From NCBI GenBank assembly GCA_030141605.1, contig JAQGDQ010000006.1, forward strand, positions 1,309,501 to 1,373,500: a DNA stretch of 64,000 nucleotides, written 5' to 3'. The stretch comes from Tubiluchus corallicola. Taxonomy: Eukaryota; Priapulida; Priapulimorpha; Priapulimorphida; Tubiluchidae. Shown here one piece after another: positions 1 through 64,000 of this stretch. Positions within the stretch are counted from its first letter, which is position 1. Every line of letters starts with the position of its first letter. Under the pieces are notes generated by a model. The model did no database searches. It had not been told where the DNA came from and saw nothing but the letters and a program-made list of their open reading frames with translations. The position numbers were made by a program, and so were the translations under genes.

Positions 1-1
1 G

Positions 2-68
2 TTGATAATTGCCGGCATTATTTTTGTGATTTTGGTAGCTTTATTTCTAGCAGCAGTGTACATAGCAG
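2..68 (+). CDS. Exon with signal-anchor transmembrane helix
   Basis: Read from position 2, this encodes about 20 consecutive hydrophobic residues (LIIAGIIFVILVALFLAAVY) and ends at a GTATGC donor in phase 1. A single uncleaved helix before a SEA domain is the usual N-terminal anchor of type II transmembrane proteases. The cytoplasmic tail and start codon are outside the window. Confidence 0.8.
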
Positions 69-3000
69 GTATGCCACTAATTTGTGTACAAATTAGGTGA
101 AAATAGGGGTAGAACTTTTGACAAATATAATCTTGAATATGAGATTAAAAGTTTGAATGGACTAAAATTAGACTAGAACATGAATGTAAATATCCTAAAC
201 TGTTAAGTATTTGTCTAATCTAGTCTAACTTGCCAAGCTTAAGAGGTAGGCCTATACAACTAGAGTCATGAAGCTGACAATTAAGAACTGTAGGTATGAA
301 ATTTCTAACACTAAATTTGTGTTCGATTTACATATTATCTTATTAAAAATTCAGCACGTTTAATTGTACACTTAATATGTACGTTCATTTTTATTTTTCT
401 ACTTAGTTATTTTTAATTCAGTTATTAATTATATGATTTTTTCCTTTGATTTCAAATTCACATTGCATTTGCATTACTGACTGTTATAGATATAACGCAT
501 TTGCTATTATGCAAAAATTGAAAGCTTCAAATACACGAATTCTCAATAATAAAATAATGAACCTAGTTTAGTAAGTCTCAATTGTCAAACACAAGAGGTT
601 CTAAACAATAAACGCACATGAACGAAAACCTTGAAACGATTTTGGTAGCTGTGTCTGTTTAGCTGCTTCTGGCTAAGTTTTACAAAATAAATCACACGGA
701 AAATGACATTTTGATGGTGGTCGTCAATTAGCTATGGTATTGCTTTTCCGCCTACTGTAGGAGTGTGGATAGCAAAAAATTGGATAAAAAATTACAATTG
801 GTTAAAAACAACCCACTAAATACGAAAAATATCTTAAACAATTTTTAGCTACACTGATATGTCCGTAACAATTCTGCTAAACAGTTAAGAAAATCTATAC
901 TGTTCACCATGCACAGCTAGCTGCTGTACAATCTAGTAAATCTAGAGCTCAGTATTTACTAAGCAGGATGTTGGCACTGACTGACAGTGCAGAGAATAAC
1001 AATAGTTATTGTACCATACATATATGCAGGGGTTCCTTGTAGTGATAACACAACCATATCTTACAGTATAGGTTTGGTTATTGTACTCTAGTATACAGTC
1101 TCAGAATGACCAAACTGGCCACTATCAAATCCTTACAAGAAAGACTACATATTTCAAGTTAAATTGAATTATTTTAAGAAATATGTTTTTCCAAGCCATT
1201 TGCATAAGTAAAAGAATGCAGTTTCATAAACTCAGAAGCATTTGGCAAATAAATGTAATTCATATAGAAACACTTTGGAAAAAAATGGTGTACTCTTTTT
1301 CATTAGGGCATGTATTCTTGGTGTAATATGCAAGGTTTTAAATACATGACTATACTTTAGTTGGTTTGAAGATGGGCAAACAAAGTTCAGTTACTTCACC
1401 TTTAACACAAAGGGATCCAAGAATTGGTAAGTAAACAAATAGATATTAACATAAAAATATTCTGCCTTATATCAATCAAAACTTCATAGCCAAATTACAA
1501 GTATAATTTTTAGCATCAAACAATGCGAAACTGTTAATGGCCATCAATGGCACGTCACCTGTACTATAAATGCACTCAACTATAACCTTTAGCCGCAACA
1601 GTAATGACCTTCTCTACATCTCTAAGCTATCATAGTTTTCCATTAGGTAAATTATCTACTATTGTTCCCAGTTACATGAGTTAAAAATAGGGAAAACTGC
1701 TACTGTTATTTATATAATTTATAATAATATTTCAGAGGATGTATTAGTAGGGGAAATGACAATAGAGAATTTAAATTATCAACCAGAATACAAGAACCCT
1801 GAGTCAAAACAATATAAGCAACTCGAAGCTAAAGTGAAAACAGGGGTAAGTATAAAAAATCTGATAAAGGTTTTGAAAGATGCAATGCTAAATTCGTAAC
1901 TGAGGTAAAACCATTTGACTGTTCTAAAAGCTTAGTCAAACAGCATAAGTGACACTTCAGCACCACTAATGCAGTTTGTGAAAATAACGACAACACGACA
2001 TGCAAAAGTTTCACTTGCTTATTTTATCTGCCTATTCTCTCTCTTTCTCTTATTAGTGATGTTGACCTTGGCCAATTGGTTTTAACACATATTTTAACGT
2101 CACTTAGAGTACTAAACCATACTGCAAAAAATTTTCAGCTTAAAGTATTCCAAGCACAGCACTCATTCAGATTCATAGCTATGTTTTTGTAAAACTTTAC
2201 AAAACTCCACATCTGGGAAGGAGTTCACAATCTTACCTCACAGGAACAGTTGCGTTTCTCAAAAACAACCTGAAAAATTGGTGAAGAACATGACCCTAAT
2301 TGAAAGAAGTTCAAAGTTTACATTTAATTTACTGAAATAATACACTGTTTTAGTAATGTAAATTTTTGCAAATTATATAGTAAGAAAAGCATCCCATTGT
2401 GCCATACCATTTTAAAACCTGCTAGTATAATAATGTTCAAAAATATTTTTACTACTTGGCAATGATACTGAATTGTAGGTAGGGTATTACCAAATATTTT
2501 GATAATGAGTAAGTGACACAATGCAAGCCCTCAATAGAATTCTCGTTCTGCATGAGCAGTGAATAACAGACATACTCTAATCTTAAACACACAAGTATAA
2601 ATTTGTTTGCGTAAATGTTGTTTGTACAAATTCTGTTTTGCAGATTAAAGAAGCATTGAGCTACGATCCACATCTAAATATAATTGATGATATACATATA
2701 TTGGAGTTCAGGTGCTAACATTTGACAAAATATACATTATTGTGAAATATTGTGAAAGTAATATTACTATAAGTTTTCAAATCAACCTTAAAATATTATA
2801 ACCTACTCCATACTTTTTAAGGAATGCCAAGTTAACAATATCAGATTTGATTAATTTGTGGAGCCGATGAGATTTAGCTATGATGCTAAACAGAAGTGCA
2901 TTTTTATAACTTATCCTACCTTGTGTAATATCATACAGGCCAGGCAGTGTGAAGACGAGGTTCGCAGCCAGAGTTAAGTCACCTCAAGAAGTAGATGCTG

Positions 3001-6000
3001 TAAGCCTGGAAACTGCCATAGCAGAAGCTCTTATTAAGTATGCAGAGAAAAATGATAACAATATAGGAGATCTGCAAACAAAACTCGACTTTGCTGTGAC
3101 TACAGAAGGTGAGTTTGTCCAGCAACAGTAAAAAGAATAATACGGGAAACAATTGGGCATGGGGGGGAGTAGTTTTACCCTGCGATCCAGGTTTTTTGTT
3201 GTAGAATGTGTACTTTACAAATAAGAGAGTTGCTAGCTGATGTTAAGCCTATTTACAGACAGTGCTAATGTTATTGTGAATGTGAAAAGAAATAGAAGAG
3301 ATACAATAAAAAGGAGAAAAGACGGTTACAGTACAGGAAAGGTAAATGTCCGGAATTCCACATTCTACTTTGGTTTCCAGTGTATGTTTTGCTGTGAATA
3401 GTGAGCAAAAATTCAACAAAAATCGTCATAATTTAATAATTTTATTACTCTGGATTAAATTTTTAAATTAGTGAATTAAATTTTTTTGAAATTCTGCCAG
3501 AAAGAAGGGAATTAAAAATTATATTTTTCCCTCAAAATATCTCAGTCCTTTCAGAATAGGGTTTGAGCAGAAAAACAAACTATAGAAAAACTGTTATGCA
3601 GGCAAGCAACCATTCATATTGCACTACGCAGAAAATTTGTATTACAAAAAATTTGAGCAGTTTTTTGACATTAAACTTGAGATCAATAATTTAAATTTAC
3701 TTTGGAGAATACCTGCAGAAAAATGAGTTGGTGCCCAAGATTTTGCGCCAGACTTCAAATGAGGTACTTTCCAGTGTTCTACAGATCCTGCAGTTGGTTG
3801 CACACACAGCTCTATAAGATACTATATGCCACTGAAAAGTATATGCCAAAAGCATACAAATGTGCTTGTGTGAAGCACTCGATGAATGCCTAAAAAACTC
3901 GCAAAATCATAAAATTATGACAAGCGACGTAGGCCTAAACTTTATGACTCTAGGTTACAATCCAAGACATCAACCAAGGTGAGATGTGGTCTCTCCAATG
4001 GAAACTGTCAACATGATTTGAATTCCATTCTGTGTATTTGCTACCGGATATATGTTCAGCTAGCAACTGCTTTGAAGACATATACAGCACTTTTAAAAAT
4101 GACCAACAGAGTCACTTGTATTCCATCTAATTACAAAATGTAACCAATTATTTTGAAGAATGACATGCTTGATTTATCTACATAATTTCAGACAACTTTC
4201 ACTGATTAATCCTAAAATCCATCATTCTAAGGAGAAATATACCCACGCAGACCAATTTCATTATTCTAAAGATGTATCAATAGTAAGAAATGAACACTGA
4301 AAATCGTTGCTTTTGAAGGTTTCAAACATATTTTGCACTCGCATATTACTTTATGTTCAGAAAGATCCAGGATGACTTAACGTGATGTGGCACAGTTACT
4401 GTTATCTTTACTATTTCTTTGGTTAAAGCCACCAACAAATTAGTTGGCTAAAGAAATATAGGTGGTGACTGTAAGTGTCAAGTCGACTATTCCTGAAAAA
4501 AAATCTTGATGTAGTTTTTTGTTTCAGAGTTTTTTAATGAATGCAAAATGAACAATGGAAACTGCAGTAACACATGCACTTGGATATTTGCTACAAACAA
4601 TTACATATGTGACTGTCCACCTGGCTATCAACTAAACCGAAATGGAAGAACTTGTGATGGTAAGAGGATGACTTAAATATGAATAGCAATAGTAATCTAA
4701 ATCTAAAGAATCACAATCTTAACTTCATGCATAATAATTTGTATTGTTGTAATTAAACCACAAATTTTTGAAGCATTCGACATAAAGCATTGTTGACCTG
4801 GTAGCTACAGCCACTGCCAGATGTCGTAAGCTACTACAGTGCATTCATCCACCGTGTGCAATTTCATCCACTGCTGGTACTTACGTATGAATAATGAAAC
4901 TGAACTGGTAGGTCAGGTTTCAAGAGATAATAAGCTTTCTAATTTGAACAACTATAGCATCTTACAGCCAGTCTTGACTAACTACTTTGCTTCTAATGTA
5001 ACCAAACATTACATACAGCAAAAAATTGTAGTTTTCTCAATTTCCTATAATTTTATTCTGAAATTTACTGAGTTAAAACATAAATCTATTTTCAGAAGCT
5101 CCAGAACCAACTACTTCTACACAAAGAACACCAGAGCCAACTACTTCATCTGAACCACAACCAGAACCAACCACTTCTACTGAGCCAGCACCAGAACCAA
5201 CTACTTCCACTGAGCCAACACCAGAACCAACCACTTCTACTGAACCACCACCAGAACCAACCACTTTGTCCGAACCAACACCAGAACCAACTACTTCTAC
5301 TGAGCCAACACCAGAACCAACCACTTCGTCTGAACCAACTCCAGAACTGACAACTTCTGCTGAACCAGCACCAGAACCAACCACTTCTACTGAACCAGCA
5401 CCAGAACTGACCACTTCTACTGAACCAACACCAGAACCGAAGACTTCTACTGAGCCAACACCAGAACCAACCACTTCTACTGAACCAGCACCAGAACCGA
5501 CCACTTCTACTGAACCAACACCAGAACCAAAGACTTCTACTCAGCCAACATCAGAACCAACCACTTCGTCTGAGCCAACACCAGAAACAACAACTGCTAC
5601 TGAACCAACACCAGAACCAACTACTTCGTCTGAACCAACACCAGAACTAACAACTTCTACTGAGCCAGCACCAGAACCAACCACTTCTACTGAACCAACA
5701 TCAGAACCAACCACTTCTACTGAACCAGCACCAGAACCAACCACTTCTACTGAGCCAGCAACAGAACCAACCACTTCTACTGAACCAACATCAGAACCAA
5801 CCACTTCTGCTGAACCAGCACCAGAACCAACCACTTCTACTGAGCCAGCACCAGAACCAACCACTTCTACTGAACCAACATCAGAACCAACCACTTCTGC
5901 TGAACCAGCACCAGAACCAACCACTTTGTCTGAACCAACACCAGAACCAACTACTTCTACTGAGCCAACACCAGAACCAACCACTTCGTCTGAACCAACA

Positions 6001-9000
6001 CCAGAACTGACAACTTCTGCTGAACCAGCACCAGAACCAACCACTTCTACTGAACCAGCACCAGAACCGACCACTTCTACTGAACCAACACCAGAACCAA
6101 AGACTTCTACTGAGCCAACACCAGAAACAACCATTTCTACTGAACCAGTACCAGAACCAACCACTTCTACTGAACCAACACCAGAACCAGTGACTTCCAC
6201 TGAGCCAACGCTACAGCTAACCACTTCTACTGAGCCAGCACCAGAACCAAACACTTCTGCTGAACCAACACCAGAACAAACCACTTCAACTGAACCAGCA
6301 CCTGAGCCAACCACTTCTGAGCCAACACCAGAACCAACCACTTCATCCGAACCAACACCAGAACCAACCACTTCTACTGAACCAACACCAGAACCAACCA
6401 CTTCATCCGAACCAACACCAGAACCAACCACTTCTGCTGAACCAGCACCAGAACCAACCACTTTGTCTGAACCAACACCAGAACCAACTACTTCTACTGA
6501 GCCAACACCAGAACCAACCACTTCGTCTGAACCAACACCAGAACTGACAACTTCTGCTGAACCAGCAGCAGAACCAACCACTTCTACTGAACCAGCACCA
6601 GAACCGACCACTTCTACTGAACCAACACCAGAACCAAAGACTTCTACTGAGCCAACACCAGAACCAACCACTTCTAGTGAACCAGCACCAGAACCGACCA
6701 CTTCTTCTAGCTTTTCCTTTCCAGTCCACACTGGAAGTCCAGAAGAATGTGCACCAGGTAAGTATAATATGATGGTGCTGAAACTTTACGGAATAATCCA
6801 TTTTAAAAATAATATAAACAAAGAAAACACACGTAGCTAAGATAGTCCAACCTTCTGAAACAATGTTTTTAAACAGCATGACAAAAATCACCCTTACAGA
6901 GCTTGAATTACAATGCTAAACGTCAGCAAGAATTCTCAACTAGAATGTGAGCAGTAAAACCAGTTGTTAAAGAAAGTAGTAAAATTAAAATCAAGTACAT
7001 AAGACTATTGTAACATTCATTTTTCATTGATCATTGCTTTGTTTTTTAAATATATATGTACAGTATATGTACGGAACCTGATTGTTTCTTCATTCTTTCA
7101 GACACGTTTACATGTACAGAAGGTGGATACAGCTTCATTCAGTGCTTACCTGAGACGTACAGATGTGATGGTGTTATAGATTGCTCAGATTCTACAGATG
7201 AAGAGGGATGTAATAATGAAGACTGTGATGGCAATTTTAGATGCAATAACACAAAATGCATTAACATGCATTACGTGTGTGATGGCATTTGGGATTGCAC
7301 TGATGGTATTTTTACTGCTATAATTTTTGTTCCAGCATGTCAGTTAGGAACACTAGCCACTATAACAGTTTAAATGTTATTTTATTGTTGTGTAACACAA
7401 TGCAAAAGCATAGAAACATAACATAACGTAACGAAATATAACATAATGTAATATGACGTAATGTAATTTGCTGTAATGTTACTTAATATTATTAACTGCC
7501 TGTAAGTGAAATATGGAAATTATCTTAACTGTGATATGAAACCAAGCCTTGCATATTCTTGGTAGCTCTGCTATTTCATAACCTGAACCTGATTTGTTTG
7601 TTTGACAATATTACAATATAACGAACATTGCTTTAACAAAATTCATTCATTAAATCTTGCAGGTAGTGATGAAGGTGAAATATGTACTTCCAAGACTTGT
7701 GATACAGATTCATACACATGCATGGATGGTTACTGTATACCGCAATCATGGTTGTGTGATGGAGAATTTGATTGTGTAGATGGAGATGATGAAAAATTAT
7801 GTGGTTAGTAACAGTTAAAACATTAAGATTTCATCTGACTGACAAGCATCTTTTGTTAATAATAGTAATGTGTTTGCATTGATGCAGGCTGTAGGCTGAT
7901 AGTAATACAATTAATGTCAGATTAGTCACACAAATTTGTATGTGCTTATGCTACCAGTGCAGAGAAAACCACCAGCTATGTTAAAGGAAAACCAGACGAT
8001 TGTTTAGACCCAATTTCATTTTAATTTACTGTCCAAAATATACATTTTATTGCCTATAAAGTTGGCAATTGTTTCTTGTATTTGAATAATTAGCTTAGAA
8101 AGTTAATTAATGGAACCAAACACAGCTATTGCTTATATCAGAAACTAACCTCAGTTTGTGCAATGGCAGGCATCTCCCTTGCGCATCAAGCACGTTTGCG
8201 TTAAATGTTACAGTACTGCTCTGACACATGACTGTTACATGACTGTTACGTAATCGCGTGATGTCACAGAAATGGGCTCTACGTCATATGACATTAGAAA
8301 CTAACACTGCAGCTCATGATCATGGTTATTTGTCGGTCACGCGAACATGACAAAAAGGCACCGTTGCCAATCTTAGTATCTTAGTAGATTCACTTAGTTG
8401 CACGTGACCTTGAAAGTAACAAAATTTGAGTATCCGAAGTAATTATTATTTAATCTAGGCTTTGATTTAAAAAAAGCTATTGTAGTTTTCAATATTTTAG
8501 AGCATTCTTTATTCTGTATTAATGTTTACACAATCGTCCGGTCTTCCTTTAATATTAACAAACCAACGATGAGAAGCTCGCAACAAAAGAGCAATAGTCA
8601 ATAGATTCTACTTCGGAAAAATTTTCAGCATTATAGCTGAATAAGTATGAAATTTAGAATACAGTTTCAAAAATTAGAAATCTTAATCTCTATTATAGAA
8701 ATTTTACTTGTAAGTTCAACAGCATTAATTTGATGTACTACTTAGTTTCCAGTGCAAACGAATGTGATGCTACGGATTTCTGGTGTCCAACAGACATGAT
8801 GTGCATTTCGCGTACTTGGACATGTGATGGTAAAGCAGACTGTAGCAATGGTGAAGACGAAGATGGAAGTTTGTGTAGTAAGTACTCTTATTAAAAATTG
8901 AAATAGTCCAAAAAGCAAAATGAAATACATAATTCAGCCACCTTAGTGAAAGCCACTTCAGCCAAATTGTGAAACTTAGTGATTCTATCAATTAAACAAA

Positions 9001-12000
9001 GCACATATGTAATAATTTCTTGAAGTTCAAGCCTCGAACTGATAATAGATGATGTTATATTCTCTTGGTGCACAAGAAAAAAATTAAACCTTTAGCTACA
9101 GACATGAACTTGAAAAGTGACAGATGCCTTCATGCCATTAAAACATACTGAAAAAACATCTAACAACTACATTTTAAGGAGCACATTACCTTGGATACCA
9201 GCAATGATAAGGTCCCACATATAGAACTATTAAGTTTGAATAGGATTCAAAAGAATTCCAAGTTCCAGCTCAAGATAAGTGTTTAGCAGGGTATCCAATA
9301 TCACATCATCATATGCCACTTTCTCTTGATTCCACTCCTACGAACACTATTTGAACTGCTACAGATAATAAAACTGTTGTTATTCTAATTATTGTTATAA
9401 CATTATAATTACTATTATTTTAGATTGCACAGCCGACGAGATGGCATGCGCAGTTGGTGGTTGTGTACCTTTACTTAATGCATGCAATGGAGTGAAAGAC
9501 TGTGGTGATGGCAGCGACGAATGGAATTGTGTCAGCATTGCTGGCGGTCAGCTGTTCGTATGGCATGCAGAGTTTGGCTATCAACCTGTGTGTACTGATC
9601 AATGGAGCAGAGACTGGGGAAATGCTGTCTGCTTACAACTTGGTTATAGGTAAAGTGCTAATAAGCTGACTGCAGCTGGCTGTAAAAACTGTCTTAAAAA
9701 CGTAGATTCAATGAGAAAGAGATGTCTTTCTCCTTTTAAAGATACCACCTGACAATTAAATGATTATTTTACAAAAAGTAATGGCTGGTAGGTGCCTGCA
9801 GAATAGTTGGTGACAACTAATCCTAGACCTTACATTAAAGTTGCAGACATTCTCACTTTTGTGCTATGTTCTGTAAAAGTGAGGAGAGCTTGCCTTATAA
9901 TGGAGTGCATTGGTAATACCCATATATACGAGTACCTAGTTCTACGAGATAGCCATCGATGGCAACAATTCATTGTTTAAGAACACAAGTCTGACATGTG
10001 ACATCTAGAAAAAAAACTTTCTACACCCTTGACCCTTAGAAAAATTCGTGCATTTCAAGTTCATACATTTAACACAGTGTTTATTTTTTTTAATAGTGGA
10101 ATTCTAGCATCATCTACATTACATGCAAACTATGAAGATAGGGGAAATTTTCATTTGATTGATGGTGCAGATCCGTTTTTGACAGAAATTTTGCAAAGTG
10201 CTGTAGATTACAGGTAATGATTAAGCACACTTCACAATCAATGGCTTGCTTCTAAAACTTGAGTATGCCTACCCAACTACTTTGTTACTGCTTTATTTGA
10301 AGTTTCCACTTTTAATGACTGGTTAAAGGACAGATGCACAGAAAATGTTGAAGTTGAGGTAATAGTTTCAAATGCCAAGCTGATTGGTGGGCCAATAATG
10401 AAAATCTTGGAAGATACTTCAGAAGGATATAAATCTGGAAAATTCTCAACTCCAAGTGTGTTATAATAAAATTATAACATAAGTGTAAGAATACAAATTA
10501 CTTAGTTACACCAATCTATACTGGTCTCCCTTTCAGTTGTGGTTTGTGAGTCCATAAATTACTTTTGTACTGTCTATGTAAATTCTGAGTCCTTAAATAA
10601 CATGAAATATATACGTGATTATATGCATATATAGCATAATGCACATCATGCATAAAAACATGCACTCCTGGTGCACTTTGTCGAAAACAAGAGGCACACT
10701 GTTTAATTTCTTCCATTCACTACATTATTATTTGTGTTATGTGCAGTTACGTATTTCCTTACTTGTTTCAGGTTTGCAGCAGACTGCATTGATAGGAGCT
10801 ACGTCATGATTGCTTGCCAGCAGTTCCAATGTGGCAACTGGTCAATGCCTGCTGCATTACTCCCCTCTCCGGCTCCAAGGCGTGTCAAGCGGTTAGTGGG
10901 TGGTGATGTGGCAATGGATGGAGAACTACCATCAGTAGCTATTGTTTATCACATCGAAACACAACAGCTATGTGTAGGGACCATAATCTCACCAATGTGG
11001 CTCATCACGTCAGCACGGTGTATAACTAAAATGTTAGTATAATATTTAAATTTTTAAAATTAAAATGTTTAACATTTAAGCAACATATTTGCACTATATA
11101 AATATGAAAATTACGGCTTCTGTTTTTAATGATGTAAATATGCTCATAGTTGATTATGTTTGTGAAATGGTTTTGTTCCAATCTATCAACTAGAAAATTG
11201 GACACCAGTGAGCATGGCATTCCTTTAAAATTTAGTCACCCGTTAATTTGAAATCACATTAAAGACAATGCTGCTGCAAAACTGAAGACATTCTAACTAA
11301 GATACATGTTTCACTTACAGTGATATGGATCCAAGTAAATATGCTATTGCTGGGGGAGCTTCATTCCCAAATCCATCAAATCCAAACACACAGCTCAGGA
11401 CAATACACAGGATAATTCTTCATCCCAAGGCACATTACACCAGGTAATACGTTAAACTGTTAATTTGAAATGAAATGGCCACGCAATTTTTTTGTTTAAA
11501 ACAACCAGTGTCACTTTTTACTAGAAAATGATTCAGAAAACAATGTGCTAATTGTCAGTACTATAAATTAAAGACTTCTAGATTTATACTTCAGTATTGC
11601 ATAATGCTTTTAACTGTTAAGTAATTTCATGCAAGTTATTCATAAGTGACAATTATCCAACCAACCATACAAGAAAAATGTATGTGGCACTGCATGCTAT
11701 GGTATCTTACATTTGCTGTGCAATGCGAATATTTCATATTCTGTTAGATTTCTTAATAAATAAGCAGTCTAGTTTTGCAAATTATTATTTTTTACTTTTG
11801 ACTACCAATTAAACAAAATAACTTCAAGATTAAGTATAACTGTAGTTAGCTTTAAATTAACTTTTTCAATATTTTTCAGATTCTTCCCAGATTATGATAT
11901 TGCATTGATAAAGCTAACTTTACCATTTAACTTTGATACCTATATCCAAGCAATATGTCTTCCCCAGCAAGCGGTAGCAACAGGAACCAAGTGCACAACT

Positions 12001-13849
12001 GCTGGATGGGGTTTTACAAATCCAGGAGGTACACCTAAATTTTATATAGCTGACACTGATGTAAAAATCAGAAAAGGTTTTTAGGTAATAAAGCCTATGA
12101 CAAATTCTGGATATTTACAACACACACAAAACGCCATTGCCAGCTGTTTTTAACATGTGTTAAACTTTACTAAGTTGAAATGAGCAAAATTATAAACAAA
12201 AAATAAAACTGAAATATTACACTAAAAAGTGCTGTATTGTACTAATACTTTCTACTAATTTACCAAATATCTACAAAAATTATAATATGAGTAATTGTGA
12301 AATATCAATACAATACTACACTACTACTACTGCAAACTACAAGCTACATGCATCACACTGCCCTAAATTACACCAAAGGAATAATAATTATAAACTGTGA
12401 AACAAAATATTGCAGCTGCAAAATTATTAATACAAAATTGCAGTAGCACCTAAGTTTTGCAAAGAATCACACACACAAGGCCTGTGCACAAAAGTAGATT
12501 TTTAGACTACTTGGAAATACTCTAGCGTCATTTAAAATATAAACACACTACAGAACGAAATAGAAATGTCCTACAAGATGTCGTGTAAAATTTTACATAA
12601 AAAGGCTTTCAATAAACAAATTCTTTGGACCATTCCAGTTTGTGGTTCCTCACTTGGAAATTGCAGACGTATATATGGCACAAACACATAGATGTGGAGA
12701 GAAAGATTATTTCTGCATAAAGGCACTGCTTGGAATTTTTGTATATTACGATCCTTCGTGGACGAATCCAATGCTGTCTCTGCATCCTTTTATAGTGAAA
12801 AATTTCTAAATAATTTGAAGTTATGGGCAAAGTGCTTGCAAGCCTTACAAGCCACTTACTAATCCGAGAAAGCCTTAAGAAACATTTTGTGCTGATACAA
12901 CTTTATGTATCACAGTAATTTGGAGAAGCACTCACAAAACAACATCTAATTTAATAATACTTATAACATCCCATCTCAGATTTAAAATACAAGTTAATTT
13001 TATTTTTGGGAATGAGAACAAACAGGAAGGAACTATTGTAATGTATGTACATAATGTTGTAATTTTAATCTTTATTTTCTAGGAATTTCCAGTGAAACAA
13101 TAAACACAAATTTAAATTACTTGGAAATACCAACATTAACTTCAGAGCTGTGTAACAGTACCAAGCATTACAATGGACACATGACAGAAACCACCTTGTG
13201 TGCAGGCTACCTTACTCAGGAAAAAGCATTATGTGATGTAAGTGCCTGGTGACTTTAATTACTAATTAATGCGTTTGAACAAAATGTTCAGACAAAACAT
13301 CCATTAACTGAAAATTATTACTGTTATTACGCCATTATAATTCTTACTTGCAAGTATCTCTAAAGTGGCACTTTTGTTATCTGTAAGAAACTGACACGGA
13401 GAAAAATGAGCAAATATACTGCATATTTAGTCCAAATCCAAATCATACATGCCATCTAACAAGCTCTAATCTATAATTAGATATCAGATAGATTACGTTC
13501 GCAAACACCAATTACAGCGTAACACTTTTTGAGTGAAGTATTTAATTAAATAGAGAAATATATATGCATATATGTTCAAACAGCTTTTTTTCACTACATT
13601 TCCAATAACTTGGAAAATGATAGCATTATTATAATATGGAAGGCATACCCCAATGTATTAGCTTTACAAAGCTTCTATACATTTCAGCATGATGAAGGAG
13701 CACCACTAATGTGTAGAAATCAAGAGGATGGTCCATGGGAGTTATCGGGTATTCTCAGCAGCCAACATAAGTGTGGATTATCTAAACAACCGTCCATTTT
13801 TGCCGACGTATTTGCTATGAGTGATTGGATACGATCAGTACTTAGCTAA
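2..13849 (+). CDS. Mosaic type II transmembrane serine-protease-homologue (TM-SEA-EGF-mucin-LDLa x5-SRCR-dead trypsin domain), 5' partial
   Basis: Seventeen exons join in phase: 2-68, 1361-1426, 1736-1845, 2644-2711, 2939-3108, 4528-4659, 5096-6757, 7102-7305, 7663-7803, 8746-8877, 9424-9649, 10097-10213, 10772-11032, 11321-11443, 11880-12028, 13083-13237, 13688-13849 (stop TAA). They give 1,314 residues; the cytoplasmic N terminus lies before the window. Domain order with residue numbers from position 2: TM 1-22, SEA about 45-160, EGF 161-204, mucin stalk 205-758, five LDLa 759-955, SRCR about 957-1055, protease-like 1073-1314. The layout resembles type II transmembrane serine proteases such as enteropeptidase, anchored at the cell surface with the protease domain outside. 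The trypsin fold is complete in length (242 aa) and cysteines, but two of three catalytic residues are substituted, so a binding, decoy or scaffold role at a mucosal surface is inferred. Exon 2 is the least certain exon. Confidence 0.88.
1361..1426 (+). CDS. Candidate short linker exon between TM and SEA
   Basis: A 66-nt segment between a CTTTAG acceptor and a GGTAAGT donor, phase 1 to 1, encodes a polar 22-residue stretch including MGKQSSVTSPLTQRDPRIG. It fits in frame but could be skipped without breaking the reading frame, since 66 is divisible by three. No family match, so inclusion rests only on splice sites and phase. Confidence 0.5.
1736..3108 (+). CDS. SEA domain (three exons)
   Basis: Exons 1736-1845, 2644-2711 and 2939-3108 encode about 116 residues with the SEA pattern: an N-terminal strand and helix with SKQYKQLEAKV, then a central PGSVKTRF motif, then a long amphipathic helix and a closing strand. 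The G-S-V sequence is where many SEA domains cleave themselves, leaving two tightly associated subunits. SEA domains are common next to heavily O-glycosylated stalks, which matches the mucin repeats downstream. Phases (1-0, 0-2, 2-1) join cleanly to both neighbours. Confidence 0.78.
4528..4659 (+). CDS. EGF-like domain exon
   Basis: One symmetric (phase 1-1) 132-nt exon encodes an EGF-like module with six cysteines: C at NEC, GNC, NTC, YIC, CDC and RTC, followed by aspartate. The spacing around CDCPPGYQL and the final RNGRTCD match the C-terminal half of EGF modules. It sits between the SEA domain and the mucin stalk, and a module-sized symmetric exon is typical of shuffled extracellular domains. 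Confidence 0.85.
5096..6757 (+). CDS. Mucin-like stalk exon, about 53 decapeptide repeats
   Basis: A single 1,662-nt exon (phase 1-1) is almost wholly built of a 10-residue unit of the form EPTTSTEPTP, with variants such as SSEPTP, SAEPAP and KTSTEP. Density of Thr, Ser and Pro predicts a rigid, heavily O-glycosylated stalk lifting the LDLa-SRCR-protease module away from the membrane. The last 25 or so residues are unique and end ECAP before the donor at 6758. Codon use is uniform across units at DNA level, so the array has expanded recently and is expected to vary in length between alleles. Acceptor at 5095 is TTTTCAG. Confidence 0.92.
5098..6700 (+). repeat. 30-bp coding minisatellite with higher-order structure
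   Basis: The unit is 30 bp, for example ccagaaccaaccacttctac followed by tgaaccaaca. Units are in strict register except one 27-bp unit near 6301, which stays in frame. A block of six units beginning at 5281 recurs almost unchanged at 5941 (offset 660 bp, 22 units) and again at about 6478 (offset 537 bp, 18 units minus 3 bp), so the array grew partly by duplicating multi-unit blocks. Confidence 0.95.
7102..9532 (+). CDS. Five LDL-receptor class A modules
   Basis: Exons 7102-7305, 7663-7803, 8746-8877 and the start of 9424-9649 encode five LDLa modules of six cysteines each. Calcium-cage ends read DCSDSTDEEGC, DCTDGSDEGEIC, DCVDGDDEKLC, DCSNGEDEDGSLC and DCGDGSDEWNC, so acidic Ca2+ ligands are present in all. 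Module 2 is split by the intron at 7306-7662 inside the DG-SDE motif, unlike the symmetric one-module-per-exon layout. Such modules bind protein ligands in lipoprotein receptors and in type II transmembrane proteases such as matriptase and enteropeptidase. Confidence 0.92.
7981..8552. mobile_element. TTAA-flanked MITE
   Basis: A 564-bp element (7985-8548) in the intron after LDLa module 3 has 19-bp terminal inverted repeats differing at two positions: left begins aggaaaaccagacgattgt and the right end is the reverse complement of aggaagaccggacgattgt. Both ends abut TTAA (7981-7984, 8549-8552), the target duplicated by piggyBac-type transposases. No transposase coding is inside, so it is a non-autonomous element. 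Family assignment by TSD only; the termini are not the usual piggyBac CCC. Confidence 0.6.
9533..10889 (+). CDS. SRCR domain and activation linker
   Basis: The end of exon 9424-9649, exon 10097-10213 and the start of 10772-11032 encode a scavenger receptor cysteine-rich domain: it opens with GGQLFVWHAEFGYQPVCTDQ, then WGNAVCLQLGYR, and closes with a DCIDRS...ACQQFQC segment. This divergent SRCR type directly precedes the protease domain in enteropeptidase, hepsin and TMPRSS proteins. A cysteine after it (CGNW) is positioned to make the disulfide that holds light and heavy chains together after zymogen cleavage. Confidence 0.8.
10893..13849 (+). CDS. Catalytically dead trypsin-fold domain
   Basis: Exons from 10893 encode a chymotrypsin-fold domain of 242 residues after a dibasic RVKR|LVGG zymogen site. 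The catalytic histidine motif reads LITSARC instead of TAAHC (Arg 1114), the aspartate is kept in DYDIALIKL (Asp 1166), and the nucleophile motif reads CDHDEGAPLMC instead of CQGDSGGP (Glu 1264 for Ser). The S1 specificity position is Ala instead of Asp. All fold cysteines are kept: LCVG, SARC, ICLP, TKCTTAGWG, ELC, TLCAG, LCD, LMC and HKCG. The reading frame is intact with good splice sites, so this looks like a maintained serine protease homologue and not a decayed gene. Final helix is MSDWIRSVLS, stop 13847-13849. Confidence 0.9.
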
Positions 13850-13910
13850 AAATGGAGCTGGAGACCATCAGTTCATCTGCACGAACGATCAAATTGCAAA
13901 TGTGATTAAA

Positions 13911-13916
13911 AATAAA
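13911..13916 (+). terminator. Poly(A) signal of the protease-homologue gene
   Basis: AATAAA lies 62 nt after the stop codon, a usual distance, and is the first canonical signal downstream. Confidence 0.6.
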
Positions 13917-16074
13917 GTCACTATTTTTACATTTGCGAAGTGACTGCTAGCTGTCTTGACAGCAAAAAGGGAAGCGAAATTAATGCATGACTTGCGAAGT
14001 TCATTAATATCTCATTGCCAAAAGACTGTGTCATTACAGGTTTGTAACGTGATGTGCAACAAATGTAAGTTTGCTGACTCAGCAAAGTAGCTCAATGAAT
14101 CTTCCTAACAGATCTAAACTGTTTCATTCTTTTTTATATATAACGCAGTTTAGGTTTATTGAATCCAAGAATTTAAATTTTATTTTACATTCTCATTATG
14201 ATAGAATAACACTGACAAATTGTACAAATGACTTACTCTTACTTGTACAGTACTAATAAATGTGGTTTCAAAGCTATCATAATTAAGGCGTTACTTAGTA
14301 AATTGTCTTTTATAATATTATTAGAAGCTAAAAAATGTAACAAATGTAGGAAGTAAATGTAGCATTTGATCCTGTCAAAATTTATGTAGTAAATATGACA
14401 GATATAATTCGTAATGTCAGGAACTGACAATCAATTAAAAAAATCTACATAACAATAAATAAGATGAAAAAGAGCCCAAAAAGAGCTCACTAGAAACTTT
14501 TTTTGGAATTTATAATGTTAACATATTCATTTATAAATGCAGAAAACATCACAAGCGCAAGAAGATAATCACTAATTGGAAGAAATATGAATGGCATCTA
14601 TAATTTTTAAATCTGGCCAAATATCCACTTAATACTGAGCTGATTTCCTGTTAACACATATTGGTGTTTCGATGTCTATAAAATACTACATAACTTAGTA
14701 TACCCAGAGTGACCAACTAAGTAAAGTTGAGTTAAGTATTTGCTTAAAGTGAATATGTAATGCTTATCAAAACACAACCCTAATTTGCAATAACACAAAA
14801 GCATCTACAAGTAGCAGACTGACAGAAAGACCGATGCACGCACGCACACACACAGTACTTCTATAAGCTGTTCAAAAAGGTTTTAAAAATATGAAAGAAA
14901 ATTATTTTTTCTTAAATATATTTATTGTTGCAGTTATTTGGTCCTTAAAACACAATATAAATATGATGCACATAAAAAAGCACAATATTGCAGAATTGAT
15001 GACACTACATTGACTATCACAAAAATAACTAAGAACTTAAAAAAAGTTTAAATTATAATATACAAATATACAGCTGGTACATTATATAATATTTTATCAA
15101 ATTTATAAAAAATTGACTGAGTACTTTCAATGACAAAATAGCACCAAAATTTATCAAATTACAGGTTTCGATTTACATAAATATGTATATTATATATCAG
15201 AGTACATGTACATCTAAAATAATTAAACGATCTAACTCAAATATAAAATACTTTTCTTAAAACATGATATTACAGCTATTAAAATGAACAGCAGCAAACC
15301 AGCAGCTACTATAAAAATGAAAACTAATTTAGTTTTTTGCAAAACAAAAATGCAAGCACTGGGAATAAAAGACTTCAGTACAATTCACAATTTAGAAATT
15401 TCTTACTAATGCTATGCATAGCAAAACAGGCGAGTTACCATAAAAACTGATTTATGGTACTGATGTTATACCCAGACAAGTGAGAATATATTCAACATGA
15501 ATATTTAAGAAAAAAAAATCATTTTAAATATTTTTACTTGTTACTTACAGTTTTACAAATGTAAGCAGACATAAAAACCAAAGAACATACAAGTGTAATA
15601 CAAGGAGCTCAGGAGCTAGGCCACATTTTCACATAAAAGATTAATTGTAAAATAATTACATAACTACGTCAAAAAGAAATATTCGTGTTTCTGTATACAA
15701 TACACAAGCTTAAAATGGGGCTTTTGAAATCATGATATGAAAACTACTGCTTCCTAAAGAGAATTATTAAAGTTTTAAAATGTGTTATAAATGTCTATGC
15801 AGAAACATTCACTCTGATGTAATATGTCTACTCAATCAAAGTATTTATCATTTATATCTTAGCTAAATTTGTTAATAAAAATGAATATAGACAAAAAAGC
15901 TACATTAGCTTCAGTGCTGGTTGGCTTATTATTTACCTTAGTTCTATGTCTGTATCAACAAACATGTTTTAAGCTGCACATATCATGAAGCTTATTGGGA
16001 ATGATATCAAGTCTGTAACACATAATCAAATGTAATTACAAACATACTTAAAGTGAACTTTGTCAACATCAGTA
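13917..16074. other. Intergenic / convergent 3' region
   Basis: AT-rich sequence between two convergent genes, expected to hold the 3' UTR of the minus-strand Rab20-like gene. A short CA/CG repeat lies near 14835-14855. I see no convincing exon or transposon ends here. Confidence 0.5.
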
Positions 16075-18379
16075 TCATGCAGCCTTGCAGCATTTATTTT
16101 GAGTTGTACTATGCTTTCTATTTCTGTCTTCATGAAGTACCACTTTGCTGCCATGGAAGTCTGCTTCTACTAAGCTACCTTTTCCATTAATATTGGCACA
16201 TGGAAAGAAGAATTTAAATATATATTCAAAAACCATATCAACATTTTCACCAGAAAGGCTAGAGGTTTCAAAATATGGAACAACGGCACCTACTTTTAGG
16301 GAAGGGTTGAGTTCGTTAGCTTTTGCTGTTGCAGTTTCATGCGACACAGCCCGAGAAGATGTTGTGGTTAGATCCAGCTTACAGCCTACAAGTACTTTGA
16401 GGCATTCCTCTTCTGCATACGAGCGAACAAGTGGAATAAACCGATCCCTATGCAAAAAAATTCTATACAAAGAATCAGGAAAAATCTAATAAGGTAAAAT
16501 CAAAAACTCAACCACTATTGAAATGCTCCCTGCAAAATCTCCAGTAGAAAGTTCTGTATAAAAGTGTCAGCATGACTTTCTGGGAAAGACCACAACGTAT
16601 TAATGTACAAGTTATTGTGTCTGAGCCACGGTTTCACAGGATTCGCGATTTAAGCGGCTCTCCGAAAATTTCTAAGTTCAACAGTCACCAATTATACTCA
16701 AATATACTGCAAAAGTTTTGCAAATAATTGCAAAACATTTGCAGGTGTTCGCTGTTGTCACCTAAAGGTTGCTCGGAAATTTTTTTTAAAACATTAAAAA
16801 GTTGTCACCGGAGTCGCAAAATTTGTGCAAATATGTCACCGATTATTCGTGATTTTCGTAAATAATTTCAGAATCTGTGAAAATTTGGAGGAAATTTAGG
16901 AAAGCTTTTAAGAATCCTGAGACGGCTTTAGGACCGTTTTTCAACATTTCACCGAACTAACTACAGTTAGCTTTCATGTATTTTGCCAAACATTTCCAAT
17001 GAGCTTCTTGCGGACAGAAAGGGACTAATTTAGAAACAATTTTTCGAAATTTTCCCTACAATTTTCAAAGTTTGTCGATAGCATAGACATTTATGATGTT
17101 CAGTCTTAGAAAACTCACCATAAAGCTCTGTAAGAATCTGCACACGACATATCAAAAGCTAAAATAACAACTTTAGCACCACGGAAATAATGTGCTCCTA
17201 AACCTGTTCCTGAAAAGAACTTTTCCTGTCCTGCAGTATCCTAGAAAATTAGAATAAACAATACCAAAACATTATACTTACAATTTACGAATAATAAGTA
17301 ATTTGCGAATAATTTATGAAGTTAACTTATTACATCAAACGTATTATGCCAATTCAAATTTGAAACAATATCACTTGTTCATCGGTGAATAAAGAAGCTA
17401 AAAATGCAAATCACAACATTACAGTTGAGTTAAGTACAAGAATGGTATGATAATTAATCATGATAATTAACTTGTTTATACAAAAACTGTCATTTATCAG
17501 TAAGAATTTAGTTTAACATTGTTCAGATTTATGTATGTATGTGATCATGACTAATACACATGATACACTAAATACAACCAAAGATATGCATGAATTCTAA
17601 AAAGGTGTAAATAGGTGATTCATTGTTATTATACCAATATTATATTACTTTTGAAATATCTGGTGTGCAGACATTTCAACACAGGACATTTTGCCACAAG
17701 ACGCTAGGACACAAAAGTCATTTGGACACAAGGCACTTCGGACACAAAGCTGCTTCGACAAATTAGGTAATTTGGACCCAAGGCGATTTGGACACTAGGT
17801 CATTTAGACATACGGCGATTTGTACACACAGGACATTTAGACACAAGGATATATGGACGCATGGGACATTTCCTTGCTCATTTAGTGTAAATAATAACTT
17901 ATTAAAGACATTAGTAAGTTAGACAAATGTATACATTAAGGCCTATTCTTCAATATTACTTTATTACATACTTACCCATATCGCAATATTAAATGAACCC
18001 CATCGCTTCATGTAAAGGGCTGCACCAATGGTCTGAAAAAAAGACAGGGTAAAAAAGATTCGTTTTAAACATTCTAAAACGAAAATGTAAATACTGTAAT
18101 TACCATTCCTGTAATACATATAGTTATTATGCAATTATTAAAGAACTATGCAGTTTCTTCAGTGTGGTTCTGGCCATCCACCTTAATTACAAGTGTAAGA
18201 ATAGCAAAACGTAAATAAATATAAACAGAAAATTATTTTTAAAAAACGTGAAAAAGCTATACCGCTTCAGATATCGGATCAAATGTTTTTTCTTTATATC
18301 TTCTAATCAAAGAAGTTTTTCCAACGCCACATGTTCCAACAATTACAACTTTTAGGTCTCTGAAACAATACAAAGCCAT
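16075..18379 (-). CDS. Rab20-like small GTPase
   Basis: Four minus-strand exons: 18263-18379 (ATG at 18379), 17976-18032, 17119-17240, 16075-16447 (stop TGA). They encode 222 residues, close to the 234 of human RAB20. G1 P-loop GTCGVGKT at 15-22, WDTAGQEKF across an exon junction at 58-66, ETSS for G5 at 159-162, and C-terminal CCKAA for geranylgeranylation. The segment TIGAALYMKRWGSFNIAIWD is diagnostic of the Rab20 branch; Rab20 acts in endosome and phagosome trafficking. The G4 motif is GCKLD instead of the usual NKxD. The sequence before DLKVV also reads as an acceptor (TTGTTTCAG, exon start 18359), so an upstream first exon is possible instead of the ATG used here. Confidence 0.85.
17670..17875. 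repeat. Degenerate 15-16 bp minisatellite
   Basis: About 13 imperfect copies of a unit like ggacacaaggcgattt lie in tandem in the intron between Rab20-like exons 2 and 3. Sequence drift among units is high, so the array is old. It resembles in style the short-unit arrays in the arms of the foldback element at 39.6-40.8 kb, though the unit differs. Confidence 0.75.
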
Positions 18380-18677
18380 GCATAAATGCTGGCATATCAG
18401 ACCTAAACTACAAGTCAGCTTAAGTAGGCTATAGTGACACTGCACACCAGTTTTCCATGTATACTTTTGTATAGCATTTTGTAACTACTGTAAAGACAAA
18501 AACAACATAAAGTGGAGATGTTTAATGTCTTGCCACACTTTTAACTTGATCTCGATTAATAACACAAAAAGATCAGAACAAATTTAATGCATCATATACC
18601 AAAACATTGTGAAGCACGGTGTTTTGGAGATACGAATGATTACAGATAACTAAACAAAGGTTCTAGCATTAAAAAAG

Positions 18678-18720
18678 TATATCTATCTATCTATAATATA
18701 CATACATACATACATATATG
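18678..18720. repeat. Compound microsatellite (ATCT)n / (ACAT)n
   Basis: Tandem atct units run into tandem acat units, then tatatgg. Simple sequence with no coding role visible. Confidence 0.8.
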
Positions 18721-19349
18721 GTTTCTGGTTTCTATCCAATACTTAAAGAGGCAACATTTATGTATTTTGCATATTCTATATGTACTGAAACAGAGTACAA
18801 AATGTCTTCATGTTCTGCACTTGACACAACATGCATACACTGCTTATTTTTTTCATTTATTGTACAATGTCAATTCAGTATACAAGTAGTAATCCCTGTA
18901 AATAGTAGTTGGTTTGAATTTTTATTGGAAAATATTCCCTCTCTAGCAGTTTTATAATGTACACAGAATTGTGCCCATTTTCATTCTTTTCAAAATTATG
19001 TTATATTTACTTCAGAACTTTTCAGAAAGGCATGCACAGTTATTCAGATTTCTACTGGTGCAACCTCCTCCACGTTTGCACATATGCATAGCCCATAAGT
19101 CAAAAACTTTTTACAGGACAGAGAAATTTGAAAGCAATAAAAAGATCTGAAAATTAAAAAAGTATTGGTACAAATTTCTGATTTTTTCTTGTACAAGTCT
19201 GAGTTCTACAAATACAAACTACAGGTAGTGCAAAGAATGTTTTATGAAAATGTAATATCTCGATTCCGTTTAGAAGACCAGTTCACAATGCAAGACCAAA
19301 CACGAATTTACCAAAACAGAAATCAGAACTGTGTGGTACAGCAACTAAT

Positions 19350-19454
19350 TTATGTAAGTTTTGGTAACTTTGGTACATAGTTCACTTCTCCAGCTGTGTC
19401 ATCAGCCGTTCTTTTCAAACAGCCAACAATTCCTTTCCATGTATAGACATAAAT
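19350..19454 (-). CDS. Candidate terminal exon of an unrecognised minus-strand gene
   Basis: On the minus strand a GCAAATAG acceptor (exon begins 19454) opens a 34-codon frame ending TAA at 19350-19352. It includes YTWKGIVGCLKRTADD and ends VPKLPKLT. Composition is less AT-biased than the flanks and the charged and hydrophobic pattern looks protein-like. It starts in phase 0, matching the phase-0 donor of the exon at 20619-20738. I do not recognise the family. It could be chance in an AT-rich region, but the pairing with the second segment favours a real short gene. Confidence 0.35.
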   Translation of the reverse strand: MYVYTWKGIVGCLKRTADDTAGEVNYVPKLPKLT

Positions 19455-20618
19455 CTATTTGCAGGACTATTTGTAATATAGCAAGTTAATGATCAGAACA
19501 CATCAAGCCAGCTGCCATTCGTCTAGTTTTGGCGGATCAGATATGGTTTGCTTGTGATTATGTGCCCAGGCTACTACCAGTGACGAATTTATACACAAAT
19601 AAACTCAAAACAGTAATGAAGGTAACTTAGAGGTGAGCATCATATAAGTTTAAACTGTGATTTTTTTCCGGGAATGGGTAGTACCTGGTGAAAGCTGTGT
19701 GACATTTTGCGATACAATAAAAATTCAGCCCTGAAATATGCTAGATCATTTCTTTCAGAATGCTTGGGATATCACATGTTGTGAGCTTACATATGGCTAG
19801 TTAAAGCACAAGAAAACCCTCCACTTATATGTATAAAGCTTAAAAAATTTCTCTTGAAATTTTGTACTATTTACATACTGCCTTTTTGCATACAGGGCTT
19901 GCATTGATAGTAACCTTGTATAAAACATGTAAATTTAAACTCCTGCGATGACCGTTAGATGCAGCCATTTTGATGAGAAGTCATTTGAAAATAGTTTAGA
20001 TAACACTGAGTAAAGTTTGAAGAACTAATCAGAGCATTCGTATCGCACACATCGTTAACTAAGTAAACTTTTAAGTTACTGTTTCTTGTCAATAAGATTA
20101 AAAATACTTTTTGGTTAGTGAGTGGTGCACCCTGGAGGTGAGCTAATGACATTTTACCAAACGGTGAAAAGATTTTAAATAATTAATAATTTTCTTTTCT
20201 AGTTATGTAAGTCTTTCAATGTGGAAGCGAAATGCTAAGTAATATAACTTTGCACGGAAAGTTTTTTGGAACACAGTTTAACCTTTCTTTTTCTTCTCCT
20301 GATTTAGGTTGTGCATGAATGACATCATGTAAAGGCGCGGTCAGAACAGTATTGCAGTAGATTTAAAATGAAAACAAATAAAAAATCCTTTAAAAGCGAG
20401 TACGACATATGCATAAAATTGCAATAAAGAAATATAATTTTATAAGATGATTTTCTGAAACCTGTTTCAGGTACACCTTTTCTTGTCTTTCAAGGTTCAT
20501 ATGTATGGGACATTATAATCTTTCTAAGTTTACTACACCACGTCTACATTAAAATCATTAAAGCAATTTTAAAATTTTAAAACAGTATTAGATTAAACAT
20601 TCATTTATCCTGACTCAC

Positions 20619-20738
20619 ATAGTTGTGCCTGGTAATATACAGGTATATGCCTGGGCCTTGCTGTGTTAGATGATACCGTGGGTACACTCGAAACTCTTCA
20701 CCAAATTCGGCGAGCAAACAGATGTCAATAAAAACTTG
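20619..20738 (-). CDS. Candidate internal exon of an unrecognised minus-strand gene
   Basis: On the minus strand, exactly 40 codons lie between a TTTAAAG acceptor and a TAT|GTGAGT donor. The peptide begins QVFIDICLLAEFGEEFRVYP and continues with an aromatic-rich strand-like segment ending ITRHNY. Both boundaries are phase 0. Stops flank it in the same frame, so the open stretch coincides with the splice sites. A first exon may be the ATG-started segment on the minus strand near 21106 (MGLRYKRRLTRA before GTATCT), which is speculative. Family unknown. Confidence 0.4.
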
Positions 20739-21059
20739 CTTTAAAGAAATTTTAATAGCAGACAATCAAAATTATCTGGAACAATATTTCTCAGTCAGTT
20801 ACACTATACTGTGCACGCTTTAGCCTGAGAGTAGTAACTAGTACGTATACAGGCCTACTGGGGGCTGGTAGTTAAACTTACACAGATTTTCCCATCTCAC
20901 AGACAAGAATTATTAGAATACGATTGTGGCATTCAAACTCTGTTTAGCGGTCATTCAGTAAAAATAAGAACTTGCACCACAAACGAAGACTACTACATTA
21001 TAAAAATAAATTTAATTATAATTAACTTTCGTAGCTTTTAAATTTCGAAAAAGTACTTA

Positions 21060-21250
21060 TGAATAGATACAGCACGTGTTAGGCGCCGTTTGTAGCGCAA
21101 ACCCATGCACCGCACAGTGCGGTACTTGGTCCAGTCTATACTCCTTTGGAACGGCGTTGTCCGCGAATTTGCGCAGTATTGTTACTGCGATGTAAAAGCT
21201 AGTGTGGTAAGTCACGCTCAACAGCACAAGCCAAATCCAAAACCACACAA
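21060..21250. promoter_or_regulatory. CpG-richer segment, probable divergent 5' region
   Basis: This segment holds several CpG and GCGC sites (gcgccg, cggcg, ccgcg, gcgcag) in otherwise CpG-poor DNA and lies between minus-strand coding signals and the plus-strand NSUN5 gene. On the plus strand, a frame from ATG 21105 reaches a GTG|GTAAGT donor at 21206 after 34 codons in phase 0, which would join in phase to the NSUN5 exon at 22377. That length matches the missing N terminus of NSUN5, but the residues do not look like it. Best described as a candidate promoter and first-exon region. Confidence 0.3.
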
Positions 21251-21769
21251 CGATTCTTCATCCACAAATATCGAAGAGATTTGCTTTAATCTTTTGTTAA
21301 CTGCACTGCACCAAATTTACATAGGTGCAGTGGTAACCGGAATTCGTGTTTCTGGGCGTTTTAACAAAAAATAAATAAATAAAAAGCTGTTAAATTTAAG
21401 TCCAAAATTGTTATAATTTTAAATAATGAATATACTTTCGAATTTAAGGCTAGTTTCAGCGTTAGATATTAGTAGGTAGCAGTAATGCTTCAGGCTGAAC
21501 TTACAGTTAGAAGCACATGTGAATTTCCGCCTGTTGCTGTTAATATTATGAAGTTCCAAATGAGTTTGATATTGTTTCATTTGACAACATGAGTGTCTAT
21601 GTAGAAGCAGCAAAAGTGATACAACGTGTAAAAACAAAATATGTTTCTATAAAATCTTGCGTCTTAGAAGGGAACACTAAGGCAAGTCCCTGCTCTTACT
21701 AGATATTTATACTCAAGTTTTTATAGCTCCGTACCCAAGTTACTGTAATTATGTATTAGCGCATATAAT

Positions 21770-22051
21770 AAACGTGCTGTACCTAACATGCAAATTATTG
21801 TGCACAAAATCGACGTAAAAAGACATAAATGCAGTAAAAGCTCTTTAGTTTAGGCACACGCAAGTGTCTTATAATAAAACTCTTATTTTAAGTACGTGAA
21901 GGAAAAATATTGAATCAATTATGCGGAATTATTTGAGTCAATTACCAACAGTTTTTATATACATTCGAATAGGAGCAGCCCATACCAGACGTTTTTGAGT
22001 CAATTAGTTGACGATTCTATTAACCGTGAGTCTAATAAATGGCGGCTACTG
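21770..22051 (-). mobile_element. Pogo/Tigger-like element, one-ended fragment (copy 3)
   Basis: The right end, agtctaataaatggcggctactg read on plus in two parts (22029-22051), is an inverted copy of the terminal repeat of the elements at 42.5 and 49.6 kb. Internal blocks also match those copies in reverse, including gagtcaatta, the ttcgaatag...ggc segment, and tcttattttaagtacgt. The other terminus is not found. Left limit is approximate. Confidence 0.6.
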
Positions 22052-22376
22052 CATTTAAATAAGTAGGTACAGGCTTGTGTGAATCAAGCTAGCAACTCTT
22101 TAATTCTGACTCCAATGACCAATAATGGCTCTTGACTTGCGACTTTTCTGTCCTTTTATATTGTTATATAGTTTGGCATATTGCAAACAGTAATCTAGCG
22201 TTTCGTTGCAGAATGTTCTCAACACGATGTTTATGGTACAACTGCAGCTTTATTTGTTATCTAGGCAATCACTCTAATGGATAAGTCACTTAATTGGCAG
22301 AAGTGCACTGAACTGTGCACTATTCTGATTTAGTTTTTTGTCAATAGTACACCTATTGCAATTTTTATATATGTAG

Positions 22377-32043
<9,667 letters not shown>

Positions 32044-32221
32044 CATTCAACTGCTTCACATTATAGTTCTGGGCAAAAGCCCTGCAACATATGCAGACTT
32101 TGTAGAAGACTGAGACTTTTGTCATGCTAATTAACTCTAAATGATTCTTGTAGATCTTGTCTAAGTTTTATGATTGCATGATTGTCCAAGTTTTGTGTTA
32201 ATACAGCTTTTTGTATCTTGA

Positions 32222-32227
32222 AATAAA
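32222..32227 (+). terminator. Poly(A) signal of NSUN5
   Basis: AATAAA lies about 180 nt after the NSUN5 stop codon and is the first canonical signal downstream. Confidence 0.55.
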
Positions 32228-35200
32228 TCAACATCCTTGCAAAAACATGTTTTTCAAAACAATTTGTTCTGCGTGAAGTTTGCTTGTACTAGTACAGGCT
32301 GCAATTGTGTTTGAGTTGTTTTGTCCACTTATTCTGCAGTCATGTCATTGTTTTAGCATAATAACTTAACTAATTAGTTTCCAATGTTAAAAATGTCACT
32401 CCTTGTCAGTGTATTGTTATTACAAATGAATGAAAGATAGAGTGACTAACAGAATGAGTAGTAAGTTAGTGACTGAATAATGAAATAATAAATGCTTTTA
32501 GGTGTGATTACAAAATGAATGAAAAAATGAATCAACCAAAGATGATGTTTTGTGAGTGAGGATATGTGAGTGTGCATGTTATTAATGTTGCTCTTCCTTC
32601 ATGTTTTGCCTTTGTTGCTGACTCTTTCCAATAGTTGGTACAACTAATTGCGATGATCTCCATCATTATCTTGCATCAACTGATTTCTGATATTACTGGC
32701 GTTGTTGTCATACATATAGTTTACTGCTGTTAAAAGTGTCATTTTTGCTTGTGCCTTTTTTGTCTTTGTTCATAAGAATTGATCGCAACATAATTATATG
32801 AAAGGTATACAAACGTTTGAATGACTTTCGAGTTTGTGCACTGTTGTACATATCTCTGTTCTAACTTAAATGTCCCATTGAATTTTATTAAATCATTAAA
32901 TTCATATGATCAAATACATTTACACTAATTGAAATCCCAACAAATATACTGAAACAAGCCTTTTGTAGTAAAGTAAATACCAGGTAATTTAGAATCACTT
33001 ACAGTGCTGGATTACAGCATAGACCGGTTAAGCCATGGTTAGACTATGTGTTTGCTACTGCAGCTTATTTATTAACGATTTAATCATTAATGAGAGCAAT
33101 TAGCATTAAAATTACTCCAGAAGTGAAGTTAATTTTGAATAGTTACCAGTAGTTACTTTTATGCCTAGGATTCGTTAGAGGACCTTTCAGTCCGTTTTTC
33201 TTCAGTCCCAGGTCTAGGGTCTGCAGAAAATTAATCCAGGAATTGCAGATTTACAGTATTCAAACATACCTTTAAAACTTACCAGTTGTTACACCAGGCG
33301 TGACCATGGAGATGAATAACTAAAGCCTAACATTTAAGGTCACAGTTAGACGTGAATCGGCCTCTCTAGTGTGAGCTGTTCATTTAGAATTTTAGATGCT
33401 CTCGCCGACAGTAGTCAGAATATGCAGCATGTGTAAGGTGTTTAGTTGTGCCTGTTTGTCTGTCTGTGTGAACTGTTTGCATAATAAAATCAAAATGGAT
33501 AAACCTATGATCTGGTCTGGGCAAGAGCTGAAAATCCATTTATTAATTCAAAAGGTCAAGGTTAACAAATTAAACGAACAGAAGAAGTTGCATTCACCAA
33601 ACTTGCCACTGGGATTTACATTGTAAAGAGCAGAAAGTCAGCGTCCCAAGTTCAAAGGTATCAAAATAATAAGTTTTTTCCTTGGTGAAGGCATGGAAAC
33701 GCTTTTTATCAGAGTTATCGTTAAAAGTTCTGTTACGTTCCTTTTGGTATTATTTATTGACATTCTTACCGGTTTTTGATTCGTTAAGAACATATACGTG
33801 CTTTCGCTACAAACTATCAATTAATTTGAAATGTTGGTTGTCGAGAAGCATCTTTCGGTATAAATTATTTGTTTTTATTTTTCATTACGTTTGATGGTAA
33901 TACTAATCTGTGTGCCTGTATCAACCTGCCGTACCATGCCTTTTAATCGCCTATTAATGTGTTTATTTGCTCGTCCTTTTATCAGATAATGTAGACTAAA
34001 TAATTGTTTGATGTTATTGCACTACGTCGACTAGTGGTCGAGGTGGAGATAATGAGGGTAATTTGTTCTTGGTTTGTGCGATTTTTTATTAAAACCACTA
34101 AGTTAACCAAAGAATTCAACCAATGGCTCGCTGATATATTGTGTATCTTATACATATGCTTAAGCTTGATAATGGGTGGAAAAACTTTAACCAGCTCCTC
34201 CATCTATAGGAGGTTTCTGGTTTTGTGCTTCCCCGTCTGTTTGTGTTGGTTTTATTTTTATTCTGAGGCATGTGCTGTTTGCCCCTGTAGGCTTACCGCG
34301 TCTAGTATCTTTATACCAGAAGTAGTTCGAGGCACATGCGTTTGAGTGGTCAGCGAGTGTTGACTGGCACGTAATGTGGGGTTAGTGGTCACACACGGTG
34401 GTTCAACAACTACTCTCAGACAACTAGTAGACTGGACATTTCTCGTGTAGAGTATATGATATTAAACTTTCTTTGACGCACGATTTGTTAACTAGAATCT
34501 GTTTATGAATCAAAGTGCAGAATAAATCAAACAATATTCTCTGGTTTGAGTACTTACAGTGTAAGTGCTTAGCTGCGTATATCATGGTTGCCGTTAAGTG
34601 TTTTACATAATAGTGAGCTTCATTCCAGACACTTACGTTTAATCTTACTGTTAACGTCGTTGGTTAATGTATTTTATTGGTCGGAGCATCGTGGTAACAT
34701 TATTGATTTACATGTGATTAAGTAATGCGTGCTGTGATGATATAAAACTGTGTTTAGTATGTCTCAGGTTAAAATAGTACGAACGAAAAGTGCACGTAAT
34801 TCTTTTTATTCTGCTTAAAATATAGGTTTCAATTATGATTACTTACAGTTTAGTAATTAATAGCAATTATTTTGTAGTTAGCAGTTTCTGTTGTTTCCTA
34901 CTATGAATTTGTGAATTAAGTCAGCGCATTATGTGCCACGCTGCCTTTATTTGACGACACAGGATTAAGATTTATCGGCTCTTTGTACACCAAGTTCAAC
35001 AATTTTGATAAAATTTACTATAGGGTGCGTTATATATCAAACTGATGCTATTCTTCTTGCAAAGATTTGCAAAATTCTATCAACAATTACTCTTTGTTTA
35101 GTGTCTTAATGCTTTCTTACCTTAATTGTGGTTGACGCGACATTGACGTAAGATGAACAACCATGCATTCATGTAGATAGGCGTCAACTACGTGGGTTCT

Positions 35201-35711
35201 TGTGAAAACATTTGTCCCTATAACTATCATGTTCAACTTTGACTTAGCCAGCATTTCAGAATCGTGAAACTTGTGAAAAATATTAAATCGGCGAGCGCAT
35301 TTTCATCAACGCCACAGAGTCTGACGAATTATTAAGCTTTTATGTATAATTTAGAATTAAGTTAAAGTCGTTTAGTAAAGTTAAGGTTAGTTTACGTTAA
35401 GTTAGATTAGGTTAAGTTTATTTAATTTTTTAAATATTTCAATTTTGCATATAAATTTTTTAATGTTTTAGCTGCGTTAGCATCACTGAAACAACAATTA
35501 ATAAACTGTATATTGTCGTAAGTCATTTTACCAACAATGTGCGACAAAGAATTTTTTATTGCAACCTGCGCGTGAAAGCTATAGCGTCATAGTGCAATAA
35601 TGCTCTGTGTAAGTTTTTGTTATATTATGACTTCGTGCTTGGTGCAAAATAAATTCCGGCATGTGAGATATTCAATTGACGTCAAACATATTGGTCTATC
35701 GCTCCACTTAC
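32228..35711. other. Intergenic, no supported gene
   Basis: About 3.5 kb of AT-rich DNA with short open frames but no phased exon series I can support. A run of gttaag/gttagg-like steps lies at 35340-35420. Minus-strand frames near 35140-35300 are open for about 60 codons without recognisable motifs. Confidence 0.5.
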
Positions 35712-35834
35712 GCTGTAACGTAAGCACGCTCAGCGGCATTCGGGACAACAGCTTATGCTGGTCAACAACTGTCGATACTAAACTAGACAACATGACGGCC
35801 ATAATTAATGTCCAATCGGCAGACAAACTGATTG
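35712..35834 (-). CDS. Candidate exon resembling the start of a COMM domain
   Basis: On the minus strand, an AAACAG acceptor and an excellent C|GTAAGTG donor bound 123 nt (phase 1-1) encoding 40 residues that include LSADWTLIMAVMLSSLVSTV and PLSVLTLQ. The order D-W-x-L...L-S-S...P-x-x-x-L-x-L matches the first part of COMM domains (COMMD proteins, partners in the Commander endosomal complex). No neighbouring exons were found, and the overlapping plus-strand frame 35600-35923 is also open, so the strand is not certain. It could be an isolated fragment. Confidence 0.3.
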
Positions 35835-37129
35835 CTGTTTTTCACAAATATAAATTTGCAGAGCAGCAGCTATTTTTACACGAAATTAACACTTCAAGTA
35901 GGCAAAAAATGACTTCAATTTAAACAGAATATAGAGACGAAGTTTTAAAGCACTGCAAAATGTAGAGACATAAGTATAAGAAAGGAACTAAGCCAGTTAG
36001 CATTGCTTACAATAAATGGGCAACAAAATATTGAATATACGAACACATCATACCTATTTTTTCTAATTTTAACTAATCATGTGGTCGTTCGCAAGCTTTT
36101 ATCCACTTTTTGAATTTTTTCAACTGTTTGTTAGACTACAGAAATTGAATAAGTTTGATTATTTTATTCCGCAAACGATCTTGCCCAAGTTACGTAAGAA
36201 AAAGTCCCAATGACATGTTTTAATTATAATTATTGCCAGGAAAATAGCATAAAATTGACTATTTCAGGATACAAATTTCACGTTGATATATTTCATAAAT
36301 TTTAACCACATTTGAATTAATCTGGACGGTGAAGGTCTTATTGAGTTTTATAAAAACTGACCAGAAAAGAAAACATTTTGCCTGAATGTGAATTCCTATG
36401 AGAGTGCTCGCTTACCACATAATCCTGACAATTGTTACGTATCCCGTAGATGAGTTCAACTCTGCCGCTGGGCTTCAACTATTGCTAACTGGCCATTCCT
36501 ACAACCTACGCAAACCTACTTTGATATGCTCATATTGTAATTTTTACATGCATGTTAACCTTGAATCATTTATATCTGCCAACTCTGACTTCAATATAAA
36601 TTTCATTGTCATCTCTGTTCAAGTGGGCCATTTTGCATTTGCGATCCTTAAAGCAGCGTCATATGATCGGCCTAATTAACCTCGTTAAGTTAATTTGTAT
36701 AAGTTAAGAGTTGTCTTTATGTAGCTTACAAGGTCGTACATTAAACTTAACTGCGTATTTTTATTAATAGCAAAACCAGTAACTCATAGATGCAAGCCTG
36801 TGCATTTCTTCCTATAAAAAACGAAATTGTACTATGTGTTTTCATTAATTCACCTGCAATTTTAATCGACAATACAGACAATTGACAACCTATAATAAGG
36901 TCTAAAGCCAGGCTGATTTCTCTCCCGCAAATTTTTGGAAAGTTGAGCATTTTTCATAAGAATATAGCATATACCGACAATACATAGTTAGAGCTATTAT
37001 CCCGAAAGACGTGGTAATGAACCAGTTCTGTGTGCGTGTGAAAAATAGGCACATTGATTGGACAGTCAGCAGAGCTTGACTGAGAATGACTGACATTTTG
37101 TTTGACGTCATTTATTCACTTTAACACAG

Positions 37130-37299
37130 TTTGGCGAAACAGCTTATCCTTTGTGCTAGCTACTACTGAATCCGTTGTACTGAATCCGGATGATCCACGT
37201 TGGTATGATGCTATATATTTACGTCAATTTCCATTTCAAAGCTTTCAGTTTAATGTATTTAATGGCTGTTCAACGTTGATGAACGATGATGCACTCAAG
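37130..37299 (+). CDS. Isolated coding-like exon, family unknown
   Basis: A CACAG acceptor and an AAG|GTATAT donor bound 170 nt with one open frame, containing LATTESVVLNPDDPRWYDAI and FNVFNGCSTLMNDDALK. Base composition is more balanced than the flanks. The donor is formed by the first bases of a TA microsatellite, so the exon may have been cut short by the adjacent insertion. No partner exons recognised. Confidence 0.3.
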
Positions 37300-37317
37300 G
37301 TATATATATATATATAT

Positions 37318-37622
37318 CACCTTTCTCTCACCATCCTCCTGGTAGATTTTCATCTGTCAGCCGGCGAACACTTGATAACGTCTCTCCACGGAGATTCTTA
37401 GCACCCCCTGCCCATTTAAGGGCTGGCGGGGACTGGGGGCCGTTGTTTCAGTTGTCTTCGCCATGAGTTACTTGAGCAAAAAGTACTTCAGTGACTTGCT
37501 AGGTCTATCCTGAAGGATTTGGTCCACAGCTCCTTATTTGAATATTCGGAGCACCCTGGCTCGTGAGCCAGGGGTCCCCCATCCGCCACCCGGGGGATGC
37601 GCCCGGTACTCCCCCCCCGTAT
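37318..37622. mobile_element. GC-rich structured island inside a TA microsatellite
   Basis: About 300 bp of clearly GC-richer sequence sits between (TA)n tracts at 37300-37317 and 37620-37636. It includes a perfect hairpin cctggctcgtgagccagg (about 37554-37571) and a catcc...ggatg stem around the run accccgggggat-like segment near 37580-37600. This composition break and microsatellite embedding suggest an inserted retroelement end or SINE-like unit. No open frame of note. Confidence 0.4.
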
Positions 37623-37944
37623 ATATACATATATATGACGCAGTCCCTTGTGATCTTGGAAGCATTGAATTATACTTTGCAAACAAATCTAAAATTTGAG
37701 AATTTTCATTACGCTAGTGTACCACGAAAGAGTAATTATTGTATTACCTAATTAAATGAATCTTTTTGTAATTACATTTCATAAAACTCTGCCGCCTAGA
37801 ATAAATCCGAATAATACATACGTAACTGATTATTTTATATTGTTTATAATCTGATTACGTGTACTCTAAAGTTGGTGTCAACAGTTGGAAAACTTAAATT
37901 GGTTGGCTGTTTTGATGGAATTACGTTTTAGCATGATTGCCAGA

Positions 37945-38010
37945 TGCTGCATGGTCTAGTGGTTATCGTATTAGACTTGTAATCCAAAGGTCTCGGTTTA
38001 TTCATAAATT
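37945..38010 (+). pseudogene. Decayed tRNA-like sequence (anticodon loop CTTGTAA)
   Basis: Box A tggtctagtgg (37952-37962) matches the RNA polymerase III consensus exactly. It is followed by a D-arm-like ggttatcgta and an anticodon arm ttaga-cttgtaa-tccaa with 4 of 5 pairs and anticodon TGT (Thr). The T arm and acceptor 3' half are not recognisable, so it is a tRNA pseudogene or the head of a SINE. Confidence 0.5.
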
Positions 38011-38019
38011 GAATGGCAT

Positions 38020-39557
38020 TCTGAGATTTTTATGAGAAAAATTCACTTGAAGGTTTGTTTTTGATAATTTCGGTGAAATTTAAACCGATCAGTCAGTGTA
38101 ATCTGTTTCGGGCTCAGCCAAGCACGAGAAATGACAAAGATGCCACTTTTGATGCCATATACCTGGTGTAGTCTCCAGACATTCGTTTCAGTTGTTAATG
38201 ATAAATGTCCCGTTAATGATAAATGTTGTTTACGACTGGTTGTTGCTGTTGTTTATATGAGAATTGTTCGATTATTACGCGCGTTCAAGTTCAATGACTT
38301 AAAAACTATGGCATGTACAACAGCACGATTTAGGTATTATCATTATTACATTATCTTTTATATAAGTATGTTCATTATAAGTTCCATGGATATGGATAAG
38401 GTACTTGTTATTTACTGCAGCCTAAAGCGCTGAATTCAAGTTGAATGTCAATGTAGTGTGAAAACAGAGAGACAATTGAAAGAGTTAAGCTCTGGACAAG
38501 GTGAGCCAGTGACAGCCTGCTATTGTGTCCCCTTTCAAGGCAAGTAGGCGAAATTGTTGGTATTTACGACCTATAGCTGTCCTTGCAACTTGATTAATTT
38601 TACAGAGCAAAGTTCTAGTGGTGAATGCATGTGATCTAGAACTCCCACGTATTGTCTTCCCATGTATTACGCATCAGACCTGTGTTAATTTTTCACCTGT
38701 TAGCTTGCGGCACTTTCACTCACTGCTTAGTGCTGCATGTAATAAGTGCATGAGAATAATAAAGGATTTAGCCGTAGGAATTAGAATTAGACAGGTGTTG
38801 ACAAACCTGCACTTAGATTGTTATTGTTTATTAAAGTGTTGTATGTATATACTGGATTTTCTTTTTTTCAGTGTAATGGAATGCGTAGAGTATATGTAGC
38901 AATTGAACTCTGTATGACAATAGTTTAGCCTAGAACATGATATACTGAGGTAAGAGCATTTTATGTTGAGGTATAATTATTTGAATAAGTACTCAGTTTC
39001 ATAAATTATTTTTGCGGAAATGACTTATTAGCTTACATGATCTACTTGTATTACAGATGTTTATTTGTTTGTTGCTGTTTTGATACCATTATCAGCTAAG
39101 TGGTTTAATTTCTCATTAAGCTCAGTTTTGTTTTAGGGTTTTTAACAATTTTTCGTATTTTTATGAAGTTCATTTAATTTCTGACACCATGTCTTTCTTA
39201 ATTGGACCCCCTGCATTCTTGGTATTTTTAATTGTGCAACTCACGAGTTAAGAACATGTTAAGTTTGTGAGTGCAAACCTGTATGCGCAGGCAAATAATG
39301 ACGCAACGAAAACGTTCAGTTCAGGATGAAATTTTTAATTACACTACTATTTTGTCAATATTAACTGCATTCATGTTCGATCGCAACAAACTTTTGGCAC
39401 ATTTCTCAACTTGGACTTCTTTCACATTTGTCACTAAGTGTTTTCACTGTGTTTTAGCACATTTCAATAATTATTAGTAGTTTAAGCATAGTATGTAAAG
39501 CTCACTGTCTCTCTTACATTCTAAAATAATTTTAGAGATATGTACACATGAACCGAC
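38020..39557. other. Intergenic, nothing recognised
   Basis: AT-rich sequence with short open frames on both strands, none with phased splice partners or family motifs. Confidence 0.5.
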
Positions 39558-40752
39558 AAGCTTTGTACCGTGCACAGTAAGTTTGATGCAGGCGTATTTG
39601 GTCCTGGTAATTTTGGTGCTGGGAAAATTTGCTGCTAGGAATTTTTGGTACAGGGAAATTTTGGTACAGGGAAAATGTGGTACTGGTAAATACAGTACTG
39701 GCAAAGTTTTGTTAAGCATTTTTGGAGCAAGTAAATCTGGTACAAGAAAAAAATGGTAGAGAACAGGTTTGGTGCTACGTATATTGGAGATTAATATTTA
39801 ATATTAAATATTTATTTAATATTAACTACGTATTTAATATTGGAAAAGTTTGGTACTAGGAAAATTTGATACAGAGAAAGCTTGGTACAAGTGTAGCATA
39901 GTACTATGAAAATGTCTTTTATATAAACTCAAAAAATTATGGAGTTTGTTCATATTGTTACATTTGTTTTCATTTGTTTTTTTGTGTTCGTTTATTTATT
40001 TGTCCACTCTTTATTATTTGTCATTATTGTTGTTGTTTGTGTGTTGCTTGCTCTTTTGTTGTGATCATCATCATCATCATTATGATCATTACTGTAATCA
40101 TTGTTACTTTTGTTGTTTTGTTCCTGCTGTTGTTGTCGTTGCTGTTGCCATTACCATTTTTGTTGTTGTTTTTTCTGTTGTTGTTGACATTGTTATTATA
40201 CATATTGTCATCATTGTTGCTGTTGCTGTTGTTCTTGTATGTTTATTTATTACCTGTTGTGTTTGTTGTCTTCATCATCATTATCAGCATCATTAATTTT
40301 TGTTGTCATTGTTACATTAATTTTGTTGTTTTGCTGCTATTGCTGTTGCTGCTACTGCTGTTGTTGCTGTTTATGTTGTTTCTTTGTTTCTTGCATGCTG
40401 CTTTTGTTATTTTCATTGTCAACACTGATGTGGTCATTGCTACATTTTGTTGCTGTTGTTGTTTTGTAATGAGATACAGAGATGGTTTATTCTCTGTTTA
40501 CTACCAAATTTTCCAGTACTAAACTTTCCTAGTACAAAATTTTCCCAGTACTATATTTTCTTAGTAGCAAAACTTCTTTGTACCACACACAGTTTCTTAG
40601 TACTAACATTCCTGCTACCATATTTTCTTTTTACCAAACATTCCTTTTAATAGATTTTCCTAGTACCAAAATGCCTTATGCCTAAAGATCATAGTACCAA
40701 ACTTACCTGTATCAAAATTTCCATATACTAGAAATTCGTTGTACCAAAGCTT
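39558..40752. mobile_element. Foldback-type element with repeat-array arms
   Basis: The left arm (39558 to about 39925) is a run of degenerate 16-20 bp units like tttggtactaggaaaa. The right arm (about 40500-40752) is a run of the same unit inverted, like ttttcctagtaccaaa. Ends mirror each other: aagctttgtacc at 39558 and gtaccaaagctt at 40741-40752. The central loop (about 39926-40500) is trinucleotide-rich (ttg, ctg, cat steps). Long inverted repeats built from short tandem units around a loop are the hallmark of foldback elements. No transposase frame; the leucine/valine frames of the loop are simple-sequence artefacts. Confidence 0.6.
40040..40470. repeat. Trinucleotide-rich low-complexity tract
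   Basis: Interspersed ttg, tgc, ctg, tca and cat steps without a clean repeat unit, inside the loop of the foldback-type element. Confidence 0.8.
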
Positions 40753-41264
40753 CAAACATTCGGTTTGCATTAATATATATATAATATAGGGTAGCTTGTA
40801 CCCAACTAACTAATTAACTAAATAATGTGTAAAGCTTAACATGTTGTCCTGTCACATTGAACAAAGTCTGTCATATGCAGCATAGTTGTCTGGTAAGTAT
40901 TGGTAGGTATCTTTATGGGATACGTCTGTTAGTCTCAAACCTTCAAGATTGCATAGTGAATTTTCTCACTTAATGTCTTCATTATGCAATGTTTGCCAAA
41001 GGGATTTGCCTGGCAAGCGAGTGATAGAAGTTTCACCGGATTAGCAGAAGAAGAAATGCACTCTATGCTTATTGAGCATACTTACACTAGTAGTTAATTT
41101 CTCCCTTATTACAAATCACTTTGCAGCCTCGGAGTAGGCCGCACTGTTTTAGTAACACTTTTCACTTCCTAAATTTTTACAGGGCAGAGAGTTTTCATTA
41201 ATCATTTTGAATTACTGAAGTGCAAGCTGAAAACTGTTAATATTTTTCTTGTGTATTTTCAAGA

Positions 41265-44200
41265 ATGGATTCTCATACTGATCTGCAAAATGATGCTTCT
41301 CTTGAGCTGGAACCTCTTTTGGTATGTTAGATTAAATAATTTTATTTTAATGCAAAAGATGTACATTATGTGTATTTTTACAAGACGACAAGATATGTAG
41401 TTTTATATACGTATGTGCACAAATGAGATTTTTATGTGTCATGGCCTGATGGAGTACAATGTGTCAATGTGTGTGTTGTGAAAAATGCAAGCCTTTATGT
41501 TCACAGTCATTGTAGATTGAAGTTCTAGAAGCTACTCAACAAACAGGACAGGTCTTGGATAAATGTAGGCTCATTATAGAAACCATTTAGTAGTTAGTGT
41601 TGTTTTTGTGTTTAAAAGAACAGGATTAACTGCCAAGTTCTAAACTGGAATATTCTTGAGCCTACTTGTGGAACCAAATGTTTCACTTCAGACAGAAAGG
41701 CAGACAAGTATTATTGATTACATTTTGGACCTTGACTTCATTTCTTTGCATAGTTAGACATGTCTTTTTAATTCTAGATTGTTGAGCAACCAACCGAAAC
41801 ATCTAGTTTTGAAAGTACTCAGCCACAAACTGCTAATGCAGGTGATGAAGAAGAAGAAGATTTCTCAAAAATGTTTGAAGAGACTGTGCCATTTGAAAAC
41901 TTTCTTGGAGTAGGCACATCTGTTGAAAAAGCCTCTCCTCCATCAACACATCGATCTTTTGATTTCGACGAACCATGTAATACTTTATAAATACAAAGTG
42001 ATGCCTGTTTAAATGTTTCGGTATTGATGTGTAACTAATCTTGTTTCTAGCAAACAATGTCAAAATGTATAATGAGTTCTTTTGATTATGAAATGTAATA
42101 GACAAGTCTTATTGATTAATCCAAAATTACACACCTAAAATCCCTGACAAAAATTTACACATTGATTATAATATAAATTTTAGGTAGGAAAGATAATAAC
42201 GCTAGTAGAAGTGAGACTAAAAAGCAAAATGGTTTTTTGTGATAAGATGTCATTCTTTTGATATTTTTCGCAAATTGTTCCAACATTATTTGCAAATCAC
42301 CCCCACCAGAATAAAATAATCACACTTACATGGCTGAATGCTCTCTTTCAGTATTTGCTGTACTATCTACACTTACAAGACGTTTTAGAAAATAACGGTT
42401 GACAGTCACTACATTTAATAAAATATGCTGTCATGTTTAAAGGATGAATTACTTGTTAGATGGTTCATTTTTTCTAGGTGATTTGAAAATCTGAATTAAA
42501 CCTTGTTTTTTCAAATACAGTAGTCGCCGCTTAATAGACTAATGGTTAATAGACTCAATCCCTTAATTGACTCAAAAACGCCTGGAACAGGCCGCATCTA
42601 TTCAAATATATATAAAAACTATCGATAATTGACTCAAATAACTTCGATTAATTGACTCAATATTTTTCTTTCACGTACTGTGTCATCTTTACTTCCTTTT
42701 TGTGCATTATATATGTAGAAATGATCATGTTAAGTACTGTTTTGTTTGTAAACAGGTATGTATATCATGTGCTAATGTGCTAGCATAGAGGTTTTGCTTT
42801 GAATCTGTTACCCGCTCGCCCAGTGTTACCCAAAGAATTTTTGGAAGTTAAACATTTAATCACTTGTTTAGCGATTTCCTTTTGATGCTCTCATTGCAAA
42901 TCACGTTTTCAAGCTTAATGAGTTAATAGTCAAAGATGCAGGTACAGTAATCAGCCAGTATTCCTTGTGACTGATCAATTAAGTGCAAACGACTTAGTGC
43001 CAAAAAAACTAGTAGCATGAATGCTTTACATTTACTGGCTATGTCATGGAACACGTAAGTGAGCAGACAATTCAGAACCGTTTAAGTCACGCCCAATTCA
43101 CTTGTGATTCAATTCCCACTATGTTGCAAGAGATGAGCCTGTTACCATCTGCTCCACCTGGTATGAGCACAGCGAGTGTGAGACCTGGGCGGGAAATTGA
43201 TTTGGCCATTCAGGCCACATGCATCACACAGCAACAGATTTTCAACGCTTTTGTAATTATGAGAACTTTGCGAGCCAACTTCTTCGCAAAAAAATGAAGC
43301 AGCCAACTTTGAAGGAATTTTTGTAATTTTGCAAATAAACAGACTTGTGCGATTTAGAAAAGTATACTTTTTAATTTATTGTTAATTCACTTATATAAAT
43401 ATTTTGAAATATTTTTTTTTCTAATTTTTAACTGCACAAAGGAATTTAGGCATTACTTCGTTTCTAAAATTGATTGAAAACCTTTGCAGTGCATAATAAG
43501 CTGATGACTCATACTTCTAAGGCAGTAATACTACACCCATTGTTTAATAGGTTCAATTGGTTAATTGGGTCAAAACTCGTCTGTCCCAAAGTGAGTCTAT
43601 TAAGTGGTGACTACTGTACTATAAGCTTTTAAAGTTCGGGATTGGCATGATATGACAGGCTTGGACCCGTTTTGAGACGGAACTTAATGTTAAGGATTTG
43701 AGAAAAGTTCTGGATTGTGACGTTCCTTATCCCAAAATGCTGCTAAATATATACTGTTTAAAATGGAAATTTGCTTAAACCTAGTTGATCCTGAACCCAA
43801 TTATTTGAATTTTGCTCAAAGGAGCTGTAAGTGATTTTGGAAAATATTTTTTGGCGGTGTTATTCCAAAAAAGTATACAAATCGTATTATGTTTCTGCTC
43901 GACAGTATTACCTGCATCATGTTATGTGTTAGTAAAACTATTTCCTTTTGTATTTCTTTTATATAGCTCGGAACAGGGATCTATTTCCACATGTACATCG
44001 CTCGTTAAGAAGAGCTGGTGGTAGTAAGCGCAGACATCATCATCATCATCATAAGTATGTAGAACCACAACAAAATGATGAAAAGGCAAATCCAATAAGT
44101 GACTCTTCAGTGACTCCACAAATTTTTGTTGAAAATGTTGATGTGAGTATCTATTCGGAGTTGACATTTTAATTTACATAATGGTTTCTGTTTAATGTGA

Positions 44201-47200
44201 GCTTCTGTGTTTCAAAATGCATTTTGTGTTTTAATATAAGAATGCTAATATACAAGTTATAATCAAAAGGTTCTGTTTTTAAATTCTATTGCTCCTGGTT
44301 TTTTTCCATCATTTGTGAAGTATGTTTTATGGCAATCCATTAGATTTGAACAAATTAATCTTTTTTTTGGCTAAAAGGTTATGTTAATATTATTAGCTAC
44401 TGCTTTTTTGTTTGATGAGCTGTTGTTTATGTGCTTTAGAAGTAAGTTATGTTATTTTTGGATAGGAGAGCAAGGAGACAGTAAGGATCAGAAAGCCTAA
44501 GCGCAAGACTGCGATACCCAGAGTTTCTCAACAAAACATGCCAAACATGTCATCATCACACAGTGATGCTGATGTTCTTGATCAAGAGATAAATAAATTG
44601 AGACTTTCAACTCGTGGAAGTGCTCCAGAATTTACTTTCTTACGTCAACTTCAAACCAAAAACTTGGTAAGCAGTCGATATTTTTAAAGTATAAAAACAT
44701 CGACACCCTAAATGCTGTGACAAACAAACAGAACAATTTAGGTTACATTTAAATTATTTTGTCAATTTTAGCATTGTGAGTTTGTGAGATTTGTATTGTT
44801 TACCAGAAATATATGCTGAATTGTATAAATATTGCACAAGTCGCTAGGTATTCAGTCAGGGCCGGTGCTTGGAAGTGCAGAACCCAATTAGAAAATTGTT
44901 AGCAGGGCCCTCTAGCCTACAAAAGCTGAAGATTGATGTTTTATGCTCGTGTAGTATGCCAGTCTGAGCGTAAAAGTGTTGAGAGCTTGAGGCCCTATCA
45001 TTATCCACAAAGATATACTAAAAATTGAAAGCTTCAATGTTTTATTATAAGTCAAGATAATAACTGATACGCTATTTGTGCATAGGTCTTTCCTGGCTTT
45101 TTGTCTGAGAAATCCTTCAAAATCATTTCAAAGTCAACAGTTTTTGTAATGCCATTTTCTATAGATAGCATCACCAAATTATTTAGTCACCCTTGTGAAA
45201 TTGTTTGACCCCAATAGTCATAGATATGTTTTAATCTGTGTTGAGGATTTGAATAAAATCCACAAGTTAGTAAAATTAAGATCCAGTGACAATCTAATTA
45301 ATGCATATAGGACTTGCCAATTACCTTTTATTAAAAAGGTGAATGATGACAATAAACTGAAATTACAAAGAATAAACAGACGATCAGCAGAAACACATTT
45401 AAACGTAGATATACGAGGACAGACTGAATAGTTTTGTTGCCTTCACAGTATCAAGAAACTTCGTACACATTGTACACTCATTAATTCATCATAGCGCCCT
45501 CATCTCAAGCATGTGCGTGGAGCCCCCTCGTGGCACAGGCCCGATTTGAATAAATCGGCCTATAGGCGTAAAATTGGCCCTGCATTCAGTACTACAGGCC
45601 ACTATGTTGCAACTGTGAAAGAAATGTTAATTGATTAAAATATTTGCAATTCTTTTCTTACTCTGTTCATATTTTACTTAATACTGTAATGGCAAACAAG
45701 ATACAAAGCATTATAATTGGTTTTCTTTAGTTCTTTTTTGCCTATGTACAAATTTTTTTGATCATAAAGTTAATTTCTTTAAGCAATCTAAGTTATTTTC
45801 GAGATCACTTAAGGTTACAATGCTAAACTAAACGCGAAGCATTATAATTGTTTTTTTTTAGTTTTTTAACTGTACCTAGAAAATTTAATAATCCCTATAA
45901 TCAGACTGTTTGTTTAATCTTGTGTTTTAGATCGAAGATACAGGTGACCATAATTTGGAAAAAGGTAACTATCTTCTAACATTACATATGTAGATCAAAT
46001 GATTGGTAATTCTGTTATTGCCATTGCTTGTTTTAAACATTTTGCTTATCAAAATCTTTGACGAACCTTGATAATTACTTTCATGCCATATTTTTGTTTT
46101 CTTATTCTGTGAGAGTAATGACATTGTGAAATATTGCAGATAAAGGAAGATCAGGAAATGTGTCATTTTCGTTAAGTAAGTGCGTTCTAAGTTATTTCTC
46201 ACTTTAACTATTACTGCAATTGACTTACATACTTATTAATATTTACAGTTAACACTATTTTAAACATATTCGTTTTAGTTGCAGCTTTTACATCAAATCT
46301 CAGTACAGTACTATCCTGAAAGCTTGGAAATGTGTCTGATCTTAGCGGCTCCTTTTAATTGTGTCAGTTGTTTGCTATTGGTTTATGCAGTGGTGTAATA
46401 ACATGGTGATTTTTTTTGTAATTCTTTAAAAAATCTTGAAACACGATAAATGACAGAATTAAGAGTAAAATTAATTAATTCATCACATTAAAAATTTAAC
46501 CTCTCTCTCTCTCTTTCTCTTTGCTCTTCCTAGCATTTGAGGAGCCAACTGTGGAAGAATCCACTGAAGAAGTAGAATTATTGCAGGATACGAAACAGCA
46601 TGATTCTCTCAATGAGTAAATCATTTTATTTTTAGTTTTATACATTAGATTACAAATTATTTTTTCCTTGTGGATGTAAAATGCATAGGCACCACAAACA
46701 TCTTCATGATAGATAAACTTTATGTAATTATTCATTAACAAATGTTAGTTTAAGTCAATGATTTTGGTACTTATTTTATGCATTTTTGACATTGATTTAT
46801 ACAACTTGTGTCCGGTGCCAGAACATTTTTCAGCTTTTATGAAAGTAATGTTCTTTTAAGTAATAGAACACTTCATTGAAGCAGCGCAGTTGTTATTTAA
46901 CGAATCTTTCTGGCACCAATACTTATGTCTGTTAAAAGAGTTAGTTGAACGAAAAAGTATGTAATACAATTAAATTTACAGTGCAAAGGAGCCCGAAGAC
47001 ATTGTCGAAGCTTGCAGTGCTTTGGATATGAGCAATAAGTCACACGCAGCTGATAGCACATTGAAAGATGATTCAGGTTTGTGTTTCCTAAAATGATAAA
47101 ATGGTTTGCTTCTTTTACAAATACTTCAAAATATCTAATATTATGGCATATTCAATACTGAAGTCTGGTATGTACTGGGCAACTAGTGGGCAGCGTACAA

Positions 47201-47652
47201 AGTGCTGTTTTGTAATAAAAGTGTGTAGCTGTTAATAAGTGATACAATATGTGAATTAGTTGCTCATTCGAACATTAACTGAGTCACCAATGCTTAATTT
47301 CATCATAATTTTCCATAATGTTTAAACTGGCACATCACTTTTGAATTGATTTGTCACTCAGTTTGACAACAGTCATGCTTTGATGTTTCAGCACATTTAA
47401 ATTGAGATTTGTATTTGCTTTTTGCCATGGTTTTGTAAATTTATTCTAGCTAATGTTTCAGTCACTTACTGTGTTTCAGATTTTGCATATCATAGGTTTG
47501 AAGCCAGAAGAAGCACTCGCAGAAAGCGATCTATGCCAACCAGCATTGCCCATCATCGCTTGCGTGTTGTTCGACATCCGGGTGATATACGAAAGGGTTC
47601 CATGCCTGTTACTAGTGCCGTAAAAAAGATGTTTGATCACACACCTCATCAT
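41265..47652 (+). CDS. SLC4 variable N-terminal region (exons 1-9)
   Basis: About 351 residues of low-complexity cytoplasmic sequence: acidic stretch [12 protein letters not shown], a six-His run after SKRR at residues 109-114 (SLC4 proteins commonly carry a basic/His cluster here), an RIRKPKRKT basic patch, and [11 protein letters not shown] just before the core. Exons 5 and 6 are very short (34 and 36 nt). Exon 6 (46140-46175) is symmetric and can be skipped in frame. Confidence 0.8.
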
Positions 47653-50600
47653 GTAAGTAATAAGCATACGTGGAGCTTGTTATTACTACTATATTACTTA
47701 TTATTACTTTCAAAAATAAGCAGTGATATTATTATCAGAATTATATAGCTACACCCTAGAGGAAACGATTAACTATAAGAATTATGGAGAATTGCTTGAC
47801 TTTAACAGCACAAGTTCTATAAAAAAAATTTACTGCAATTTTTTTAATTTTTGTTGCTAAAAAGTTCTGTGAATATTATTTTGTTAATATAGTAATTTGT
47901 ATTCAAGGGTCTGCTGACACAAGTCCCTTTATTTTTCATAGAGAAAAAATTAATCAAAATTAGTCTGACCTAAAGAACTTTTTAGTAACATTGTTCTCTC
48001 CCTTGCTACTTTATTAGTGACTTTTTAAATTTTTGTATTGTATCCATTTAATATAACTGACCTATCTCCAATAGATGAAGCTTTTTACCTTGATCAAATA
48101 TCGGCACTTGTCTATCAGTTTAGTCTTGATAGCTCATATGCGTTTTGATTATATCTTGGTTAAAGACTTGCCTTGTCAGCACTAACTGTTTATGCTGAAT
48201 ATAAAAGGTCTTTGTTTAATCAAACTATATATTCCATACCGAGCAGATAATATTAATGTGCAAAGGGATAAGTCTGCTTGTTATCCAAAATTTCATCAAA
48301 TTTTAAGATTTTTATAAATGAGTGGTTTTCTGAATATTTTGTTTAGGATATTTTATATAGTTAAATGGTATTAATATTTATGCACAACTTTAGATAACTA
48401 TATACTAGATATGATAAACTTTAAGGAAGATTAAATTTTAGTTAAGATCACATAGAAATGGTTTTGTTTTTTGTTTTTGCCATTACCCTACGCTTCTTGC
48501 TTTTAGCTGTTTGTTCAAATGGATGAGCTAAAAACTTGGAATCGTAGATTACTGTGGCAGGAAACGGCTCGCTGGATTAAATTCGAGGAAACTCTTCAGG
48601 AGGGATCTGATAGATGGGGAAAACCGCATGTTGCTACATTGTCTTTTCACAGTTTACTGAAACTTCGAAAGTGTATAGAAAGTGGTACGGAAAATAATAC
48701 AAAAATCCTGAAAATTTGCACGTGAAATTTTGTTGACATATTATTTGGTTGTTTTGTATCTCAGTAAAAACATTATTACTAGTTGGCAAAAATCACTTGT
48801 AACACTGCTATTACTAAGTGCTTCTTTACCAACATGCTTGTATCAAGTTATCTGCTAGCTGTTTAGAACAAAAATCCATAAAGTGAGAAACCTGTAAGCC
48901 TAAGAAAATGGAAATTAGATATTTTCCCAATGTTGTGCCTTGCATTAAAATGTTCTGCATTGTTAGCATTCTCCAGTAACAACACTTGTATCCTTTTGAA
49001 GCTTTGACAGTTCTTTACATGCAGTCATTTTGTTGTTTTTACTCTGATTCATGCTTTCACGATTGAACATTCTTCATTCCATTTAAATGACATCGCTTTT
49101 GCTAACTGCAGTGTGTTCAGTTTTTTAGCATACTTTTCATGTGCAATCAACGAATGTTAATGAATGTTTAGTAAAAACTATGAGCTTTTTCTGATAGGCT
49201 GTATGATATTTGATCTGGAAAAGGTCACGTTGTTTGATGTCTTGTCGACCGCTGTCGAACGATTGCGAATAGCTGATCACATAAAAACTGATGACATGTC
49301 AGAATTAACACAGCTACTGCTTTTGCCTCACAGGTATTATGCCTCTTTTTGTTGACAACAATATGTTAAATAATAATCAGCTGCTTCATGTTTAATTCAC
49401 ACATAGCTTATTGTCTACAAACTAAAAACTACTTATTTATGTAGTTTATAGCCCATAGACAGCTGTAACTGTCATTGTCTGCAAACTTAAAGCTACTTAT
49501 TTATGTAGTTTCTAGCCCATAAACAGCTGTAACAGTCAATTTTAAGACATAAACTGTTATTATAACATGTGGCGCTGTTTATTAGACTTGTGGCTAATAT
49601 AATTGGTCACCTAAGTGACTCAAAAATGTCTGGTATGGGCCGCTTCTATTCAAATCTATATAAACTGTAATTGATACATTCACTGGTACTTGACACAAAT
49701 ATCTCTGCATAATTGACTTAATATTTTTCCTTTACGTACTTAAAATAAGACACTTGTGTGTGCCCAAAGAGCTTTTGCTGCTTTTATATCATATTTACAT
49801 CAATTGTAGAAACAATCATTTCAAGTACAGCTTTGTTTGTAAGCAGGTACAGTACGTTTATCATATGCGCTAATATTATAGCGTAGTGGTTTTTGCTCTG
49901 AATCTGTCATCCACTTGTCCGCTGCAATTGACCTTGTTGTTTTTGGAAGTTAAGCAGCATTTATTCACTTTGCTTTTGAAGTTCCCCTGTTTTTCACAGG
50001 GGAAACAAGGTCACCATTAACTGCAGCTCAATCTCTGGGTGACTAAGCATTTTGAGTGAATATGTACAGCAACAGATTTTCAATGTTTTTATCACTATAA
50101 GAATTTCATAAACCAACTTTTTCGTGAAGAAACGAAGCATCCAATCTTGTAATTTTTGTAATTTTTAATGGTAATAATCAGATTTGTGTGATTTTTGATT
50201 TTATTTTTTTATTAATTCACTTATATAAATTTATATTCTTAAGTAATTGCACTTACGAATTTTGAAATTAATTCATTTCTAAAATTCATTTAAAGCCTTT
50301 GCAATGCATACTAAGGTGGTGAGCTATGGCTCATACTTGTATAGTTGCAATAGGTTACATTACGTCGGCTAATTGAATCAGTCGGTTAACTGGGTCAAAA
50401 CACTGCCATCCCAAAGTGAGTCTATTAAATGGCACCTACTGTATTTCGAAGCTTAATTAATGTTCCTTGAAATTGTACATAATATTGTAACTGCCATAAA
50501 TTTATTGATGGACCAATTGTACACAACCAAAAATTAGCAGGATTACTTATTGTGAGACTTACACTGATTTGTGATACCTAGACTGTTCTAACCACAGTGA

Positions 50601-53600
50601 AATACTGGAAAAAATTATTCCCAAAGATCATTGCAATAGGCTATTTTTGCCAAAATGTTAGCAAAGAAATAAGAACGGTTCATGTTACACGTAATCTGGC
50701 TCCATGTTCCTGCATACGGTACTTGAAATTACATCAACAGCTAATTACTACATTTCCCTGACTTGCACAAAATCCTTTGTATTTCAGTATGGGTTGCATT
50801 GGAAATTGCCTATTTAAAGATCTTAACACAGTGTGGCACAATCTCTGAAAATCATTTTAAAATGTGTGCCCGAAAGTAATATATTATTGCTTTGTAAATT
50901 GCATTACCTTTCTTAAAATTTATTTTTTTCAGGCGGGTAGGCCATAAAGGTTTAGGATATCTGCGACAGAATTCCTTTGCACTTTTAAGTCGAATTCGTA
51001 GGTAAGAAAGTGTTGATTTTATAATAGTGTTTTTTACTTTTAAAAGCCTTTATTTGTTTTAATGTGCTGCAAGAGAGGGCATATTATACGGTTGTCTGAA
51101 ATAATAATGAAAAATGTCCATTTATTTACGATAATGATGATGATGATCAGGAAGATGAACATTGATGCCATAGTGGTGATACTGAAGCAGAGCTCGTAGC
51201 TAACCACTGAAGGTCCATTGCATTTGCATTCAGAACAGAGTTTCATCAATATTCAACATCTTAAGAGAATTCGAAAGACTATTTTTTTATATAATTTGTC
51301 ACATTGCAAGCTGGAATCGTTTATTCATTGACGGGCCCACACAACTTTGGTATTTGTACAAGACTGTAGCCTAGCTTAAGGCTAAGCTCCTAAAATGAGC
51401 CACTGAACTGGCAAAGCTACATTAGCCACATTTAGACGTATATACTTCTCCCTCTACATGTACAAGGTAAACAGCCAGAAGCGGTATGGCTATTAAACTA
51501 CCCAAAGAGAGTGTCAAATGCAGTCATTTATCCTACACTGATCAGCCTTAACACTGCTTAACATCAGCTGCAAAGCATACATGCTAGTCCATTCAGATAC
51601 CCACCTTGTTAATATTGTAGTGCCAATTTTTTTTTGTTTATTAAACTTTAAATCTCTCCATAACTTGTTAGCTTAATGAAAACGTGAGAATTTCATTAAC
51701 TATTAAATTCAATTATTTTTTTATTTTGCTAAAATATGCAACTGTGATGTGTTCTAGTGTGGATGATTTACAAGTTAACAATTTTTACTGCTTTTAGCTG
51801 CTGTAAACTAATGAGAATATATGATCCTAAATATTATCAATTTGAAATTTGCTTCATTGGAATAAGTTTTATTTAGTATGCACTGAATATTCTAATGAGC
51901 AAAAATTACTTTTCAGTAATGTCCTCATTAAACTTCATTAATTCAGTAATTTAATTTAAATTTATATGGGTCATGGTTTATGCCATGGATTACCAACTTT
52001 GGAGTCGCGAAGCAGTTTTTGTGGGGTCGCGGCTAGTTCAAGTACTATTTTTAATAAATACTGTTTTCATGAAAAGTATGTAAGTAGGTCTTGTTTTCTC
52101 TGTCTCTCATTACATCATTTTGTTAAGAAATGTGAAACTGGGTTTTCCCATTCTAAATGTGCTTGATTTTCCGGGAAAATGAAAATGTGCGTTGTTCCAT
52201 GCTGTACACTTGTGTACAGTATATACTGCCCGAAAGCGTGTCACTATTCATTTTGCGTGGGTTCTCCTTAGCTACCTATTGCATTGCAATACTGGTCACT
52301 GAGGAACAGGTGCAACCATCACATTAATTAATTAATGAAACAATCACTCATTGTTCAATAATTTGTTGAAAAGTAAGTTAAAATTAATAAATGCGAACGA
52401 TAATGATATTTAATAGTATAACATGTGATTATGTTCTTCTTGAGGTTGTGATAGGATGCAGGGTTCTGGAAAAGGTTTATACTATTAGCTAAAGATATCC
52501 ATTGTAACTTTGTTTTTTTACAGGTTAAGTTCTAATGCTAAAGATGTAAAAGTCAATGACTCAAATGTGAATGGCGATGCTAAAAGATCTGACCATTTGT
52601 CAGTGCCGGTATGCTACTATGCTTAATGCTAAATGTTACAATATGATAGAATAGGGTTTTTTGGTTGTTCTGTAGAAATAACAAATAACTTTTTTTGAGT
52701 TTTTGACATGACATACTTAGTAGGATTTGATGGTAAAATGTTTTTGTTTACATTTTTGCATGATTTTTGAATGGTGTTTGTGCCTGTTGTCGATTGTTTG
52801 TTATATTTCCTGTTTATGGAGATAGGTTTTTTGCACTTCTGGACCAGAGCCTTCTAGTGAATGTTTTTTGTGTTTTTGGATGCTTTCCTTTGCCTTGTTC
52901 AAAAAGTTTTACAGTGATGGATCTCGAAATGGTATAGTAAGAAATATTTTTACAAAGTAAAATGTTAGATCGATAATTTTGATTAACACTTTGTCCAAAA
53001 AAAGAAGGTGCATCATATTTTTTAAACAAGTAGTGCTGTTTTTTACTGTAGATAATTTCCTACAGTTGCAGTTAACACTTTTGTGGATCTGTAAGAGCTG
53101 CTAAATGCCAAAAATACTCATTCAGTACTTCTTGCCAAGTTAACTTGATCAAATTTCTTGATATTTTTTCAAAGAATTTGTAAACAAAATTGCGCAAATT
53201 GCAAGTTTTTAGAAGTTCGGAATCCTTAGCCACAGCTTTCGCCAATAGATTTTTTTATACAAGCAACAAGCAGTTCAAGCATTAGGTGAGGAATGATTTT
53301 AATTCGATGTTAATTATTACTGCTGGGTTTCTAAACCTGGGTCATGTGAAATGATCAGTTTTCACTCAAAGATACCAACTTTAAAGTTGCAAAATGATTT
53401 GATGAAGCACTGTTTTTTTGTATTGATAGGTTTTTTGCTTTTGTTTAGAAAATTAAAAGAGGTAGTAGTAAAAATTCTATTGAAGATGGCAGTACCCCTT
53501 TAGCCACATATACACCACCACATACTACAGTAAGGTCTGAGATAAGGTCTGCAGTGGCTGACATCTTAGTTCGTATTCCTCCTGATTCCGAAGCTGCTGC

Positions 53601-56600
53601 TGTACTAATCGGAACTACCGACATTCTAAGTCAACCAGCTGTGGCCTTTATACGAATGGCCGAAGGTAACTTCAATCCATTAATTAATTTTGTTTTTATA
53701 GCATTTTTCTTCACTTAGTATGGTACAATTTGTTTCTTATTATGAAAGTTCAATGAAACAAAAAGTTTTTGCATGTTTTTTTCTTGTAAACAATATTGTT
53801 CAGAACATCTGTAGTATTGTGATAAGTACCTTGAAATATGCAGTTTTTATTGTGATATGTCACATTTTTTATTGTCCACATATGCAACAATATGTTACTA
53901 GAGTGGCTCTTTTTATAAAATTGGTTTATATCTTGCCTTATACCGAGCGCTATAGTTTTGTTGAACATGATCACACTGTAATAAACTTTTATTTGTTATA
54001 TAAATTCGATTATTCAGAGATATCTATAGATGTATCATTGCCTAAATGCAAGAAAACAGTGAGTTTTTTCAGGTAATGCTTGTACAAGATTTCTCTAATT
54101 TTTGCTCTTTTTCTTTGTTTTTTTATCATTATGTGTATTGAAAATCTGAAATTAAATCATTAGTTTTTTGTCTTTATTAAGGATATTCTAAGTGAAAAAA
54201 TAATTATTTGTTCGGAGAGTTAGTATTTGCTATGTGCTATCTGCTATATTAGCAGATATCTAAAATCATTATGTAAGGTTATTTATACTAATGTACAATA
54301 ATGACACCAGATGGCGCTACCGTTTTAGTTGTGAGAAGAACTGAACAATATAAACCTTATTTATTGTTTATCGAGTAGTGTCAGAAAATACAATATCCGT
54401 GTTACTGGGAATTCAAAAATCTCTGGTATTGTTTATTGAGGTTACATCTTTTAAAGCTGTTACTAAAAATGTTTTATAATTGTTTATGTCTTTACAGGCG
54501 TCGTAATGCAACAGTTAACTGAAGTACCTCTACCAGTGAGATTTTTCTTCATATTGGTTGGCCCTCGTGATTCAGAGTTGGATTACCACGAAATTGGTCG
54601 TGCTTTAGGAACTTTGCTTGCCGATCAGGTACATTCCATTTTGTTTTACGTTTAACATGTGGATAGTGCACCATTGCAATTCTGAATGTTAGTAAGAAAC
54701 TAATCATCAGATGCAATATAGTCGAAAAAAACTATCTAGGGGAGGGTTACACTTCAGTTAGAAAAAATGGTAGAAAATATGTTAAAATTAACCTTTCCTT
54801 GTTAATTTTAACGATATTGTATTGTAGAAGAATTGAGCATCCCGGGATCAAAAAAATGTGTTACATAAAATTGTCAATCTTGAATTCAATCATCAACTAC
54901 TTAAACATGGTGAAAATCGATATATGGTTTAAAAGTCTTTGAAGAGGTTGCATTCAGCTATGAAATAGGGACTGCTATGAGATGGAGACATAAATGCTGA
55001 GATGCAACATTATCAATAATGTGAAAAACCGGGAACAGTTTGCCAATACATACGAAATTACTTACAACTGTTAGTATTATTATTATTATTATTAATATTA
55101 GTAATTATTCAAATACCAATTTAAGTTGCTCTAGCCAAAACAAGTAGGCTACTGTAACTGAAGCTGAATGATCACTTCTTAAAAGTGCTGCCAAATTCTA
55201 GTATTTTTAAAACATTCATATATTCTGAGTGAATCTCAGAGATCACTTCCGATTCAGACGTAATACATAACCCATTACTATTTCAGAGTTCAAGCAAGTA
55301 AAATCTGCAACTTTTCACTAACTCAGATCAGTTTGAAGTGGTAGCATAATGTTTCATACGAATGAAGTAACAAATTATGTCTGTTGTGAACTGTTGTAAT
55401 TTTTATGCATGAATTCCTGGATCCTGGGATCGAGTGTTCTAGCCCCGGCATTGATAATTTTTCTAGGATCCCGGGATTGAGACTTTTAGCCACAAGGTCT
55501 TGGATTTGAGCAGAGCATTTCCCGTTTTGACAAATCATAAAGTTTTAGTTGTTGATCGCCAACTGTTTCTGTATTCGTTATTTAAACTTCTCATAATGTA
55601 GCTATCATTTATATTTTTTTCAAAAAATTAGAAAACAATTCCGTGCAACATGTAATGTAATGTAATGATATTATAATTATCTCATCGCATACAAAGTAGA
55701 TGCTTTGTCTAATGAAATTGGTTATATGAAATGTTACAACAGCTGGCTGAACAAAAATTTAATTTTCCAAAAGTATTATAGTAAATTGAAAATGCAAACA
55801 ACTTTGTCATGCACAAAAGTAAATTTACATTATGCGACTTACAAAAAAGAAGTGATGCTGTTCAAAGAAACTTTTCTGTACAACTCTTTGTGAGGTTCGT
55901 AAGTTAACTCCTATGTGATACTGTACAAGCTTGTTTGCCTGACCCCTAGCCACAAGACCCTGTGCCTGTGTTTGTGCCATGCAGGTACTAAAATTGCCTT
56001 TGTAGGCAGGCAGGTACCTTTATTTTAAGGATTAAGAGTAGAAGCTTTGTATGTCAATGGCAGTTCACCGGATGGCTTCCTGAGTGGTTGTGTGTCAAAG
56101 TATTTTTGAATGTGGTGATTTCAGAAATGTATTATCAGGAATATTTGTAATTACATTTTGCATGTTCAATTTATGCTTACATTTATTTTTTGCTAAGTGT
56201 CAATCCATTGGGCTATATGCAAGTTCTTAGTTGAAAATTTCTACATTTAAATTAGAACAACGAGAATGAGAATGAATCCTGTTTCACTGCAAAATAAATC
56301 CGTTTATAAAGTTATACCGCAAGCGAGTAACCCAAAAATACTTTGGTAACAATTATTGCAAAAGATAGATGCATCCCAAGTGTCGATAGGAAATTTGGAC
56401 TATTGAATTTTACTGTCTCGCAGGCTGCTTTGTATATTGTGCCAGAATTTTTTTTGACATGTCTACGCCTCCAGAGCTATATTCCATAAAGTCTCTGTAT
56501 ATTTAAACTGTTTTTTCACACATTTAAGAAATTTGTGCAATCACGAATATTTTCAAACTTCTTTCTCTGTTAATTCAGCATTATTCTTATACAAATGAAT

Positions 56601-59600
56601 GAATTCATTTTTATGTTGCTATTGGGAGGTTTTCGACTAACTGTTTTGACTGAAGTAAGTTGGGTAACTTATGTCACGCAATTTTTGCTTTTTTTAGGAA
56701 TTTGTTGAAGTTGTATATAGAGTAAATGATAACAAAGGGATATTGACGGCTATTAATGAGTTTTTAGATGAAGCTTTGGTGTTACCACGTGGACCCTGGG
56801 ATACAAAAATTCTGCTTGGAATAAAAGATATGAAAAAGACTCAGGCTGAAAAACACCAGGCTCGAAAACTTCGCCATCGCAAAATGGGCGGAGCGAGATT
56901 GCAAGACCAAAAAAGTATGTCCCAATGTTTTTTGATTTTTTTTGCTATTTAGAAGAGTTTGAACAACTAATTTTTGTTAGTTTTTTTATAAACTAAATAG
57001 TACTGCAAATTGGTAGAATAAAATCAAAATTTTAATCTCCCTTTATCAGTTTGATATCTGGGGTATTTTTGTACTTCAGTATCATTGTAATTTATGTAAA
57101 AAAAATTTATAGTTATTTTTGTGTTACTTAATACTTGAACCTAACTAAGGTAGATAATAATACAATACATGTAATAAAATTGCATTTTTTGTTCTTGTAG
57201 ATTAAATGGTTTGGTTTATTTTTCAGCTGATTTTATGGCACTTGCTTATTAGCAGATCGTGTTGTCTATTTCATGAGAATAACTGCTTTTAATAGTTGGT
57301 TAATATAACAGCATCCATAAGTTTATTAGTTATGTTTGGATTTTAGAAATTTATTAGTGAGTTGCTTAACTGCATTTTCTATTGAATTGTTTAGTTATCA
57401 CACACAGTTTTATACAACTGAGGTTGTATCAAAGATTTTAACAATTTGACAGCATTAATCTAGTAATACAAAAGTTTGTTTGTAAAATGCTACCTTTGTC
57501 AAACTTTCAATTCAGTTTGCGATAAATCTATATATTTTTAGGTTTACTAAAAGAAAAAGCTGAGAAAGAATACCAGAATCCACTCAGGAGAACTGGCAAA
57601 CCATTCGGTGGAATGATTAGGGATATCAAACGGCGATTTCCTTACTACAAAAATGACATTTTAGATGCGCTCAACTTCCAGTGCCTTCTTACTATCATTT
57701 TTATTTATTTTGCCACTTTAGCTCCAGCAATGACATTTGGAGGAGTGTTGAGTAAGTGCTTTTTTCTATACATTTTAACATATGTAATGTAAAACAGTAA
57801 AAGAATTAAATTGATTTTAGATAAATTTGGAAAAGAGATGTATATAAGAATCTTCTAGTACAGCAAGTCTTTAAATTTATTTACACAGTTTTTTGACTGG
57901 CTGACTGATTTAAGGTAACTTAGATCTGAATCTCAATTGAAACGATTGAAAGTTTTTATAAAGCAGACTGTACATTGTTTTACAAAATTTTTTCAAAGGC
58001 GATAAGACAAAGCGATGGATGGGAGTATCGGAGACACTTCTAGCCACAGGAATGAATAACATTGTGCAGAGTCTGTTTGCGGGGCAACCTCTACTCATTT
58101 TAGGTGCTTCAGGTCCTGTTCTTGTATTTGAATACAGTCTTTATGAGGTATTTACTATTGTCATTAACACATGGCTATTCATTTGAATTGTTAAAAATTT
58201 TTATACCGAAAGAGTAATAATGAATTTTTTGTTTCTTTAATGATTATTTCAATTTGTTAATGTTATATTTTGTCACATATGTTAATGTTATAATTTTAAT
58301 GGAGTGTCACTTAATATAATGCTTTCTTTTGTTTGGTGAAGTTTTTCTGTAATGTAACAGTGCAACAGTGATTATGTGTGTCTTCATTTACCAGAATTAT
58401 TATTGAAGGAACAGAAACCAATGTGTTGTCAGTTGAAATTGTGTTTTTCAGTTCTGTCATGGTCAGGGTATCGAGTTCATGGCTTTTCGATGGTGGGTTG
58501 GTTTTTGGATCAGTGTTCTTACCATAATTGTGGTAGCACTGGATGGCAGCTCGTATATTCGTTATTTCACTCGGTTTATGGAGGATATCTTTGAAGTGCT
58601 CATCTCCATTGTCTTTATTTTGATGTGTTTTGAGAAATTACACGAGGTATTTAACTCAGTGCTTGGTACACAACACACGAACAAAATACAAGTATGACTG
58701 CTATTCAGTACACTAACAGAATAAGTGGAATTTTAGACATTTGTTATAATACAGGAACGAAACAAACAAAAATTTGGAAAAATGATAGGAACACATGGAA
58801 ATGAACAGCGGCGAAAAGTTGTAATAGTTTATTAAATAGCTTGTAATAATAAAACTTAGAATATCACCCTTACCAACTGCAAGATGCCATGATTTATCTA
58901 ATTGTACAGAAAATGTGGCCGTGCATTCTGAAATTACATGTACGCAGTGTCGTAGATATCTTTACATATGCGGTGGCATAATCAGCCACAAAATTGATAA
59001 AATTTTACATTGCAAAATGAAGAAACTAACGGAGTAGATTAATAATTTACTCCCTGTTGTCTTTATTTATTTAATTAGATGTCAGTAGACGTTTCCACAG
59101 TAGATGTAGATACAGGTAGAAGCCAAAGGAAGTAGATGATACATACACGTAGATAGTGCAAAAGTAGATGTTGATTAAAAGTAGATGAGAAAAAAGTAGA
59201 TGTTCCAAACACTGATTTAACTAACACCATTTTAAGTTGCAACTTATTTGCTATTTTTATGATGGAATAAAAGCACTGAAAAGTTTTGATTAACAATATT
59301 AGTTTAAAAAAGCATTCTGTTTAAAGTCACATTAAGAGCTGCACTTTAAATTAATTATTTATTACCTTTCAGTTTAGATTAATTTTTAGTTTGACTCCTT
59401 TCAAGTTATTAAACATGGAAATGATTCCTTTGTATGTAATGTTGTGTCTTCTGAGGATATTAAGGTACATAATGAATTAGCTGTTTTGTAGATGATTTTT
59501 CAAGAAAATTTGAATCCTGTTTACGAGAGTTATAATTAAGAGTAAAAATCATAGTATTGTAATTTTTATCATTCATTCAGATATATCATCATCATCCTCT

Positions 59601-62600
59601 TCTGGATGACTATTGTGAAGAAGATCATTACAACATGTCAGGCAACTATGATTCAAAGCATCATGCTAGTGTTTCACATTATGCAAATGGTTCTACTCCA
59701 GTCAAAGAGGAAAAATATCACAGTGAACCAACATCTGAACCAAATACAGCTCTGTTAAGCACAATTTTCATGTTTGGAACATTTCTAGTTGCAACTTTTA
59801 TGAAGAAGTTTCGAAATTCCATATTTCTTGGTCGAACGGTGCGTATACTTCAATTAAATAATGTAAAGACTATAACAATAATGGTTCATAATAACTTTTT
59901 CTAAAATTCAATCACACATTATTTTTTGCATTCTTGCTTAATGGAGTACATTAAATTTCAGGCTTACATTACTTTTTTGGAATCTTTTATGTACAACGTT
60001 TGGCTAGATTTTAGTATGTACTCCGACTTGGCAAATGTCATTCGGTACTAGCACCGACTATTCATATTTAGCTGTATCTAACTATATATTATTAGTTAAC
60101 TGAATATTGTATACTTTTGTTCTTTTGTATAACTGTATTGGTGATCAATTTTAATTTTATGATTAACAAGGTATTAAAATTTCTTAGTTCGTTCGGTAGC
60201 ATCCTTCCATCTCTCCACTTACACATTCGTTTACCTTAATTCTAGGATTTGATATAGTAACTGCACTTTCAAAATACAAAAGATGTGTGAATTCTGCTGT
60301 GTATGTGGAATAAAAGAAACTCTATTTATGAAATATTGCATCAATGTATTTTATAGGAATGTTAGTATTTCTAGATATTCAGCTTGACACATGCTTGTCA
60401 AGTCATCCATCTTAATTGATTTTTACTAAAAATAAAATTGCTTGAAGGTACATAGGATTGAAGTTTATCGTGAAATTTATTTTCTTCACTAGAGCAAATC
60501 TCTGTGCGGTTAATAATTGATGTTCTCAGTAGAGTTCAGGACATGGCAATATATGGATATATTTACGTATGCAGGTAGCTGTAAAGAGGGAAAAGATGTC
60601 ATGTGGTTAAAAGTTTACACAATTTTGATTATTTTAATGCTTTAGAATTTTTACACTTAAACTTACTTTGAAAGCAAAATTGCTTTAGAAGCCAAAATTT
60701 AAAAATGGATGCCTTGATAATTTAAGAACTTGTAATGACGTGGATTTTGTTTGTTTCTTTATGGAATTGGTTGTGAATTTCTTAAGTTAAGCTTAAGAAC
60801 AATGTTAAATTACTATTATAGCTATATATTTTTATATGTTACATTGCTGCTTTCGGGCATCATTTTTTTTGTATTTATGATTAACTTGTTAAAGTTGTGT
60901 TTAGGTACGCCGGACTCTAGGAGATTTTGGATTGACATTCTCTATTATTCTGTGGACATTACTGTGTGAATTTGCTATTCGGCACACCTATGTTGAAGTG
61001 AGTAATGTGTTGTTGGGAATGCGGTCAACATGATTGCTTCTGTTTTCAGGTCCTGTCTTAATCAGAATTCCCTTAAAACATTATGCAGTTTTACTAACCC
61101 TTCCTAATATTTACTGAATCCATTTTGTTGATGAAATTTTTGTTTCTGTACATTTGATTTTGTCATTCATATTGTACAGTGTCTAGAGATGTACAAAGTA
61201 TCTTGACTATTTTAATGTCAGTTATGTAATTGTGTGTGTATATTGTTCTTTAGTTTAGGTTATGTAGCAGCATTTTTAAAGGCCAAATGTGAAATATGTT
61301 CATGTTTTTTGTGTATTACATATGTAATGTACCTTGAGATGTTAAAAATATCCAGAAATAAGGGATTTAACTTTTAAAAGTGATATACATCCATAAGATG
61401 TTTTTTTATTTTTCTTTCAAAGTTTGTAGAAATTTGTGGCAGTGTGAGCATACATTAATGCAGTTAGCAATTATGTCTTCATCACAAAAGCAATGATATC
61501 ATTATAATAATGTCGAATTTGTTCACGAATGCTTGGACATGCAGCAAATAATATGCTATATGTAGAAGCTGAGGGAGTTGAGGTTGAATTTGATTTTATT
61601 TACTGTTTGAAGATGTCTTACCTGTTTAAATGCCAATTTATTATATTTGATTTAAAGTGTTTTCTTCTTTCATACAGAAACTATATATTCACCCTGGATT
61701 TTCACCAACATCTCCAGAGAAACGTGGTTGGTTAGTTCACCCAATGGGTCACCACAAGCCGATAGAACTATGGATGATATTTGCAGCTTTCATTCCAGCT
61801 TTTATGGTCTACATTTTAATATTTCTTGAAGGACAAATTTGTGCGTAAGTTTGTGGTGCAAAATCGTTATTTATCTGACAGTAATTTGATCCTTTTTTAT
61901 TCCAAAGTATCACTGAATGATTTAGCAATCACTTACAAGTTTTAACTCTGTTTTGAAGCTTTTTCCAATTCTGGGATTTAAATAAATCTCTTGTAGCGAA
62001 GGAGTTAGCTAGACTGGAATTTTTTTACGTTTTTTTTTGTAGAGTTCCAGCATGATTCTTGTTTGAAGTTGTACGTTCTAATTCTGATCTTAATTTAAAA
62101 TCAGCTGTTGCCAAATGTAATTGGCTTTATTCAGTGAATGCATTCACATAATGAGGGAATGATTTAGGAAGTTTGTCATTAGAAAACCTTAAATGAGATG
62201 TCGTATTGTACTTTTTTATTGCCAATGTGTCAGTCATTCGGCCTGATGATTTATATTAGCATTCGTGTTTGCTAAACTGTTTTGGTTTAATATTAAAATA
62301 ACAAACCAAATTTGATTTTGGTTACAGACTTACAGCTACTGCTGTACTGAGTTACTTTGTTGTGCATTAAGATTTTCAATTACGAATGACTGGAAAGTAG
62401 TCATTCGGCCTGATTATTTATATTAGCATTCGTGTTTGCTAAACTGTTTTGGTTTAATATTAAAATAACAAACCAAATTTGTTTTTGGTTACAGACTTAC
62501 AGCTACTGCTGTACTGAGTTACCTTGTTGTGTATCAAGATTTTCAATTACGAATGACTGGAAAGTTTACTTATTAATAAATATTTACTAACCAGTTAAAG

Positions 62601-64000
62601 TATGGCAGTAAACGCTGGCAGGATTGAATTGTCCAAAATAATAATCACGATAATCAATTTTCTAATTTTAATTTTAAAAGTTGTCGAATTAAAGCAGGAT
62701 TTGAATTACTTTTAGTGCTGATTAGGCAAAAACTGGGTTTATACTGCTTCTGTTTTGCTTTGTTAAACCTTAAATTTAAACCTTAACTTTAAACATTTCT
62801 TTTTCAAGCCTTATAATGAGTGGCCATGAACGAGGTCTTAGAAAAGGAACAAGCTTCCATTTAGATACTTTCATTATTGGACAGCTAGCTTTCCTAAACT
62901 CAGTGTTTGGTCTTCCCTGGATGTGTGCTGCTACTGTGCGAACAATGGCGCATGTCTCAGCTTTGACTGTCATGTCTAAAACTCATGCACCGGGAGAGAA
63001 GTCAAAAATTGTCACTGTGTACGAACAGCGAGTTACGAATCTGGTTGTCAGTGTTCTTATGAGTGAGTATGATTTTAGTTATTTTTAAATCAAATTGGGA
63101 AATGTGGCAGGAATCTGTGAAGTATCATTGCACCTTATATGTTTCAGTATCTTACGTAACAGAAAGCTTGGTCATAAAGATTGCCAGTTGCAACAGAATT
63201 GCCTCAATAAAATTCAGCTTTTTCTTGTTCTAATTGCCTTCTGTTTTAACCAAATATCGTTAAAACTTGTACTAATGACCACCTGTTCTTGGTTTGGAGT
63301 TTCATTATACTGAATTCTAAAATTTTAGGTGTTTTCTTTCAGTTTTTAGCATATTAATGGGATCTGTTTTGAGAACAGTACCGGAGGCCGTGTTGTTTGG
63401 AATTTTTTTATATATGGGTGTGAGTAACCTGAAAGGAATACAGCTGGTTGATCGCATTAAAATGATGTTCAAATTACCTAAATACTTCCCAGATGTGAGA
63501 TATGTGCGGAGGGTGAGTAAAATATCTGAATGTAAATCAGATCCAGCAGAAGTGAAGCTTTGCATGTTTAAAAGTTGTTTAATTCTAAATGTTTGATTCT
63601 AATTTTGTTTAAAAGAAAAAACTGGGCAACATAATGCACATTCCAGCTAGATTTCGCATTTCATTTAGCATTTCTGACATGTTAGCTCACAGTGTGGGGT
63701 GGAGTACTAGAGTAAGGTTTGAAAATGAAATTTGTCTGTACGTGGTGGTTTGCTAAAAAAGCAGATAATTTAAACAACCGTTACTAACAATAATTTGTAG
63801 CGTCATACATTACTTCTCGTTTTCTCTTATTTGTATTTTTTTCATTATACGTGCAGTTGGATAATTGTTTGTCATTAAGACTTTTGTAGTACGCGTTATG
63901 CAGAAAAAACTGACGTCTTATTATGAGTATGAATTTGCAGGTGAAGGTATCCAGAATACATCTCTTCACATTTGCGCAGATAATCTGTGTTGGCATACTG
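41265..64000 (+). CDS. SLC4 family bicarbonate transporter, anion-exchanger-like, 3' partial
   Basis: Twenty-five phased exons: 41265-41321, 41778-41976, 43967-44142, 44466-44666, 45931-45964, 46140-46175, 46534-46615, 46982-47076, 47480-47652, 48507-48684, 49198-49333, 50933-51001, 52524-52608, 53449-53665, 54498-54628, 56698-56914, 57542-57751, 57999-58147, 58452-58646, 59581-59838, 60905-60997, 61678-61844, 62809-63062, 63343-63512, 63941-64000. They give 1,214 residues; the last helices and C-terminal tail lie beyond the edge. Start ATG sits in a good context (aagaATGg). The cytoplasmic domain shows [10 protein letters not shown] and [15 protein letters not shown]; the membrane domain shows [21 protein letters not shown] and [16 protein letters not shown] carries Glu where anion exchangers have Glu681 (human band 3) and Na-bicarbonate cotransporters have Asp, so Cl-/HCO3- exchange at the plasma membrane is the best guess; FLDEALVLP and LFAGQPL are more cotransporter-like. 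Confidence 0.92.
42516..43618. mobile_element. Pogo/Tigger-like DNA transposon, non-autonomous (copy 1)
   Basis: A 1,099-bp element (42518-43616) in SLC4 intron 2 is flanked by TA on both sides (42516-42517, 43617-43618). Terminal inverted repeats of about 23 bp start cagtagtcgccgcttaatag on the left and, in reverse complement, cagtagtcaccacttaatag on the right. The open frame 43046-43297 and the following K-Q-P-T-L-K-E-F sequence look like a transposase C-terminal remnant. TA duplication and CAGT ends point to the Tc1/mariner-pogo group. Confidence 0.75.
44849..45590. mobile_element. hAT-like DNA element
   Basis: A 726-bp element (44857-45582) in SLC4 intron 4 has short inverted ends cagggccg and the matching ggccctg, and 8-bp flanks tattcagt and cattcagt differing at one base. 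CAGGG ends with an 8-bp target duplication is the hAT pattern. The open frame 45195-45431 may be a transposase remnant but shows no diagnostic motif. Confidence 0.55.
48507..56914 (+). CDS. SLC4 band-3-type cytoplasmic domain (exons 10-16)
   Basis: Encodes [113 protein letters not shown] and [15 protein letters not shown]. These are the conserved blocks of the dimeric cytoplasmic domain that in band 3 anchors partners and regulates transport. A Lys/Arg/His-rich linker (KLRHRKMGG) follows. Confidence 0.9.
49566..50443. mobile_element. Pogo/Tigger-like element (copy 2)
   Basis: An 876-bp relative of copy 1 in SLC4 intron 11. The right end (agtctattaaatggcaccta, then ctg, ending 50441 before TA) is well kept; the left end (catgtggcgctgtttattag) is decayed. 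Shared internal blocks include gactcaaaaatgtctgg with ggccgc...tattcaaat and the poor copy of the transposase tail (attttcaatgtttttatcac). Shorter and more diverged than copy 1. Confidence 0.65.
51985..52060. mobile_element. Possible decayed hAT end
   Basis: The stretch accaactttggagtcgcgaa and the nearby gtggggtcgcggc resemble the terminal region of many animal hAT elements (a CAGTGG..CCAAC..GGTCGCG style end). No second end or target duplication was found. Confidence 0.25.
54838..55520. repeat. Cluster of CCCGGGATC-type palindromic motifs
   Basis: Motifs catcccgggatca (about 54839), tggatcctgggatcgag (about 55419) and aggatcccgggattgag (about 55466), plus accggga near 55029, recur in an AT-rich SLC4 intron. 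This spacing is common near termini of BED-finger hAT elements, but no complete pair of ends is visible. Confidence 0.3.
57542..64000 (+). CDS. SLC4 transmembrane domain, partial (exons 17-25)
   Basis: Opens with [20 protein letters not shown] and the first helices ([20 protein letters not shown]). Exon 20 (59581-59838) encodes a large extracellular loop with NMS and NGS sequons at residues 898 and 916 and about ten histidines, followed by [20 protein letters not shown]. Exon 22 carries the Glu 1048 equivalent of band 3 Glu681. Exon 24 carries [20 protein letters not shown]. The window ends within a helix ([14 protein letters not shown]). Confidence 0.92.
62232..62562 (+). repeat. 167-bp tandem duplication in SLC4 intron 22
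   Basis: Two near-identical copies begin at 62232 and 62399 (for example gtcattcggcctgat at 62233 and 62400). Each includes a good splice acceptor (tttttggttacag or tttttg-like, ending 62327 and 62494) followed by an open stretch in the phase of the preceding SLC4 exon. Few differences between the copies indicate a recent event. Confidence 0.9.

Follow-up and report, generated by a model that had tools for sequence, protein, structure and literature searches.

A catalytically dead trypsin-like domain with Glu195 on a membrane-anchored, mucin-stalked protein of Tubiluchus corallicola, and its likely counterparts in insects

The closest described layouts to the one reported here are those of two insect proteins. 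Apis mellifera SPH54 (15980) is given in Table 1 of PMC1761132 as TM-LC-EGF-13LC(HEPSr)-5LDLA-SR-SPH, and its row lists ASYSC at position 57, an unchanged DIAL and NDEGAP at position 195, with no Drosophila counterpart and a length flagged as '?2733'. In Tenebrio molitor, SerPH364 is listed as a type II transmembrane (TM) protein with SEA, EGF, LDL and SRCR domains, the triad S-D-E and the S1 residues D-R-R, and it is expressed, with RPKM values of 7 to 52 over the seven samples shown (PMC11172050). Among the 125 inactive Tenebrio homologues tabulated in the same source, Ser195 is kept in 24, and the rest carry mostly G, T, N, L, V or I, while Glu belongs to the residues seen one to four times at this position and is a rare replacement (PMC11172050). 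The printed Drosophila/Ostrinia Table 2 holds no SPH54-like protein, and on that table a protein of this kind would have been lost there. The excerpts of PMC1761132 and PMC11172050 used here do not discuss a reach beyond insects for SPH54 or SerPH364, and no functional study of a protein of this type was found in the literature searched.

The window, that is, the whole stretch of Tubiluchus corallicola DNA that was analysed, is 64 kb long. It holds 17 plus-strand exons of a gene that, together with one predicted exon upstream, encodes a protein of 1432 aa (Table 1). The 1432 codons run over 18 exons with no stop or frameshift, the sole stop standing at the end, and the 16 introns among the 17 window exons have GT-AG ends and leave one joint frame. 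Since the exon edges were drawn by hand at GT-AG sites of matching phase, the canonical sites are partly there by construction, and the independent support for the gene model comes from its unbroken homology. Exon 1 was picked by eye for its open frame, phase and GTGAGT donor, without homology support and with a second in-phase GT passed over.

Table 1. Exons of the Tubiluchus corallicola gene, with positions counted from the first base of the window unless a contig is named
Feature	Position	Strand	Evidence or content
Exon 1 (predicted)	ATG at contig C2185:1307357, outside window	+	by eye
Exon 2	starts 63 bases before window, ends 68	+	TM helix LIIAGIIFVILVALFLAAVYIA in 1..68
Exon 3, juxtamembrane	1361..1426	+	frame and phase only
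Exons 4-6, SEA	1736-1845, 2644-2711, 2939-3108	+	Pfam SEA E 2e-10
Exon 7, EGF-like	4528..4659	+	Pfam FXa_inhibition E 6.3e-9
Exon 8, Pro/Thr/Glu/Ser stalk	5096..6757	+	composition, tandem repeat
Exons 9-12, five LDLa then SRCR start	7102-7305, 7663-7803, 8746-8877, 9424-9649	+	Ldl_recept_a E 1.3e-42, 5 stretches
Exon 13, SRCR middle	10097..10213	+	SRCR_2 E 1.4e-6
Exon 14	10772..11032	+	SRCR end, Cys1, RRVKR↓LVGG, residue 57 = Arg (LITSARC)
Exon 15, protease-like domain	11321..11443	+	translation
Exon 16	11880..12028	+	Asp102 (DYDIAL), Cys122
Exon 17, protease-like domain	13083..13237	+	residue 189 = Ala
Exon 18	13688..13849	+	HDEGAP (193 His, 194 Asp, 195 Glu, 197 Ala), domain end, stop TAA at 13849

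The protein begins with a cytoplasmic tail and a transmembrane helix, which are followed by a SEA domain, an EGF-like domain, a Pro/Thr/Glu/Ser stalk, five LDLa modules, an SRCR domain and the trypsin-like domain. This is the architecture of a type II transmembrane serine protease (TTSP), with an N-terminal tail, a single transmembrane helix, stem modules and a C-terminal S1 domain; the membrane topology was read by eye from TRRW, which lies directly upstream of the helix LIIAGIIFVILVALFLAAVYIA, and the tail exon is a predicted one. The stalk comprises about 536 aa (31.5% T, 27.1% P, 19.6% E and 12.1% S), and its exon carries a 30-bp tandem repeat in 53.6 copies. In the SEA domain, RPGSVK stands at the usual place of Gly-Ser self-cleavage, with Lys-Thr after the Val; it may be a SEA self-cleavage motif, which in MUC1-like domains is a Gly-Ser scissile bond followed by hydrophobics. 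The membrane anchor (2-68) and the mucin stalk, with its repeat, that an earlier sequence-only reading of this locus had placed upstream of the protease fold are thus real.

Exons 14 to 18 join in frame into a full S1 domain. Pfam Trypsin (PF00089) matches it at E 7.8e-40 over positions 2-220 of a 220-position profile, which places it in the S1A fold; its best solved relative is the enteropeptidase light chain (E 5.4e-39), and the bovine enteropeptidase domain is 37% identical to it over 222 columns. On the bovine alignment, the window protein has R57, D102, A189, H193 and E195. The active S1A triad His57-Asp102-Ser195 is therefore replaced by R57, D102 and E195, and the changes at the active site are H57R, S195E, G193H and D189A, with D102 and D194 kept. 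As judged by eye, the translation has the cysteines for all four of the usual S1 disulfides, as well as Cys122 and its pre-cleavage partner, and the cleavage site RRVKR↓LVGG fits the furin rule R-X-K/R-R. Judged by its sequence, the trypsin-like domain is complete but catalytically dead, and with Arg, His and Glu at positions 57, 193 and 195, usual catalysis is, on these residues, not its working mode. The in-frame exons, the profile match and the enteropeptidase alignment agree with the sequence-only reading, which had described a dead trypsin fold of intact frame, length, cysteines and cleavage site, with His57 changed to Arg, Ser195 to Glu and Asp189 to Ala and with Asp102 kept. That reading had also allowed for an alternative active exon carrying HxC and GDSGGP, and none was present in the six frames of the 64-kb window, where GDSGG, DSGGP and [TSVAIL][AS]AHC gave no match. 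The looser pattern [AS][AGTS]HC gave four matches in the same scan (2389 and 12350 on the plus strand, 2955 and 29102 on the minus strand), all without protease-like context, and the two on the plus strand lie in introns of the pseudoprotease gene.

Several other features were identified in the window. Ras-family GTPase exons on the minus strand (16075-17240, E 9.7e-7 and 2.3e-5) are convergent with the 3' end of the pseudoprotease gene, and an imperfect 16/32-bp minisatellite lies at 17687-17871. An endonuclease-reverse transcriptase match (27291-27890, minus strand, E 2e-10) is LINE-like, and adjoining it is a frame that encodes a KH domain (28192-28554, minus strand, E 3.7e-9). On the plus strand, a weak similarity to RsmB/F methyltransferases, below the curated cut-off and possibly NSUN-like, was found in a reading frame at 31744-32043 (E 1.3e-4), as was a bicarbonate transporter exon at 62780-63088 (HCO3_cotransp, E 1.6e-31).

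The genome (G000; 343.5 Mb in 2344 contigs) was searched exon by exon. With the window protease domain as the query, 58 matches had E<=0.1, five of them being the gene itself, and the best of the others (C1399), a single open frame in which both His57 and Ser195 are preserved, was 31% identical. With LDLa-SRCR as the query, 69 matches reached E<=0.001 among the 128 of 182 candidates scored, and among these candidates no match outside the gene passed query residue 229 of 308 (main SRCR part). The SEA profile had no match in the whole genome and missed even the SEA domain of the gene itself, which is split over exons, so that this search was uninformative. No second copy of the gene was found when the genome was searched exon by exon with the protein as the query, and the search for an active paralogue that the sequence-only reading had proposed, run in the same way and with the same 128 of 182 LDLa-SRCR candidates scored, found none of the same layout.

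Replacement of the catalytic serine is not confined to this gene. The Trypsin profile search of the genome scored 150 of 363 candidates, and in the part of this list that was fetched, the 53 sites outside the window that cover position 195 have 46 Ser, 2 Glu, 2 Asp, 2 Ala and 1 Arg, while the 21 sites that cover position 57 (22 rows, L019 and L050 being the same exon) have 19 His, 1 Gln and 1 Arg; since some rows are near-identical (L023/L024, L032/L033 and L040/L047), these are counts of places and not of independent genes. L010 and L030, which repeat L002 and L004, and L051, which holds no protease, had been excluded beforehand. Three matches to GDEGGP were found in the genome. Two lie in the genes on C389 and C1024; the remaining one (C984, L051) has no protease context and was rejected as a protease. 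The wider pattern GDxGGP had 212 matches versus 36 in the reversed control, with C88 (GDDGGP) among the matches listed. The C1024 gene (L003, C1024:924000-932500, minus strand) is a separate gene with LDLa and, by eye, CUB upstream, and it carries both TSARC (Arg57) and GDEGGP (Glu195). On C389, the plus strand (L049/L050) has GDEGGP, the position-57 exon being absent from the contig, and the minus strand has AAHC and GDDGGP, with Asp102 changed to Leu on a fragment alignment. AAHC and GDDGGP were also found on C1472 (L062/L069), and C2247 (L002) has AAQC and GDRGGP.

In the protease trees, no branch of which reaches the tool's own good-support mark, the dead domains of the C1024 gene, both strands of C389, C1472 and C2247 fall together with C1048, whose triad is intact (support 84/95, or 83/97 without the trait columns). 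The window domain has a long branch (2.76-2.78) and is placed weakly with bovine enteropeptidase (72/80 and 70/83). That the window gene and C1024 inherited R57/E195 from one ancestor was considered and set aside, as the best trees separate the two; joining them was not rejected (p-AU 0.204), nor was forcing the window domain together with C1024 and C389p (p-AU 0.11). An acidic residue 195 probably arose more than once, and because four other genes of this genome, in another tree group, have an acidic residue 195, Glu195 alone is no proof of orthology.

For the insect proteins, the comparison uses the domain lists in print and one motif of six residues in place of the sequences themselves. As listed, SPH54 has the TM, the EGF, low-complexity repeats before exactly five LDLa, the SR and the inactive domain of the window protein, with DIAL kept in both and NDEGAP in place of HDEGAP; it differs in that no SEA is listed, residue 57 is Ser and the repeat is named HEPSr. 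The published entry for SerPH364 shares the type II TM, SEA, EGF, LDL and SRCR, as well as an inactive domain that combines Glu195 with Asp102, but has Ser at residue 57, where the window has Arg, and Asp at residue 189, where the window has Ala. Thus, the order TM-(SEA)-EGF-repeat stalk-LDLa-SRCR-SPH (with the beetle stalk and LDLa number outside the comparison) and Glu195 with Asp102 kept are common to this group, on its published entries, and the window protein. Orthology is the simplest reading of the domain order, the repeat position, the bee LDLa number and DEGAP as published, and we consider it quite likely that the window gene is the orthologue of both insect proteins and that the domain lost catalysis before arthropods split from the Tubiluchus line and has since been retained. 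The architecture, which the sequence-only reading had called unusual, had by these entries been described already, together with Glu195, for bee SPH54 (2006) and Tenebrio SerPH364 (2024). Orthologues with an intact H-D-S triad, for which that reading had also allowed, were not encountered, as both published look-alikes are dead.

The TTSP architecture might instead have been inherited while Glu195 arose separately in the insects and in the window gene. Such convergence would agree with the 7 of 53 position-195 sites elsewhere in the genome that are non-Ser, four of them acidic, and with the listed difference at residue 57 between the insects and the window, but we regard it as unlikely, since DEGAP with Ala197 is common to the window and the published bee motif and the motif of the acidic paralogues is GDEGGP or GDDGGP instead. 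A recently inactivated protease in decay, that is, an early pseudogene, appears highly improbable: the uninterrupted 1432 codons, the two or more base changes that the genetic code demands for Ser to become Glu, and the published insect look-alikes that are dead with the same Glu195 all speak against it, even though the long terminal branch of the window domain and the loss of several active-site residues at once are what decay might produce. A further possibility is a dominant-negative decoy role, in which the domain and an active sister protease would compete for a substrate or an inhibitor, and decoys are described as a class of pseudoproteases in the part of PMC13194640 used here. However, the S1 pocket is altered (D189A, G193H), so that trypsin-type substrates and inhibitors should not dock as usual, and no close active paralogue was found among the candidates scored in the exon-by-exon genome search. 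We therefore consider a decoy role improbable, and the dominant inhibition suggested by the sequence-only reading gains little support from a best non-self match of so low an identity. Taken as a whole, the observations are best explained by a conserved non-proteolytic binding module that is orthologous to the insect pair and not a gene in decay, a reading that we hold to be somewhat more probable than an even chance.

The genome has at least 118 homeodomain matches, and among the 19 read of 20 fetched are homeodomains that we take to be Hox1, 2, 3, 4, 5, Antp/Lox5-like and Abd-B/Post2-like, which make the animal most likely a bilaterian. PF00379, the arthropod cuticle domain, had no match in the genome in a search run without a positive control; this family is large in arthropods. 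The Hox genes and the lack of a PF00379 match suggest a bilaterian outside arthropods, and the dead site is then probably as old as the split between the insects and the Tubiluchus line; it predates that split if orthology holds and the animal is no arthropod. Whether one orthologous Glu195 pseudoprotease goes back to the protostome ancestor, or possibly to that of the bilaterians, and has been conserved as a receptor or ligand of membrane-mucin type, with the charged pair around Glu195 replacing catalysis and making its binding site, is to us an evenly balanced question; it would be the oldest inactive TTSP lineage known to us. The published entries for bee SPH54 and Tenebrio SerPH364 had already made the architecture known, and what the window gene adds is probable depth. 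With the same layout and DEGAP in a genome that has Hox genes and no cuticle-domain match, two rows of insect tables become a candidate for a conserved family, and, if the orthology is true, it raises the question of what a protease fold with Glu for Ser has bound since before the arthropod split. The finding is of value for how deep this conservation probably reaches and for a binding hypothesis that can be tested.

As a binding module, the putative surface protein would be raised on its long, probably O-glycosylated stalk, and furin-type cleavage at RRVKR↓LVGG would yield two chains held by a Cys1-Cys122 disulfide. The new N-terminus may then pair with the retained Asp194 and give the fold its 'activated' shape without activity, and Glu195, here with Arg57, would fill the former catalytic site as a charged pair. 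In active enzymes the side chains of His57 and Ser195 meet, so that an ion pair between Arg57 and Glu195 is conceivable. Together with LDLa and SRCR, the domain surface would serve to bind a protein ligand in the manner of the beta chains of HGF and MSP. The SEA domain may be a breakable joint for ectodomain release, with Lys-Thr after the Val making self-cleavage uncertain. By analogy with HGF and MSP, retention of the cleavage site, of Asp194 and of the interchain cysteines suggests that the binding domain is processed into two chains.

Among other known systems, HGF and MSP are described as two-chain pseudoprotease ligands formed by cleavage (PMC13194640, in part), and the enteropeptidase heavy chain as a clamp on the light chain (PMC9663175, in part). 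Enteropeptidase resembles the window protein in its type II TM, SEA, LDLR, SRCR and S1 domain, but as described it is active and has CUB and MAM, whereas the window protein has an EGF, a mucin stalk, five LDLa and a dead triad. The window protein is thus not enteropeptidase proper, the triad being dead and CUB and MAM having no match at E<=1 in the two protein pieces scanned, with the stalk excluded. Apis SPH56 (Drosophila match CG1632) and Drosophila SPH198 also combine, as listed, a TM, SEA, LDLA and an inactive SP-like domain; unlike the window protein, they have a Frizzled domain and two LDLA, with no SRCR or EGF listed, and the bee protein has EFAGSP at position 195. The HGF/MSP beta chain and haptoglobin, as far as the sources used describe them, are like the window domain in being inactive S1 domains that bind partners. 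They are unlike the window protein in that they are secreted and have other accessory modules and other replacement residues.
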